DNA from: Brenneria salicis ATCC 15712 = DSM 30166
Lineage (GTDB): Bacteria > Pseudomonadota > Gammaproteobacteria > Enterobacterales > Enterobacteriaceae
Assembly (NCBI RefSeq): GCF_003315515.1
Contig: NZ_QNRY01000026.1
Span: 1 to 53,520, forward strand
Direction: 5' to 3'
Length of the DNA stretch: 53,520 nucleotides
Part shown: positions 1 to 53,520 of the stretch, in pieces
Layout: the number at the start of each line of letters is the position of its first letter
How positions within the stretch are numbered: the first letter of the stretch is position 1
Made by a program: the position numbers and the translations under genes
The notes under the pieces: generated by a model
The model's database searches: none
Told to the model about the DNA's origin: nothing
What the model saw: only the letters and a program-made list of their open reading frames with translations

Positions 1-80
1 AAAATGTCAGACAATTTATTAAAACCGCATCACCTTTCCCAGGCAACAAACCTGGACTAACAAAAGTGGAGCGGTAATAG

Positions 81-437
81 GCGCAGTTATTTAGGGTAGG
101 CGGCTTCGATCTGGTCGGTATGGCCGGCGTGATGCTGGGGGCGGCGGCGGCAGGCCGCCCCGTGGTGCTGGACGGATTTCTCTCTTATGCCTCAGCACTG
201 GCGGCCTGCCTGATTGCGCCGACCGTGCGTAATTATCTTATTCCTTCTCATGTCTCAGCGGAAAAAGGCGCTCTTATTGCCTTGCGGCACTTACAACTGG
301 AGCCTTATCTGCAATTGGGGATGCGACTTGGCGAAGGCAGTGGCGCGGCTATCGCCATGCATGTGATTGATGCCGCTTGCGCCATGTACAATAATATGGG
401 AAGGCTGAAGGACAGTGATATCGTATTGCCTGCGTAA
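81..437 (+). pseudogene. cobT: cobT 3' remnant (nicotinate-nucleotide--dimethylbenzimidazole phosphoribosyltransferase)
   Basis: The reading frame encodes the C-terminal third of CobT, the enzyme that makes alpha-ribazole phosphate for the lower ligand of cobalamin. Recognisable family segments are [34 protein letters not shown], the [15 protein letters not shown] block and the ending [23 protein letters not shown]. The in-frame TAG at 78-80 lies just before the homology, and the roughly 230 N-terminal residues of a full-length protein of about 350 are missing. No other cobalamin gene follows. A short ORF can start at ATG 120, but it could not form the active enzyme. I read it as a decayed gene at a deletion or insertion junction whose left side lies outside or at the edge of the window. 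Confidence 0.8.
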
Positions 438-762
438 CCCGAAAAATATATTCAGTGGCGAAAAAATTTATGCTTTTTCGTTTATAGTATGATTTGACAA
501 CATAGGTGACCCTGGGCGTATCCTGTATATTCCCACTATTAGTATAATAGCGATAACAAGATGATTTATTTAGTTTTTTAATATATAGCAAGCTTATATG
601 ACTTATTTTAGTCAGTGAGATAAGCATTAGTTTTATGAATGGATTATGCTTAGGGCGCTATTTATGTGTTGTGCTTGCTATCAATGAAATGTAATTTTTA
701 ACCCCCGGCTATCAATGGAATTTTGTGATTGATGATTTGTTTTATAAAAAAAAAAAAATTTA
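438..762. other. AT-rich intergenic region
   Basis: Between the cobT remnant and the first regulator gene I see no gene. The DNA is strongly AT-rich, with an A tract near 747-758 and a weak inverted repeat CGAAAAA/TTTTTCG at 459-480. It probably holds the promoter of the downstream regulator, but no clear -35/-10 pair stands out. Confidence 0.4.
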
Positions 763-778
763 GTGTTGCATGCACAAC
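763..778. promoter_or_regulatory. Inverted repeat upstream of RpiR-type regulator, possible operator
   Basis: The sequence TGTTG-CATGCA-CAACA is a perfect 5-bp inverted repeat with a 6-nt spacer, ending 43 nt before the likely start codon of the regulator gene. Its geometry (5-6-5) is the same as the repeat upstream of the iol operon regulator. Autoregulatory binding by the adjacent RpiR-type protein is an inference. Confidence 0.45.
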
Positions 779-821
779 ATGTTTGTAATTTACTGTAGTG
801 AATGATTTACATGAGGACGAT

Positions 822-1667
822 ATGGATTTCTCAAAGCTGGTCGGTGAACGTTTTTCAAGTCTGACACCATCACAAAAAATTATTGCACGTTACATTGAGC
901 GCAATAAAGAACGGGTAGCGTTTATGACGGCCAGACAGTTGGCGAATGCCATTGATATCAGTGATGCTGCGGTAGTGAGATTTTCCCGTGCTTTGGGTTA
1001 TCGTGGCTATGCGCATCTGCGTGAGGATTTGGGCGAAGCCTTGATTGAAAAGACAGGGTTAAGCGGTACATTCAAATGGTCAGCGATGCCATCCAGTGAT
1101 GTAGAATTAAAAACCCGCGTTTTTGACAATGGTAATCTGTTAATCAATCAGACGGCGGAATTAAATAGTACGGAAGTGGTTTCGCGCATCGCAGAGAAGT
1201 TGATCTCGGCAAGACGCATATGGGTTTGCGCTCACGGCACAACACATGCCATGGCCGCTTATCTGGCGATGCAACTTAATGTACTGAAACATGCGGATAT
1301 ACTTGATATTGGACATGGTGATATTGCCGATCGTATAAGACATGTCGGGGAAGGTGACGTTTTCATTGGTATCGGCTATGAGCGTTATATTCCATATACT
1401 ATTGAATTAATGCACCTTGCTCGCATACAAGGCGCGTGTGTTGTTGCATTTACTGATAGACAGAAGTCGCCTTTGGCACAAGAAGCAGATGAGGCGCTTT
1501 ATGTTGCCAGGAATTCTTCTTCTGTCGCGTGGTGGTCACAAGTTGGAACCATAATAATAGCTGATTGGTTAATGTCGCAGATGATTATTTTGGATGAGAA
1601 AAACATAAAAGAAAGATTACGACAGTCAGATAAGGTCTGGGAATTGCTAGGTCATTGGAAAAAGTGA
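822..1667 (+). CDS. MurR/RpiR family transcriptional regulator (SIS domain)
   Basis: A 281-residue regulator with an N-terminal RpiR-type helix-turn-helix (about residues 1-77; ARQLANAIDISDAAVVRFSR is the recognition region) and a C-terminal SIS phosphosugar-binding domain (about 110-250, containing RRIWVCAHGTTHAMAAYLAMQLN and VFIGIGYERYIPYTIEL). Start ATG 822 is preferred over an upstream in-frame GTG at 798 because GAGGA lies at 813-817. The gene precedes an ABC importer for a polyamine/opine-like solute and an M24-fold enzyme, so it most likely controls that operon in response to a ligand sensed by the SIS domain. The ligand is unknown; SIS domains usually bind sugar phosphates, which does not obviously match a PotABCD-like importer. 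Confidence 0.85.
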   Translation: MDFSKLVGERFSSLTPSQKIIARYIERNKERVAFMTARQLANAIDISDAAVVRFSRALGYRGYAHLREDLGEALIEKTGLSGTFKWSAMPSSDVELKTRVFDNGNLLINQTAELNSTEVVSRIAEKLISARRIWVCAHGTTHAMAAYLAMQLNVLKHADILDIGHGDIADRIRHVGEGDVFIGIGYERYIPYTIELMHLARIQGACVVAFTDRQKSPLAQEADEALYVARNSSSVAWWSQVGTIIIADWLMSQMIILDEKNIKERLRQSDKVWELLGHWKK

Positions 1668-1778
1668 CAACACCAGGGGAATTTCAATAAATATAAAATA
1701 ATAAAGTTAGGTAATGATAAATTTTTTTAATATTAAACGCCAGAGAGGGTTTTTTCTATATACCAAAGGATAATGAGT

Positions 1779-2912
1779 ATGCGTAATAAAAGGAAAATCC
1801 TACTTTCTACCTGTCAGGATGAAAGAATTGAAAGTATTAATGCATCCCGTCGGCGACTAATCAAACAGGGTTCGATTATTAGTGCGGGTATGGCGCTTAG
1901 TTCTTTCTCTGTTCCTGCCGTATTTGCTAAAAGTAAACAGGAAGTTATTGTCCGGGGGCTTGGTGGCACCTATCAGGAAGCCATGGAAAATGCAGTATAT
2001 AACCCTTTTACGGCAGAAACGGGGATTAATGTAAAAATTCAGCCCTCTACAGCGGCACAGATATTGGCGATGGTAAAATCCGGTCAAGTAAGTATTGATG
2101 TTCTTGATTTGGGCGACATCATACAAATCAATTTGGATAAAGCCGGGGCATTGGTGCCGATTAATTATTCGGGAATGAAGTTCTGTAATCCTGATGATAT
2201 CTTACCGGAGCTGCGTCATCCAAATATGATTGGTAATCTTTTATTTGCTACCGTCATGGTTTATAACACAGACGTATTCAAAACGGGGATACACCCGAAA
2301 TCCTGGAAAGAGTTCTGGGATGTTCAGCGTTTTCCAGGACCCCGCACATTGGCGGATATGCGCTCAGGATCTGTCGAACTTGAGTTTGCTTTATTGGCCG
2401 ATAATGTAGAAAAAGCAAATATTTATCCCATTAATATTGAACGCGCTTTAGCCTCTTTGGATAAAATTAAGCCCCAGGTATCAAAGTGGTGGGACACTGG
2501 CGCTGTCTCTGCTCAACTACTGGAACGTAAAGATGCGGTTCTTGGTGCGATCTGGAATGGCAGGGCGCAGGCGTTAATCGACCAAGGCGCACCCTTGGCC
2601 ATCGAATGGAATCAGGCAAAACAGCAAGTACAATACTGGAGTGTGGTGAAAGGCGCGCCCAATCCTGAAAATGCACAACTGCTGATTGATTTTGCGCTGC
2701 AACCCCAAATACAGGCAAAACTGACTCAATTCATTTCTTATGGCCCCACCAACAAAAAAGCCTTCGATTTTGTGCGCCCTGAAGATTTGGCGAAGTTGCC
2801 CTCTAATCCCGCCTATTTTTCTCATTCTTTTGTGCAGGACGCGGTGTGGTGGTCAGATAATCTTGATCGGGTTGGAAAAGTCTGGCAACAGTGGTTCCTG
2901 GGTCAGGCTTAA
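1779..2912 (+). CDS. Extracellular solute-binding protein, PotD-like, with Tat-type signal peptide
   Basis: A 377-residue periplasmic binding protein of family 1 (PotD/PotF-like). It carries a twin-arginine motif, SRRRLIK at residues 23-29, followed by a hydrophobic stretch and a likely cleavage site after SVPAVFA near residue 50, so it is probably exported folded by Tat. Family features include the start of the mature lobe (VIVRGLGGTYQEAMENAVYN) and WNGRAQALIDQGAP in the second lobe. ATG 1779 is chosen because AAGGA at 1766-1770 is spaced 8 nt from it, against 2 nt for ATG 1773. The stop codon overlaps the next ATG (TAATG), indicating one operon. The solute cannot be read from sequence: polyamines, opines and amino-acid derivatives are all transported by this family. 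Confidence 0.85.
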   Translation: MRNKRKILLSTCQDERIESINASRRRLIKQGSIISAGMALSSFSVPAVFAKSKQEVIVRGLGGTYQEAMENAVYNPFTAETGINVKIQPSTAAQILAMVKSGQVSIDVLDLGDIIQINLDKAGALVPINYSGMKFCNPDDILPELRHPNMIGNLLFATVMVYNTDVFKTGIHPKSWKEFWDVQRFPGPRTLADMRSGSVELEFALLADNVEKANIYPINIERALASLDKIKPQVSKWWDTGAVSAQLLERKDAVLGAIWNGRAQALIDQGAPLAIEWNQAKQQVQYWSVVKGAPNPENAQLLIDFALQPQIQAKLTQFISYGPTNKKAFDFVRPEDLAKLPSNPAYFSHSFVQDAVWWSDNLDRVGKVWQQWFLGQA

Positions 2913-4027
2913 TGGGGATCGCCAATCTGTCATTCCGTTCCCGCAAGGTGGGAACGGAAATCCGGTTACAGGGTATTACCCGCCGTTTTGGTCAGACCGT
3001 TGCGGTTGATAATCTGAATCTGACGATTGCGCCGGGTGAGTTCGTTACGTTGCTGGGCGCCAGTGGATCGGGCAAAACCACCACGTTAATGATGGTGGGC
3101 GGATTTACCGATCCCAGCGCCGGACGAATTTTATTAGGCGGAAAAGATGTCACCGATATGCCGCCTGCTAAACGGGATCTGGGCGTGGTGTTTCAGAACT
3201 ACTCGCTTTTTCCTCATCTTTCGGTTGCCCGCAATCTGGCATTCCCGCTTGAAATGCGCGGCGAGTCGTCGGGGGCGATCCGAAAAAAAGTTGCCGATGC
3301 ACTGGAGATGGTGCAGTTGGCCGATAAAGGTCATTGGTTGCCGCGTGAATTGTCCGGCGGTCAACAGCAACGAATTGCGCTGGCGCGCGTGCTGATTTAT
3401 GAACCTCAGGCCCTGTTGATGGATGAACCGCTGGGCGCGCTGGATAAAAAGTTGCGTGAGCATATGCAACTGGAAATCAAGCGATTACATACCTCATCCG
3501 GCTCTACCGTATTGTTTGTCACCCACGATCAGGAAGAAGCGCTCACGCTTTCCGATCGCGTGGCGGTGATGCAGGATGGGCGGATGGCGCAGATTGACTC
3601 TCCGCAATTGTTATATGAACAACCGGCGAATCGCCGGGTTGCTGAATTTATCGGGCAGTCTAATTTTATTGGCGGTCGCATTCTGGCGGTTCAGGCGAGT
3701 GGCTATCAGGTGGTGCTGGATAGCGGCGAAACGATAAGTGGCAGAGGTGTAGCGGGCCTGACTTCTGGTCAGCGGGTGCTTGCGGTATTACGGCCTGAAA
3801 AAATTCGTCTGACGGCATTGGGTATATTACCGGTGAAAGCTATCGTTACCGATGTGCTCTATCTGGGGCATACGGTAAAAGTGACGCTGCGACTCAATGA
3901 TGCAACGGAACTCCTGGTTCAGGCCCAGAACATCCATCTGGAAAAAGCCCTGATGCCCGGCATGACGGTTTCTCTTGGCTGGCAACCGCAAGATTTATGG
4001 GTTATTGCCGGGGAATCCTCGTCGTGA
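2912..4027 (+). CDS. ABC importer ATP-binding subunit, PotA-like
   Basis: A 371-residue ATPase with Walker A GASGSGKTT (residues 49-57), Q-loop FQNY near 94-97, signature LSGGQQQR (147-154), Walker B ALLMDEP (about 167-173) and a C-terminal TOBE-type regulatory region (about 270-365). This domain layout is that of PotA/FbpC-type importers, which energise uptake from the cytoplasmic face. ATG 2912 shares its first base with the TAA of the binding-protein gene. A 4-nt overlap with the following permease gene implies translational coupling. The ATPase should pair with the two permeases encoded directly downstream. Confidence 0.92.
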   Translation: MGIANLSFRSRKVGTEIRLQGITRRFGQTVAVDNLNLTIAPGEFVTLLGASGSGKTTTLMMVGGFTDPSAGRILLGGKDVTDMPPAKRDLGVVFQNYSLFPHLSVARNLAFPLEMRGESSGAIRKKVADALEMVQLADKGHWLPRELSGGQQQRIALARVLIYEPQALLMDEPLGALDKKLREHMQLEIKRLHTSSGSTVLFVTHDQEEALTLSDRVAVMQDGRMAQIDSPQLLYEQPANRRVAEFIGQSNFIGGRILAVQASGYQVVLDSGETISGRGVAGLTSGQRVLAVLRPEKIRLTALGILPVKAIVTDVLYLGHTVKVTLRLNDATELLVQAQNIHLEKALMPGMTVSLGWQPQDLWVIAGESSS

Positions 4028-4872
4028 AGTTATCGTTGTCGCGTAAAAACCGGACGCTGTTGTTGCTACTTGCGCCATCACTTCTGGCTTTGTCAGCGTT
4101 CTTTGTCTATCCATTGATAAAAATGCTGAGTTTTAGCGTCTACAGTCCAGAATTCACCTGGCAATATTATCTGCGGATTATTCATGAACCGGTCTGGCTT
4201 AATGTGCTATGGATTACGCTGCGCACTGCGTGGTGGGTCACGCTCAGCATATTGCTGCTGGGGTATCCGCTTGCCTGGTTTTTGGCAAGATTGACGCCCC
4301 GTATTGCCAATATCTTTCTGATTATTGTCATCATTCCTTATTTCACCAGCGTATTGGTGCGAACCTATGCGTGGATGGTGCTGCTGGGAACCGACGGCAT
4401 GATAAACTGCGCCCTGATCACGCTTGGTTTGGTGAGTGAACCGTTAAAGCTGATGTATACCACGACCGGGGTGTTGATTGGTATGACCTATATTCTGCTG
4501 CCCTACATGGTGTTGGCGCTTTACAGTGTAATGCGCGGTATTGATCCCACGTTGCTTTGCGCGGCGGAAAGTCTTGGCGCTTCACGTCTCAGGGCTTTTT
4601 GGCGGGTGGTTATCCCGCTTTCGTTACCGGGGGCCGCCGCGGGCGGATTACTGGTATTTATTATGGCGTTGGGGTTTTTCATCACGCCGGCGTTGATGGG
4701 CGGGCCGCAGCAGACCATGATCGCTATGGTGATTGAAAGCCAGATTGAAATCTATTTTGACTGGGGCTTTGGTTCGGCGCTGTCATCGTTATTATTAGTG
4801 TTTACGTTGTTGTTATTCTGGTTATACCAGCGACTTGTCGGACTGGAACGTTTATTTGAGGCGAAACGATGA
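4024..4872 (+). CDS. ABC importer permease, PotB-like
   Basis: A 282-residue inner-membrane protein with about six hydrophobic segments. It has the EAA loop of binding-protein-dependent permeases (CAAESLGASRLRAFWRVVIPLSLPG, roughly residues 180-204), which docks the ATPase. The GTG at 4024 overlaps the stop of the ATPase gene by 4 nt and is preceded by GGGGAA, so it is preferred over an in-frame ATG at 3997 lying inside the ATPase gene. It forms the first half of the transmembrane channel with the downstream PotC-like protein. Confidence 0.9.
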   Translation: MKLSLSRKNRTLLLLLAPSLLALSAFFVYPLIKMLSFSVYSPEFTWQYYLRIIHEPVWLNVLWITLRTAWWVTLSILLLGYPLAWFLARLTPRIANIFLIIVIIPYFTSVLVRTYAWMVLLGTDGMINCALITLGLVSEPLKLMYTTTGVLIGMTYILLPYMVLALYSVMRGIDPTLLCAAESLGASRLRAFWRVVIPLSLPGAAAGGLLVFIMALGFFITPALMGGPQQTMIAMVIESQIEIYFDWGFGSALSSLLLVFTLLLFWLYQRLVGLERLFEAKR

Positions 4873-5645
4873 ATCGAAATAAGCCTGGCTTTTTGTCGTT
4901 AATACTCTCAATGCTGGTGCTATTATTTCTTGCCTTGCCCATTATCATTATTTTTCCTTTGGCGTTTAACGAGGCGAACTATCTGGCTTTTCCCCCAAGC
5001 GGATTTTCCCTGCGTTGGATGGAGAAAGTATTGAGCAATGCCGAATGGCTTGATTCTTTATGGCTGAGTTTTCGTATTGCGTTTATCTCGACTATGCTGG
5101 CAATGCTTTTAAGCGTGTTGATGGCAATGGCATTGGTGCGTTTTCGTTTTACAGGTAAGCGCATTATTTATGCGCTGATATTACTTCCCCTGATTGTTCC
5201 TAATATTATTTCAGCGCTCTCGTTGTTCTTTTTCTTTTCCGCCATTGATGTGGTTGACAGCGTCGGCGCTATTATTATCGGGCATGCCGTTATCTCGCTC
5301 CCTATTGCGACGATCATTATCTCGTCAACCTTACAGGGGATTGACAGTCAGCTTGAATACGCCGCCATGAGTCTGGGTGCCGGCAACGTTACCGTACTCA
5401 GACGCATTACTTTTCCGCTTGCGGCGCCGGGAATGATATCCGCCGCGATATTTTCTTTTCTCAGTTCTTTTGATGAATTGCTTATTGCCATGTTTATGGC
5501 GGGAAATAATGCACAGACGCTGTCGGTGAGAATATGGAATAACATTCAATTTGAATTAGAGCCGACTATAGCCGCGGTGAGCGTATTGTTAATTATGATT
5601 ACGACGGTTATGTTGTTAACAGCGAATCTCATGCCAAAACGATAA
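4869..5645 (+). CDS. ABC importer permease, PotC-like
   Basis: A 258-residue membrane protein with about six transmembrane segments and the permease EAA loop (YAAMSLGAGNVTVLRRITFPLAAPG). It starts in an ATGA overlap with the preceding permease gene. With that protein it completes a PotABCD-type importer. The end of the gene is followed by a 29-nt gap and then the M24-fold enzyme gene, so the transporter and enzyme are probably co-transcribed. Confidence 0.9.
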   Translation: MNRNKPGFLSLILSMLVLLFLALPIIIIFPLAFNEANYLAFPPSGFSLRWMEKVLSNAEWLDSLWLSFRIAFISTMLAMLLSVLMAMALVRFRFTGKRIIYALILLPLIVPNIISALSLFFFFSAIDVVDSVGAIIIGHAVISLPIATIIISSTLQGIDSQLEYAAMSLGAGNVTVLRRITFPLAAPGMISAAIFSFLSSFDELLIAMFMAGNNAQTLSVRIWNNIQFELEPTIAAVSVLLIMITTVMLLTANLMPKR

Positions 5646-5674
5646 TTATGTTCCAGTAAATTGATGAAGATAAG

Positions 5675-6820
5675 ATGAATAGTCGTAAAGAAATAATATT
5701 TACGCCAGAAGAGTATCATCAACGGGTTGAAATTGTTCGCGCCTATATGCGACAGAAAAACATTGAATTATTGATCGTCGATCAAACTGAGTTTTTATAT
5801 TATCTCACCGGATTTGGCATTTCAGAGAATCTGTATCGGGCATGTTTACTCACATTGCAGGATGCGCCGGTAATGATATTCCGCGCAATGGATGCGCATA
5901 CCTTTCAGGAAAATAGTTGGGTCACTGATACGGTGACCTTTTCTGATTGGCAGGACCCGCTTAATGTTCTTATTGATACGATCACAGAACGTGGGTGGGA
6001 GACGTTGAATATCGGTGTGGATTTTGATTCATACATTATGACGGTAAAACGTTTTAATCGTTTACAAAGCGCTTTTCCGCAACGCACCTTACTGGATTCT
6101 TCGGGTGTGCTGGGGGAACTGCGCGAATGCAAATCACAAAAAGAGATAGGTTATATCGCCATAGCCGCGCAAGTGGCAGATGTCGCATTATCTGCCGCTT
6201 GTGCCGGACTTAAGACCGGGGAAACGCAACGGGCAGCCGCGACCATTGTGCATCAGGTATTTATGGAGAACGGTCTGGACTCTTATCGTTATGGCATCAT
6301 CACCACGGGGATTGGCAATAGTTTTCTGCATGGAAATTTACATGATCATGCTTTGGCGGAAGGAGACATCGTACATACCGAATTATTGCCGATTCTACAT
6401 GGTTATAGCGCCCGATTGATGCGTCCGATCATTATTGGTAAGGCCTCGCAGCGGCAGAGAGAAATCGCGGAGCAACTTATCACTATTCAGGACACACAAT
6501 TTGCCGCCATGCGACCAGGGGTGGTGGCGAAGGAGGTGGATGCGATAGCTCACGATGCCGTGCTTGCTGGCGGGTTACGGGATGATTATGCCAGCATTAC
6601 AGGGTATAACCTGGGCTATTATCCGATATCCACGCCCCATACCAGCGATTTCAGCCGTGTCTTCCTACCGAATGCGGAATGGCGTCTGAAACCCGGCATG
6701 GTGTTCCATATGTATATTTATGCGCAGGGATTGGCATTCAGCGAAACAATTGCCATTACTGAGCAAGGACATCAGCGGCTGACGCAAGCGCCGCGCCAGC
6801 TATTTATCGCAGACCGCTAA
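5675..6820 (+). CDS. M24-fold (creatinase/Xaa-Pro aminopeptidase-like) hydrolase with altered metal ligands
   Basis: A 381-residue protein with an N-terminal creatinase-type domain (about 1-150) and a C-terminal pita-bread M24 domain (about 155-375). The region that normally supplies the first two metal-binding aspartates reads GDIVHTELLPILHGYSARLMRP, so a Glu and no Asp occupy those places. The usual HGIG block reads GYNLGYYPISTPHTSDF. Only the Glu in FSETIAIT resembles the canonical C-terminal ligand. This suggests a creatinase- or ectoine-hydrolase-like C-N hydrolase and not a metal-dependent aminopeptidase. It directly follows the importer genes, so it probably acts on the imported compound. 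It converges with the next gene with only 6 nt between stop codons. The substrate is unknown. Confidence 0.75.
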   Translation: MNSRKEIIFTPEEYHQRVEIVRAYMRQKNIELLIVDQTEFLYYLTGFGISENLYRACLLTLQDAPVMIFRAMDAHTFQENSWVTDTVTFSDWQDPLNVLIDTITERGWETLNIGVDFDSYIMTVKRFNRLQSAFPQRTLLDSSGVLGELRECKSQKEIGYIAIAAQVADVALSAACAGLKTGETQRAAATIVHQVFMENGLDSYRYGIITTGIGNSFLHGNLHDHALAEGDIVHTELLPILHGYSARLMRPIIIGKASQRQREIAEQLITIQDTQFAAMRPGVVAKEVDAIAHDAVLAGGLRDDYASITGYNLGYYPISTPHTSDFSRVFLPNAEWRLKPGMVFHMYIYAQGLAFSETIAITEQGHQRLTQAPRQLFIADR

Positions 6821-6826
6821 ACCCGA

Positions 6827-7687
6827 TCAGGCGCGATGCTGCTTTTCTTCCCCGCTTTTCGTGCCGTTTCCCTGTTGATAGGCCAGCGAAACCATCAGCG
6901 ATTGCACCAGACACAGCGTGGCCGATTGTGAACGAAAGGCGTCTACCTGCGCTTCTTTGACCACAAAGCAGACATCGCTGAGCGTTGCCAGCGGGCTGAT
7001 CTGACTGTCGGTGATCACAATTTGCCGCGCGCCCGCTTTCGCTGCAATCTCGTTGACCATCAGGGTTTCCTCGGAGTAGGGCGAAAAGCTGATGGAAACC
7101 ACAATATCCTTTTCACCCACGCGGTTGAGTTGCTCGCGGAACATGCCGCCCAGCCCGTTGACCAGCAGCGGGTTGCTTTCCAGATGACTGAGAGCATAAG
7201 TCAGGTAGGTGGCGACGCTGAATGAACGACGCAGGCCCACGACATAAATCGTGTCCGCCCTGGCCAGCAAATCGACGGCCTTTTGCAGATCGTCCTGTGG
7301 CGTCCGGGCGGCCAATTGCTGCATCGCCTGTGAGTTCGACCGGGCGAACTCATGCAGGATATCGAGTGGGGTTTCCGGTATCGCGTCGGACTCCATCGCC
7401 CGAAACAGCCGCGCCCGATCGGTATAGCTGGCGGTTTCTTCCACCAGATTCATACGGAATAGCTGTTTCATCTCGTTGAACCCACTGAATTCAAACGCAT
7501 TGGCAAAGCGGATCAGGGTTGAGGGCGGCACGTCGGCCCGTTCAGCGATCACGGCCACGGTATCAAACGCAATACTGTTGGTGTTATCAAGCACATAGTG
7601 AGCGACCTGCTGTAGCCGTTTGCTCAGCGTATCGTAACGATCGCGGATTTGTTCCTGCAACTCTCTCAGGCTGGTCGCCATTGCCAT
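6827..7687 (-). CDS. iolR: MurR/RpiR family regulator of the myo-inositol operon (IolR-type)
   Basis: A 286-residue protein with an RpiR helix-turn-helix (about 1-80; AVIAERADVPPSTLIRFANAF) and a SIS domain (about 125-260; ADTIYVVGLRRSFSVATYLTYAL and DIVVSISFSPYSEETL). It is transcribed divergently from iolA, and RpiR-type IolR proteins control inositol genes in many proteobacteria. ATG 7687 is supported by GGGAGAG about 10 nt upstream. The inverted repeat TGAAA-N6-TTTCA at 7946-7961 in the shared intergenic region is a plausible operator. The inducing ligand would be an inositol-pathway intermediate by analogy; this is inferred from position, not seen. Confidence 0.8.
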   Translation of the reverse strand: MAMATSLRELQEQIRDRYDTLSKRLQQVAHYVLDNTNSIAFDTVAVIAERADVPPSTLIRFANAFEFSGFNEMKQLFRMNLVEETASYTDRARLFRAMESDAIPETPLDILHEFARSNSQAMQQLAARTPQDDLQKAVDLLARADTIYVVGLRRSFSVATYLTYALSHLESNPLLVNGLGGMFREQLNRVGEKDIVVSISFSPYSEETLMVNEIAAKAGARQIVITDSQISPLATLSDVCFVVKEAQVDAFRSQSATLCLVQSLMVSLAYQQGNGTKSGEEKQHRA

Positions 7688-7945
7688 AATTTATACTCTC
7701 CCAAAAGAATTTATCTCAGCCCGTTATTTTTCAATATCAGGTGGGTTGGCAGTGCCTGATAGCTTGTTATCTCAACTGTTTTTTTCATTCTGGGGGCTGG
7801 AAACAGAACATATGGTTCAGTGCGGCTCGACAGATGAAGTGGTGATAATCGCCGGATTGTCGCATCCCTAAGCGCTGAACTCAGTTTACATAAAAATTCG
7901 TAGCAGATCACAATAATCAACATTTATTTTATTTTTTTTATAAAA

Positions 7946-7961
7946 TGAAACGTTTATTTCA
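7946..7961. promoter_or_regulatory. Operator-like inverted repeat TGAAA-N6-TTTCA between iolR and iolA
   Basis: TGAAA-CGTTTA-TTTCA is a perfect 5-bp inverted repeat with a 6-nt spacer, 58 nt before the iolA start codon. Two related sites (11641-11656 and 11833-11848) lie upstream of iolG. The form resembles the GGAA-N6-TTCC type motif described for RpiR-type IolR in rhizobia. The flanking 7913-7945 segment is very AT-rich and could hold the promoters. A weak CRP-like half-site GATCACA occurs near 7908. Confidence 0.6.
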
Positions 7962-8019
7962 TATACTGTAATCCGGTATCAGCCCTTTGTCCTCCTTTAG
8001 AACCCACAGAGGTGTAAAC

Positions 8020-9531
8020 ATGGAAACCGTATCTAACTTTATTCAGGGCGCTGTCGTCGCCAGCCGCAGTCAACGCTATGCAGCGGTTTATAACCCGGCG
8101 ACAGGCGAGCAGATTCGTCAGGTTGTCATGTGTCGTGCCGACGAGGTGGAACAGGCTATTGGGGTGGCGGCGGCCGCTTTCCCCGCCTGGTCTAAATATT
8201 CCCCGTTGCGGCGCGCGCGTATTCTGTTTCGTTTCAAGGCGCTGCTGGAAGAAAGGATGGATACGCTGGCCCGGCTGATCTCGCAGGAGCACGGCAAGGT
8301 CTATTCCGACGCGGTTGGGGAATTGACGCGTGGACTGGAGGTGGTGGAGTTTGCCTGCGGTATCCCGCATCTGCAAAAAGGCGAGCATTCGGCCAACGTG
8401 GGAACGGGCGTAGACAGCTACTCGCTGATGCAGCCGCTTGGCGTATGCGCGGGGATTACGCCGTTCAATTTCCCGGCGATGGTGCCGATGTGGATGTTCC
8501 CGATTGCGCTGGCGACCGGAAATACGTTTGTGCTCAAACCGTCGGAAAAAGATCCGTCGCTGTCCGTGATGCTGGCGGAACTGTTGCAGGAAGCGGGGTT
8601 ACCGGACGGCGTATTCAATGTGGTGCAAGGCGACAAAGAGGCGGTTGATGTGCTGCTGAGCGATCCGCGGGTTCAGGCGGTGAGTTTTGTCGGCTCAACG
8701 CCGGTAGCGGAGTACATCTATCAAACGGCGTCGGCGCACGGCAAACGCTGTCAGGCGCTGGGCGGCGCTAAAAACCACTGTATCCTGATGCCGGATGCGG
8801 ACATGGGGATGGCGACCAGCGCCATTATGGGCGCCGCGTTTGGGGCGGCGGGCGAACGTTGTATGGCGTTGTCCGTCGTGGTGGCGGTAGGCGATGAAAC
8901 GGCGGAGACGCTGTGTCAGCGTCTGGAGCAGCAGATTCGAGGCATGCGTGTCGGCCCCGGCCTGGTCGAAGGGCAGGAGAATGAAATGGGGCCGGTTATC
9001 TCGGCTCAGCATAAGCGCAAAATTGCTGACTATATCCAAAGCGGCGTGGATCAGGGCGCCACGTTGCGCATTGATGGCCGCAGGCTGTCGGTAAACGGCC
9101 ACCCGCAGGGGTATTTTATCGGCCCGACGTTATTTGACGGCGTGACGCCGGAAATGAAAATTTACCGTGAAGAGATTTTTGGACCGGTGCTGGCAGTGAT
9201 GCGCGTGCCGGATTATCAGACGGCGGTAACGCTGATCAACAATCACGAGTACGGCAACGGTACGGCGATTTTCACCCGCGATGGTGAAACGGCGCGGCAG
9301 TTCTGTGAAGAAGTTCAGGCCGGGATGGTGGGGGTCAATGTACCGATCCCCGTGCCGATGGCATTCCACAGCTTTGGCGGCTGGAAACGCTCTATTTTCG
9401 GGCCGCTGAATGTTCATGGCAATGACGGCGTGCGTTTCTATACCCGAATGAAAACCGTCACCAGTCGCTGGCCGGCCAGCGTGCGTCTTGAACAACACAA
9501 CAGCAGCTTCGTGATGCCGACAATGGAGTGA
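8020..9531 (+). CDS. iolA: CoA-acylating methylmalonate-semialdehyde dehydrogenase
   Basis: A 503-residue aldehyde dehydrogenase. It converts malonate semialdehyde from inositol breakdown to acetyl-CoA and CO2 with NAD and CoA. Visible features are the GITPFNFPAMVPMWMFPIAL block (about 145-164), the VSFVGSTPVAEYIY nucleotide-binding turn (about 221-234) and the catalytic cysteine Cys281 in GAAGERCMAL. The start at ATG 8020 has AGAGGTG 5-11 nt upstream; the longer frame from 7987 would run into the leader. It is the first gene of the plus-strand iol run and is closely followed by iolD. Confidence 0.95.
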   Translation: METVSNFIQGAVVASRSQRYAAVYNPATGEQIRQVVMCRADEVEQAIGVAAAAFPAWSKYSPLRRARILFRFKALLEERMDTLARLISQEHGKVYSDAVGELTRGLEVVEFACGIPHLQKGEHSANVGTGVDSYSLMQPLGVCAGITPFNFPAMVPMWMFPIALATGNTFVLKPSEKDPSLSVMLAELLQEAGLPDGVFNVVQGDKEAVDVLLSDPRVQAVSFVGSTPVAEYIYQTASAHGKRCQALGGAKNHCILMPDADMGMATSAIMGAAFGAAGERCMALSVVVAVGDETAETLCQRLEQQIRGMRVGPGLVEGQENEMGPVISAQHKRKIADYIQSGVDQGATLRIDGRRLSVNGHPQGYFIGPTLFDGVTPEMKIYREEIFGPVLAVMRVPDYQTAVTLINNHEYGNGTAIFTRDGETARQFCEEVQAGMVGVNVPIPVPMAFHSFGGWKRSIFGPLNVHGNDGVRFYTRMKTVTSRWPASVRLEQHNSSFVMPTME

Positions 9532-9582
9532 TTGATCGTTTCAGGCATCTTCAAAAAAAGCGCTCATACGAAGGAGCACACG

Positions 9583-11514
9583 ATGGATACGCGACGAATG
9601 ACCATGGCGCAAGCGTTGGTCAGGTTTCTTAACCAGCAGTACGTCAGTGTGGATGGTGAGGAAACCCCGTTTGTGCAGGGGGTGATGACGATTTTCGGGC
9701 ATGGCAATGTGCTGGGCATCGGTCAGGCGCTGGAACAGGACGCCGGTCATCTTAGGGTACATCAGGGATGTAATGAGCAGGGGATGGCTCACATCGCCAC
9801 CGGTTTCGCCAAGCAACATCTGCGCCGGAAAATTTATGCCGTGACCTCATCGGTCGGGCCGGGCGCCGCGAATATGGTGACGGCCGCCGCCACCGCCACC
9901 GCCAACCGTATTCCGCTGCTGCTGTTGCCCGGCGATCTGTTTGCCTGTCGGCAACCGGACCCGGTATTGCAGCAGGTTGAGCAGTATCACGATGTTTCGA
10001 TCAGCACCAACGACTGCTTTAAACCGGTCTCCCGTTATTGGGATCGCATCAACCGACCGGAACAATTGATGAGTGCGCTGATCAATGCCATGCGGGTATT
10101 GACCGATCCGGCGGATACCGGCGCGGTGACGCTGTGTCTGCCGCAAGATGTTCAGGCGGAAGTCTGGGATTATCCCGCAGCGTTCTTCCGTAAACGCGTG
10201 CATCACATTGAACGCCGTCCTCCTGACGTCGCCCGGCTGGAAGCGGCGGCGGCCTTGATCCGGCGCAAACAGCGGCCAATACTGATTTGCGGCGGCGGCG
10301 TGCGTTATGCCGGCGCGCATACGGCGTTACGGCAATTTGCGGAGCAGTTCACCATTCCTTTCGCTGAAACGCAGGCTGGCAAAGGGGCGGTGGTATCGTC
10401 ACATCCGCTCAATTGCGGCGGTATTGGGGTAACCGGCGGGCTGCCCGCTAACCGGCTGGCGCGGGAAGCGGATCTGGTGATTGGCGTCGGCACGCGGCTA
10501 ACCGATTTCACCACCGGTTCGAAATCCCTGTTCCAGCACCCGGATGTCGATTTTCTGCTGCTGAACGTCGCCGAGTTTGATGCGCTGAAACTGGATGCGC
10601 TGCCGCTGATTGCCGATGCGCGCATCGGGCTGGAAATGTTGTCCCAGCGCCTGACTGCTGTGAACTATCGCAGTCGCTGGCAGGATGAAATCGCGCAGGC
10701 GCGATCCGTGTGGCAAACCGAACTACACCGGCTGTTTACTTTGCAGGATGCGGGCGAACGGGTTCCAGAGGTAGTGGACGGGCTAGCGGATAAGCTTGAT
10801 GAGTACCGCCGGATGTTGGCTACTCACCTGACGCAAACGCGTGTGTTGGGGCTACTGAACGAAAAGCTGGAGGAGGATGCCATCGTCGTTGGCGCCGCGG
10901 GATCGTTGCCGGGGGATTTACAGCGTCTCTGGCAGGTTCGTACGCCGGATAGTTATCATCTGGAGTACGGCTACTCTTGCATGGGATATGAAATTGCTGC
11001 CGCGATCGGGGCGCGTCTGGCCGCGCCGGAACAGCCGGTTTATGCGATGGTGGGAGACGGTTCGTATCTGATGTTGCACACGGAACTGCAAACCGCCGTG
11101 CAGGAAGGAATAAAAATCACCGTTTTACTGTTTGATAATGCGGGATTTGGCTGCATCAACAACCTGCAAATGAGCCAGGGAATGGGGAGTTTCTGTACCG
11201 AGAATCGCCACCGTTGCCCGGACACCGGACAACTGTGCGGGCCGCTGGTACCCGTTGATTTTGCCGGCAATGCCGAGAGTTACGGTTGTAAAGCATGGCG
11301 GGTGCATGATGAGGCGTCATTGCTGGAAGCGTTGACGATGTCCCGGCGGCATCCCGGCCCGGTCTTGCTGGATATTAAAGTTCTGCCTAAAACCATGACG
11401 CACGGTTATGAATCATGGTGGCGCACCGGTACGGCGCAGGTAGCCGATAACCCTGAGATAGAAGCCGCGGCGCGCCAGGTCAGAGATAAATTGTCAGACG
11501 CCCGGCAGTATTGA
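9583..11514 (+). CDS. iolD: 3D-(3,5/4)-trihydroxycyclohexane-1,2-dione acylhydrolase
   Basis: A 643-residue thiamine diphosphate enzyme that opens the ring of the diketone formed by IolE, yielding 5-deoxyglucuronate. It has the acetolactate-synthase-like layout: an N-terminal pyrimidine-binding domain ([20 protein letters not shown] with the catalytic Glu, about 59-78), a central domain ([20 protein letters not shown]) and a C-terminal cofactor-binding domain with [21 protein letters not shown] and [13 protein letters not shown]. The start at ATG 9583 is set by AAGGAG at 9571-9576; a TTG frame extension to 9532 is rejected. The gene ends in the first copy of a 17-bp tandem repeat. Confidence 0.95.
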
Positions 11515-11595
11515 TCCCTGTTTGCCAGTGATCATGGTTTTCCAGAGATTATTGTTCTCCAGCGATCATGGTTTTCCGGCAATCATAGTTTTACG
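11512..11595. repeat. Five tandem 17-bp imperfect repeats overlapping the iolD stop codon
   Basis: Five units follow head to tail: TGATCCCTGTTTGCCAG (11512), TGATCATGGTTTTCCAG (11529), AGATTATTGTTCTCCAG (11546), CGATCATGGTTTTCCGG (11563) and CAATCATAGTTTTACG (11580). The first unit begins with the iolD TGA stop codon. Spacing is exactly 17 bp, which is not a multiple of three. The array has no spacers, so it is not CRISPR. Its function is unknown; it may be replication-slippage DNA or a binding array. Confidence 0.75.
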
Positions 11596-11600
11596 TTTAC

Positions 11601-11631
11601 GCTATCCCGCCGTCGCCACTGGCGGGATAGC
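11601..11631. terminator. Stem-loop downstream of iolD, possible terminator or mRNA 3' end
   Basis: A perfect 11-bp inverted repeat, GCTATCCCGCC / GGCGGGATAGC, with a 9-nt loop lies about 90 nt after the iolD stop. No T run follows on the plus strand, while an A run (11634-11640) would give a T run only on the minus strand. It may therefore be an RNA-processing or stability element and not a classical rho-independent terminator. Confidence 0.5.
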
Positions 11632-11640
11632 GAGCAAAAA

Positions 11641-11656
11641 TGGAATGTATGTTTCA
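11641..11656. promoter_or_regulatory. IolR-type operator-like site TGGAA-N6-TTTCA
   Basis: TGGAA-TGTATG-TTTCA differs at one position from a perfect TGAAA-N6-TTTCA repeat as seen upstream of iolA. It lies in the 554-nt region between iolD and iolG. Assignment to the adjacent RpiR-type regulator is inferred. Confidence 0.45.
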
Positions 11657-11747
11657 TTTTTGCTTGTCGATAGCAATTTCCCTGATATGCCACTTCTTCT
11701 GTGATCCCTTCATTTTTGCCCTATTTGTTTCTGTATTTCATCTAATG

Positions 11748-11763
11748 TGTGATTCTGATCACA
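11748..11763. promoter_or_regulatory. CRP-binding site upstream of iolG
   Basis: TGTGA-TTCTGA-TCACA matches the cAMP receptor protein consensus TGTGA-N6-TCACA at all ten half-site positions. It lies 306 nt before the iolG start codon and about 70 nt upstream of a third operator-like repeat, implying a second promoter for iolG and the transporter genes under catabolite control. Confidence 0.75.
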
Positions 11764-11832
11764 AAAATCATTGAATCTGTCACGGAAATGTTAACTGACA
11801 CGCAAAAATATAACTTTCAAATTAACTAAAAA

Positions 11833-11848
11833 TAAAATAAATGTTTTA
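11833..11848. promoter_or_regulatory. Operator-like inverted repeat TAAAA-N6-TTTTA
   Basis: TAAAA-TAAATG-TTTTA keeps the 5-6-5 geometry of the iolA-upstream repeat with symmetric changes in both half-sites. The surrounding DNA is AT-rich, so chance occurrence is possible. The 11849-12068 segment after it shows no gene; it probably carries the promoter and leader of iolG. Confidence 0.35.
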
Positions 11849-12068
11849 TTTTACCTGTCAGACATTTTGCTAAAGAACAAAGGCAGGGAAACGTGCAGTC
11901 AAGCCTGTTGTTAATCGTGGTTCCGTTTTCCACCTTACGGTATTTGTACCCCATCGATTTTAAATTGCAGCCGGTCGGCACACTGGTAATCGACGATGCG
12001 AAATCAGCAACTTGAAAATAGCGGGTACAACAACTTGCATGAGTAACTCAGCTATCAAGGGAGCCTTT

Positions 12069-13055
12069 ATGTTTAACATCGCTTTATTGGGCGCGGGTCG
12101 TATTGGTCAGGTCCATGCCGTGAACATCACTGAACACAAAGAAACCAATCTTTATGCCGTGGTTGATCCCAATCCGGCCAATGCCCAGGCCTTATCCGAG
12201 CGCTATCACGCCCAGGTGCGCACCATCAATGAAGTGATGGGCGATCCCGCTGTTCACGCGGTGCTGATAGCTTCCGCAACGGATACCCACGCCGATCTGA
12301 TTGAACTGGCGGCGAAAAACGGCAAAGCCATTTTTTGTGAGAAACCCGTACATCTGGATATCGCCCGTGTGCGGGATTGTCTGACGGTGGTGGAGCAACA
12401 GCGGGTGCCGTTGTTTGTCGGCTTTAACCGTCGTTACGATCCGCAGTTCCGCCGGGTGAAAACCCTGTCTGAAGCGGGAAACATCGGCAAAGCGGAATCT
12501 CTGCTGATTGTCTCCCGCGATCCGTCGCCGCCGCCGGCTGAATATGTTCGTGTTTCCGGCGGCATGTTCCGCGACATGACCATTCATGATTTCGATATGG
12601 CCCGATTCATCATGGGGGAAGAGCCGGTTTCGGTGTTCGCTCAGGGTAGTAATCTGGTCGATCCGGCGATCGGGCAGGCGGGGGATATTGATACCGCCTT
12701 TGTGGTGCTGAAATTTGCGTCCGGCGCGATGGCGACCATCGTCAACAGCCGTCGTTCCGGCTATGGCTATGACCAGCGTCTGGAACTGCACGGCGCCGGA
12801 GGCGTACTGAGCGCCGGCAATATTCGTGAAAACGTGGTGGAGCAGTGGACGGACGATGGCTGTCTGGCAGCGAAACCTGAGCATTTCTTCCTGCAACGCT
12901 ATCAATCGGCTTATGTCGCGGAGTGGAACCATTTTGTCGAGGTCCTCAATGGCCGTGTTCAGCCGGAATGCACCGGGCTGGATGGCGAACGCGCGCTTTA
13001 TCTGGCGGATAAAGCGTTGGAATCGTTGGTTCAAGGCAAAGCGATCACGCTGTAA
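12069..13055 (+). CDS. iolG: myo-inositol 2-dehydrogenase (Gfo/Idh/MocA family)
   Basis: A 328-residue NAD-dependent oxidoreductase. It oxidises myo-inositol to 2-keto-myo-inositol, the first catabolic step. The N-terminal Rossmann motif is GAGRIGQVHA (about residues 8-17), the signature EKPV follows around residue 97, and the catalytic DMTIHDFDMARF segment holds the conserved Asp and His. The start at ATG 12069 has AAGGGAG about 6 nt upstream; a longer frame from 12012 is not supported. The periplasmic binding-protein gene of the inositol importer follows after 52 nt. Confidence 0.9.
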   Translation: MFNIALLGAGRIGQVHAVNITEHKETNLYAVVDPNPANAQALSERYHAQVRTINEVMGDPAVHAVLIASATDTHADLIELAAKNGKAIFCEKPVHLDIARVRDCLTVVEQQRVPLFVGFNRRYDPQFRRVKTLSEAGNIGKAESLLIVSRDPSPPPAEYVRVSGGMFRDMTIHDFDMARFIMGEEPVSVFAQGSNLVDPAIGQAGDIDTAFVVLKFASGAMATIVNSRRSGYGYDQRLELHGAGGVLSAGNIRENVVEQWTDDGCLAAKPEHFFLQRYQSAYVAEWNHFVEVLNGRVQPECTGLDGERALYLADKALESLVQGKAITL

Positions 13056-13107
13056 TCCGACCGGCGATTCATACCCTACACCTACCATTGATGCAGAGAA
13101 AAGACGC

Positions 13108-14064
13108 ATGAAAAAGATAATCAACATGACCGCTATCTCCCTCGCGCTGGGTCTTTCCGGTTTTGCTCAGGCGCAGAATGAGCCGATCGTTTTCAGTACG
13201 CCCAACCTGGCCTTGCCGTTCGAAGTTCACATGCAGCGCACTGCCGTGAAAACCGCCAAAGAACTGGGCGTGAATTTGCAGGTGCTTGATAGTCAGGGCA
13301 GTTCGCCGAAACAGGCCGCCGATCTGGAAAACGCGATCACCAGTGGCGCGAAGGGCTTTGTGGTATCGCCGAATGATGTGAATGCGGTATCCAGCGCCGT
13401 CACCGAAATTCAGGAAGCCAATTTGCCGGTCGTCACACTGGATCGATCCGTGAAAACGGAAAAAGTCGTGCCGCATTTTGGCGCCAATAACTACAAAGGC
13501 GGTCAGGCAATCGGGGATTATGTCAAAAGCCAATTCCCGGACGGGGCCGAAATCATCCTGCTGACCGGGCAACCTGGTTCCTCTTCCAATATCGAACGTA
13601 CTCAGGGGATTCGTGACAGCCTGAAGGAAGGCGGCGCCAAATACCGTATTGTCGCCGATCAAACCGGTAACTGGATGCGTTCCGAAGGAATGCGCATTGT
13701 GGAAAGCGTTCTGCCATCGTTGCCGAAGCGTCCGCAGGTGATTCTTTCCGCCAATGACGACATGGCGTTGGGCGCGATTGAAGCGTTGCAGGGGCAGGGA
13801 CTGAAACCCGGCGACATCATGGTGACCGGCTTTGATGCCGTGCCGGAAGCGCTGGCCCGTGTGCGGGAAGGCTGGTTGACGGTGACCGCCGATCAGCGTC
13901 CAGGCTACGCCGTGACAACCGCGTTGACGCAATTGACCAACAATATCCGCAACCAGACGCCTATCACCGGCGCCGACTATCCACCGACCATGATTACCAA
14001 AGATAACCTGAATGACGCTGAGCGTATTAGCGAAGCGGGCAACACCAGCAAAGCGGGTAAATAG
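13108..14064 (+). CDS. Periplasmic sugar-binding protein of an inositol-type ABC importer
   Basis: A 318-residue ribose-type (peripla_BP_4) binding protein with a Sec signal peptide MKKIINMTAISLALGLSG... cleaved after AQA near residue 23. Family features include LDSQGSSPKQAADLENAITSG, the hinge region VVTLDRSVKTEKVVPHFGANN and ILSANDDMALGAIEALQ followed by GFDAVPEAL. It sits between iolG and the ATPase and permease genes of the importer, so myo-inositol is the likely ligand. Caulobacter uses an IbpA-IatA-IatP system of the same kind. A palindrome at 14085-14104 separates it from the ATPase gene, which may help keep binding protein in excess. Confidence 0.85.
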   Translation: MKKIINMTAISLALGLSGFAQAQNEPIVFSTPNLALPFEVHMQRTAVKTAKELGVNLQVLDSQGSSPKQAADLENAITSGAKGFVVSPNDVNAVSSAVTEIQEANLPVVTLDRSVKTEKVVPHFGANNYKGGQAIGDYVKSQFPDGAEIILLTGQPGSSSNIERTQGIRDSLKEGGAKYRIVADQTGNWMRSEGMRIVESVLPSLPKRPQVILSANDDMALGAIEALQGQGLKPGDIMVTGFDAVPEALARVREGWLTVTADQRPGYAVTTALTQLTNNIRNQTPITGADYPPTMITKDNLNDAERISEAGNTSKAGK

Positions 14065-14084
14065 CTTACCGGCTCCTTCCCGCT

Positions 14085-14104
14085 ATTCCCGCGCAGGCGG
14101 GAAT
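14085..14104. repeat. Palindrome of dRS3/REP-like form in the importer operon
   Basis: ATTCCCGC-GCAG-GCGGGAAT is a perfect 8-bp stem with a 4-nt loop, matching the general pattern ATTCCC-N8-GGGAAT. It lies 21 nt after the binding-protein stop codon and 98 nt before the ATPase start. Such stems commonly stabilise the upstream message. A single copy was seen in the window. Confidence 0.7.
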
Positions 14105-14201
14105 GACCAACCAGCGGCGGAAATGAGGGAGCGGGCAGGAAAAAACCGAGCGGGCCGGAACGTTAGATCAGGAAAGCCTGTAATTGAGGAGAGTAAGCAT
14201 C

Positions 14202-15746
14202 ATGCAACCCTTACTGAAAATTACCGACCTGACCAAAAGCTTTTCCGGCGTCTGGGCCTTGAGCAAAGCCCAATTGATGGTTATGCCGGGGGAAATTCAT
14301 GCGCTGCTGGGAGAAAATGGCGCCGGTAAATCGACGCTGCTGAAAGCGCTGGCCGGTGCGCAGCCGCAGACCAGCGGTGATATCTGGTTCGGCGGGAAAG
14401 TACTGTCGGTGCAGGATTCTCCCGTCGAGCGGCAAAAGCAGGGCATCGTCACCATTTATCAGGAATTTAATCTGCTGCCGAATATGACGGTGGCGGAGAA
14501 TATGTTTCTGGGGCGCGAACCCTGTCGCGGCAAGCTGTTTGTGGAAACATCCTTAGTCAATCAGGAAGCCAAAGCGGTACTGGATTATCTGCAACTGAAT
14601 ATCACGCCGACCACACAAGTCGCGCGTCTGAGCGTCGCGCAGCAACAGATGGTGGAAATCGCCAGAGCATTAACCCTTAACGCCCGTCTGATCGTGATGG
14701 ATGAACCGTCCGCCGCGCTGAGCGACAGCGAAGTAGAAAGTCTGCATCGAGTGGTACGCGAGTTGAAGGGCCGGGGCGTCAGCGTAATCTACGTGACGCA
14801 CCGTTTGCATGAGGTCTTCCAACTGTGTGATCGCTTCACCGTCTTTCAGGATGGTCGCTACAGCGGTTCAGGCGAGGTGGCGCAGACCAACGTCCAAGAG
14901 ATTATCCGCCTGATGGTGGGGCGTGATGTGGTATTCAACCGTCGTCCCGCCAGTGAAACGCATCATCTGGATAAACCGGTGCGGCTGGCGGTCAACGGGC
15001 TCAGCCGGGAAAAACCGCCGTTGGATACGCACGGCATCGCGCTGAACGATATCAGTTTTCAGGTTCATACGGGGGAAGTGCTGGGGATCGCCGGGCTGGT
15101 AGGCGCCGGACGAACCGAGATCGCCCGTTGTCTGTTCGGGGCTGACAAATTCACCGCCGGTGAGTTTTTGCTGGACGGCCAGCCCTATCACCCCACCAAT
15201 CCCATGCATGCGTTGTCGCAAGGCTTCGCGCTGGTTCCTGAGGATCGCAAGAAAGAGGGCGCGGTGCTGGGATTACCCATCCGCGACAACATCACGCTGT
15301 CCAGTTTGTCTTCATTGCTGTGCTGGCGCTGGTTCGTGAATACCCGCAAGGAGGATCAACTGATTGAGTCCTACCGTCAGGCGTTGCGCATCAAAATGGT
15401 GGATAGCCAGCAAGAGGTGCGCAAACTGTCCGGCGGCAACCAGCAAAAAGTGATTCTGGCCCGGTGTATGGCCCTCGGTCCGAAAGTCTTAATCGTTGAT
15501 GAGCCGACGCGCGGTATTGACGTCGGCACCAAATCCGAAGTGCATCAGGTGTTATTCGATATGGCCAGGCAGGGCGTGGCCGTGATTGTTATTTCTTCCG
15601 ATTTGCCGGAAATCCTGGCGATTTCCGATCGCATTATCACGCTCAGCGAAGGACGTCTCAGCGGAGAGATACATGGCGATGACGCCAGTGAAGAGAAACT
15701 GATGACCATGATGGCCATCTGTCAGGATGCACAACACGCAGCATAA
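14202..15746 (+). CDS. Sugar ABC importer ATP-binding protein with two nucleotide-binding domains
   Basis: A 514-residue MglA/RbsA-type ATPase made of two fused ABC domains. Domain 1 has Walker A GENGAGKST (about 39-47), signature LSVAQQQMVEIARAL and Walker B LIVMDEPSAALS. Domain 2 has the degenerate Walker A GLVGAGRTEIARC usual for the family, signature LSGGNQQKVILARC and Walker B VLIVDEPTRGIDVGTK. The ATG at 14202 is preceded by GAGGAG, so the TTG at 14184 is not used. It energises the inositol-type importer together with the flanking binding-protein and permease genes. The stop is followed after 12 nt by the permease gene. Confidence 0.92.
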   Translation: MQPLLKITDLTKSFSGVWALSKAQLMVMPGEIHALLGENGAGKSTLLKALAGAQPQTSGDIWFGGKVLSVQDSPVERQKQGIVTIYQEFNLLPNMTVAENMFLGREPCRGKLFVETSLVNQEAKAVLDYLQLNITPTTQVARLSVAQQQMVEIARALTLNARLIVMDEPSAALSDSEVESLHRVVRELKGRGVSVIYVTHRLHEVFQLCDRFTVFQDGRYSGSGEVAQTNVQEIIRLMVGRDVVFNRRPASETHHLDKPVRLAVNGLSREKPPLDTHGIALNDISFQVHTGEVLGIAGLVGAGRTEIARCLFGADKFTAGEFLLDGQPYHPTNPMHALSQGFALVPEDRKKEGAVLGLPIRDNITLSSLSSLLCWRWFVNTRKEDQLIESYRQALRIKMVDSQQEVRKLSGGNQQKVILARCMALGPKVLIVDEPTRGIDVGTKSEVHQVLFDMARQGVAVIVISSDLPEILAISDRIITLSEGRLSGEIHGDDASEEKLMTMMAICQDAQHAA

Positions 15747-15758
15747 CGGAGGTGACGC

Positions 15759-16790
15759 ATGTCGCAGCAGCCGCTTTCTAAGATCAGCGTACCGTCCAGC
15801 AATCCCGGACGTTTCGATCCCATTGCGTTTTTTGAACGTTTTGGCGTGTTTATTTTTATGATTTTATTGCTGATTTTCTTTCAGTCTCAGAACAGCAATT
15901 TTCTGACCGAGCGCAATATCACCAATATTCTTACCGAGGTTTCCATCTACGGCATCATGGCGGTGGGGATGACCTTCGTCATTCTGACGGCAGGCATCGA
16001 TCTGTCGGTGGGCTCCATTCTGGCGGTCTGCGCGATCACGGCGGCGTCACTCATCAAAGGCGATAACTTCACCACCGTCGATCCTGATGCCTGGTACGGC
16101 ATGAGTTGGCTGGTTGGACTGGGCGTTTGTCTGGCGATGGGCACGTTGATTGGGTTTTTGCATGGGCTGGGCGTCACTCGCCTGCGTCTGCCGCCGTTTA
16201 TCGTCACCCTGGGCGGAATGACCATCTGGCGTGGTCTGACGCTGGTCATAAACGACGGCGCGCCCATCGCCGGATTTGATGCCGGATACCGCTGGTGGGG
16301 ACGTGGAGAAATATTGGGCATCTCCGTACCCATCTGGATTTTTGCGCTGGTGGCGCTGGCGGGTTTTCTGGCGCTGCATAAAACCCGCTGGGGACGGTTC
16401 GTCTACGCCATCGGCGGCAATACGGAAGCCGCACGGTTGGCGGGCGTCAATGTGCAGCGGGTGCTGGTGAGCGTGTATGTGGCGATCGGCTGTCTGGCTG
16501 GGCTGGCGGGCTTCATTCTCAGCGCCCGTCTGGGCAGCGCGGAAGCGGTCGCCGGGATCACGTTTGAACTGCGCGTCATCGCGTCGGTGGTGATCGGCGG
16601 CACCTCGCTGATGGGCGGATATGGCCGTATCAGCGGCACGATTATCGGCTCGATCATCATGGGGATTCTGATTAACGGTCTGGTGCTGATGAATGTTTCG
16701 GCCTACTACCAGCAGATTATCACCGGTCTGATTATTGTCCTGGCGGTGGCGTTTGATACCTACGCCAAGAGTCGTCGCGGCGCCATCTGA
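15759..16790 (+). CDS. Sugar ABC importer permease (RbsC/IatP-like)
   Basis: A 343-residue inner-membrane protein with eight to ten hydrophobic segments. Typical BPD_transp_2 landmarks are MAVGMTFVILTAGIDLSVGS, LPPFIVTLGGMTIWRGLTL, YAIGGNTEAARLAGVNV and VASVVIGGTSLMGGYGRISGT. It should form the homodimeric channel of the importer. The ATG at 15759 has GGAGGTGACGC just upstream. A degraded Gfo/Idh gene follows it. Confidence 0.92.
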   Translation: MSQQPLSKISVPSSNPGRFDPIAFFERFGVFIFMILLLIFFQSQNSNFLTERNITNILTEVSIYGIMAVGMTFVILTAGIDLSVGSILAVCAITAASLIKGDNFTTVDPDAWYGMSWLVGLGVCLAMGTLIGFLHGLGVTRLRLPPFIVTLGGMTIWRGLTLVINDGAPIAGFDAGYRWWGRGEILGISVPIWIFALVALAGFLALHKTRWGRFVYAIGGNTEAARLAGVNVQRVLVSVYVAIGCLAGLAGFILSARLGSAEAVAGITFELRVIASVVIGGTSLMGGYGRISGTIIGSIIMGILINGLVLMNVSAYYQQIITGLIIVLAVAFDTYAKSRRGAI

Positions 16791-16814
16791 CAGACACAGG
16801 CTGAACCCTGCTGA

Positions 16815-17087
16815 CCGGCCCGTTGCACCCGGATTATATGCGGCGTTTTATATCGGCGCCGGACACGGTATCGGGTTTAACGATCAAAAGACGGTGGAAG
16901 TCCATGATCTGATTGACGGTATCACCGCCGATCTACCGCTGTGGCCGGATTTTGAAGAGGGATGGAAAGTCTCATGCATTCTGGATGCCATTGTTCTGTC
17001 ACACCAGATTTGTTCTGTCACACCAGATGTCACGTTGGGTGACGGTAGACGAAATTGGCTGATGGGATCAACGGCAACCATCGTTTG
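16815..17087 (+). pseudogene. Remnant of a Gfo/Idh/MocA oxidoreductase (C-terminal part)
   Basis: The frame reading AAFYIGAGHGIGFNDQK then VHDLIDGITADLPLWPDFEEG and WKVSCILDAIVLSHQ resembles the C-terminal end of Gfo/Idh dehydrogenases of the inositol family, in which a GHPEGY-like block and a final VEAVVESS-like helix occur. The N-terminal Rossmann part is absent, and the preceding GPLHPDY-like segment is in another frame. A perfect 19-bp tandem duplication (16991-17009 and 17010-17028) breaks the last helix and shifts the frame. Inositol loci often carry a second dehydrogenase for inositol isomers, so this is probably the lost paralogue of iolG. Family assignment is moderate. Confidence 0.55.
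16991..17028. repeat. Perfect 19-bp tandem duplication inside the dehydrogenase remnant
   Basis: TTGTTCTGTCACACCAGAT occurs twice without a gap. Because 19 is not a multiple of three it shifts the frame, and its perfection indicates a recent event. Confidence 0.9.
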
Positions 17088-17142
17088 ATGGGCCTGTCAA
17101 CAATCTAATTTAATTTCTTTTTTATTTACAGGGTGTTGACGT

Positions 17143-19047
17143 ATGAGTAAGGAAAAGACATTTGATGTGATCTGCATGGGCCGGGTGGCTGTCGATCTCT
17201 ACGGGCAGCAGATTGGTTCGCGTCTGGAAGATATGGGCAGCTTCGCCAAATATCTGGGCGGATCGTCCGGCAACGTGGCTTACGGCACTGCCAGACAAGG
17301 TTTGCGTTCGTCAATGCTGGCGCGGGTCGGCGATGAACATATGGGTAGATTCCTGCGCGAGGAGCTAAATCAGGTGGGTTGCGATACCAGTCATCTGATT
17401 ACCGATAAAGAGCGGCTGACGGCGCTGGTGCTGCTGGGCATTAAAGATCGTGAAACCTTCCCGCTGATTTTCTACCGTGACAACTGCGCTGACATGGCCA
17501 TTGCGCCAGAGGATTTTACGGAAGAGTACATCGCTTCTTCCCGCTGTCTGGCGATCACCGGCACGCACCTTTCGCATCCGTACACGCGTGAAGCGGTATT
17601 GACCGCGCTGGGCTATGCGCGGCGCAACGGCGTCAAGACGGTGCTGGACATCGACTATCGCCCGGTACTGTGGGGACTCACTTCGCTGGGGGATGGTGAA
17701 ACGCGCTTTATCGCCGCCGAACAGGTGACCGCGCAATTGCAGCAGGTGCTGACGTTGTTTGATGTCATTGTCGGCACCGAAGAAGAGTTTCATATCGCGG
17801 GCGGCAGTACCGATACGTTGCAGGCGCTGCGTGCGGTACGGGCGCACACGCAGGCGGAACTGGTTTGCAAGCGCGGCGCGCTGGGCTGTTCGGTGTTTAC
17901 CGACACCATCCCGGATCATCTGGATAAAGGCATCACCATCAAGGGGGTGCGGGTGGACGTCCTGAATGTGCTGGGGGCAGGCGATGCCTTTATGTCCGGT
18001 CTGCTGCGCGGTTATCTCAGCGGCGAAGGCTGGGAGAAAGCCTGTACTTACGCCAATGCGTGCGGCGCGCTGGTGGTCTCGCGTCACGGCTGCGCGCCCG
18101 CCATGCCAAGCCGGATTGAACTGGATAACTATCTGGCGCGGGCGTCCGAGGTTCCCCGTCCCGATCTGGATAGCGAACTGAACCATCTGCATCGCGTCAC
18201 GACGCGCCGTAAACAGTGGCATGAACTGTGTGTGATGGCCTTTGACCATCGCAGCCAGCTTGAAGATATGGCGCTGAACTGCGGCGCGCCGATGAGCCGC
18301 CTCCCGACGCTTAAAAAACTGATCCTTCAGGCCAGTTACGAAACCTCGCGGCAGGCCGGGCTGGAAGGCCAATCCGGGCTGCTGTGCGACGGCACGTTCG
18401 GGCAGGATGCGCTGAACGCCATTACCGGCCAGGGCTGGTGGATTGGGCGACCGATTGAACTGCCGGGATCGCGCCCGCTGGCGATGGAATACGGCAATAT
18501 CGGTTCTCAGTTGATCAACTGGCCGTTGGAGCAGGTGGTGAAATGTCTGGTGTTTTTCCACCCGGAAGACAATCACGCGTTGCGGCGCGAGCAGGAAATG
18601 CAAGTGCTGGAGGTGTATCAGGCCTGCTGTAAATCCGGTCATGAACTGTTGCTGGAAGTCATTCTGCCGAGCGGGAGGCCGCACAGCGACGAACTCTATC
18701 TGCGGGCGATCCAGCGGTTCTACAACCTTGGCGTCCGCCCTGATTGGTGGAAGCTGCCGCCGCTGTCGGCCAGCGGATGGGCGCAACTGACGCCGATTCT
18801 GGCGCAGCGCGATCCGTACTGCCGCGGCGTGGTGATTTTGGGGCTGGACGCACCTTTGGAAAGTTTGCGTCAGGCGTTCAACGCCGCCGTCGGCTTCCCG
18901 ATTGTGAAAGGCTTTGCCGTTGGACGCACGCTGTTTGCCCAGCCCGCGCAACAGTGGCTGAAAGGCGCGATCGACGATGAACAACTGATTGAACAAATTA
19001 AACATAACTACCTGCAACTGATTGCCTTATGGCGTCAGCGCGGGTAG
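17143..19047 (+). CDS. iolC: 5-dehydro-2-deoxygluconokinase fused to a DUF2090/aldolase-like domain
   Basis: A 634-residue two-domain protein. Residues about 1-330 form a PfkB-family kinase with the N-terminal GGSSGNVAYG block and the C-terminal anion-hole motif LGAGDAFMSGLLRGYLSG; it phosphorylates 2-deoxy-5-keto-gluconate. Residues about 335-630 form a DUF2090 domain (starting at WHELCVMAFDHRSQLEDMAL), which databases commonly annotate as the 5-dehydro-2-deoxyphosphogluconate aldolase. No separate iolJ gene is present in the window, so the fused domain may supply that step. iolE follows after 37 nt. Confidence 0.92.
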   Translation: MSKEKTFDVICMGRVAVDLYGQQIGSRLEDMGSFAKYLGGSSGNVAYGTARQGLRSSMLARVGDEHMGRFLREELNQVGCDTSHLITDKERLTALVLLGIKDRETFPLIFYRDNCADMAIAPEDFTEEYIASSRCLAITGTHLSHPYTREAVLTALGYARRNGVKTVLDIDYRPVLWGLTSLGDGETRFIAAEQVTAQLQQVLTLFDVIVGTEEEFHIAGGSTDTLQALRAVRAHTQAELVCKRGALGCSVFTDTIPDHLDKGITIKGVRVDVLNVLGAGDAFMSGLLRGYLSGEGWEKACTYANACGALVVSRHGCAPAMPSRIELDNYLARASEVPRPDLDSELNHLHRVTTRRKQWHELCVMAFDHRSQLEDMALNCGAPMSRLPTLKKLILQASYETSRQAGLEGQSGLLCDGTFGQDALNAITGQGWWIGRPIELPGSRPLAMEYGNIGSQLINWPLEQVVKCLVFFHPEDNHALRREQEMQVLEVYQACCKSGHELLLEVILPSGRPHSDELYLRAIQRFYNLGVRPDWWKLPPLSASGWAQLTPILAQRDPYCRGVVILGLDAPLESLRQAFNAAVGFPIVKGFAVGRTLFAQPAQQWLKGAIDDEQLIEQIKHNYLQLIALWRQRG

Positions 19048-19084
19048 CCGGACATCCTCACTAGTATGATTAAGGGAAACGACT

Positions 19085-19975
19085 ATGGCTGTTCAACTTG
19101 GTATTAATCCACTCACCTGGACGAATGACGATCTGCCCTCGCTGGGGGCGGAAACCCCTCTGGAAACCTGCCTGAAAGAAGGCGGTCAGGCTGGCTTTAC
19201 CGGATTCGAACTGGGGAATAAATTTCCCCGTAAACCTGAGGTGCTGGGGCCGATTTTGCAGGCGCACCACCTCAAGCTGGTTTCCGGCTGGTATTCCGGC
19301 GAGTTGCTGACTCGCTCGGTGGAAGAAGAGATCGCGGCGGTGCAGGATCACCTGACGTTATTGCATGAATTGGGCGCGACGGTGCTGGTGTTTGCGGAAG
19401 TCACTGGCGCCATTCACGGCGACCAGCAACAGCCGGTACATCTGCGTCCCCGTTTTCCCGCCGAGCGGTGGCGCGAATACGGCGAGAAGCTGACCGCGTT
19501 TGCGCGTTACACCCAGAGTCAGGGCGTGCAAATCGCCTATCATCATCACATGGGCACCGTTATCGAAAGCGCGGAAGATGTGGATAATCTGATGGAGCAT
19601 ACCGGGCCGGAAGTCGGCTTGCTGCTGGATACCGGCCATCTGACCTTTGCCGGCGCTGATCCGGTGGCGGTCGCTGAACGTTGGATTAAACGCATCAATC
19701 ATGTGCACTGCAAAGATATTCGCGCGGATGTGCTGAAGGATGTCAAAAATCGCAAAACCAGCTTCCTGGATGCGGTGCTCAGCGGCGTATTCACTGTACC
19801 CGGCGACGGTTGTGTCGATTACCCCTCGCTGTTCAACATACTGAAACAACATCATTATCAGGGCTGGCTGGTGGTGGAAGCGGAGCAGGACCCTTCTGTG
19901 GCGCACCCGCTGACGTATGCCACATTGGGCTACAATAATCTGCAACGCTTCGCTCAGCAGGCCGGGTTGATTTGA
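19085..19975 (+). CDS. iolE: myo-inosose-2 dehydratase
   Basis: A 296-residue TIM-barrel protein of the sugar isomerase/AP endonuclease-like family. It dehydrates 2-keto-myo-inositol to the cyclic diketone used by IolD. Recognisable parts are the start LGINPLTWTNDDLP, QIAYHHHMGTVIES, the metal-site segment VGLLLDTGHLTFAG and NHVHCKDIRADVL. The start at ATG 19085 follows AAGGGAAA. Two stem-loops lie between this gene and iolB. Confidence 0.95.
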   Translation: MAVQLGINPLTWTNDDLPSLGAETPLETCLKEGGQAGFTGFELGNKFPRKPEVLGPILQAHHLKLVSGWYSGELLTRSVEEEIAAVQDHLTLLHELGATVLVFAEVTGAIHGDQQQPVHLRPRFPAERWREYGEKLTAFARYTQSQGVQIAYHHHMGTVIESAEDVDNLMEHTGPEVGLLLDTGHLTFAGADPVAVAERWIKRINHVHCKDIRADVLKDVKNRKTSFLDAVLSGVFTVPGDGCVDYPSLFNILKQHHYQGWLVVEAEQDPSVAHPLTYATLGYNNLQRFAQQAGLI

Positions 19976-19990
19976 TCGCAAGATTTTCCG

Positions 19991-20061
19991 CCTGATATCG
20001 GTCACATCGCGGTATCAGGCTGTCCTGCAAGGTATGAGCCCGTCGATCTTCACCTTGCAGG
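19991..20061. other. Two adjacent stem-loops between iolE and iolB
   Basis: The first is CCTGATA (19991-19997) paired with TATCAGG (20013-20019). The second is a perfect 10-bp repeat, CCTGCAAGGT (20024-20033) with ACCTTGCAGG (20052-20061), spacer 18 nt. Neither has a T run. They could attenuate iolB expression or define RNA ends in the operon. Confidence 0.6.
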
Positions 20062-20086
20062 CGTCGTCAGAGTTAAGGAGCCCACG

Positions 20087-20917
20087 ATGTCTCAGCTATT
20101 ATCCCGTCATCACGCCCCGGATAAACAGGGCTGTATCCAACGTATTACGCCGCAACGTGCAGGCTGGCAATACGTTGGGTTTGAAGTGTTTCAGTTGGCG
20201 GCGGAGCAAACGCTGTTACTGCCTGTAACCGACAATGAACGTTGTCTGGTGCTGTTGGGTGGTAAGGCGACGGTGGTCACACCGGGCGAATGTTTTGAAA
20301 ATATCGGTGATCGCATGGATCCGTTTGAACGCCGAAAACCGTATGCGGTCTATGTCACCGCGGGTGAAAGCATCACGGTAACGGCGCATACGGCGCTGGA
20401 GTTGGCGGTCTGTTCCGCGCCGGGGCAGGGAACCTATCCAACCCGCCTGATTGCTCCGCCGGACATTGACGCTGAGCAGCGCGGGTACGGCAACAACCGG
20501 CGCTATGTACACAATATCCTGCCGGAAAATAATGCGGCGGACAGCCTGCTGGTGGTTGAGGTGTACACCGATGAAGGTTGCACCAGTTCCTATCCCAGCC
20601 ACAAGCACGATCAGGATAATCCGCCGCATGAAACCTATCTGGAGGAAACCTATTACCACCGGCTTAATCCGCCACAGGGATTTTGCATGCAGCGCGTTTA
20701 TACCGACGATCGTTCATTGGATGAAAGCATGGCGGTCTATGACCGGGATGTGGTCATGGTGCCTAAAGGCTATCATCCGGTGGCGACCATCGCGGGCTAT
20801 GACAGCTATTATCTGAATGTGATGGCCGGTCCCGTCCGGGAGTGGCGCTTTAGCTGGGAAGGGGCGCATCAATGGATTAACAGCGCCGAGTACGCGCAAA
20901 AGCATCCCGCCGCCTGA
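20087..20917 (+). CDS. iolB: 5-deoxy-glucuronate isomerase
   Basis: A 276-residue cupin-type isomerase (KduI/IolB family) that converts 5-deoxyglucuronate to 2-deoxy-5-keto-gluconate, the substrate of IolC. The metal-binding block YPSHKHDQDNPPHETYLEETYYHR (about residues 169-191) contains the clustered His and Glu ligands, and VMVPKGYHPVATIAGYDSYYLN completes the second half of the fold. The start at ATG 20087 has AAGGAG upstream. It is the last iol gene; an inverted repeat follows 23 nt after its stop. Confidence 0.95.
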   Translation: MSQLLSRHHAPDKQGCIQRITPQRAGWQYVGFEVFQLAAEQTLLLPVTDNERCLVLLGGKATVVTPGECFENIGDRMDPFERRKPYAVYVTAGESITVTAHTALELAVCSAPGQGTYPTRLIAPPDIDAEQRGYGNNRRYVHNILPENNAADSLLVVEVYTDEGCTSSYPSHKHDQDNPPHETYLEETYYHRLNPPQGFCMQRVYTDDRSLDESMAVYDRDVVMVPKGYHPVATIAGYDSYYLNVMAGPVREWRFSWEGAHQWINSAEYAQKHPAA

Positions 20918-20940
20918 AAGGGTTAAGATAAAAACGGTTT

Positions 20941-20985
20941 CCCCAGAAGCGTTATCGCAATGTTGTGGATTGTTAACTTCTGGGG
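20941..20985. terminator. Inverted repeat after iolB, possible operon end
   Basis: CCCCAGAAG (20941-20949) pairs with CTTCTGGGG (20977-20985) across a 27-nt spacer. There is no T run after it. It marks the likely end of the iol transcript, but the long loop makes terminator function uncertain. The remaining 20986-21112 stretch shows no gene. Confidence 0.4.
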
Positions 20986-21112
20986 CAACTGCCTTGTTAT
21001 TGTGCAGCCTTGCTCGCTTTTCCCGCCTTACCCTCCGCTCTTACCCGATGTAATGACAGCTTATCTGCCCGTAATATTCTGTTTATTAAATGAATGGATC
21101 TTAAAAAGATAA

Positions 21113-21129
21113 TTGGCACGCTTCATGCT
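21113..21129 (+). promoter_or_regulatory. Sigma-54-type promoter upstream of the ddp regulator gene
   Basis: TTGGCACGCTTCATGCT matches the RpoN consensus YTGGCACGrNNNTTGCW at nearly every fixed position and has the required GG-N10-GC spacing (GG 21115-21116, GC 21127-21128). Transcription would start near 21140, inside the following inverted repeat. The E. coli ddp operon is known to be NtrC/sigma-54 controlled. I see no convincing NtrC site between 20986 and 21112. Confidence 0.7.
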
Positions 21130-21147
21130 TTGTTAGCTAAATAACAA
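21130..21147. promoter_or_regulatory. Operator-like inverted repeat TTGTTA-N6-TAACAA
   Basis: TTGTTA-GCTAAA-TAACAA is a perfect 6-bp inverted repeat with a 6-nt spacer directly after the -12 element and over the predicted start of transcription, 39 nt before the RpiR-type gene. It is well placed for repression by that protein. Confidence 0.6.
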
Positions 21148-21186
21148 TATGGTCGATTCTGACAGCGAAACAACAAAGGACGCGGC

Positions 21187-22062
21187 ATGGCTGATAATCA
21201 CGATGTGATTGCACAGATTGAAGCATCGTTTGCCGGACAAACGCCAACCGGCAAACGCATTGCCGGGTATCTGCTGGCTAATCTGGCGCAGGTTCCGTTT
21301 GAAACCGCCGACAGTATTGGCCGCAGCGCCGCCACCAGCGGCATTTCGGTTGGCCGTTATCTGCGCAGTCTTGGATACCGCAATCTGGATGATTTCAAAC
21401 GCACATTGCGTCAGCAGAGCGGCGGCGGGTTTTATCAGCCGTGGCTGGTGACGGATCGGCTGGATGTGTATCAGCAGCGCCGGCAACAACCGCAGCGGGA
21501 AAAATTACAACAGGCGCTGGCGCTGGAACTGGATGCGATCAACCACGTCTACCAACTGGCGCAAGGAGAGATGTTTACCCGCATCAGTCGCCGACTGGCC
21601 GACGCCGATGCGGTATTCATCCTGGGCATTCAATCCACCCGCGGCATCGCCAATGCCTTTTACAGCCATCTTGAATACCTGCGTCCCAAGGTTTACTTCG
21701 CCGATGGGTTATCGGGAACCTATGTGGAATCGCTGAATTCGGAATTCGCCAACCCGTATCTGGTGGTGACGGATACGCGCGCTTACTCGGTGGTGGCGCA
21801 GAAATATTGCCACGCCGCCTGTGAGCGCGGTCTGTCGCTGGCATTGATTACCGACGTCTATTGTCCGTGGGCGCGCGACTATCCGGTGGATCTGCTTCAG
21901 GTGAAAACCGATACCGGCCAGTTCTGGGATTCGCTGGCGCCGCTCAGTTGCCTGTTCAACCTGTTGACCTCGGCGGTGCTGGAATGGCGCGGCAACGAGG
22001 CCGAACAGCGGCTGGCGGAAAATCGAACGCTGCAAAAACAGTTCGGCCAATTTGAATCTTAA
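21187..22062 (+). CDS. MurR/RpiR family regulator, likely controlling the ddp operon
   Basis: A 291-residue regulator with an N-terminal RpiR-type helix-turn-helix (about 1-78; SIGRSAATSGISVGRYLRSLG) and a C-terminal SIS domain (about 125-260; DADAVFILGIQSTRGIANAFY and NPYLVVTDTRAYSVVAQKY). The start at ATG 21187 is fixed by AAGGA at about 21176-21180. It is the first gene behind the sigma-54-type promoter and points the same way as ddpX, so it is probably the first gene of the operon. The SIS domain may sense a cell-wall amino sugar or a dipeptide-related ligand; this is not visible in the sequence. Confidence 0.85.
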   Translation: MADNHDVIAQIEASFAGQTPTGKRIAGYLLANLAQVPFETADSIGRSAATSGISVGRYLRSLGYRNLDDFKRTLRQQSGGGFYQPWLVTDRLDVYQQRRQQPQREKLQQALALELDAINHVYQLAQGEMFTRISRRLADADAVFILGIQSTRGIANAFYSHLEYLRPKVYFADGLSGTYVESLNSEFANPYLVVTDTRAYSVVAQKYCHAACERGLSLALITDVYCPWARDYPVDLLQVKTDTGQFWDSLAPLSCLFNLLTSAVLEWRGNEAEQRLAENRTLQKQFGQFES

Positions 22063-22144
22063 CTGCCGCGCCAGCGCTGCAATCTTTCTAACCCAAATAC
22101 GACTTAACCCAAATAAAGCTGATGTGATGAATAAGGAATGCACG

Positions 22145-22741
22145 GTGACGCAAAACAGTCTGACAAAGAAAAGTGACAAGGTGGAACTGGTGGATGTCGC
22201 GGCGCTGTTGCCGGAGGTGGTTATCGATCTGAAATACGCCACCGACGATAACCTGACCGGACAACCGATTTACCGTGAATACCGCTGCCTGTTACACCCG
22301 GATGCGGCGCAGGCGCTGGCACGCTGTGCCAACGTTGCGAGACTGGCCGGTTTCAATCTAAAGATTTTTGACGCTTATCGCCCGCAACAGGCGCAGGTCT
22401 GTCTGTGGACGGCGTTTCCCAATCCTGAATACGTGATGGATATTCGTCTTGGCTCGCATCATAGCCGGGGCGTCGCTATTGATCTCACGTTGCTGGATGA
22501 ACATGGCGATGCCCTCGACATGGGCGCGGCATTTGATGAAATGAATGAACGCTCGCATCCCTTCTATCCCGATTTACCGCCGACGATACAGCGTAATCGC
22601 CTGTTATTAAACGCGGTGATGCAGGCGGGGGGCTATTGCGGCATTGCCAGCGAGTGGTGGCATTTTGAATTACCCAACGCTAAGGAATACCCGTTGTTAA
22701 CCGATCGTTTCGGCTGCTATCCGCCGATCAACGCCGGTTGA
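22145..22741 (+). CDS. ddpX: D-alanyl-D-alanine dipeptidase (VanX/DdpX type)
   Basis: A 198-residue zinc dipeptidase (peptidase M15D). The motif SHHSRGVAID supplies the zinc ligands His106 and Asp113, and EWWHFE supplies the catalytic Glu170 and zinc ligand His173. Arg79 in DAYRPQQAQ corresponds to the conserved VanX arginine. The sequence closely resembles E. coli DdpX. The GTG at 22145 is preferred because AAGGA at 22133-22137 is spaced 7 nt from it; ATG 22127 is an alternative six codons longer. No signal peptide is visible, so the enzyme should cut imported D-Ala-D-Ala in the cytoplasm, yielding D-alanine. The transporter genes follow. Confidence 0.92.
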   Translation: MTQNSLTKKSDKVELVDVAALLPEVVIDLKYATDDNLTGQPIYREYRCLLHPDAAQALARCANVARLAGFNLKIFDAYRPQQAQVCLWTAFPNPEYVMDIRLGSHHSRGVAIDLTLLDEHGDALDMGAAFDEMNERSHPFYPDLPPTIQRNRLLLNAVMQAGGYCGIASEWWHFELPNAKEYPLLTDRFGCYPPINAG

Positions 22742-22825
22742 TGACCAATTAGACGCAAACCTTGCGCAAACCATGACACAAAAAACGACCTTATCCGAAC
22801 TTTTATTGATACCAGGAGATTACCC

Positions 22826-24418
22826 ATGAGCACGATTAGCGCCAAAGTCCCTGTCTCGTTTCATCGCCTGTTCGCCTCTGGTCTGGTTGCGGGCGCCGTA
22901 CTGTTTGCCGTCGCAGGCGCCGCGTTTCAGGCCCAGGCCGCCGTGCCGAAGGATATGCTGGTGATCGGCAAAGCCGCCGATCCGCAGACGTTGGATCCGG
23001 CGGTAACTATTGATAATAACGACTGGACGGTCACTTATCCGGCTTATCAGCGGTTGGTGCAGTACAAAACGGCAGGTGGAAAAGGTTCGACGGACGTTGA
23101 AGGCGAATTGGCGGAAAGCTGGACAACATCCGATGACCAACGGGTATGGACGTTCAAACTGAAACCGGGCGCAAAGTTTGATGATGGCACGGATGTCAAT
23201 GCTGACGCGGTGAAGTGGTCGTTCGATCGCCTGATGCAGATTGGACAAGGGCCGTCGGAAGCGTTTCCCAAAGATATGCAGGTCACGGTTGTCGATCCGA
23301 TGACGGTGCGTTTTACACTGAAAACCCTGTTCGCGCCATTCCTCTATACGCTGGCGAATGATGGCGCAGGCATTGTCAACCCGGCTATCGCCGACGCGCA
23401 TCCTGACGATCAGGGCAAAAGCTGGCTGGCCGCCAACACCGCCGGATCGGGGCCGTATAAGCTTTCGCGCTGGCAGAAAGGGCAGCAACTGGTGCTGGTG
23501 CCGAACCCGCACTACAACGGCCCGACGCCTGCGTTTAAGCGCGTGACGGTGAAAATCATTGGTGAAAGTTCCAGCCGTCGTCTGCAACTGTCCCGTGGCG
23601 ATATCGATATCGCCGACTCATTGCCGATGGATCAACTGGCGGCGCTGAAAAAAGGCGGTGTAGTCGCGGTGCAAGAGTACCCGGCGCTGCGCGTGACCTA
23701 TCTGTATCTCAATAATGGTAAAGCGCCGCTGAATAATGCCGATTTCCGGCGCGCCATCTCCTGGGCAACCGATTATCAGGGCATGGTGAAAGGCATTCTG
23801 GGCGGAAACGGCAAACAGATGCGCGGCCCGATCCCGGAAGGCATGTGGGGTTATGATGCGACGGCGATGCAATATGGTCTGGATCTGGAAAAAGCGAAAG
23901 CGGCGCTGGCGAAGGTGACGGATCGCGGTCAGACGCTGAGCTTCCTCTATTCGGATAATGATCCGAACTGGGAGCCGGTCGCGCTTTCCATGCAGGCGAG
24001 TCTGGCCTCGGTGGGCATCAACGTGAAGCTGGAAAAACTGGCTAACGCCACCATGCGCGATCGTATCGGCAAGGAGGATTACGATATCGCCATCGGCAAC
24101 TGGAGCCCCGATTTCGCCGATCCCTATATGTATATGAACTACTGGTTTGAATCCAACAAGAAAGGGCTGCCGGGCAACCGCTCTTTCTATGACAACCCGG
24201 CTGTCGACGCGCTGCTGCAAAAAGCCATCGCGGTTTCCGATCAAAAGCAACGTACCGATTACTACCAGCAGGCGCAAAAGGTGGTGATCGACGAAGCGGC
24301 TTACGTCTACCTGTTCCAGAAAAACTATCAGGTGGCGATGAACAAAGCGGTTCAGGGATTTGTGTTTAATCCGATGCTGGAACAGGTGTTCAACGTCGGA
24401 CAGATGAGCAAGCAATAA
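22826..24418 (+). CDS. ddpA: Dipeptide-binding periplasmic protein of the Ddp importer
   Basis: A 530-residue SBP_bac_5 family protein with a signal peptide ending in AQA near residue 38. Typical segments are IGKAADPQTLDPAVTIDNNDW, LAESWTTSDDQRVWTFKLKPGAKFDDG and AWATDY-like RRAISWATDYQGMVKGIL. It captures oligopeptides or dipeptides in the periplasm and delivers them to DdpBC. Gene order ddpX-A-B-C-D-F is the same as in E. coli, which supports D-Ala-D-Ala as the substrate. A strong 12-bp stem-loop separates it from ddpB. Confidence 0.9.
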   Translation: MSTISAKVPVSFHRLFASGLVAGAVLFAVAGAAFQAQAAVPKDMLVIGKAADPQTLDPAVTIDNNDWTVTYPAYQRLVQYKTAGGKGSTDVEGELAESWTTSDDQRVWTFKLKPGAKFDDGTDVNADAVKWSFDRLMQIGQGPSEAFPKDMQVTVVDPMTVRFTLKTLFAPFLYTLANDGAGIVNPAIADAHPDDQGKSWLAANTAGSGPYKLSRWQKGQQLVLVPNPHYNGPTPAFKRVTVKIIGESSSRRLQLSRGDIDIADSLPMDQLAALKKGGVVAVQEYPALRVTYLYLNNGKAPLNNADFRRAISWATDYQGMVKGILGGNGKQMRGPIPEGMWGYDATAMQYGLDLEKAKAALAKVTDRGQTLSFLYSDNDPNWEPVALSMQASLASVGINVKLEKLANATMRDRIGKEDYDIAIGNWSPDFADPYMYMNYWFESNKKGLPGNRSFYDNPAVDALLQKAIAVSDQKQRTDYYQQAQKVVIDEAAYVYLFQKNYQVAMNKAVQGFVFNPMLEQVFNVGQMSKQ

Positions 24419-24469
24419 ACGGTAAAGACGCTGGCGGCGTCTGCGAACGCCATCCGATGACTGTTTTTT

Positions 24470-24501
24470 CCGGCTGACGGCGGTTGAAAGCCGTCAGCCG
24501 G
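24470..24501. other. Strong stem-loop between ddpA and ddpB
   Basis: A perfect 12-bp repeat, CCGGCTGACGGC (24470-24481) with GCCGTCAGCCGG (24490-24501), loop 8 nt, ends 13 nt before the ddpB start. A T run precedes it and none follows, so a role in mRNA stability or lowered downstream expression is more likely than termination. A smaller stem GACGC/GCGTC lies at 24427-24441. Confidence 0.65.
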
Positions 24502-24514
24502 TCAGGGGACGTGT

Positions 24515-25531
24515 ATGACTTTCTTGACTATTATCCGCCAGCGTTGCTGGGGGCTGGTGTTGGTGATGATCGGCGTATGTGTGATTACGTTCATCATCTC
24601 GCACCTGATCCCCGGCGATCCGGCGAGCATGCTGGCGGGCAATCGCGCGAGTGACGAGATCGTGCAGCGCATCCGCCAGCAACTGGGGCTGGATCAGCCG
24701 CTGTACGTACAGTTTTACCGCTATGTGACTGACCTGCTGCACGGTGATTTAGGCACCTCGATTCGCACCGGCCGCCCGGTGCTTGAAGATCTGAAAGCAT
24801 TTTTCCCGGCGACGCTGGAATTGGCGCTGAGCGCGTTGCTGCTGGCCATCGTGCTGGGGGTGCCGCTGGGGGTGTTGTCCGCGGTTTATCGCAATAAATT
24901 TCCCGATCATCTGGTGCGGCTGCTCTCGGTGGTGGGGATCTCCACGCCGGCATTCTGGCTGGGGTTGGGGGTGATTATTCTGTTTTACGGTCAGATGAAT
25001 GTGCTGCCGGGGGGCGGACGGTTGGATGACTGGCTGGAGCCGCCGACGCACATCACCGGCTTTTATCTGCTCGATTCACTGCTGACGGGCAACAGCGAGG
25101 CGTTCTGGAACAGTTTCCAGCATCTGGTGATGCCTGCGCTGACGCTGGCGTTCGTGCACATGGGCGTTGTCGCCCGGCAAATCCGTTCGGCGATGCTGGA
25201 ACAACTGGGGGAAGACTATATCCGCACCGCACGGGCCAATGGCCTGTCGCGCTGGCGGGTGATCCTGTGTCATGCGCTGCCCAACGCGCTGATCCCGTCC
25301 ATTACCGTCCTTGGCCTGGCGCTGGGAGACTTGCTTTATGGCGCGGTGCTGACCGAAACGGTGTTTGCCTGGCCTGGTATGGGCGCTTATGTGGTGAACT
25401 CGATTCAGGCGCTGGATTTCCCGTCGGTAATGGGTTTTGCGGTGGTGGTGTCGTTCGCTTATGTGATCGTCAATTTGCTGGTGGATCTGCTCTACGTGTG
25501 GGTTGACCCGCGTATCGGACGTGAGGGGTAA
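24515..25531 (+). CDS. ddpB: Dipeptide ABC importer permease DdpB
   Basis: A 338-residue inner-membrane permease of the DppB type with about six transmembrane segments. Family landmarks are FIISHLIPGDPASMLAGNRAS near the N-terminus and the EAA-like loop EDYIRTARANGLSRWRVILCHALPNALIP (about residues 230-258). The start at ATG 24515 has GGGGACGTGT upstream. It pairs with DdpC to form the transport channel. The stop is 5 nt before ddpC. Confidence 0.92.
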   Translation: MTFLTIIRQRCWGLVLVMIGVCVITFIISHLIPGDPASMLAGNRASDEIVQRIRQQLGLDQPLYVQFYRYVTDLLHGDLGTSIRTGRPVLEDLKAFFPATLELALSALLLAIVLGVPLGVLSAVYRNKFPDHLVRLLSVVGISTPAFWLGLGVIILFYGQMNVLPGGGRLDDWLEPPTHITGFYLLDSLLTGNSEAFWNSFQHLVMPALTLAFVHMGVVARQIRSAMLEQLGEDYIRTARANGLSRWRVILCHALPNALIPSITVLGLALGDLLYGAVLTETVFAWPGMGAYVVNSIQALDFPSVMGFAVVVSFAYVIVNLLVDLLYVWVDPRIGREG

Positions 25532-25536
25532 GCGCG

Positions 25537-26448
25537 ATGTCTTTGATTGAAAATGGCGTGGAGAACGGCGGCGTGAATCTACCGCCGCCGGAAACCACCT
25601 CGCGCTTCGCCAACTGCCGGCGTACCGGTTATCTGCTTAGCCGCAGCCCGCTGACGCTGGTTGGGGCGCTTATCATACTTATCGTGACGTTGCTGATGCT
25701 GTTTTCGCCGTGGCTGGTGCCGTATGACCCGAACGCTATCGATTTGACCGCCCGGTTACAGTCGCCTTCCGCGTTGCACTGGTTCGGTACTGACGAAGTC
25801 GGGCGCGATATTTTCAGCCGCGTGCTGATTGGCAGTCAACAGTCGGTAACCGCCGGGGTTGCGGTCGTGGTGGTCGCGGGGATTATCGGTTCGCTGCTCG
25901 GCTGTTTTTCCGGGGTGATGGGCGGGTTAGTGGATGCGCTGATTATGCGCTGTATGGACATCATGTTATCGGTGCCTTCGCTGGTGCTGACCATGGCGCT
26001 GGCGGCGGCGCTCGGCCCCAGCCTGTTCAATGCGATGCTAGCGATTGCGGTGGTGCGCATTCCTTTCTATGTCCGCCTGGCGCGCGGGCAAACATTGATG
26101 CTGCGTCATCAGGCTTATATGCAGGCAAGCCGCACCTTTGGCGCGTCACGCTGGCATCTGATTAGCTGGCATGTATTGCGTAATGTCTTGCCGCCGCTGG
26201 TGGTGCAGGCTTCGCTGGATATCGGCACCTCGATTCTGATGGCGGCAACGCTTGGCTTTATCGGTCTTGGCGCGCAGCAGCCGACCGCCGAATGGGGCGC
26301 GATGGTGGCTAACGGACGTAACTATATTCTTGATCAGTGGTGGTACTCGGCGTTTCCGGGTATGGCGATCCTGATTACCGCAACCGGTTTTAATCTGTTC
26401 GGCGACGGTCTGCGCGACCTGCTGGACCCGAAAGGAAGAGGGCGTTGA
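25537..26448 (+). CDS. ddpC: Dipeptide ABC importer permease DdpC
   Basis: A 303-residue permease of the DppC type. It has a cytoplasmic N-terminal extension, the TDEVGRDIFSRVLIGSQQS family block (about residues 87-105) and the loop ASRTFGASRWHLISWHVLRNVLPP that contacts the ATPases. It is separated from ddpB by 5 nt and from ddpD by a single base, consistent with one transcript. Confidence 0.92.
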   Translation: MSLIENGVENGGVNLPPPETTSRFANCRRTGYLLSRSPLTLVGALIILIVTLLMLFSPWLVPYDPNAIDLTARLQSPSALHWFGTDEVGRDIFSRVLIGSQQSVTAGVAVVVVAGIIGSLLGCFSGVMGGLVDALIMRCMDIMLSVPSLVLTMALAAALGPSLFNAMLAIAVVRIPFYVRLARGQTLMLRHQAYMQASRTFGASRWHLISWHVLRNVLPPLVVQASLDIGTSILMAATLGFIGLGAQQPTAEWGAMVANGRNYILDQWWYSAFPGMAILITATGFNLFGDGLRDLLDPKGRGR

Positions 26449-26449
26449 T

Positions 26450-27478
26450 ATGCAGACTGAACGCATCCTGGCTGATGTTTCGTTACCACCACCGGTACTG
26501 GATATCGACAATTTGCAACTGGTGTTTCCGGTTTATGGCGGAGAAATAAAAGCGCTGAATCAGGTGTCGCTTAGCGTCAATGCCGGGGAAATCGTGGGCG
26601 TGGTGGGGGAGTCCGGTTCAGGGAAATCCGTTACCGCGATGATGGCGATGCGGTTGTTGCCGCCGGATAGTTTTATTATTACCGGCGGACGCCTGAACAT
26701 GCTCGGACTGGATGTGGTCAAGGCCAGCGAACAGACAATGCGCACCGTGCGCGGTTCGCGCGTGGCGATGATTTTTCAGGAGCCGATGAACGCCCTCAAC
26801 CCGACACATAAAATCGGGCGGCAGATGAGCGAGATCCTCCGTCTCCACCAGTCGCTGAACGCTAAACAGGCGCGCAGGAAAGCGATAAGTCTGCTCAATG
26901 ACATGCAGATAGCGGATGCGGAACAGGTGATGAATCGCTATCCCTTTGAACTGTCGGGCGGCATGCGTCAGCGGGTGCTGATTGCTATGGCCTTCTCCTG
27001 CGAGCCGGCGTTGATTATTGCCGATGAACCGACCACCGCGCTGGATGTCACCGTACAGCGGCAGGTATTGCGTCTGCTGCAACAGAAGGCACGCGCCAGC
27101 GGCGCCGCGGTACTGTTTATAACGCATGATATGGCCGTGGTGTCGCAATTGTGCGATCGGGTTTATGTGATGTACGCGGGGCAGGTGATTGAAAGCGGCA
27201 CCACCGATGAGGTGATGGCGCATCCGGCGCATCCCTATTCCATTGGTCTGTTGCAGGCTGCGCCGGAGCATGCCGAACCGCGCAGTTTGCTGCACGCCAT
27301 TCCCGGAACGGTGCCCAATCTGGCGCAACTGCCGCCGGGATGCGCCTTCCGTGAACGTTGTGCGCATGCCGATACCCAGTGCGCGCGGTCGCCATCGTTA
27401 ATGCCGCTGGTAACGCGCAGGCATCAGCAGGCCGCCTGCTGGCATCCGCAACCGGCTGAACAGGAGCAGATGAGATGA
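26450..27478 (+). CDS. ddpD: Dipeptide ABC importer ATP-binding protein DdpD
   Basis: A 342-residue OppD/DppD-type ATPase. It has Walker A GESGSGKSV, signature ELSGGMRQRVLIAMAF, Walker B ALIIADEPTTALDV and the C-terminal oligo_HPY region with Cys residues in GCAFRERCAHADTQC, which in this family can bind an iron-sulfur cluster. It overlaps ddpF by 4 nt (ATGA). With DdpF it forms the heterodimeric motor of the importer. Confidence 0.92.
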   Translation: MQTERILADVSLPPPVLDIDNLQLVFPVYGGEIKALNQVSLSVNAGEIVGVVGESGSGKSVTAMMAMRLLPPDSFIITGGRLNMLGLDVVKASEQTMRTVRGSRVAMIFQEPMNALNPTHKIGRQMSEILRLHQSLNAKQARRKAISLLNDMQIADAEQVMNRYPFELSGGMRQRVLIAMAFSCEPALIIADEPTTALDVTVQRQVLRLLQQKARASGAAVLFITHDMAVVSQLCDRVYVMYAGQVIESGTTDEVMAHPAHPYSIGLLQAAPEHAEPRSLLHAIPGTVPNLAQLPPGCAFRERCAHADTQCARSPSLMPLVTRRHQQAACWHPQPAEQEQMR

Positions 27479-28416
27479 TGAAAGAAGCATTAATGGAATT
27501 ACAGGATGTGCGGGTGCGTTTCCCCGCCAGCTATAACTGGCTGGGTAAACCGAAAAGCTATGTCCACGCGCTGAATGGGCTTGATCTGAAAATTATGCGC
27601 GGCGAGACATTGGGCATCGTCGGGGAATCCGGTTGCGGAAAAAGTACGCTGGCCCAATTGCTGATGGGATTGCAGCAGCCAAGCGGCGGCGAACTGAACC
27701 GGGCGCGTCAGGGAGGTTCCTGGTTTGGTTCGGGTATGCAGATGGTGTTTCAGGACCCGCAATCGTCGCTTGATCCGCGCTTACCGGTCTGGCGTATTAT
27801 CACCGAGCCGGTTTATGTGCAAAAGCGCAACAGCGTGGCGGATCGCCGTGAACTGGCCGCGCTACTTGCCGAACAGGTGGGTATCCGCCGGGCCTATCTT
27901 GACCGCCTGCCGCACGAGTTTTCCGGCGGTCAGCGCCAGCGAATCTCCATCGCCAGGGCGCTCTCCTCCGAACCGGATATTATCGTACTGGACGAACCGA
28001 CATCCGCGCTGGATATTTCGGTACAGGCGCAAATCCTTAATCTGCTGGTGACGTTACAGCGGCAGAGAAATCTGACGTTTGTGCTGATTTCGCACAATGT
28101 GTCGGTCGTCAGACATATGAGCGACCGGGTGGCGGTCATGTATCTGGGACAGATTGTCGAACTCGGTCCAGCGCAACAGGTGCTGACGCAACCGCAGCAT
28201 CCTTATACCCGTTTGTTGCTGGATTCCGTACCGCAGGCCGGACGGTTGCTGGATGACGGACAGGTGGATCGTAAAGGCGAGCTTCCCAGTAACCGTAATC
28301 TGCCATCAGGCTGCTTTTTCCGCGAGCGCTGTCCCTACGCCGGGGAGGGCTGCCAGCTTCCGCAAACGCTGAGTATGACCTCTTCCGGCACGGCGGTGCG
28401 TTGTCATCGGGTGTAG
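27475..28416 (+). CDS. ddpF: Dipeptide ABC importer ATP-binding protein DdpF
   Basis: A 313-residue OppF/DppF-type ATPase with Walker A GESGCGKST, signature FSGGQRQRISIARALS, Walker B IIVLDEPTSALDIS and a C-terminal Cys-containing segment (GCFFRERCPYAGEGC). ATG 27475 overlaps the end of ddpD; an ATG follows directly at 27478. It is the last gene of the ddp operon. A short palindrome lies 28 nt after its stop codon. Confidence 0.92.
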   Translation: MMKEALMELQDVRVRFPASYNWLGKPKSYVHALNGLDLKIMRGETLGIVGESGCGKSTLAQLLMGLQQPSGGELNRARQGGSWFGSGMQMVFQDPQSSLDPRLPVWRIITEPVYVQKRNSVADRRELAALLAEQVGIRRAYLDRLPHEFSGGQRQRISIARALSSEPDIIVLDEPTSALDISVQAQILNLLVTLQRQRNLTFVLISHNVSVVRHMSDRVAVMYLGQIVELGPAQQVLTQPQHPYTRLLLDSVPQAGRLLDDGQVDRKGELPSNRNLPSGCFFRERCPYAGEGCQLPQTLSMTSSGTAVRCHRV

Positions 28417-28443
28417 GGGATAAGCGTCGTTATCCTCTGTAGA

Positions 28444-28463
28444 GCCTGCAATGGATTGCAGGC
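28444..28463. terminator. Palindrome after ddpF, possible operon end
   Basis: GCCTGCAA-TGGA-TTGCAGGC is a perfect 8-bp stem with a 4-nt loop, 28 nt after the ddpF stop. No T run follows, so rho-independent termination is doubtful. Confidence 0.4.
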
Positions 28464-29354
28464 GCAATACCCCGCGCTATTCCAATGGAATATCAATCAT
28501 CCTGTCCTGCCCGTTGTTCTGAATATTTCCAATCTATCTGCCACATTTCAGAATGGATCTTACTCTCCGGCCATTTTACTGACATTAAATTGATTGTTTG
28601 TTTATTAATCAAAATCAACATTCTGATTTATCTTTAGTACAACACTCATTAGTTTATTATTTTAACCTAAGTGATGTTTATAAATAAAAATTCTGATAGT
28701 TTTTATTAAGAGTATATGATTTATAAAAACCAACAGATTGTTTTTTTCATGAATTCTGCCCTGGATTATTACTATGGTTATTTATCCTGAAAAAAATTAG
28801 AATTAAAAATTAGTTAAAATAAAACCGCCTATAAATTACCGAATATTTTCATTATTAGTTTTCTAACTATTTAAATCCCAAATTAAATTAGAAGACAAAA
28901 AATAGCGCTTTTTTTGTTTAATTGAGACTGCCGGAGAATAAGGGCGTGATGGGTTTTTTAACGCTGTTCTTGATGCCTTATATTTGTTTAATTTATTGTT
29001 TTTATTATATTTGTTTTAAAAATCAATTTAGTCGTTCATCTAATCATATAGGCATTGACCATCTGTTGGTGTTGTGTGTATGATCCAAACGAAAATTATA
29101 AGCGTATTTAGGGCTTCTTTCTTTATTTGACGCTTATTTTCTCCTTTTGAATCGTGGTTCATACGATTTAATAATGCGTCGGTAATTCCGTATAATGATG
29201 CGGATTTTATTTCTTTTATCTCGTTGGTCGAAAAAAACAAATAATTTATTTATTTGTGATTCGGATGGTCTGCTATTGATGGAATCGGCAGGGATTTCGA
29301 TGAAAATCGACTTTATTTCTCCGGGCCAGAGCATCCTTACGTTGGTATAGACAT
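28464..29354. other. Long AT-rich intergenic region upstream of the T6SS genes
   Basis: About 890 nt without a convincing gene. From about 28560 to 29000 the base composition is far more AT-rich than the flanking operons, with many A and T tracts, typical of silenced (H-NS-bound) promoter regions of accessory loci. It should contain the tssB promoter. No clear sigma-54 or sigma-70 element stood out, and the ribosome-binding site before tssB is weak. Confidence 0.5.
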
Positions 29355-29858
29355 ATGGCTAAAGGAACGGACGGTGCATCTGTCGCACCAAAGGAACGTA
29401 TTAATATTAAATATGTTCCGGCTACTGGTGGTCAGCAGGCGGAAATAGAATTGCCGTTGACGCTGATGGTGGTGGGAAATATGAAAGGACGTACAGAGGA
29501 AACGCCTATCGAGGAACGTCAAACGGTATCGATCGACAAAAACAATTTCGCCTCGGTGATGAAAGAGGCCAATCTGGAACTGAATTTTAGTGTGCCTAAT
29601 CGCCTTGAAGATGAGGGTCAGGATGATCTGCCGGTCAAACTGAACATTGGTTCTCTGAATGATTTCTCGCCTGATCGCATTGCTCAACAAGTGCCTGAAT
29701 TACGTAAGTTATTGGAATTGCGTGAGGCGCTGGTGGCCTTGAAAGGACCTCTCGGCAATATTCCTTCCTTCCGTAATCGTTTGCAGGATCTGTTGTCCAG
29801 TGAAGAGGCCAGAGAGCAGCTACTCAAAGAACTGGATCTGGTGAAACCCGCAGAATAA
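29355..29858 (+). CDS. tssB: Type VI secretion sheath small subunit TssB (VipA/ImpB)
   Basis: A 167-residue protein. Family segments are RINIKYVPATGGQQAEIELP, LTLMVVGNMKGR, the sheath-forming LNFSVPNRL and LNIGSLNDFSPDRIAQQVPELRKLLELREAL. TssB and TssC together form the contractile sheath around the Hcp tube in the cytoplasm. The gene starts the preserved part of the T6SS locus, with tssC 32 nt downstream. Confidence 0.95.
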   Translation: MAKGTDGASVAPKERINIKYVPATGGQQAEIELPLTLMVVGNMKGRTEETPIEERQTVSIDKNNFASVMKEANLELNFSVPNRLEDEGQDDLPVKLNIGSLNDFSPDRIAQQVPELRKLLELREALVALKGPLGNIPSFRNRLQDLLSSEEAREQLLKELDLVKPAE

Positions 29859-29890
29859 TTGACGTTTACTGACGAGATAGGGAAACAATT

Positions 29891-31369
29891 ATGTCAATCG
29901 TTGAAGAACAGGCGCAGTCCGGGGCCGCCAGTGCCTCTGGATCACTGCTTGACGAAATTATGGCGCAGGCGCGCATCACCCCGGTGGATGAAGGATACAG
30001 CGTCGCCAAACAAGGGATCGCCGCGCTGGTCGCCAATATCCTTGATAACGGCAACGCGGCGGAGCCAGTAAATAAAGCGCTGGTCGACAGTATGATCGTC
30101 GAACTGGACAAAAAGCTCAGCAAGCAGATCGACGTTATCCTGCATGCTCAGGCGCTTCAGGAACTGGAATCATCCTGGCGCTCTTTGAAGCTGATGGTGG
30201 ATCGCACCGATTTTCGTGAAAACATCAAAATCCTGGTATTGCACGCGACCAAGGAAGAACTGCTGGAGGATTTCGAGTTCGCGCCTGAAATCACGCAGTC
30301 CGGTTTCTACAAACACGTTTATTCCAGTGGATACGGACAGTTCGGCGGTCAGCCTATCGGCGGCGTGATCGGCGACTACGCCATGACCCAGAGTTCTCCC
30401 GATATCAAACTGATGCAGTATGTCAGCGCGGTGGGCGCGATGGCCCATGCGCCGTTTATCTCCTCCGTGGCGCCGACCTTCTTTGGCGTGGACAATTTTA
30501 CCGATTTGCCTTCCATCAAAGATCTGAAATCGGTCTTCGAAGGCCCCGCCTACACCAAATGGCGCTCGCTGCGCGAATCGGAAGAAGCGCGCTACCTGGG
30601 GCTGACGGCGCCGCGCTTTTTAGCGCGTCTGCCTTACGTTCCGGTAGAGAACCCGATCAAGGGCTTCAACTACAAGGAAGACATCAGTTCCGATCATAAC
30701 CACTATCTGTGGGGCAACACCGCTTACCTGATGGGAACGGCCCTGACCGACAGCTTCGCCAAGTACCGCTGGTGTCCGAACATCATCGGCCCGCAGAGTG
30801 GCGGCGCGATCACCGATCTGCCGGTGCATGTTTATGAAGCGATGGGACAGCTTCAGGCCAAGATCCCAACAGAAGTGCTGATTACCGATCGTCGCGAATA
30901 CGAGATGGCCGAAGAGGGCTTTATCACGCTGACGATGCGTAAAGACAGCGACAATGCGGCGTTCTTCTCCGCCAACTCGGTGCAGAAACCCAAGGTTTTC
31001 CCAAACACCAAAGAAGGGAAAGAGGCGGAAACCAACTACAAGCTGGGTACGCAACTGCCGTACATGTTCATCATCAACCGTTTGGCGCACTACATCAAAG
31101 TATTGCAGCGTGAGCAAATTGGCGCATGGAAAGAACGTCAGGATCTTGAGCGTGAGCTTAATAGCTGGATTAAACAGTACGTCGCCGATCAGGAAAACCC
31201 GCCGGCAGACGTTCGCAGCCGCCGTCCTCTGCGCGCCGCCCAAATCAATGTGCTGGATGTGGAAGGCGAACCCGGCTGGTATCAGGTCACGATGGCGGTT
31301 CGTCCTCACTTCAAGTATATGGGGGCAAACTTTGAACTGTCGCTGGTAGGTCGTTTGGATAAGGAATAA
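29891..31369 (+). CDS. tssC: Type VI secretion sheath large subunit TssC (VipB/ImpC)
   Basis: A 492-residue protein of the usual TssC length. Characteristic blocks are LQELESSWRSLKLMVDRTDF, GVIGDYAMTQSSPDIKLM, the PFISSVAPTFFGVDNFTDLP segment and the C-terminal ENPPADVRSRRPLRAAQINV with VRPHFKYMGANFELSLVGRL. It forms the sheath with TssB. The start at ATG 29891 has GGGAA upstream. tssE follows after 5 nt. Confidence 0.96.
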   Translation: MSIVEEQAQSGAASASGSLLDEIMAQARITPVDEGYSVAKQGIAALVANILDNGNAAEPVNKALVDSMIVELDKKLSKQIDVILHAQALQELESSWRSLKLMVDRTDFRENIKILVLHATKEELLEDFEFAPEITQSGFYKHVYSSGYGQFGGQPIGGVIGDYAMTQSSPDIKLMQYVSAVGAMAHAPFISSVAPTFFGVDNFTDLPSIKDLKSVFEGPAYTKWRSLRESEEARYLGLTAPRFLARLPYVPVENPIKGFNYKEDISSDHNHYLWGNTAYLMGTALTDSFAKYRWCPNIIGPQSGGAITDLPVHVYEAMGQLQAKIPTEVLITDRREYEMAEEGFITLTMRKDSDNAAFFSANSVQKPKVFPNTKEGKEAETNYKLGTQLPYMFIINRLAHYIKVLQREQIGAWKERQDLERELNSWIKQYVADQENPPADVRSRRPLRAAQINVLDVEGEPGWYQVTMAVRPHFKYMGANFELSLVGRLDKE

Positions 31370-31374
31370 CGCTG

Positions 31375-31806
31375 ATGCCGTCGCTTTCCGCCTGGGAAAG
31401 GGGAACCGCGGCCAGCCTGTTCGATCGTATCCGGGGGGAAGCGCCACGCGCCTCCCCTGAAACGGATGTTGAAGCACTGATTGCGTCCGTGAAGCGTCAA
31501 TTGGATCAGGTGCTCAATACCCGGCCCGGAAGTTGTCGCAGCGCACCTGAGCTTGGCGTGATTGATTTCAATGACGCCACGCAAAGCGGCGCCGATATTC
31601 GGGGAAAAATCCGGGAGGCGATCCGGCAGTGTATCTGTCGCTTTGAACCTCGAATCGTCCATGTGGACATCAGTGCGTCGGACTATCTGTCTAATCCGTT
31701 GGAGATGTCGTTTCAGGTCACCGCCCATGTCAGGCTGGATGAACTGGAGCAGGTCGCCTCCTTCAATATTCATATGGATAGTCATCGCCATTACAGAATG
31801 ATCTGA
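31375..31806 (+). CDS. tssE: Type VI secretion baseplate protein TssE
   Basis: A 143-residue gp25/GPW-like protein, homologous to the phage T4 baseplate wedge subunit. Features are the N-terminal PSLSAWERG segment (SLFDRI), the GVIDFNDA region and the conserved C-terminal IRQCICRFEPRIVHVDIS block with its Glu-Pro-Arg. It belongs to the baseplate wedge that triggers sheath assembly. It is separated from tssF by 2 nt. Confidence 0.92.
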   Translation: MPSLSAWERGTAASLFDRIRGEAPRASPETDVEALIASVKRQLDQVLNTRPGSCRSAPELGVIDFNDATQSGADIRGKIREAIRQCICRFEPRIVHVDISASDYLSNPLEMSFQVTAHVRLDELEQVASFNIHMDSHRHYRMI

Positions 31807-31808
31807 TT

Positions 31809-33575
31809 ATGTCACTGGAACATTTTTTCAGGGATGAATTGACCTACTTGCGCCTGCAAGGGCGCGAATTCGCCAAAGCCCACCCTGAACTAACCCGATT
31901 TTTGTCAGAACAGACCACTGACCCGGATGTCGAGCGACTTCTGGAAGGGTTCGCTTTTTTGACCGGAAGTCTGCGGGCGAAGATCGAGGACGAGTTTCCT
32001 GAACTGACGCATGGTTTGCTGGGCATGCTGTGGCCCAACTATCTGCGCCCCGTGCCGAGTATGACGATTATGCAGTTTTCGGTACTCCCCGGCGCCATCG
32101 CGCAGCCCGCCTTTGTCGCACGCGGCTGCGAGCTTGACAGCTTGCCGGTGGACGAGATGGTCTGGCATTTTCAGACCTGTCACGACGCCTGGATCTACCC
32201 GGCGGATATCCGCCAGATCAACGTACAAAGCGGTAACGATCTCTCGACCATAACGCTGGATATCGGTCTGCACGGCCCGCTGTCATTAGGCTCTCTGCAA
32301 CTCGACAAACTGCGCTTTTATCTGGGCGGCGATACTTACACCGCCTATGAACTTTATTTCTGGATAGCCAGCCAGTTATCGCACATTGAGTTGGAAGTCG
32401 ACGGCCAGCGCTTCCGTCAGGAAGCCGGCGTACTGAAAACGGTGGGATTTGAACGTGAAGATGCGCTGCTACCGTATCCGGGCAACGTTTATTCCGGCTA
32501 TCGTATTCTACAAGAGTATTTCTGTTTCCCTGAAAGCTTTCTGTTCTTCCAACTGTCCGGTGCGGCATGGCCCGACTTGCCGTTAACGGTGACGGCGTTC
32601 CGCCTGCATTTCTGTTTCGATCGTCCCTTGCCCGCGGAACTGAAAATCCGGCCCGACTCATTCATGCTCAACTGTGTCCCGGCCATCAATCTGTTCCAGC
32701 ATGACAGCGAACCGATCAATCTCAGCGGACGTCAGACGGAATATCCGCTGAAAGCCAGTTACCGCCATGCCGAGGGATTTGAAATTTTCTCCATCGATAA
32801 GGTGGACGGTTGGGTGGAAGGCAATGCCGGTCGTTCACGCGGCGTGCCGCGCGTCTACCAGCCATTTGAAAGCTTCCAGCATCAGATTGAGCGCGCCAAA
32901 GGGCGGCTAGCGCTGTATTACCGTATTCGGGTACGGGAAGCCGTTAGCGGCGACGGTTTTGAGCATTTGCTTTCCTTTGTCCGTGGGGATGAACGTGAAG
33001 TAATTGATCTGGATGAATCCATTTCCGTCAGCCTGACCTGCACCAATCGTTCGCGGGCGGCGCAATTGCCGGTTGGCGCGATCTGTGTGCCGACCGGCAA
33101 TTCTCCCTCCTTCGCCACATTTCGCAATCTGACCTGGCCAACCCGTCCGCTAAGACCGGCAATGGACGGCAGCCTGCACTGGACGCTGATTTCCAACCTG
33201 TCGTTGAACTATGTTTCGTTGCTGCGCCGCGATGCGTTGGTGCAAATTTTGCGCACCTACGATTTCCCCGCCCTGCATGACAAACAAGCGGAACAGGCCT
33301 CGCGTAAACGGCTAGCGGGGATCGAGTCCATCGACACCACGCCCATTGATCGGCTGGTGCGGGGGATGCCGGTTCGCGGTCTGAAGTCGGTGCTGTCGAT
33401 ACGGCAGTCCGCCTTCTCCAGCGAAGGAGAACTGTATCTGTTCAGTACGGTGCTGGCGCATTTCTTCTCGCTGTACGCCAGCGTCAATGCTTTCCACCTG
33501 CTGGAGGTGGTCAACATCGATAACAAGGAGCGCTACCGATGGCCGGTACAGATAGGTCAGCACTCGATGATGTGA
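31809..33575 (+). CDS. tssF: Type VI secretion baseplate protein TssF (ImpG/VasA)
   Basis: A 588-residue protein of normal family length. It opens with FFRDELTYLRLQGREFAKAHPEL and contains EQTTDPDVERLLEGFAFLTG, ELTHGLLGMLWPNYLRPVPSM and the C-terminal FSSEGELYLFSTVLAHFFSLYASVNAF. TssF forms the baseplate wedge with TssG, TssE and TssK. Its 3' end overlaps the truncated tssG by 37 nt, as is common for this pair. The gene is intact although its partner is broken. Confidence 0.95.
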   Translation: MSLEHFFRDELTYLRLQGREFAKAHPELTRFLSEQTTDPDVERLLEGFAFLTGSLRAKIEDEFPELTHGLLGMLWPNYLRPVPSMTIMQFSVLPGAIAQPAFVARGCELDSLPVDEMVWHFQTCHDAWIYPADIRQINVQSGNDLSTITLDIGLHGPLSLGSLQLDKLRFYLGGDTYTAYELYFWIASQLSHIELEVDGQRFRQEAGVLKTVGFEREDALLPYPGNVYSGYRILQEYFCFPESFLFFQLSGAAWPDLPLTVTAFRLHFCFDRPLPAELKIRPDSFMLNCVPAINLFQHDSEPINLSGRQTEYPLKASYRHAEGFEIFSIDKVDGWVEGNAGRSRGVPRVYQPFESFQHQIERAKGRLALYYRIRVREAVSGDGFEHLLSFVRGDEREVIDLDESISVSLTCTNRSRAAQLPVGAICVPTGNSPSFATFRNLTWPTRPLRPAMDGSLHWTLISNLSLNYVSLLRRDALVQILRTYDFPALHDKQAEQASRKRLAGIESIDTTPIDRLVRGMPVRGLKSVLSIRQSAFSSEGELYLFSTVLAHFFSLYASVNAFHLLEVVNIDNKERYRWPVQIGQHSMM

Positions 33576-34090
33576 AGTTTCGCCAGGACGCCTCACGCTT
33601 CAATTTTTTCCAACTGGTGGAACTGCTGAATCAGTTGGAAGAGGTTGATCTGGAGCAGGAACTGGATTTCCGGCCCGATCAGGAACGGTTGCGTTTCCGC
33701 TCGACGGCATCAATCGGTTTCCATCCTGCGGATGTTCTGCGGGTGGGACAGGATAACCAGGGGCGTCAGGAACTGGAGGTGGCGTTTCTGGGGCTGCACG
33801 GCAGCCAGTCGCCGATGCCGGGTTATTACCTGGAAGAATTGGCCTGGGAGTACGCGCAGGGCGAGCAAAAGCTGGGCGTGTTTCTCAATTTCTTTCATCA
33901 CCGGCTGTTGACGCTGCTTCATCGCGCCTGGCGCAAATATCGCTACCACGTCCGTTTTCAGAATGACGGCGAGGATGGTTTCTCCCGGCTGATGTTCGCT
34001 CTGGTGGGATTGGGCAACGACGCCGTACGGGACAGCCTGCCGGTCAGCCGGGGTTGCTGGGTACGCTGTGGCGTTGCAACTGGGATATGA
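33539..34090 (+). pseudogene. tssG: Truncated tssG (type VI baseplate protein), fused to rhs DNA
   Basis: The first about 170 residues match TssG (ImpH/VasB): KFRQDASRFNFFQLVELLNQ, RFRSTASIGFHPADVL, EVAFLGLHGSQSPMPGYYLEE and FLNFFHHRLLTLLHRAWRKYRY. After VRDSLPVSR the remaining residues come from an out-of-frame read into rhs sequence, and the frame stops at 34088-34090. The usual C-terminal half (full length about 330-350 residues) is missing, so the baseplate cannot form from this copy. The junction lies near 34044-34053. The stop codon overlaps an rhs ATG as ATGA. AAGGAG precedes ATG 33539. Confidence 0.88.
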
Positions 34091-37000
34091 GTCTGGCGTT
34101 GAACAAAGGCGTGATCACGCTAACCGACGGCGAGTTCGATCAGGCGGTATTCGCTCTGCCCGCCGAAGGCGAATCAAGCCGTGCGCCGTCTAACCCGGCG
34201 TGGCGACTGACCCGTCGGCAGGGGCAGTTGGTGTTGCAGCATGTTGATGGCTTGCGCTACCGGTTTGAGCATGCGCTCGGTCTGCAACTGTGTCTGACGG
34301 CGATCGAGGACCGGTCAGGAAACCGTATATCGCTGCTATGGGATCGGGCGACCCTGTGCTGGGTTGCCTTACCGGATGGCCGTCTGGTGCATGTGGAAAC
34401 CGCGCATCACCGGATTGTCAAACTGACGCTATGCGACGCGCATCGTCAGCCGCTGAAAACGTTGGCCAGTTATACCTATGACGCGCGCGGACACTTGTTA
34501 AGTGTTCGTGCGGGGGAAGGACGTAATTTTGACTACCGTTACTCGCCGGAATGGCTGTTGCGTTGGTCTGATTTGGGCTCTACCTGGGTTGAGCATGATT
34601 ACGATGAAAAAGGCTGGGCGATACGTGACAGAACCGCCGGGGGATACTGGCCGGGCCATTTCGAATATGACGATGACAACCTGACCAGCCATTATCACAG
34701 TGGTTTTGGCAGGGTGATCAGCTATGTGCGTGATGAACACAATAATATCTTGCTACGCCGCGAGCCAGATGGCGGTGAAAACCGGTTTGAGTGGGTAAAC
34801 AACCAATTGGCGGCAGAAATTGATCCGCTGGGCAATCGCACGGAATACCAGCGTAATGCATGGGGGCAAGTGACGACGGTGACGTTGCCGGATGGCGCGA
34901 TACACCGTTATGACTATGACGACGATGGTCAGTTAACCGCTTATACCGACCCGATGGGCAGCGTATGGCGTTATCAGCGTAATGCCGCTGACCAACTGGT
35001 GGAAGTGAATGACCCGGAAGGCCGCGAGTGGTTGCATCATTATCATGATAATGGCGAGTTGGCGACGCTCATCGGGCCGGATGGGGTGCTGCAACGTTAT
35101 CACTACAATGCGCGTGGCTTACTGAGCGGGCTTGAGCGCGATGACGCGCCAGCGGTCACGTTCATCTATGACGACCATGACCGTCTGACGGAACGGCACA
35201 TCGCCCATGAGCAGTGTATGCAGGTGCGTCGCTGGGAATACGAGGGGGGACGCGAGTCGCCGTCAAAAGTGATTTATGAAGACGGCAGCGAAACCCGGTT
35301 TGGTTATGACGTGGAAGGTAATCTGACCACGGTAACCGACGCGCTGGGTCAACGCTATCAGTTCCGTTACGGGGCGTTCGATAACCTGATGACCGCCACT
35401 GACCCGCTGGGCGCGACGGTGCGCTATCACTATAATGCGGAAGCCGAATTTGCCGGCGTGACCAACAGCCAGGGACGGGAGTGGCAGTATCGCTTTGACA
35501 GCAGCGGGCGTCTGAGTGAAGAGCGGCATTATGACGGCCGGTTATACCGCTACGCGTATGACGCAGCGGGTCGGCTGACGCAGCGTGTCGCCCCGGACGG
35601 CAGCGCGATACGGTATGCGCATGATGCGGCCGGGCGAGTGACGACGCTCACGACATTGAAAACGGACGGGACAACAGAGGGCGTCACGACGCTGGCGTAT
35701 GATATGGCCGGCCGGCTGGTCAGGGCGGCCAGCCCGGATGCGGTGGTGGCGTACGTCTATAACCGCGCCGGTCAGGTGGTGAGCGAAACCGTGAATGGGG
35801 AGGCGGTGACCAGCGATTACGATGCGGGCGGGCAGCGATCGGTGGTGGAGGGCGTGCTGGCCCCGCTGCGGTTGTCGTGGTCGTCGGGACAATTGTCGGT
35901 GCTGGGCATCGGGGCGCATCAGGCGCTGAGGTTCAGCCACACGGCATCGGGTCAGGAGCAGCGCAGAAGCAACGAGGCCGGATTTTCCCTGCGTCAGGAG
36001 TGGAGTCCGAACGGGTTGCTGCGACATCAGGCGCTGGAGGGGATGAGCGACGTGATGGAGCGTCGCTACCAGTATGATGTGCTGGACCGGCTGACGGGCA
36101 TCAGCGACAGTAACTGGGGCGAGCAGGCATTCAGGCTGAACGGCACGGGTCAGGTGACGGCGGAGCGTAGGGAGCAAGGGAAGCGGCGTCAGGCGAGGTT
36201 GTTTGGTTACGACAGCGAGCAGAACCTGTGTGAAATCGCCGGGATAGCGCCGGGAAAAGGCGAGACGCTGGCGGTTGCGGATGCGGCTGTGCAGTGGTCG
36301 GCGCGGTATGATGCGGCGGGCCGGTTGGTCGAGCGCGGCGATACGCAATACCGGTATGACGAGTGTGGGCGTCTGGTGGAGAAACGGACGTTGCGGGCGG
36401 GCTTCCGGGTGAAGGAAACGCGGTACGAGTGGGATGTGCAGTGGGTGTATGAGCCGGGAAGTTTTCGTCCGCTGGCGCAGGTGGAGTCAAAGGAGGGTGC
36501 GACGCGGCTGCACTATATCGTGACGGACCTGACGGGGACGGCGCGGGAGTTATGCAGTGAAGTAGGCCAGGTTCACTGGCGGGGCGAGCAGGGGCTATGG
36601 GGCGCGCATCGCGAGGAAAAAATCCCTATTCTGCGGAGACGCTACCTGGGCGATGCGGCGAACGAGGAGGTGTACTGCGACCTGCGCTATCAGGGGCAGT
36701 TATACGATGCGGAAACAGGGCTTTACTATAATCGGCATCGTTATTATGATGCGGAGGGTATTCAGCAGTATATTTCGCCTGACCCGGTGGGACTGCGTGG
36801 GGGCATCCGACCTCAGGGATATGTGCATAATCCGCTGGAATGGGTTGACCCGCTGGGGTTGGTTGGGTGTCCGGGAGAAGACGGGGCGTCAAAGGATTCC
36901 TATGGTTCTTATAGACCGGATCGTCCTTTGCCTCGTGATAAGAACGGAAATCCTGTTCCGGATACTGATGCCCCGCATACACAGTTAGGTTCTAAGAAAG

Positions 37001-37197
37001 GCAGAAAAGGAACATACACTCAAGCGAGAGAATGGGGATATGATGAAAATGGTAAACTCGTTCCTAAGCGAGATATAGATTTTACAGATCATGGGCGACC
37101 GGCTAAACATCCTAATCCTCATCAACATGATTATATTCCAAATCCTACGGGCGGGACACCTCAGCACGGCCCAGCCAGAAAGTTGGAGCTTCCATAA
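34087..37197 (+). CDS. N-terminally truncated Rhs core with C-terminal toxin tip
   Basis: An open frame of 1036 codons from ATG 34087 (rhs homology starts slightly earlier, near 34047). It encodes many YD repeats (for example [19 protein letters not shown] and [15 protein letters not shown]) and the Rhs core end [23 protein letters not shown] followed by WVDPLGL. The N-terminal region of a full Rhs effector, with PAAR, transmembrane and linker parts, is absent. After DPLGL (about 36861) comes a 110-residue variable tip, visibly richer in A and T than the core. It contains [34 protein letters not shown] and [20 protein letters not shown], resembling polymorphic toxin type 24. The stop overlaps the immunity gene start (TAATG). 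Without its N-terminus it is unlikely to be secreted by T6SS. Confidence 0.85.
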
Positions 37198-37565
37198 TGC
37201 AAGTAATAAACGGTGAGATGTTTTCCAAGGAAAATATAAAACTAAAATTAATTGATCTAATAAAAGCTATTCCAGAAAATGATTGGAATTGGTATCTCTA
37301 CGAAATAGATGCTATTGGATGTGCTTTGTATGGTTTATCTATGCCTGACTTTGAGGATCTGGTTTTATCAAAGAAACATGGGTTGGAAATGTCATGGAGT
37401 GAAGTTAAATTATTGGCTAATTCATTAGATGATATAAAGACTTTTTTTATCGTGGCTAGTTCTGGTTTATTATTATATGAGGACGTAGATATAGATAATT
37501 TAACGAATTGCCTTGCGATAATTAATGTTTTTGATAGTACGTTTTGGGAAGTAAAAATAAAATAA
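37197..37565 (+). CDS. Putative immunity protein for the Rhs tip
   Basis: A 122-residue acidic protein that I do not recognise as a named family. It is rich in Asp, Glu and Leu, with no signal peptide or membrane segment, and its DNA is AT-rich like the toxin tip and unlike the rhs core. Its ATG shares one base with the rhs stop codon, the typical place for the cognate immunity gene of an Rhs toxin. A strong terminator follows 6 nt after the stop. The role is inferred from position only. Confidence 0.7.
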   Translation: MQVINGEMFSKENIKLKLIDLIKAIPENDWNWYLYEIDAIGCALYGLSMPDFEDLVLSKKHGLEMSWSEVKLLANSLDDIKTFFIVASSGLLLYEDVDIDNLTNCLAIINVFDSTFWEVKIK

Positions 37566-37570
37566 ATAAA

Positions 37571-37606
37571 AGCCGGAAGTGATCGTCGATCCTTCCGGCT
37601 TTTTTA
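37571..37606 (+). terminator. Rho-independent terminator after the rhs/immunity pair
   Basis: AGCCGGAAG (37571-37579) pairs with CTTCCGGCT (37592-37600), and the inner bases GATCG/CGATC extend the stem. Six T residues follow (37600-37605). This is the clearest terminator in the window. Confidence 0.92.
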
Positions 37607-37918
37607 TTAAGCCAGCATAATCCCTCGCTCCGCCCGAATGGTTATTTTACCGGGCAGCAGTTCAATATTTAACGACTGGTCGGGCAACCCGCAGCGGGTC
37701 AGCCAGTCGCCCGCCAGATAAAGCTCGCCGTTATCGCGTATCCAGTCGGCGCCCTCGCGGTCATGGCCGCCGAGTTCAGCCAGCAGCGCGGCGATATCGG
37801 TATCCTCATCGAGTCGGGTCAGCACCAGCCCGTCGCGGTACAGGCTGATACGGAACAGGGTATTGGCGGTAAAGCCCGCCTGAGCCAGTTCGTCGCCGGT
37901 GAGCGGCAGTGCCGTGAA
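37607..37918 (-). pseudogene. SymE-like toxin remnant, N-terminally truncated
   Basis: Minus-strand frame bounded upstream by a TAG at 37919-37921. It encodes GDWLTRCGLPDQSLNIELL followed by PGKITIRAE, the AbrB-fold pattern of SymE-type type I toxins (compare GQWLEAAGF ... KVMEGCIVLT in E. coli SymE). A second, similar half precedes it: LPLTGDELAQAGFTANTLF then RISLYRDGLVLTRLD. The best start inside the fragment is ATG 37825. SymE-like genes often lie beside Rhs loci. Its 5' end is joined to a different toxin-antitoxin remnant. Confidence 0.5.
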
Positions 37919-37920
37919 CT

Positions 37921-38186
37921 ACCCATTTCAGAATCGATGAGGAGATCAAACGGCTGGCGATGCAGGCCGCCGAACGTCATCAGGTCAGTCTGACGGAGTC
38001 ATGCGTCAGCGGGTGGAAGCGGCAATCGATATAGGCAAGTCAGGGAAGAGAAGAAAACTGGTGCTGACAACGTTCCCGTTCATCATTATCTATGCGCTGA
38101 AACGAGAGATAAACGAAGTGCATATCCTGCGGATATTACATACCCATACCTCGCGCAAAGTGTCGGCGAAATACCCGCCGCGATAG
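37921..38186 (+). pseudogene. Degraded type II toxin-antitoxin pair (antitoxin middle joined to ParE/RelE-like toxin tail)
   Basis: The first frame reads HFRIDEEIKRLAMQAAERHQ then VSLTE, typical of a ribbon-helix-helix or RelB/DinJ-like antitoxin. A one-base loss near 37999 moves the continuation MRQRVEAAID into another frame. That frame then runs into RKLVLTTFPFIIIYALKREI and NEVHILRILHTHTSRK, which is the C-terminal strand region of ParE/RelE-family toxins. The start codon of the antitoxin and most of the toxin are missing. The remnant cannot encode a functional pair. Confidence 0.6.
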
Positions 38187-38371
38187 AATAAAAGAATCCC
38201 GCTTGCCCTGATTTTCTGGCGGTTTTTGCGCCCCAGTGAGAGATTCCTTTGTTATAACCTGACGTTCGCTTACCCATCGCGGGCGGTGAGTTACAGGTTT
38301 TCTCTGCATTACCCGCTACGCGTCTTATACTGTTATCTATGCCAAAGATGCTTTATTGGTGATTTTTGATG
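38187..38371. other. Intergenic region upstream of cheV
   Basis: No gene is visible. A weak inverted pair CCTG/CAGG brackets 38260-38300. The downstream part contains a sigma-28-like promoter. Confidence 0.35.
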
Positions 38372-38372
38372 T

Positions 38373-38399
38373 CATGAAATCATCATGTGCTGCCGATAA
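38373..38399 (+). promoter_or_regulatory. Sigma-28 (FliA)-like promoter for cheV
   Basis: GCCGATAA at 38392-38399 matches the FliA -10 consensus at all eight positions. The -35 region 11 nt upstream (CATGAAAT) is a poor match to TAAAGTTT. It lies 206 nt before the cheV start. A chemotaxis gene is a natural member of the FliA regulon, which raises the likelihood. Confidence 0.5.
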
Positions 38400-38605
38400 C
38401 AAAAAATGATCAACGTTGAGATACGCGATGATCACGTTTATGTGATCGCTTGGCTGAGCACAGCAACGCTATTTGGCGGTGGATAAGATCTGAAGGGAGC
38501 TACTGATCGCGAACAGTGAAGGAGCCGATGCCAGCCCTTATTCTGCTCGCATCGCGAATGTCGCCTTGTTACCGTACATTAATCATTATTCGCATTGAGG
38601 AAAGC

Positions 38606-39580
38606 ATGGATAATTTTCAAAAAGATATTGAGGAGAGAACCAACCTCACCTCTGCCAATAAGTTTGAACTCTTATTGTTCCGATTGGGTTCTGCACCATC
38701 CGCGTCAAATGATGAACAATCTGAGTTGTTCGGTATCAATGTGTTTAAGCTTCGCGAAATTGTGCCTATGCCGGCGTTGACCAAAGCGGCGGGGATGAAA
38801 TCTCCCATGCTCGGGATGGTGAATATCCGTGGGCAAATCATCCCTGTCATCGACCTTCCGGCGGTTGCGGGCTGTGTACCGGCTACCGGGCTAAACATTC
38901 TCCTTGTGACGGAATATGCGCGCAGCACCCAGGCTTTTGCGGTGGAATCCGTAGACGATATCGTTCGTCTTGACTGGAGTCAGGTGCTTGCTGCAGAGGC
39001 GGGCGTGAGCAGCAGTTATATCACGAGTATTGCACAGCTTGACAACGACAAGGCGAGTAATCGTCTGGCGCTGGTTCTGGATGTTGAACAGATACTGCAT
39101 GACATTATACCGGTTGATCGTGATATTCGGATCGAGAACGCACAAGAGAAAACATACCCGATGAAACCGGGGGCGATCGCTATTGTAGCGGAAGATTCAA
39201 AAGTTGCCCGTTCGCTCCTTGAACAAGGCTTGAATATGATGTCGCTTCCCTACAGTATGCATGTGACCGGACAGGAAGCATGGAATAAAATCAAGGCGAT
39301 AGCACAAACCGCACAAGCGGAAGGTCGACCGATTTCGGATAAAATCGGATTTGTATTAACCGATTTGGAAATGCCGGAAATGGATGGTTTTACGCTGACG
39401 CGTAATATTAAACGCGATGAGTTTCTGAAAAATATTCCGGTGATCATTCATTCTTCGCTGTCCGGCAGCGCCAACGAAGATCATGTGCGTAATGTGGGCG
39501 CAGATGCTTATGTGGCAAAATTCGAGATTAATGAACTGGCAAACGCCATCAATGGCGTACTTGATAAAGCATCCCGCTGA
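38606..39580 (+). CDS. cheV: Chemotaxis coupling protein CheV (CheW-like plus receiver domain)
   Basis: A 324-residue protein. The N-terminal CheW-like domain (about 18-170) includes FGINVFKLREIVPMPALTKA and GMVNIRGQIIPVIDLPA. The C-terminal receiver domain (about 190-322) has the acidic pair in VAEDSK (196-197), the phospho-acceptor Asp253 in LTDLEMPEMDG and the Lys of YVAKFEINEL. CheV couples chemoreceptors to CheA and is tuned by phosphorylation. ATG 38606 follows GAGGAAAG; the longer frame from 38516 lacks a ribosome-binding site. It stands alone between degraded DNA regions. Confidence 0.94.
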   Translation: MDNFQKDIEERTNLTSANKFELLLFRLGSAPSASNDEQSELFGINVFKLREIVPMPALTKAAGMKSPMLGMVNIRGQIIPVIDLPAVAGCVPATGLNILLVTEYARSTQAFAVESVDDIVRLDWSQVLAAEAGVSSSYITSIAQLDNDKASNRLALVLDVEQILHDIIPVDRDIRIENAQEKTYPMKPGAIAIVAEDSKVARSLLEQGLNMMSLPYSMHVTGQEAWNKIKAIAQTAQAEGRPISDKIGFVLTDLEMPEMDGFTLTRNIKRDEFLKNIPVIIHSSLSGSANEDHVRNVGADAYVAKFEINELANAINGVLDKASR

Positions 39581-39648
39581 TCTCAGGTTATAGCCGTATT
39601 ATTTCCTTGGCCTCTCCCTTATCGATTTCGTGATGCGGGGCGAGGTCG

Positions 39649-39765
39649 CTAAAACGGCAACGGCGTCATATCTTTCAACGTCACGCCATCACTAATCACC
39701 ATCCCTATCTCCATCTTTTCCCCGCTCTTCATCCGTCCGGTTGGACAATTTTCGTGAATAACTTC
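39649..39765 (-). pseudogene. Short C-terminal fragment of an unidentified protein
   Basis: The minus strand between an upstream TGA and a TAG encodes ENCPTGRMKSGEKMEIGMVI then SDGVTLKDMTPLPF and a stop. The residue composition looks protein-like (paired GRM/GEKME, ISDGVTLKDMTPLPF ending), but I cannot name the family. No start codon with a ribosome-binding site precedes it. The rest of 39581-40033 shows nothing else I can support. Confidence 0.3.
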
Positions 39766-40033
39766 TCATATTGATTATTTGCGTAGTCAGTGAACCTTCA
39801 ACCCTTAAAGATCATGATTTGGAATATCAGCATATTACGGTGTTGGAGACAGTACTTTTCGGTATGAGTGTCGCCATTTTGGATGCATAGCCTGATGCTC
39901 TTTTCGTTATTTCAGGTAAATATCTATCCTGCCAAATTTAGCCGCTGAGATATTTTGCCAGTAATGGTTTCCGGCGCTGCTACGCTCTAAGAACAGACCT
40001 TGTTGTCTGATACCGTTAATCATACTGATTTTC

Positions 40034-40523
40034 ATGACGACTACAGGTGCGGATATGCGGATTATGATGATGCCGATTTTGTTTCTGTTATCTGGTGTCA
40101 GCGGCGCTGGACAACATACCTTTTACCAGAAAAGCGTTTAGAAAATAGTATGTTGTACAGTATGTCAATTCTTGGCCCCATGAGTGGAATAATGACCGTA
40201 ACTATATGTCGCGCCTGTTTGCTATTGCGCAAAAGGACAATATTGGCCTTGGCGGACGAGATATTGTCCCTGATAAAAATACACAAATGGAAAATTCATA
40301 TCCATTTTCTCATCGCTATAAAAATAAACTGAATCTCGTTGCGATGGCTGTTCAGGAACCTACGTTGAGCTTTATAAATCCACAAACTAAAAAGCCATTT
40401 ACCCGACAGGAATTTACTCAATTCGCAGAGGAATATCTGGGAAACAATATTATTTTCTGGAGTACCCGCTCCCTGTGGCTGAGTCGTAAATATTATTGGA
40501 ACCCGGCTGATGATCTCTGTTAA
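40034..40523 (+). pseudogene. Degraded gene for an exported protein of unknown family
   Basis: The 5' part (ATG 40034 or 40055) encodes a signal-peptide-like MRIMMMPILFLLSGVSGAGQ and stops at 40139. In another frame the region 40149-40523 encodes YVVQYVNSWPHEWNNDRNYM, then LFAIAQKDNIGLGGRDIVPD, NSYPFSHRYKNKLNLVAMAV and FTRQEFTQFAEEYLGNNIIF, with WSTRSLWLSRK near the end. This is a coherent protein that looks like the C-terminal half of a barrel-type secreted hydrolase, though I cannot assign a family. The two parts are in different frames and the middle is missing, so the gene is inactive. Confidence 0.5.
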
Positions 40524-40567
40524 AAAGGCGAAGATTACCGGGCACGAGCACGATTGGCGCGGTGAAA

Positions 40568-40930
40568 TTATAAATCAATCACCTTACGTTTTGGGTAATG
40601 CAGGATCTTTTTAATGCACGCCAGTAAATCCGTTGGCTTGAGCAGCAACGAACTGATGCGGACATTGATGACCCTGCAATCTTCGAAGCGTTTGAAATCG
40701 TCGATAGTAATGTCGGACGCGAGGATCGCTATATCGGCGAGGGCGATGTCATGGTCGGTTATTTTGTTTTTGATGCCCAGCACGCCCTGCGTTTCGATTT
40801 TAATGGTCAGGTTGTATTCCTTCGCTAGTCTTTCAAGCTGCTCCGCCGCCATGTAAGTATGTGCGACGCCGGTGGCGCAGGCGGTAACCGCGACAATGTT
40901 GATTTTGCTTTCGCTCTTTACGTGTGACAT
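40568..40930 (-). CDS. PTS fructose-like EIIB component (FrwD-like)
   Basis: A 120-residue EIIB of the fructose family. The phosphorylated cysteine is Cys18 in VAVTACATGVAHTYMAAE. ATG 40930 is chosen over the longer frame from 40954 because GGAG lies 6 nt upstream. E. coli has a similar system with two EIIB proteins (FrwB and FrwD), and here too a second EIIB is encoded at 42065-42385. The gene follows the AraC-type regulator and is the last gene of the minus-strand PTS operon. Confidence 0.85.
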   Translation of the reverse strand: MSHVKSESKINIVAVTACATGVAHTYMAAEQLERLAKEYNLTIKIETQGVLGIKNKITDHDIALADIAILASDITIDDFKRFEDCRVINVRISSLLLKPTDLLACIKKILHYPKRKVIDL

Positions 40931-40950
40931 GATGTCTCCGCTTCTCAGTG

Positions 40951-41808
40951 TCATACCGGGTTACTTTCCCTATTCCTGCGTCTGTACTCCAGAGGCGTAC
41001 AGTCATTAATCTCCCTGAACACCTTGCAAAAGTAATTGGTATCCGTGAAGCCGCAGCGTTCGGAAATCTCATTGATTTTCAGCATGGTGCTGGTCAGCAG
41101 CGATCGTGAACGGGAGATGCGGGCGGCCTTCAGATACTCATTAAATTTCACCTCAGAGTCTTTCGAAAACAGCCGGGACAGGTAGCCTGGAGAAATATTA
41201 AAGATCTCTGCGACGCTCACCCGACTGATATCTTTATGAAAGTTATGGCTAATGTATTGTTTTATTTCATCAATCAGCGTTACCGGGCTTTTCTTTTCGC
41301 GCGCGCCGACAGTGATTTGGTGGGCGATATCGCTCAGTAGCGCATAAATGATGTGCGAGAACGTCTCACGGTTTTTATCCTGCGTCCGCGCCAGCGACTC
41401 CGCCAGATCCAGCAGCGTATCGCGCACCGTGCTGCTGGTATTTTGCAACGTGAACTTGTCCACTTCTTTGAATTGGTTGCCGTCCCAGTTAATAATGCTG
41501 AATCCGATATCCTGCTTCCAGAACACCATCGACAGCGAGATCATCGGCGCGGACCATTGCGGGAAATTCCAGCTATTGGCCGGAATATAGGTAATGGCGC
41601 CGACCGGACGATCGAATTTGACGATACGATCGTCGCCTTTTGGCAGCAGCATACTGAACACGCCCTTTACGGTGAGTTCGATTCTGGGAACGTGAAGGTG
41701 ATACGCCATAGTCGGCGCTTGGGCGTTGCCGTTGGCGACCAGTACGGCGTCGGCGCTTGCGCACAGATTGCTGAACTCACTGAGTATCGATTGTATGAAT
41801 GCGCTCAT
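40951..41808 (-). CDS. AraC family transcriptional regulator of the PTS operon
   Basis: A 285-residue protein. The C-terminal AraC/XylS domain (about 185-285) has two helix-turn-helix units: VSVAEIFNISPGYLSRLFSK and INEISERCGFTDTNYFCKVF followed by TPLEYRRR. The N-terminal part (about 1-160) is a poorly conserved sensor domain. ATG 41808 with a weak GCAGGC site is taken as the start; an ATG at 41928 would add 40 residues without support. Position inside the Frw-like cluster, like yijO in E. coli, suggests it regulates these genes. Confidence 0.85.
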   Translation of the reverse strand: MSAFIQSILSEFSNLCASADAVLVANGNAQAPTMAYHLHVPRIELTVKGVFSMLLPKGDDRIVKFDRPVGAITYIPANSWNFPQWSAPMISLSMVFWKQDIGFSIINWDGNQFKEVDKFTLQNTSSTVRDTLLDLAESLARTQDKNRETFSHIIYALLSDIAHQITVGAREKKSPVTLIDEIKQYISHNFHKDISRVSVAEIFNISPGYLSRLFSKDSEVKFNEYLKAARISRSRSLLTSTMLKINEISERCGFTDTNYFCKVFREINDCTPLEYRRRNRESNPV

Positions 41809-42064
41809 AAAAAGCCTGCATACTTGTCGTAGAGGGACCAGGATCGTAACAACGTTATTAAGAGCAAACAATGCGGCGCTTTCCGCTTTTCCGCACCTGC
41901 GCCTCAAAGATAGCGGTTTCGACGACAATAACCGTCTTCTGCCGCATTTGCTTAAGCTGGTTCATTCGGTTACCTGTTAACGTATATAGGTTAATAAAAT
42001 AGGAAGGAGGGGCCCTCTCCTTGCTATTTATTCTTTTTGTTTACAATTTATTAATTCATGCTGA

Positions 42065-42385
42065 TTATTCGTTTACGCCAAGATTTTCAGCGATTTTCTG
42101 CATAATCTCATCGGCATGGCGGACAGCCGTATTTGCGCCGACGCGAACAATTTTTTTACTGGAAAAACGGCCTTCATTTTTGATGGTGACATCATTGGTC
42201 AGAATAACCATATCCGCTTTATCAATATCGGAAGAGGTTAATTCATTTTCAATGCCTGTCGCTCCCTGGGTTTCAACTTTAATTTCCCAGCCTTTTTTTT
42301 GGGCTGCAATTAACAGAGATTCCGCCGCCATATAAGTATGGGCGACACCTGTAGGACAGGCTGTTACCGCTACCAGAATAGTCAT
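42065..42385 (-). CDS. PTS fructose-like EIIB component (FrwB-like)
   Basis: A 106-residue EIIB with the active-site cysteine Cys10 in VAVTACPTGVAHTYMAAES and the family tail around VETQGATGIENELTSSDI. Its length equals that of E. coli FrwB. It passes phosphate from the EIIA domain of the HPr-EI-EIIA fusion (45081-47594) to the sugar carried by EIIC (43678-44739). It lies 22 nt downstream of the GatZ-like gene. A 256-nt gap (42064-41809) separates it from the AraC gene. Confidence 0.9.
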   Translation of the reverse strand: MTILVAVTACPTGVAHTYMAAESLLIAAQKKGWEIKVETQGATGIENELTSSDIDKADMVILTNDVTIKNEGRFSSKKIVRVGANTAVRHADEIMQKIAENLGVNE

Positions 42386-42407
42386 GATATTTTACCTTAC
42401 GAAAATA

Positions 42408-43661
42408 TTATTTTGCGGCGGCAACCCGTGAAGTCAGTCCCGGCATATTAAAGCATTCGGCTTCGTTCTGAATAATATCCTTAATTTTATTGACGACGTA
42501 ACGCTCAGGTTCAATACCGAAGGATTTTAGATTCGCAAACATTTTTTGCATCTCTTTCACCACATCCGGTTTTTCATAATTATAGTGACCGCTGAGTTCG
42601 AGGATTTCTTTGAGTAATTCCGGATCGCTGAAGATTTGTTCCTCCGATTTATTCTTGTGCTCGTCGGTCATCCATTTTTCCCATTTGTGGCTGATGACGC
42701 ATTCGCGAGTCAGCACGTTTTTCAGGTCGGATGCCGATTCAATCAAGCCTTTCGCCGCCAAATCCTGCTCGACTTCATTCAGCGTCAGGTAGGCGCGCGT
42801 TTCATAGGTGCCGTAGGCGGGCGCCACGTTCATTGCGGTGATGCCAAGTCCCGGATGCTTCAACAGAATATCGTCCGGCAGGTAATCGCCGTTGTGTTCT
42901 TTCAGGCCCACGCCGTAACGGGTGCTGATGGTCGATAGCTCGGCGGACTGCGTATCGTTAAAGTGGCCGACGTTGCGGGTCAGACGCGTCAGCGTACCGG
43001 TCTGGCCGACGATGAACAGCGGCTGGGGCAGCCCTTCCGACGTCAGGCGTTGGTTCAGTTCGATAATAAATTCTTCGTAAGCGCGGATATCCGTCAGGCC
43101 GCCGTTGGTTTCTTCCGTACCTACTTCGTAGAAGAATTCCTTCAGGTTTTTTTCTTTACGGTACGCTTCGCAAAAGCGGATCAGTTCGACGGTGCGGCTC
43201 AGCACCAGTTCGATGTCGATGACTTTGCCCACCACGTAGGGATCTTTGGTCGGGTCGATATGCAGCAGATCGAAACCAGCGTCCATATCAATGGTGTAGG
43301 AGCGACGGGCCAATACCATTGCTTCCGCTTCAGGAATATGATCTTTACGCTCTTTATCGCGCTGCCACGGGCCGCCGTGGTCGCGGCAGAGGAAGTAATC
43401 GCCGTCAAAGCCGACTTTCTCCGCCATTGCTTTCAGGTCCGCCGCGAAGCGGAACTGGTCCCAGTTATTCACATAACCCGCGCCGAACTCATCGGCATCG
43501 ACCTGATTGCGGCTGGCGATAAACATCAGCGGCAGGTCTTTTTCTTTCCCCAGTTCAAAGCAAGCCTGGATGAGCGCCGGCGACATCGGGCCGATGCCCA
43601 GCATGGTGGATTTGCCGCCTTGCACGATGTAATCGACATATTGTTTCAGCGTATTTTTCAT
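42408..43661 (-). CDS. GatZ/KbaZ-like protein (tagatose-bisphosphate aldolase non-catalytic subunit family)
   Basis: A 417-residue protein with a TIM-barrel pattern like GatZ/KbaZ: LPLMFIASRNQVDADEFGAG corresponds to the IEATSNQVNQ region, FLCRDHGGPW to the GGDHLGP region, FDLLHIDPTKDP to the HLDAS region and FYEVGTEETNGG to the IGTEVPVPGG region. It is clearly divergent. No catalytic GatY/KbaY subunit is encoded in the window, so it may act with a partner elsewhere or have its own activity on the phosphorylated sugar. ATG 43661 has GGAG 6 nt upstream. It lies between the EIIC and EIIB genes. Confidence 0.7.
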   Translation of the reverse strand: MKNTLKQYVDYIVQGGKSTMLGIGPMSPALIQACFELGKEKDLPLMFIASRNQVDADEFGAGYVNNWDQFRFAADLKAMAEKVGFDGDYFLCRDHGGPWQRDKERKDHIPEAEAMVLARRSYTIDMDAGFDLLHIDPTKDPYVVGKVIDIELVLSRTVELIRFCEAYRKEKNLKEFFYEVGTEETNGGLTDIRAYEEFIIELNQRLTSEGLPQPLFIVGQTGTLTRLTRNVGHFNDTQSAELSTISTRYGVGLKEHNGDYLPDDILLKHPGLGITAMNVAPAYGTYETRAYLTLNEVEQDLAAKGLIESASDLKNVLTRECVISHKWEKWMTDEHKNKSEEQIFSDPELLKEILELSGHYNYEKPDVVKEMQKMFANLKSFGIEPERYVVNKIKDIIQNEAECFNMPGLTSRVAAAK

Positions 43662-43677
43662 ATTGACTCCTGCTTTT

Positions 43678-44739
43678 TTAGTCAAAAGAGATATCGAGGT
43701 CATCACCCGCGTTTTTCGCGTATGCCTTCGATTTCATTACGGTTTTCAGAATCTTTACCGCGATTGCGGTGGTGATGGCGCCCGCGATAATGGCAATGAC
43801 ATAGCCCACCGGATTACCCACCACCGGCAGCACGATCAGTCCGCCCCACGGCGCGGCGTTGGTGGCGCCAAACCACAGGGAAATCACGGAAGCCACCGCG
43901 CCGCCGATCATGTTGGCCGGGATCACGCGCATCGGGTCGGCGGCGGCGAACGGGATCGCGCCTTCGCTGATGCCGATGCAGCCCATGATGAGCGCCGGTT
44001 TGCCCGCTTCGCGCTCTTCATCGTTAAAGATGCGTTTGAACAGGAAGGTCGCCAGCGCCATACCCAGCGGCGGCGTACACACCGGCGCGGCAACGGCGGC
44101 CATCAATTGCGGGTTGGTGGTGATCAACGCCACGGCGAAGAAGAAGGCGGTTTTGTTCATCGGGCCGCCCATATCGAAGGTGATCATGCTGCCCAGAATA
44201 ATGCCGAGCACGATAAAGGACGCGCCCTGCATGCCGGACAGCCACACGCTCAGGGACTTCATCACCCACGCGATCGGATCGCCGACCACATAATAAATCG
44301 CCATCCCGGTCAGGAACGTACCGACCAACGGAATAATAAAGATTGGAAGAATCAGGCGCAGAAAATCAGGAATTTTCAGCCGGGAAATTAATTGCAGCAG
44401 CGCGTACACCACCAGTCCAGCAATGATCCCGGCGAGCATCCCGCCGAGGAAACCCGCGCCCATCTCATTGGCCAGCAGGCCGCCGATAGCGCCGGGCGCA
44501 ATCCCCGGTTTTTCCACCATCGAATAGGCGATAAAGCCCGCCAGAATAGGAATGAACAATGTCAGCCCGGCGATGCCGATTTGCGACATGGCTTTGAGGA
44601 AACCGTGCTCCGGTAACGCCGCTTTGCCGCTGAACATGACGGCGAGCGCCAGCAATACACCGCCCGCCACGACAAAGGGGATCATATATGACACGCCGGT
44701 CATAAAGTGTCTTTTGGTATTTTTTAAAAGTTTAAACAT
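43678..44739 (-). CDS. PTS fructose-like EIIC permease (FrwC-like)
   Basis: A 353-residue EIIC membrane permease with about nine hydrophobic segments. Fructose-family signatures are GVSYMIPFVVAGGVLLALAV, FIAYSMVEKPGIAPGAIGG with GFLGGMLAGIIAGL, DMGGPMNKTAFFFA and MGCIGISEGAIPFAAADP. The start at ATG 44739 is supported by GAGG 6 nt upstream; an upstream extension to 44937 would run through the intergenic repeat. It transports and phosphorylates a hexose-like sugar that is not identifiable from sequence. The next gene downstream is 16 nt away. Confidence 0.92.
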   Translation of the reverse strand: MFKLLKNTKRHFMTGVSYMIPFVVAGGVLLALAVMFSGKAALPEHGFLKAMSQIGIAGLTLFIPILAGFIAYSMVEKPGIAPGAIGGLLANEMGAGFLGGMLAGIIAGLVVYALLQLISRLKIPDFLRLILPIFIIPLVGTFLTGMAIYYVVGDPIAWVMKSLSVWLSGMQGASFIVLGIILGSMITFDMGGPMNKTAFFFAVALITTNPQLMAAVAAPVCTPPLGMALATFLFKRIFNDEEREAGKPALIMGCIGISEGAIPFAAADPMRVIPANMIGGAVASVISLWFGATNAAPWGGLIVLPVVGNPVGYVIAIIAGAITTAIAVKILKTVMKSKAYAKNAGDDLDISFD

Positions 44740-44777
44740 GCTAACCTCGACTAATAAAAGGAGGTGATTGATGTATT

Positions 44778-45077
44778 TATACCCGTCATACTTCAAGTTG
44801 CAGGTGCGTTGGCTGCGCTCACTACTCGGCCCATCCATGGGCCTCGCCCCAAAGGGGCCGCTGCACACAGCGTTCAAATCTGCTCCTAAATAACTGATCC
44901 TAATATCGCTACATAGCAGATTTGTCACCCGAATCACTTACGGGTGTATGCTCATCGGGATTAAATGAGAGACATCCTGTTTCTCACCGGTGGCCAGCCG
45001 TTGGCTGGTCAAATTCGTTCCCGACGAATTTGTCCTTCGCTTGCTGCCTTCCTGTAACTCGAATTATTTAGGGTATA
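44778..45077. repeat. ERIC-like intergenic repeat element (about 300 bp)
   Basis: The left end (TATACCCGTCATACTTCAAG at 44778) and the reverse complement of the right end (TATACCC ... AGTTACAGG at 45077) form imperfect terminal inverted repeats. The internal TCACCCGAATCACTTACGGG segment (about 44926) with TGTATGCTCATCGGGATT resembles the ERIC core. Inner hairpins include GGCCCAT/ATGGGCC, CCAGCC/GGCTGG and AAATTCGT/ACGAATTT. It lies inside the PTS operon between the fusion gene and the EIIC gene and contains no ORF of its own. Confidence 0.75.
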
Positions 45078-45080
45078 TAT

Positions 45081-47594
45081 TCAGACTTCTAATGTTCTGA
45101 CTATACGGTTGTAGAGTGCTTCGGAAGTGACTGAGTTTTTTATTTCATTTCTGAATTCCTCATTCATTAGTTTTCTGGCAAGGGTCGAGAAATATTTCAT
45201 GTGTTCATTGTTGCCTGCTGATTTACTGATGGTCAGCATAAATACCGTATCCACTTGCTGCTCACCCCAAATCACCGGGGAAATAAGTTTTGCCACGCTG
45301 ATGGTGGAGTGAAGAATATGGTCGGATTTGGTATGGGGAATAGCAAAACCGAAACCGACGGCAGTGGGGAATGTATCTTCGCGCGCCCAGAGATCGTCGC
45401 ATAGTTTTTCCCGGTTATCGGTGCGGTGTCGCAGCCAGAGATTATCCGTAAGTTTTTTAATAACTTCGTTTCGGTTGGCGGCATCAAGATTATCGATAAT
45501 AAATTCCCTGCCTAAAATCGGTTTTGACGTTTTGGCTTTGACATCGGGATGATCCAGCAGCGCTTTTACCTGCGCCGTTGATTTCGCGGCAACCACGTTG
45601 GTCACCAGTGCCTGACATTTCTCATAATCCATGTCCCGCAGCGCATGTTTCACTACCGGAACCGCGGCGTTGCTCATGCTCAGTTCGTCAAATCCCATTC
45701 CGATAAAGAGCGGCAGGAAATCGTTGGTGGCGGCCAGTTCCCCGCAAATACCGATCCATTTTCCGGCGCGATGCATCTGGTCGGCGACGAATTTCATGGC
45801 GCGTAAAAACGCCGGGGAGTAATTGTCGTAAACGCTTTCAACCTGTGTATTTCCGCGGTCGGCGGCGAAAAAATACTGCGTCAGATCGTTGCTGCCTACG
45901 CTGAAAAAATCCGCGTGCTCCGCGATTTCCGGTACCGCGAACATAACCGACGGCACTTCCAGCATCACGCCCATTTCGATATTTTCACGATACGGCAACC
46001 GTGCGGCGCTCATCTCCTGCTGCACGGTCTGAAGCACTTCGCGGCACCAGATCACCTCATCGACGCTGGCGATCATCGGGATCATAATGCGGGCGTCACC
46101 GGCGGCGGAGGCGGAAAGAATGGCGCGTAACTGCATTTTGAACAGATCCAGATAGCGCGGATAGGTGCGAACGGCGCGGTAGCCAAGGAATGGGTTGGCT
46201 TCTACAACGATGCTGAGATAGTCCACCGGCTTATCGCCGCCGATATCAAAGGTGCGGAAAATCACCGGCTTGCCGTCGGCGAGCCGGACCACGCGGGTGT
46301 ACAGCGCGGTCAACTCTTCCAGCGTCGGCGGCGTTTCGCGATCCATAAACGACATTTCGGTGCGAAACAGTCCCACGCCTTCCGCGCCATTGCTGAAAGC
46401 CGCCTCAGCTTCCGTCAGACTGGCGATATTCGCGGCAATGGCTATCTCATGCCCGTCCGACGTGGCGGCTGGTGTGCTGATGTCCGCCAGTATTTCCTGC
46501 TGCATCGTCTGGCGAATAACGATTTCATGGCGATAGTAGCGCAACATATTTTCGTCAGGCCGGGCGATCATCATCCCCAGATCGCCGTCTATCACGATTG
46601 CTTCGCGGGATGGCAGATCCAACGCCGAAAAATCAATGTCGGTCAGGGTGGGGATACCGAGCGAGCGGGCAAGGATTGCCGTATGCGACATTTTGCCCGT
46701 CGCGGTCAGCACCATGCCGGCCAGATACGCCTTGTTGATGCCGAGAAATTTGCCCGGCGTCAGGTTGTTGGCGAGGATTATCACCGGTTCGTGTAGCTCA
46801 AGGCTGCTGCGCGGCAGAACGTCTTCGCCGTAGATATGCCCAAGCAACTGGACAGTGATATCCAGCACGTCGAGAGTACGTTCTTTGATGTATTTGCTGG
46901 ATGACTGATTGAGAATGTCGCAAAAATCCGTCGCTGCCCGGACGATAGCCGCCCAGACATTGGTGTTTTCGCTGAGGTATTGCGCGATATTTCCCTGAAA
47001 GGCGATGTCGGTAATGATGGACAGGTGCGCCTGAATGATGTCGTGCTCTACGCCGCTGCTATTGGCGAGCGAGGCCTCTTTTTCCCGCTTCAGGCTTTCC
47101 AGCCCGTCGAGCAGGCGCGCTTTCTCCTGGGCTGGCGTATCGATGAAGCCGGGATTGCGGACGGACAGATCCGCCAGGCTCAGGCTTTGGATCAAAAGCG
47201 GTCTGGCAATCGCGACGCCGCCGCTGATACGCGTACCCTGAACATAATCGGCTCTGAGTTCGCGTAGCGAACGCGGCAAATAACCGTCCGGCGCGGCGCA
47301 TGCTTCATCATTATGGGTCGTTTCAAATGACGCCAGTTTGCCGAGCAGTTCGCCGAACTGTAGCGATGCGTCGAATTCATCGTCGCCGCTGATGGTAATC
47401 TGACATTCATCGTTGAAAAGAGTGTCGGTGGCGACAATTGACAATGCGCTTTTCGCATTGCCCTGTAAGCCGGTTCGCGTATTTTTCCACACAACTTCCG
47501 ACTGAAAAGTATTGCACAGGCGTTCGATATGCCCGGCGGGTCTGGCATGAATCCCTTCCTTTAACTCACATTGATAAGTAATCAGTTCAGACAT
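45081..47594 (-). CDS. PTS HPr-EI-EIIA(Fru) multiphosphoryl transfer protein (FrwA/FryA-like)
   Basis: An 837-residue fusion. Domain order is HPr-like (about 1-90, phospho-His16 in KEGIHARPAG), enzyme I (about 115-680, with phospho-His in TGKMSHTAILARSLGIPT and the PEP-binding block VGSNDLTQYFFAADRGN) and EIIA of the fructose type (about 690-837, His in VGFGFAIPHTKSD). The protein can therefore pass phosphate from PEP to the EIIBC proteins independently of the general PTS. Its size matches E. coli FryA/PtsA (about 830). ATG 47594 has GGGAG 5 nt upstream. It is the first gene of the operon, divergent from the HAD gene. Confidence 0.94.
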   Translation of the reverse strand: MSELITYQCELKEGIHARPAGHIERLCNTFQSEVVWKNTRTGLQGNAKSALSIVATDTLFNDECQITISGDDEFDASLQFGELLGKLASFETTHNDEACAAPDGYLPRSLRELRADYVQGTRISGGVAIARPLLIQSLSLADLSVRNPGFIDTPAQEKARLLDGLESLKREKEASLANSSGVEHDIIQAHLSIITDIAFQGNIAQYLSENTNVWAAIVRAATDFCDILNQSSSKYIKERTLDVLDITVQLLGHIYGEDVLPRSSLELHEPVIILANNLTPGKFLGINKAYLAGMVLTATGKMSHTAILARSLGIPTLTDIDFSALDLPSREAIVIDGDLGMMIARPDENMLRYYRHEIVIRQTMQQEILADISTPAATSDGHEIAIAANIASLTEAEAAFSNGAEGVGLFRTEMSFMDRETPPTLEELTALYTRVVRLADGKPVIFRTFDIGGDKPVDYLSIVVEANPFLGYRAVRTYPRYLDLFKMQLRAILSASAAGDARIMIPMIASVDEVIWCREVLQTVQQEMSAARLPYRENIEMGVMLEVPSVMFAVPEIAEHADFFSVGSNDLTQYFFAADRGNTQVESVYDNYSPAFLRAMKFVADQMHRAGKWIGICGELAATNDFLPLFIGMGFDELSMSNAAVPVVKHALRDMDYEKCQALVTNVVAAKSTAQVKALLDHPDVKAKTSKPILGREFIIDNLDAANRNEVIKKLTDNLWLRHRTDNREKLCDDLWAREDTFPTAVGFGFAIPHTKSDHILHSTISVAKLISPVIWGEQQVDTVFMLTISKSAGNNEHMKYFSTLARKLMNEEFRNEIKNSVTSEALYNRIVRTLEV

Positions 47595-47600
47595 AACCAC

Positions 47601-47985
47601 TCCCGAAAAACGAATACTTATGTTGTATTATTTCTGGCGAACTGAAGCGACAGACCGCCTTGTATATTTGAATCCTCGCTGTTTCGGGTCGGATTTAATA
47701 CAGAAAATTTGTGACTTATTCTTGAAAAAAATAACCTGATTATATTTTTGTGATTTAAATCATATTTTAATATTATCAGGTGAATCGTTTCATCTTGTTG
47801 TTTGATAAGATTAAAGTGAATTTTAATTAGAGATTTATACTAATGGGATCGCAATCACAATATTTATAACTAAAAAATAAAATCACAAAATAACTATAAA
47901 TACGTTTTTTTTACCATTTATTAAACGGCGGTTCCTGAGATAAAAAGGACTCATCATTTTATTTAACGCCGTGCGGGTGGGAAAT
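47601..47985. other. Divergent intergenic region between the PTS operon and the HAD gene
   Basis: A 385-nt AT-rich region carrying the promoters of both transcripts. It contains one CRP-like site (listed separately). No further gene is seen. Confidence 0.5.
47749..47764. promoter_or_regulatory. CRP-like site between the PTS operon and the HAD gene
   Basis: TGTGA-TTTAAA-TCATA matches nine of ten half-site bases of TGTGA-N6-TCACA. It lies about 155 nt before the PTS fusion gene start. Catabolite control of a PTS operon would be expected. Confidence 0.5.
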
Positions 47986-48651
47986 ATGCGTTGCAGAGGA
48001 TTGTTGTTCGATTTAGATGGGACACTGGTTAATTCATTGAATTTTGTAGAAAGGTCATGGGAGGCGTGGGCGAAAAAAAAACGGTTGGACAGTGAAGCGG
48101 TAAGAAATTTTCTACACGGCAAGCCCGCGCTGGCGACCCTGCGCCATTTTATGCCAACCGCGACGAATGACGCCATTGTGCATGAATTTACCATGCTGGA
48201 AGACTTCGAGGCGCACAATGTCGCGGACATCACGCCAGTGGCCGGCGCGGTGAAATTTCTCATGCTGCTGACGCGGTTATCGGTACCCTGGGGCATCGTC
48301 ACTTCCGGCTCGCTGAAAGTCGCCTCGGCCCGCATTCGCCAGGTGGGATTCCCGACGCCGCCGGTGCTGGTCACCAGTGAAGACATCCATCACGGCAAAC
48401 CTCACCCTGAACCTTTTCTGCTGGGCGCGCAGCGGCTGGCAATCGCGGCGCAGGACTGCGTGGCGTTCGAAGACTCGGTAGCGGGGCTGACCTCCGCCCG
48501 TGCCGCGGGTTGTATGCTGGTCGAGGTACTCACGAGCAAATCGGAAGCCCATGCGACCGATGTCATTCTGACGGTGGGCGACTACCAGCATTTTTCCATC
48601 AGCGCCGCAGGGGGCGCTGATTTTTCCTTACAGTTTTCACCGCTGTCATAA
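47986..48651 (+). CDS. HAD-family sugar phosphatase (HxpA/YfbT-like)
   Basis: A 221-residue haloacid dehalogenase-type hydrolase. Motif I is FDLDGTLVNS (nucleophile Asp9, acid/base Asp11), motif II is WGIVTSGS, motif III is the Lys in HHGKPHPEPFLLGAQRL and motif IV is AFEDSVAG. The start MRCRGLLFDLDGT resembles E. coli YfbT (MRCKGFLFDLDGT), a phosphatase of sugar phosphates. ATG 47986 is used; a GTG at 47971 is possible. It is divergent from the PTS operon and followed after 54 nt by a ycdX-like gene, so it may remove phosphate from the sugar phosphate that the PTS produces. Confidence 0.85.
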   Translation: MRCRGLLFDLDGTLVNSLNFVERSWEAWAKKKRLDSEAVRNFLHGKPALATLRHFMPTATNDAIVHEFTMLEDFEAHNVADITPVAGAVKFLMLLTRLSVPWGIVTSGSLKVASARIRQVGFPTPPVLVTSEDIHHGKPHPEPFLLGAQRLAIAAQDCVAFEDSVAGLTSARAAGCMLVEVLTSKSEAHATDVILTVGDYQHFSISAAGGADFSLQFSPLS

Positions 48652-48705
48652 TCTGCCTGTCCCTGCGCGGTGTGAGCCGCGTGGCGCTCATCCAGGAGGA
48701 AAGCC

Positions 48706-49440
48706 ATGTATCCCGTTGATTTGCATATGCACACGGTAGCAAGCACCCATGCGTACAGCACCGTACACGATTACCTCGCCGAAGCGGTGCGCCGGGGAGT
48801 GAAGTTGATTGCCATTACCGATCATGGCCCTGAGATGGTGGATGCGCCGCACGCGTTCCACTTTACCAACATGCGTATTTTGCCGCGACTGGTTGATGGC
48901 GTGGGAATACTGCGCGGCATTGAAGCCAATATCAAAGCCAACGGCAATACGGATTGCAGCGAAAAAATGCGTGCATCGCTGGATCTGATTATCGCCGGGT
49001 TTCATAAGCAGGTGTTCGCGCCCGCCGGTAAGATCGCGAATACCGATACGATGATCGCGGCGATGGCGAGCGGCCACGTACACATCATTAGTCACCCCGG
49101 CAACCCTGAATCCCCGGTGGATATCCCGTCGATTGTCGAGGCCGCCGCGCACTTCAATGTCGCACTTGAGGTCAATAACTCGTCGTTTACTTATTCGCGC
49201 CGGGGCAGCGATCCTAACTGTCGGACCATTGTCGCGGCTGTGCGGGAGCGGGGCGGTTGGCTTTCTCTGGGTACGGATTCCCATAGCGCGTTTACGCTGG
49301 GCGATTTCACCGAATGCCAGAAAATTCTCGATGACGAGTGTTTTCTCCTGGAACGTGTACTAAACGTCTCGCCGCGCCGGGTACTGGATTTCCTCGCCTC
49401 TCACGGTATGTCGCCAATTGAGGAGTTTGCCGGGCTTTAA
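48706..49440 (+). CDS. PHP-domain zinc hydrolase (YcdX-like phosphatase)
   Basis: A 244-residue PHP-family protein of the YcdX type. Zinc ligands are visible in DLHMHTVAS (start), [29 protein letters not shown] and GTDSHS. These proteins carry a trinuclear zinc site and hydrolyse phosphate esters. AGGAGGAAAG directly before ATG 48706 is a strong ribosome-binding site. It is probably co-transcribed with the HAD gene. In E. coli ycdX is unlinked to any PTS, so its coupling here to the PTS locus is unusual. Confidence 0.9.
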
Positions 49441-49546
49441 ATGATGCTGCTGGGCTTAACCCGCATCACAATCCGTTAATTTAAGGGTTTATTGGAAGGC
49501 TTGATTGTGGGTTTTCGAATCGTTATGGGATCGGTACAAACGTTTC

Positions 49547-49577
49547 GCCTCGATTTATGAGTGGTTTGAATCGAGGC
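49547..49577. terminator. Inverted repeat between convergent genes, possible bidirectional terminator
   Basis: GCCTCGATT (49547-49555) pairs with AATCGAGGC (49569-49577), a perfect 9-bp stem with a 13-nt loop. It lies between the convergent ycdX-like and SDR-like genes. Downstream sequence on the plus strand is AT-rich but without a long T run. Confidence 0.5.
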
Positions 49578-49615
49578 ATAATTATTCTTCGTTTATTCAA
49601 TCGAGATAATCATGT

Positions 49616-50512
49616 CTACTTGACCGCCATCTCGGTTAAAATCCATTGGATTACCGAGTTATGTTGCGGTTTCCATCCCAACTCCTGACGGGCGCGTACA
49701 GATCTGACCCTACTATTGGAGCCTAATGAGTAGCGAGCCCGCGTTTTACCCCAGACCTCTGCGGCTTCTTCAATAGACCAGCTTTGAGGTCCTTGAGTTC
49801 CAAGACATTTTGCAAGTGCTGCCCCTAGTTCTGCAAAGGATGCTTCTCCATTTTCAACAAAATAGAATGCTCCTGCTGGCGCATTTTCCAGCGCTAATCG
49901 GTAAAGTTCGCAGAGGTCGTCTATATGTACATTCGACCAGATATTCAAACCTTTTCCCACGATGCGCACTACGCCGCTGTCTCGTGCCTGATTAATGAGA
50001 AGCGGGATCTGTACACTGTTTGTGCCTGGCAGTTTCCCTTCTCCATAGATCAGGCTATTACACAAAACAATGCCGCGTATTCCCTTCGTCTCTAGGATTT
50101 TCTCATCAATTGCTCTTCGTGCTTGTTTTTCTGGGGTTATAAGCAGTGTGCTGTTTTCAGCAAAAATGTTATCGTTTGATTTATTACCATCGCTTATATC
50201 AGCGATGATACTGGTTCCGCTGGTATGGATGAGTGGTTTGTTGGTTCCGCGAATGGCTGTCAATAGCGTTTCTACGGTGTTTAGGTCATCGCTATTAGCT
50301 GCATTGATGACGGCATCTGCCCGTTGTGCTTCGTAAGAGAGTAATTCGCTGTCGCTTAGTTCACCGATAACGGGCTCAATGCCTCTGGCTGTAAGTTGTA
50401 CTGCTTTCTCTGGATTACGAACCAGTCCACGAATGTGGTGCCCCGCGTTGCGTAAATAGACTGACAGAGAACCACCGATGTATCCTGTTGATCCAGTAAT
50501 AAAAATCTTCAT
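49616..50512 (-). CDS. NAD-dependent epimerase/dehydratase (extended SDR, NmrA-like)
   Basis: A 298-residue Rossmann protein starting MKIFITGSTGYIGGSLSVYL, with the GxxGxxG nucleotide-binding motif (residues 7-13). Later segments are ADAVINAANSD, LIHTSGTSIIAD, LCNSLIYGEGKLPG and WSNVHIDDLCELYRLAL, which are typical of atypical/extended SDR epimerases. The Tyr in IYG may be the catalytic one, but the YxxxK pattern is not clear. ATG 50512 has GGGG 8 nt upstream; an ATG at 50524 is also possible. It converges on the ycdX-like gene and borders a mobile-element remnant region. The substrate is unknown. Confidence 0.8.
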   Translation of the reverse strand: MKIFITGSTGYIGGSLSVYLRNAGHHIRGLVRNPEKAVQLTARGIEPVIGELSDSELLSYEAQRADAVINAANSDDLNTVETLLTAIRGTNKPLIHTSGTSIIADISDGNKSNDNIFAENSTLLITPEKQARRAIDEKILETKGIRGIVLCNSLIYGEGKLPGTNSVQIPLLINQARDSGVVRIVGKGLNIWSNVHIDDLCELYRLALENAPAGAFYFVENGEASFAELGAALAKCLGTQGPQSWSIEEAAEVWGKTRARYSLGSNSRVRSVRARQELGWKPQHNSVIQWILTEMAVK

Positions 50513-50708
50513 CACAGACCCCATTTTTCAGACAACCATTTAGCTGTTTAGGTTTTTCTCCTACTGATAATACGGCTTACTTTAGGAAGCTTAGTCCAGA
50601 ACATGTCATTCCAGACAATTCAGTACGTTATGTTGTTATTCTTATCCCTCCTTCGCAACAAAAATCATGTGCTTATGCTTAACCTGTCCCCAAGATTAAA
50701 TATAACGC

Positions 50709-50960
50709 TCAGTGAGCCAGGTTGATATTCTGCGCCAGCAGTTTGCGGATGCCGTCGCGCTGTTACCGCGCATCGGCCAAAAACACGTCGGGATAAGCGC
50801 CTAAACTGAGGCGGGACGCTTTGCCATCGATACAGTATTTGAGATACCAGAGACGTGAACCGCCGGGATTGAGCAAAATGTATAGGCCATGAGAATCGGA
50901 AACTTTGAAGGTATTAGCGGATGATTTTAAGTTGCGGATTTTTGAGTCGTTAAGGGACAT
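50709..50960 (-). pseudogene. P4-type tyrosine integrase, N-terminal fragment
   Basis: The minus strand encodes MSLNDSKIRNLKSSANTFKV followed by SDSHGLYILLNPGGSRLWYL and KYCIDGKASRLSLGAYPDVF, the DUF4102 arm-binding domain of P4-like integrases. A nonsense TAA follows LADAR, and then QRDGIRKLLAQNINLAH before a TGA. The frame ends exactly where the core-binding domain should begin. A fragment with that core domain (QQRATEKTARSPEKCFKSVA) occurs at 52262-52750 on the same strand but upstream in reading order, so the two pieces are not collinear. Confidence 0.8.
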
Positions 50961-51056
50961 TTGGGGGTCACTCCATTATCGAACCAATCTGACCCCAAAT
51001 CTGACCACCATTTTTCCCGATGCGGAGGCCAGTGGGTTGGGGGCCGTGGCGGTTAC

Positions 51057-51509
51057 CATCCGACGGTATTTTCCTTTGCGCCGTTATTCTGGGAGGATGA
51101 TTTTAAAGGCAGCGACCGAACGATTGAAGATGGACCCAATTATCGTTGGCTGATCATTTTCAAATATCCCGACGGCGTTTCGCAGCAGGAAGGAGACCAG
51201 TGGTTCAGGCAGACGTTTGCACCAGAAATCGCCGAACTTCCCGAAGTCACCCGTTTCATTTCCAGCCGGGTTCCGGCCCAGCCTAAAATCGGGCCATTCC
51301 AACTCGTTGCCGAAATTTGGTTTACCAATAGCAAACAATGGGAAAAAGCGATGGTCGAGGTATAAAACAAAATTGCCAAACCAGCATAGGCGACCTGGGA
51401 TAAATTTCCCTGTATGGAACCTTACAAGGATTTTATCGGCGGACTTCTGCTGGATAAACCGGAATCGGACCACCTCGAACAGTATAAAGGGTGTATCACC
51501 ACTCGCTGA
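51057..51509 (+). pseudogene. Broken gene for a small uncharacterised protein (EthD/REDY-like alpha-beta barrel guess)
   Basis: A single frame reads HPTVFSFAPLFWEDDFKGSD, DGPNYRWLIIFKYPDGVSQQ, WFRQTFAPEIAELPEVTRFI, IGPFQLVAEIWFTNSKQWEK, then a TAA at 51363, a TAG at about 51387, and continues ATWDKFPCMEPYKDF to GCITTR and a TGA. The start codon is lost (His-Pro in place of Met-Pro). Two in-frame stops show decay. The pattern of short beta-alpha units and FAPEIAELPEV resembles EthD/REDY-like ferredoxin-fold proteins, but I am not sure of the family. Confidence 0.5.
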
Positions 51510-51570
51510 ACAGAGATAAATTTTGGCTAATTTTTTATATTCATAATTATTCAGTGATTATTAAAAAGAA

Positions 51571-51707
51571 GGCCAGGATTTATATTTTCATCACTGGACG
51601 AATTACAACGGTACGCAACAGAATGGCAGTGGTTTTATAATCACGAAAGGCCGAATATGGCGTTGGGCGGATATACCCCAAAACAGCATGTGTTACGTGC
51701 TGCATAA
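51571..51707 (+). mobile_element. IS3-family transposase fragment (OrfB 3' end)
   Basis: The frame encodes FSSLDELQRYATEWQWFYNH and ERPNMALGGYTPKQHVLRAA then TAA, the characteristic C-terminus of an IS3-family integrase-type transposase (final DDE region HERPNMALGG). The 5' part is absent and the reading frame shifts just upstream. The sequence after the stop (ACCTCCGTTAAAAATGGGGG, about 51718) may be the IS right end. Confidence 0.75.
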
Positions 51708-51790
51708 CTCTACTTATGACCTCCGTTAAAAATGGGGGGATTACCATTACACTCAATGCTACAGGTATAGGAAGCCGATAATATAGGGCT

Positions 51791-52126
51791 TTAATCTGTG
51801 GGCATCTGTCCTGGAAGCGGATTTAAAGATTCATAATCAATTTTAGGATCACTCTCTTCAAGTAACTGAGTTAGTGAAAGAAGGGTATCAAATTCATTCA
51901 GAAGTAATTCTGCATCAGATTTAAGCAGATTATCAGCAGAATCAAGTGCGGCGTTGATGGCTTTTTTAACGTTTTCAATCATTTCGGTTACACCACCATT
52001 TTTACCGATGGTCAGTAATAAGGCTCCAAGGAGTAGTGACTGCGCTTCTACTCGGGCTGCAAGAAGCTTGGCTTCCGCATCCATTTTAGAAATTTTGGTG
52101 ACCATACTAATAATTACATTTCTCAT
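51791..52126 (-). CDS. IraP-like anti-adapter protein (putative RpoS stabiliser)
   Basis: A 111-residue protein whose first 50 residues align by eye with E. coli IraP: MRNVIISMVTKISKMDAEAK LLAARVEAQSLLLGALL resembles [37 protein letters not shown]. A later VKKAINAALDSADNL and SDAELLLNEFDTLL also correspond. IraP binds RssB and blocks RpoS delivery to ClpXP. ATG 52126 has a very strong GGAGGGG site. It is longer than IraP (86 residues). The gene is intact although it lies between integrase fragments, so it may have been cargo of the mobile element. Assignment rests on visual similarity. Confidence 0.6.
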   Translation of the reverse strand: MRNVIISMVTKISKMDAEAKLLAARVEAQSLLLGALLLTIGKNGGVTEMIENVKKAINAALDSADNLLKSDAELLLNEFDTLLSLTQLLEESDPKIDYESLNPLPGQMPTD

Positions 52127-52261
52127 AATATCCCCTCCTTTTTTTCGCCAGCTTAACCTTTTAGTAAAATAAGGGCGAGATTTCTTTAATGAAAAAACAA
52201 ATTTCCTTTGTGGTCGTTGGAAGGCCACCATGCTCCGTCATTGGCTCTGGCAACATTGATC

Positions 52262-52750
52262 CTACCCACGAACGAATAGTGGGCACATCTGGCGTTCAAC
52301 GGCATCCTGCGACCACATGCCGGATTCCGTCAGTGCGCTACACGCCATCGTCCGGAATCCGTGACCACAGACATCAGTTCTGGTGTCATAGTGGCGTTTA
52401 ACCGGCGGAGATGTCACGCCGTCCAGATTCAATACCGGGTTATTTCAATTAATCCTTGATGCACGGCGTGACGTATAATGTTGCACAGGTGCTGCCGGGT
52501 CCGGGACGCAACTTCCAGCAAACCTTTTGCCTCAGTACCTTTCAGCAAGGCAGTGAAGTGATGGGTTTTCAGTTCGGTTATCGACAGATGACCGAGCACC
52601 GGGAAAATATGATTGTTCATGCTGGCAAGCAGACGGACGGCGTGGTTTTCCGACCAGATTCTGTTGTTTTGATGCCAGTCCAGCGCCACGGACTTAAAGC
52701 ATTTTTCCGGCGAACGGGCAGTTTTTTCGGTCGCTCGCTGCTGCGCCATT
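52262..52750 (-). pseudogene. P4-type tyrosine integrase, core-binding and catalytic fragments with internal deletion
   Basis: The minus strand encodes QQRATEKTARSPEKCFKSVA, LDWHQNNRIWSENHAVRLLA and HAVHQGLIEITRY of the SAM-like core-binding domain. It then shifts frame to NPVLNLDGVTSPPVKRHY and jumps directly to DVCGHGFRTMACSALTESGM with WSQDAVERQM, the HxxR box of the catalytic domain. The stretch carrying the first catalytic Arg is gone and the final Tyr is lost (stop at 52262-52264). The 5' end is joined to a parA fragment near 52746. Its missing N-terminus appears at 50709-50960. Confidence 0.8.
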
Positions 52751-52904
52751 TGGATGAAGTTTGCTGCTTACTGTCCAGATCGGCGAGATGCACTTTTTTG
52801 CCTGAATGGATGAGTTCAACGGCAGCGGCGCGGGCGAGCGTTGAACGGCTGACGCCACCTTTCTGACTGATAAAACTGATGATTATGGGATCTCCTGAAT
52901 TCAT
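52746..52904 (-). pseudogene. ParA/Soj-like ATPase, 5' fragment
   Basis: About 53 residues match the start of ParA-family partition ATPases: MNSGDPIIISFISQKGGVSR then STLARAAAVELIHSGKKVHL and ADLDSKQQTSSKW. The Walker A motif reads KGGVSRST and not KGGVGKST, so the ATP-binding Gly-Lys pair is changed. The frame continues into integrase DNA. In integrative elements parA and int usually lie at opposite ends, so the fusion suggests an internal deletion of a larger element. Confidence 0.7.
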
Positions 52905-53176
52905 GAAATACTGAAAAGCCAAAAGAATGAATACAGGAGAAACTTTGATGGAAAGCCGCTAACAGATCGGCAATTAATCAAAAATAGCTCCAGCATATTT
53001 TATTAAAGACTGAACACATGAAAACAGGATTTCCTGTTCAGGGAAATAGCCTTTTGCCTCTGGCACTTTCGGTAAAGCCTGTTACCCTTAAATACCTTTA
53101 CCCCTTGCTGTTGGCCCTTTCCCTTTTTAGTTCGTCAAAGATAATAACAAAATCCATTTTTCATGAATGCATAATT
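52905..53176. other. Intergenic region between the parA and radC remnants
   Basis: No gene could be supported here. Short ORFs are present, but they lack ribosome-binding sites and familiar motifs. Confidence 0.3.
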
Positions 53177-53382
53177 AAAAAGCACCCTCCATTGAAGGGT
53201 GCTTTCAGATTATATTTCGCCATATTACGGGTAAGTTCCCGATCCGCCTGGCTGGGCGAGGCATTTCCCGAAGGGTGATTGTGTGCCAGGATCAGGCTTC
53301 TGGAATTATGAATGAGCGCCTTGCGAGCAATAATTCGGGGATGAACTTCCACGCTAAATAGCTGTTCCAAATAGTAGATCAC
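53161..53382 (-). pseudogene. RadC/JAB-family (YeeS-like) remnant
   Basis: The minus strand encodes [20 protein letters not shown], then [20 protein letters not shown], the JAMM-type metal motif HNHPSG ... PSQAD of RadC proteins. The part before (DUF2466 N-terminal region) is absent and the part after TRNMAKYNL is lost, being replaced by a read into a terminator. RadC-like genes are common on genomic islands. The upstream side is close to an IS630-family element. Confidence 0.7.
53177..53206 (-). terminator. Rho-independent terminator on the minus strand
   Basis: On the minus strand AAAGCACCCT (53205-53196) and AGGGTGCTTT (53188-53179) form a perfect 10-bp stem with a 7-nt loop, followed by further T residues (TTTTTAATTATG). 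It lies inside the residual radC frame, so that frame was truncated next to this terminator. Confidence 0.8.
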
Positions 53383-53456
53383 TTTGAGGGAACTTAGTCC
53401 GAGTTGAGCGATCTGATCAATCGCTAAAAATCACAAATCACCAACCGGACTGAGCG

Positions 53457-53520
53457 ATGCCGATCATAGCACCAATACCCCGTACCGAACGACGTCGGAT
53501 GCAGAAAACCATCCATAAAA
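53457..53520 (+). mobile_element. Start of an IS630-family transposase (cut by the window end)
   Basis: The frame from ATG 53457 reads MPIIAPIPRTERRRMQKTIH K to the window end, matching the N-terminus of enterobacterial IS630-family transposases. The rest lies outside the window. The left IS end cannot be placed exactly; it must lie between the radC remnant and 53457, possibly near 53391. Confidence 0.7.

What the first reader, a model, noticed from the sequence alone, without database searches (positions are those of the whole stretch)
33539..34120. tssG truncated and joined directly to a headless rhs, with an ATGA overlap at the junction
tssB, tssC, tssE and tssF are intact and in normal order, but tssG breaks off after about 170 residues and continues as Rhs core sequence near 34044-34053. 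The TGA that ends the tssG frame overlaps an in-frame rhs ATG (ATGA, 34087-34090). The break could thus allow coupled translation of a 1036-residue Rhs core with its toxin tip and immunity gene. Normally tssA/H/J/K/L/M, hcp and vgrG lie in the lost interval, so an internal deletion or a rearrangement is implied.
Basis: partly seen in the sequence, partly recalled or inferred. Interest (0 to 1): 0.7.

Follow-up and report, generated by a model that had tools for sequence, protein, structure and literature searches.

The report
T6SS lost by deletion into rhs
A close relative of the bacterium Brenneria izbisi has lost most of its bacterial 'harpoon' (type VI secretion system) through one deletion of about 26.6 kb, which joined a baseplate gene to the back part of a toxin gene; it is an ordinary decay event of a kind already described in E. 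coli and Salmonella.

Summary
tssB, tssC, tssE and tssF are full length; tssG follows its relatives for 169 codons and then, at 34045-34050, passes out of frame into rhs. In the nearest held genome (G003, taken to be Brenneria izbisi KBI 423; 94-95% DNA identity) the same tssG and rhs sites lie on one strand 26,596 bp apart; in G001 26,970 bp apart. The missing interval holds the rest of tssG, tssJ, K, L, H, A, M, hcp, vgrG, PAAR and other genes, and the first 519 codons of rhs. TssK, TssL and TssM families are absent from the window's genome, and of the interval's DNA only an hcp-vgrG stretch recurs well. Of 9 genomes of the genus only this one lacks TssM. So one short-homology deletion removed the apparatus. 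The ATGA 'start' is an internal rhs Met codon, present with the same ATGA in G003 and G005, without a clear Shine-Dalgarno signal: coupling is possible, not supported. rhs also carries an in-frame 204-bp deletion. Closest precedent: the rhsG-tssM deletion of E. coli ST410 (PMC10711316).

The parts
29355..29858 (+). tssB (sheath, VipA)
   Evidence: PF05591 E 2.2e-55
29891..31369 (+). tssC (sheath, VipB)
   Evidence: PF05943 E 1.1e-126
31375..31806 (+). tssE (gp25-like baseplate)
   Evidence: PF04965 E 2.4e-20
31809..33575 (+). tssF (baseplate), full length 588 aa
   Evidence: PF05947 positions 5-607/608
33539..34090 (+). tssG', truncated: 169 TssG codons plus 14 codons across the junction and in out-of-frame rhs DNA, then TGA
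   Evidence: PF06996 positions 2-157/304; comparison with the 332-aa TssG of L019
34045..34050 (.). deletion junction tssG/rhs; 2 bp shared exactly, and 4-5 of 6 around a mismatch, depending on the relative used
   Evidence: base-by-base comparison with G003, G001 and G005
34087..37197 (+). rhs': 5'-deleted rhs core with C-terminal tip (frame open from 34054); the homology begins at residue 520 of the 1679-aa frame in G003
   Evidence: RHS_repeat E 1.1e-66, RHS E 3e-12; collinear with G003; residue number
36431..36441 (.). scar of a second, in-frame 204-bp deletion inside the rhs core
36862..37194 (+). Rhs C-terminal tip after the DPxGL motif; weak Ntox24 resemblance below cut-off
   Evidence: PF15529 E 0.017, 15.9 bits against a cut-off of 24; relatives of 50.6-67% identity on 6 plasmid records
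37197..37565 (+). presumed immunity gene (122 aa), TAATG overlap with the rhs stop, G+C 30%
   Evidence: position and overlap, G+C; no Pfam or NCBIfam match at E up to 1

Best explanation
One illegitimate deletion of about 26.6 kb, between sites inside tssG and rhs that share only a few bases, removed the core of the only T6SS cluster found in this genome. What is left (tssBCEF, half of tssG, the rear of rhs with tip and presumed immunity gene) is a remnant that cannot assemble: TssA, H, J, K, L and M are gone, and the Rhs lacks its N-terminal part. tssG and rhs are joined out of frame, so no fusion protein forms. The ATGA at the tssG stop is an internal rhs Met codon that happens to fall there. 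Shown: the deletion, its borders and content, absence of lost genes, frame relation. Inferred: loss of secretion, and that the remnant has no selected function, except possibly the immunity gene.
For: tssG and rhs flanks collinear on one strand 26,596 bp apart in G003 and 26,970 bp apart in G001. Content of the interval by Pfam. No TssM, TssK or TssL family match in the genome and a single TssG match. 26,585 of the 26,596 interval bases of G003 searched in the own genome as DNA in two pieces: an hcp-vgrG stretch (93%, contig C9) and otherwise only short matches of 67-81% (one search scored 40 of 81 candidates, 39 of 39). IcmF/TssM in 8 of 9 genomes of the genus, missing only here; TssG over nearly the whole profile in 8 of 9, cut at position 157 only here. 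Genome listed as 100% complete. Second lesion in rhs; the other rhs, on C9, is split in two overlapping frames where G003 has one frame of at least 1195 aa.
Against: No reads or second strain were available, so a misassembly is not formally excluded, though it would not explain why the genes are missing elsewhere. The remaining genes show no clear decay: polarised with G001, tssB-tssG' carry 52 synonymous and 7 nonsynonymous changes on the window branch against 59 and 4 on the G003 branch, and rhs' 38.5 and 16.5 against 24 and 10 (sums of rows; for the short 3' rhs piece it was not settled which of the two G003 copies was matched). That fits a recent event, but equally a retained function.
Confidence: 0.92

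Rival explanations
1. Coupled expression: ribosomes that end tssG' at TGA re-initiate at the overlapping ATG and make a headless Rhs with its toxin tip, which with the immunity protein now works inside the cell as a toxin-antitoxin pair.
For: ATGA overlap and an open 1036-codon frame; TAATG overlap with the immunity gene; rhs' has no stop in frame and its second deletion keeps the frame. Weak Shine-Dalgarno scores also at tssF and tssB starts, so its lack is no proof against. Precedent: Salmonella main and orphan rhs tips act as type II TA modules, but from internal promoters and a CTG start near the tip (PMC7043789, passages seen).
Against: The Met codon pre-exists inside intact rhs; 68 residues that the related Rhs proteins keep are lost; promoter-like sites at chance level; no expression data.
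Confidence: 0.1
2. Assembly artefact: an assembler joined tssG to rhs.
For: Draft assembly of 93 contigs; rhs genes often are repetitive (recalled).
Against: Junction homology is only a few bases. The own genome has no second close copy of this rhs: the other matches are 29-41% at protein level. TssM, TssK and TssL are missing from the genome and so is nearly all of the interval.
Confidence: 0.04
3. The rear of rhs is kept for its immunity gene alone, which protects this T6SS-less strain from relatives that still fire the same toxin. (Not exclusive with the deletion reading.)
For: Immunity frame intact; retention of orphan tips with immunity genes as a defence is proposed for bee-gut Gilliamella (PMC8125069, passages seen).
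Against: Tip and immunity gene had no counterpart (E up to 0.001) in the loci then held other than the window's own, among them rhs regions of G003, G001 and G005; no population data; retention may simply reflect a recent deletion.
Confidence: 0.15

Closest known systems
E. coli ST410-B/H24 T6SS loss by a 21.0-kb rhsG-tssM deletion (PMC10711316, passages seen)
   Same: One internal deletion between a core tss gene and an rhs gene removes most tss genes and leaves remnants of both at the junction; no mobile element at the site; loss of the apparatus.
   Different: Other partner gene (tssM, not tssG) and other species; that paper calls recombination the probable cause, here the shared sequence is a few bases.
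Salmonella Enteritidis SPI-19 internal deletion of about 24 kb (PMC2907695, abstract and passages seen)
   Same: Internal deletion in a T6SS island that leaves 3 core components.
   Different: Other borders and island; junction base pairs not seen in the passages read.
Enterobacter bugandensis E104107 remnants: truncated tssH and truncated tssC beside tssB (PMC10763514, passages seen)
   Same: Truncated tss gene at a deletion edge beside intact neighbours.
   Different: No rhs at the junction in the passages seen, and a complete second T6SS remains in that strain.
Orphan rhs-CT/rhsI modules (PMC3967940 and PMC7043789, passages seen)
   Same: An rhs fragment without delivery part and without its own start signals, with an immunity gene behind it.
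   Different: Orphans described there lie downstream of a main rhs; here the main gene itself lost its 5' part.

Membership tests
T6SS gene cluster, functional | complete set of core genes tssA-M | tested here: not met
   TssM, TssK and TssL families absent from the genome; the DNA for tssA, H and J, as held by G003, has only weak short matches (40 of 81 candidates scored); tssG truncated
T6SS remnant left by internal deletion | both borders collinear with a complete locus in a close relative, with the interval missing | tested here: met
Full-length Rhs T6SS effector | N-terminal delivery part ahead of the YD-repeat shell | tested here: not met
   homology starts at residue 520 of the G003 frame; the 5' part has no DNA match in the own genome
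Full-length Rhs T6SS effector | RHS core ending in DPxGL, variable tip, immunity gene behind | tested here: met
   TIGR03696 E 3.7e-19; DPLGL seen and tip differs from both G003 tips; a 122-aa frame follows; that it gives immunity is inferred from position
Orphan Rhs-CT as toxin-antitoxin module | expressed inside the cell, toxic without its immunity protein | not testable with these tools
   no expression or toxicity data; for the precedent
Translationally coupled gene pair | overlap of stop and start with evidence of re-initiation | tested here: inconclusive
   ATGA overlap present, but the Met codon pre-exists in intact rhs and there is no clear Shine-Dalgarno signal

The most novel reading that the evidence does not exclude
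The deletion placed a delivery-less Rhs toxin and its immunity gene under the tss operon with a ready-made ATGA start, so that a dead secretion locus became an intracellular toxin-immunity module; the in-frame second deletion and the undecayed frames would then reflect selection.
Probability: 0.07. Interest if true: 0.5.

Novelty: new member of a known kind. Interest (0 to 1): 0.2.

Why it matters
It is one more clean case of T6SS loss by a single deletion that ends in an rhs gene, this time in Brenneria, with both borders resolved to a few bases against a 95% identical complete locus. With E. coli ST410 it makes two such cases known to me from these calls, which hints that rhs genes may be recurrent endpoints of T6SS loss. 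A strain that keeps a presumed immunity gene but no weapon would be a useful natural control for competition tests. It is not a new mechanism.

Tried and rejected
Looked for a sigma-54 promoter ahead of tssB, since the interval lost includes a sigma-54 activator: 27 hits with up to 2 mismatches in the window against 30.85 expected; none lies between 28544 and 29354, the nearest being 28528-28543 on the minus strand. No conclusion. Promoter-like sites in 33000-38000 are at chance level (4 against 3.1) and terminator-like sites below it (1 against 4.3). Deletion by a mobile element: there is no extra DNA at the junction, the two sides abut; insertion sequences were not searched for as such. Ntox24 membership of the tip: below cut-off, not claimed. 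Relaxed selection after the deletion: no clear difference between branches; the four control genes gave no polarised counts, presumably because their G001 counterparts were not in the DNA fetched. Species name of the window not determined; its genus is taken as Brenneria because G003, listed as same genus, matches B. izbisi. No structure was predicted. In the literature, the searches were read as listings only; [quoted passage not shown] nothing on this locus in the passages shown). No title about this junction was seen in the two Brenneria searches (20 of 34 and 15 of 38 papers listed); of those only PMC6286560 was opened.

Full report
What is there. The window is C26:1-53520 of a 3.9-Mb draft genome of 93 contigs, listed as 100% complete. 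tssB, tssC, tssE and tssF are full length. The tssG frame (33539-34090, 183 aa) matches the TssG profile only over positions 2-157 of 304. Against the 332-aa TssG of L019 it differs at 3 of the first 169 residues and has lost the resemblance from residue 170 on.

The junction. Searches of 39 genomes (own included) placed the rhs side and the tssG side separately. In G003 they lie on the minus strand of contig C25 and in G001 on the plus strand of one contig, in the order and relative orientation of the window. The distances are 26,596 and 26,970 bp. In G005 they lie far apart on one contig. Base by base, the window follows tssG to 34046 and rhs from 34043-34045 on. The two sides share two bases exactly at 34045-34046, and four (G003 rhs) or five (G005 rhs) of six bases at 34045-34050 around a mismatch; the ancestor may have differed from the relatives by a base. 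This is the mark of short-homology, illegitimate deletion. There is no extra DNA at the site.

What was lost. In G003 the interval codes for the rest of tssG, an FHA protein, TssJ, TssK, TssL, an AAA+ protein of ClpB type taken as TssH, a sigma-54 activator, a VasI protein, TssA (VasJ), TssM, a VasL protein, a Sel1-repeat protein, Hcp, VgrG, a PAAR protein with weak lipase-like matches, two ankyrin-repeat proteins, two DUF4123 proteins, and the first 519 codons of a 1679-codon rhs. 26,585 of its 26,596 bases were searched in the own genome as two pieces, 19,900 and 6,685 bases. The only strong match is an hcp-vgrG stretch on contig C9 (93%); the others are short and 67-81% identical. In one search only 40 of 81 candidate places were scored, so I also searched families: TssM (PF06761), TssK (PF05936) and TssL (PF09850) have no match in this genome. 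TssM is found in 8 of 9 genomes of the genus and is missing only here. TssG is present in 9 of 9 and cut only here. Among 78 TssF loci (the best 80 of 136 relatives) 77 have a TssG match on the right strand; 74 of these read for at least 280 residues, one runs off its contig, and two of Symbiopectobacterium stop at 242. None of these three is among the rhs-core match segments listed in that call.

The rhs remnant. rhs' is out of frame with tssG, so no fusion protein arises. It keeps an open frame to the tip, and the presumed immunity gene follows. It has a second lesion: 204 bp missing at 36431-36441 relative to G003, G001 and G005, in frame, across a 6-bp identity (10 of 11 bases). The missing 68 residues are aligned without gaps in the rhs copies of G003 (two), G001 (two), G005 and G006, and with up to 9 gapped positions in more distant Rhs proteins. 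The tip differs from both tips of G003. It has relatives on Leptospira (5) and Protochlamydia (1) plasmid records at 50.6-67% identity, and a sub-threshold resemblance to Ntox24. The other rhs of this genome, in an hcp-vgrG-DcrB-rhs island on C9, is split into two overlapping frames, whereas the G003 counterpart is open for at least 1195 codons. A sequencing error there is not excluded. If it is real, both rhs genes of this strain are damaged.

Is the ATGA a working start? The ATG at 34087 is an ordinary Met codon inside the intact rhs, with the same ATGA in G003 and G005 and ATGT in G001. In the phase in which tssG runs into rhs, 52 of 836 entry points meet such an overlap at their first stop; in the other phase 0 of 836. 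The Shine-Dalgarno energy is -2.3 kcal/mol against a median of -2.6 for 965 ATGs; but tssF (0.2) and tssB (-2.9) score poorly too, so this says little. Coupling may happen, but nothing shows that it was selected. Substitution counts do not help: the branch to the window shows no clear relaxation against the branch to G003 in tssB-tssG' (52 synonymous and 7 nonsynonymous against 59 and 4) or in rhs' (38.5 and 16.5 against 24 and 10; sums of rows). This is what a recent deletion would give, and also what a retained function would give.

Placing it. Partial loss of T6SS clusters by one internal deletion is well described. In E. coli ST410-B/H24 a 21.0-kb deletion between rhsG and tssM leaves remnants of both (PMC10711316, passages). 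In Salmonella Enteritidis an internal deletion of about 24 kb removed most of SPI-19 (PMC2907695, abstract and passages). Enterobacter bugandensis E104107 has a truncated tssH and a truncated tssC at deletion edges (PMC10763514, passages). In bee-gut bacteria T6SS loss typically goes by deletion of the whole locus, or of a part with later pseudogenization of the rest (PMC8125069, passages). The present case is a further member of that kind, in Brenneria.

Verdict. Observation confirmed; deletion supported; coupling unsupported. Interest is low. The remaining open point is whether the beheaded rhs with its presumed immunity gene does anything; a type II toxin-antitoxin role is reported for Salmonella rhs tips (PMC7043789, passages), but from different start signals.

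Noticed in passing
window 36431-36441: In-frame 204-bp deletion in the rhs core relative to G003, G001 and G005, across a 6-bp identity.
   Followed up: yes
L119 5682-12680 (G000 contig C9): A separate hcp-vgrG-DcrB-rhs island in the same genome; its rhs is split into two overlapping frames, while the G003 counterpart is open. With no apparatus left this island would have nothing to load.
   Followed up: partly
L106 (G003:C25), about 156681-159845: The relative has a main rhs tip with a small gene behind it and a second, orphan rhs tip with its own; the window has one tip only, and it matches neither.
   Followed up: partly
window 36862-37194: Rhs tip with 65-67% identical relatives on 5 Leptospira plasmid records and 50.6% on one Protochlamydia plasmid, an unexpected spread for a Brenneria tip.
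   Followed up: no
L020 and L023: Two Symbiopectobacterium loci have a TssG frame that stops at 242 residues, a possible second case of T6SS decay.
   Followed up: no
window 28417-29354: AT-rich intergenic stretch of about 0.9 kb ahead of tssB (read by eye).
   Followed up: no
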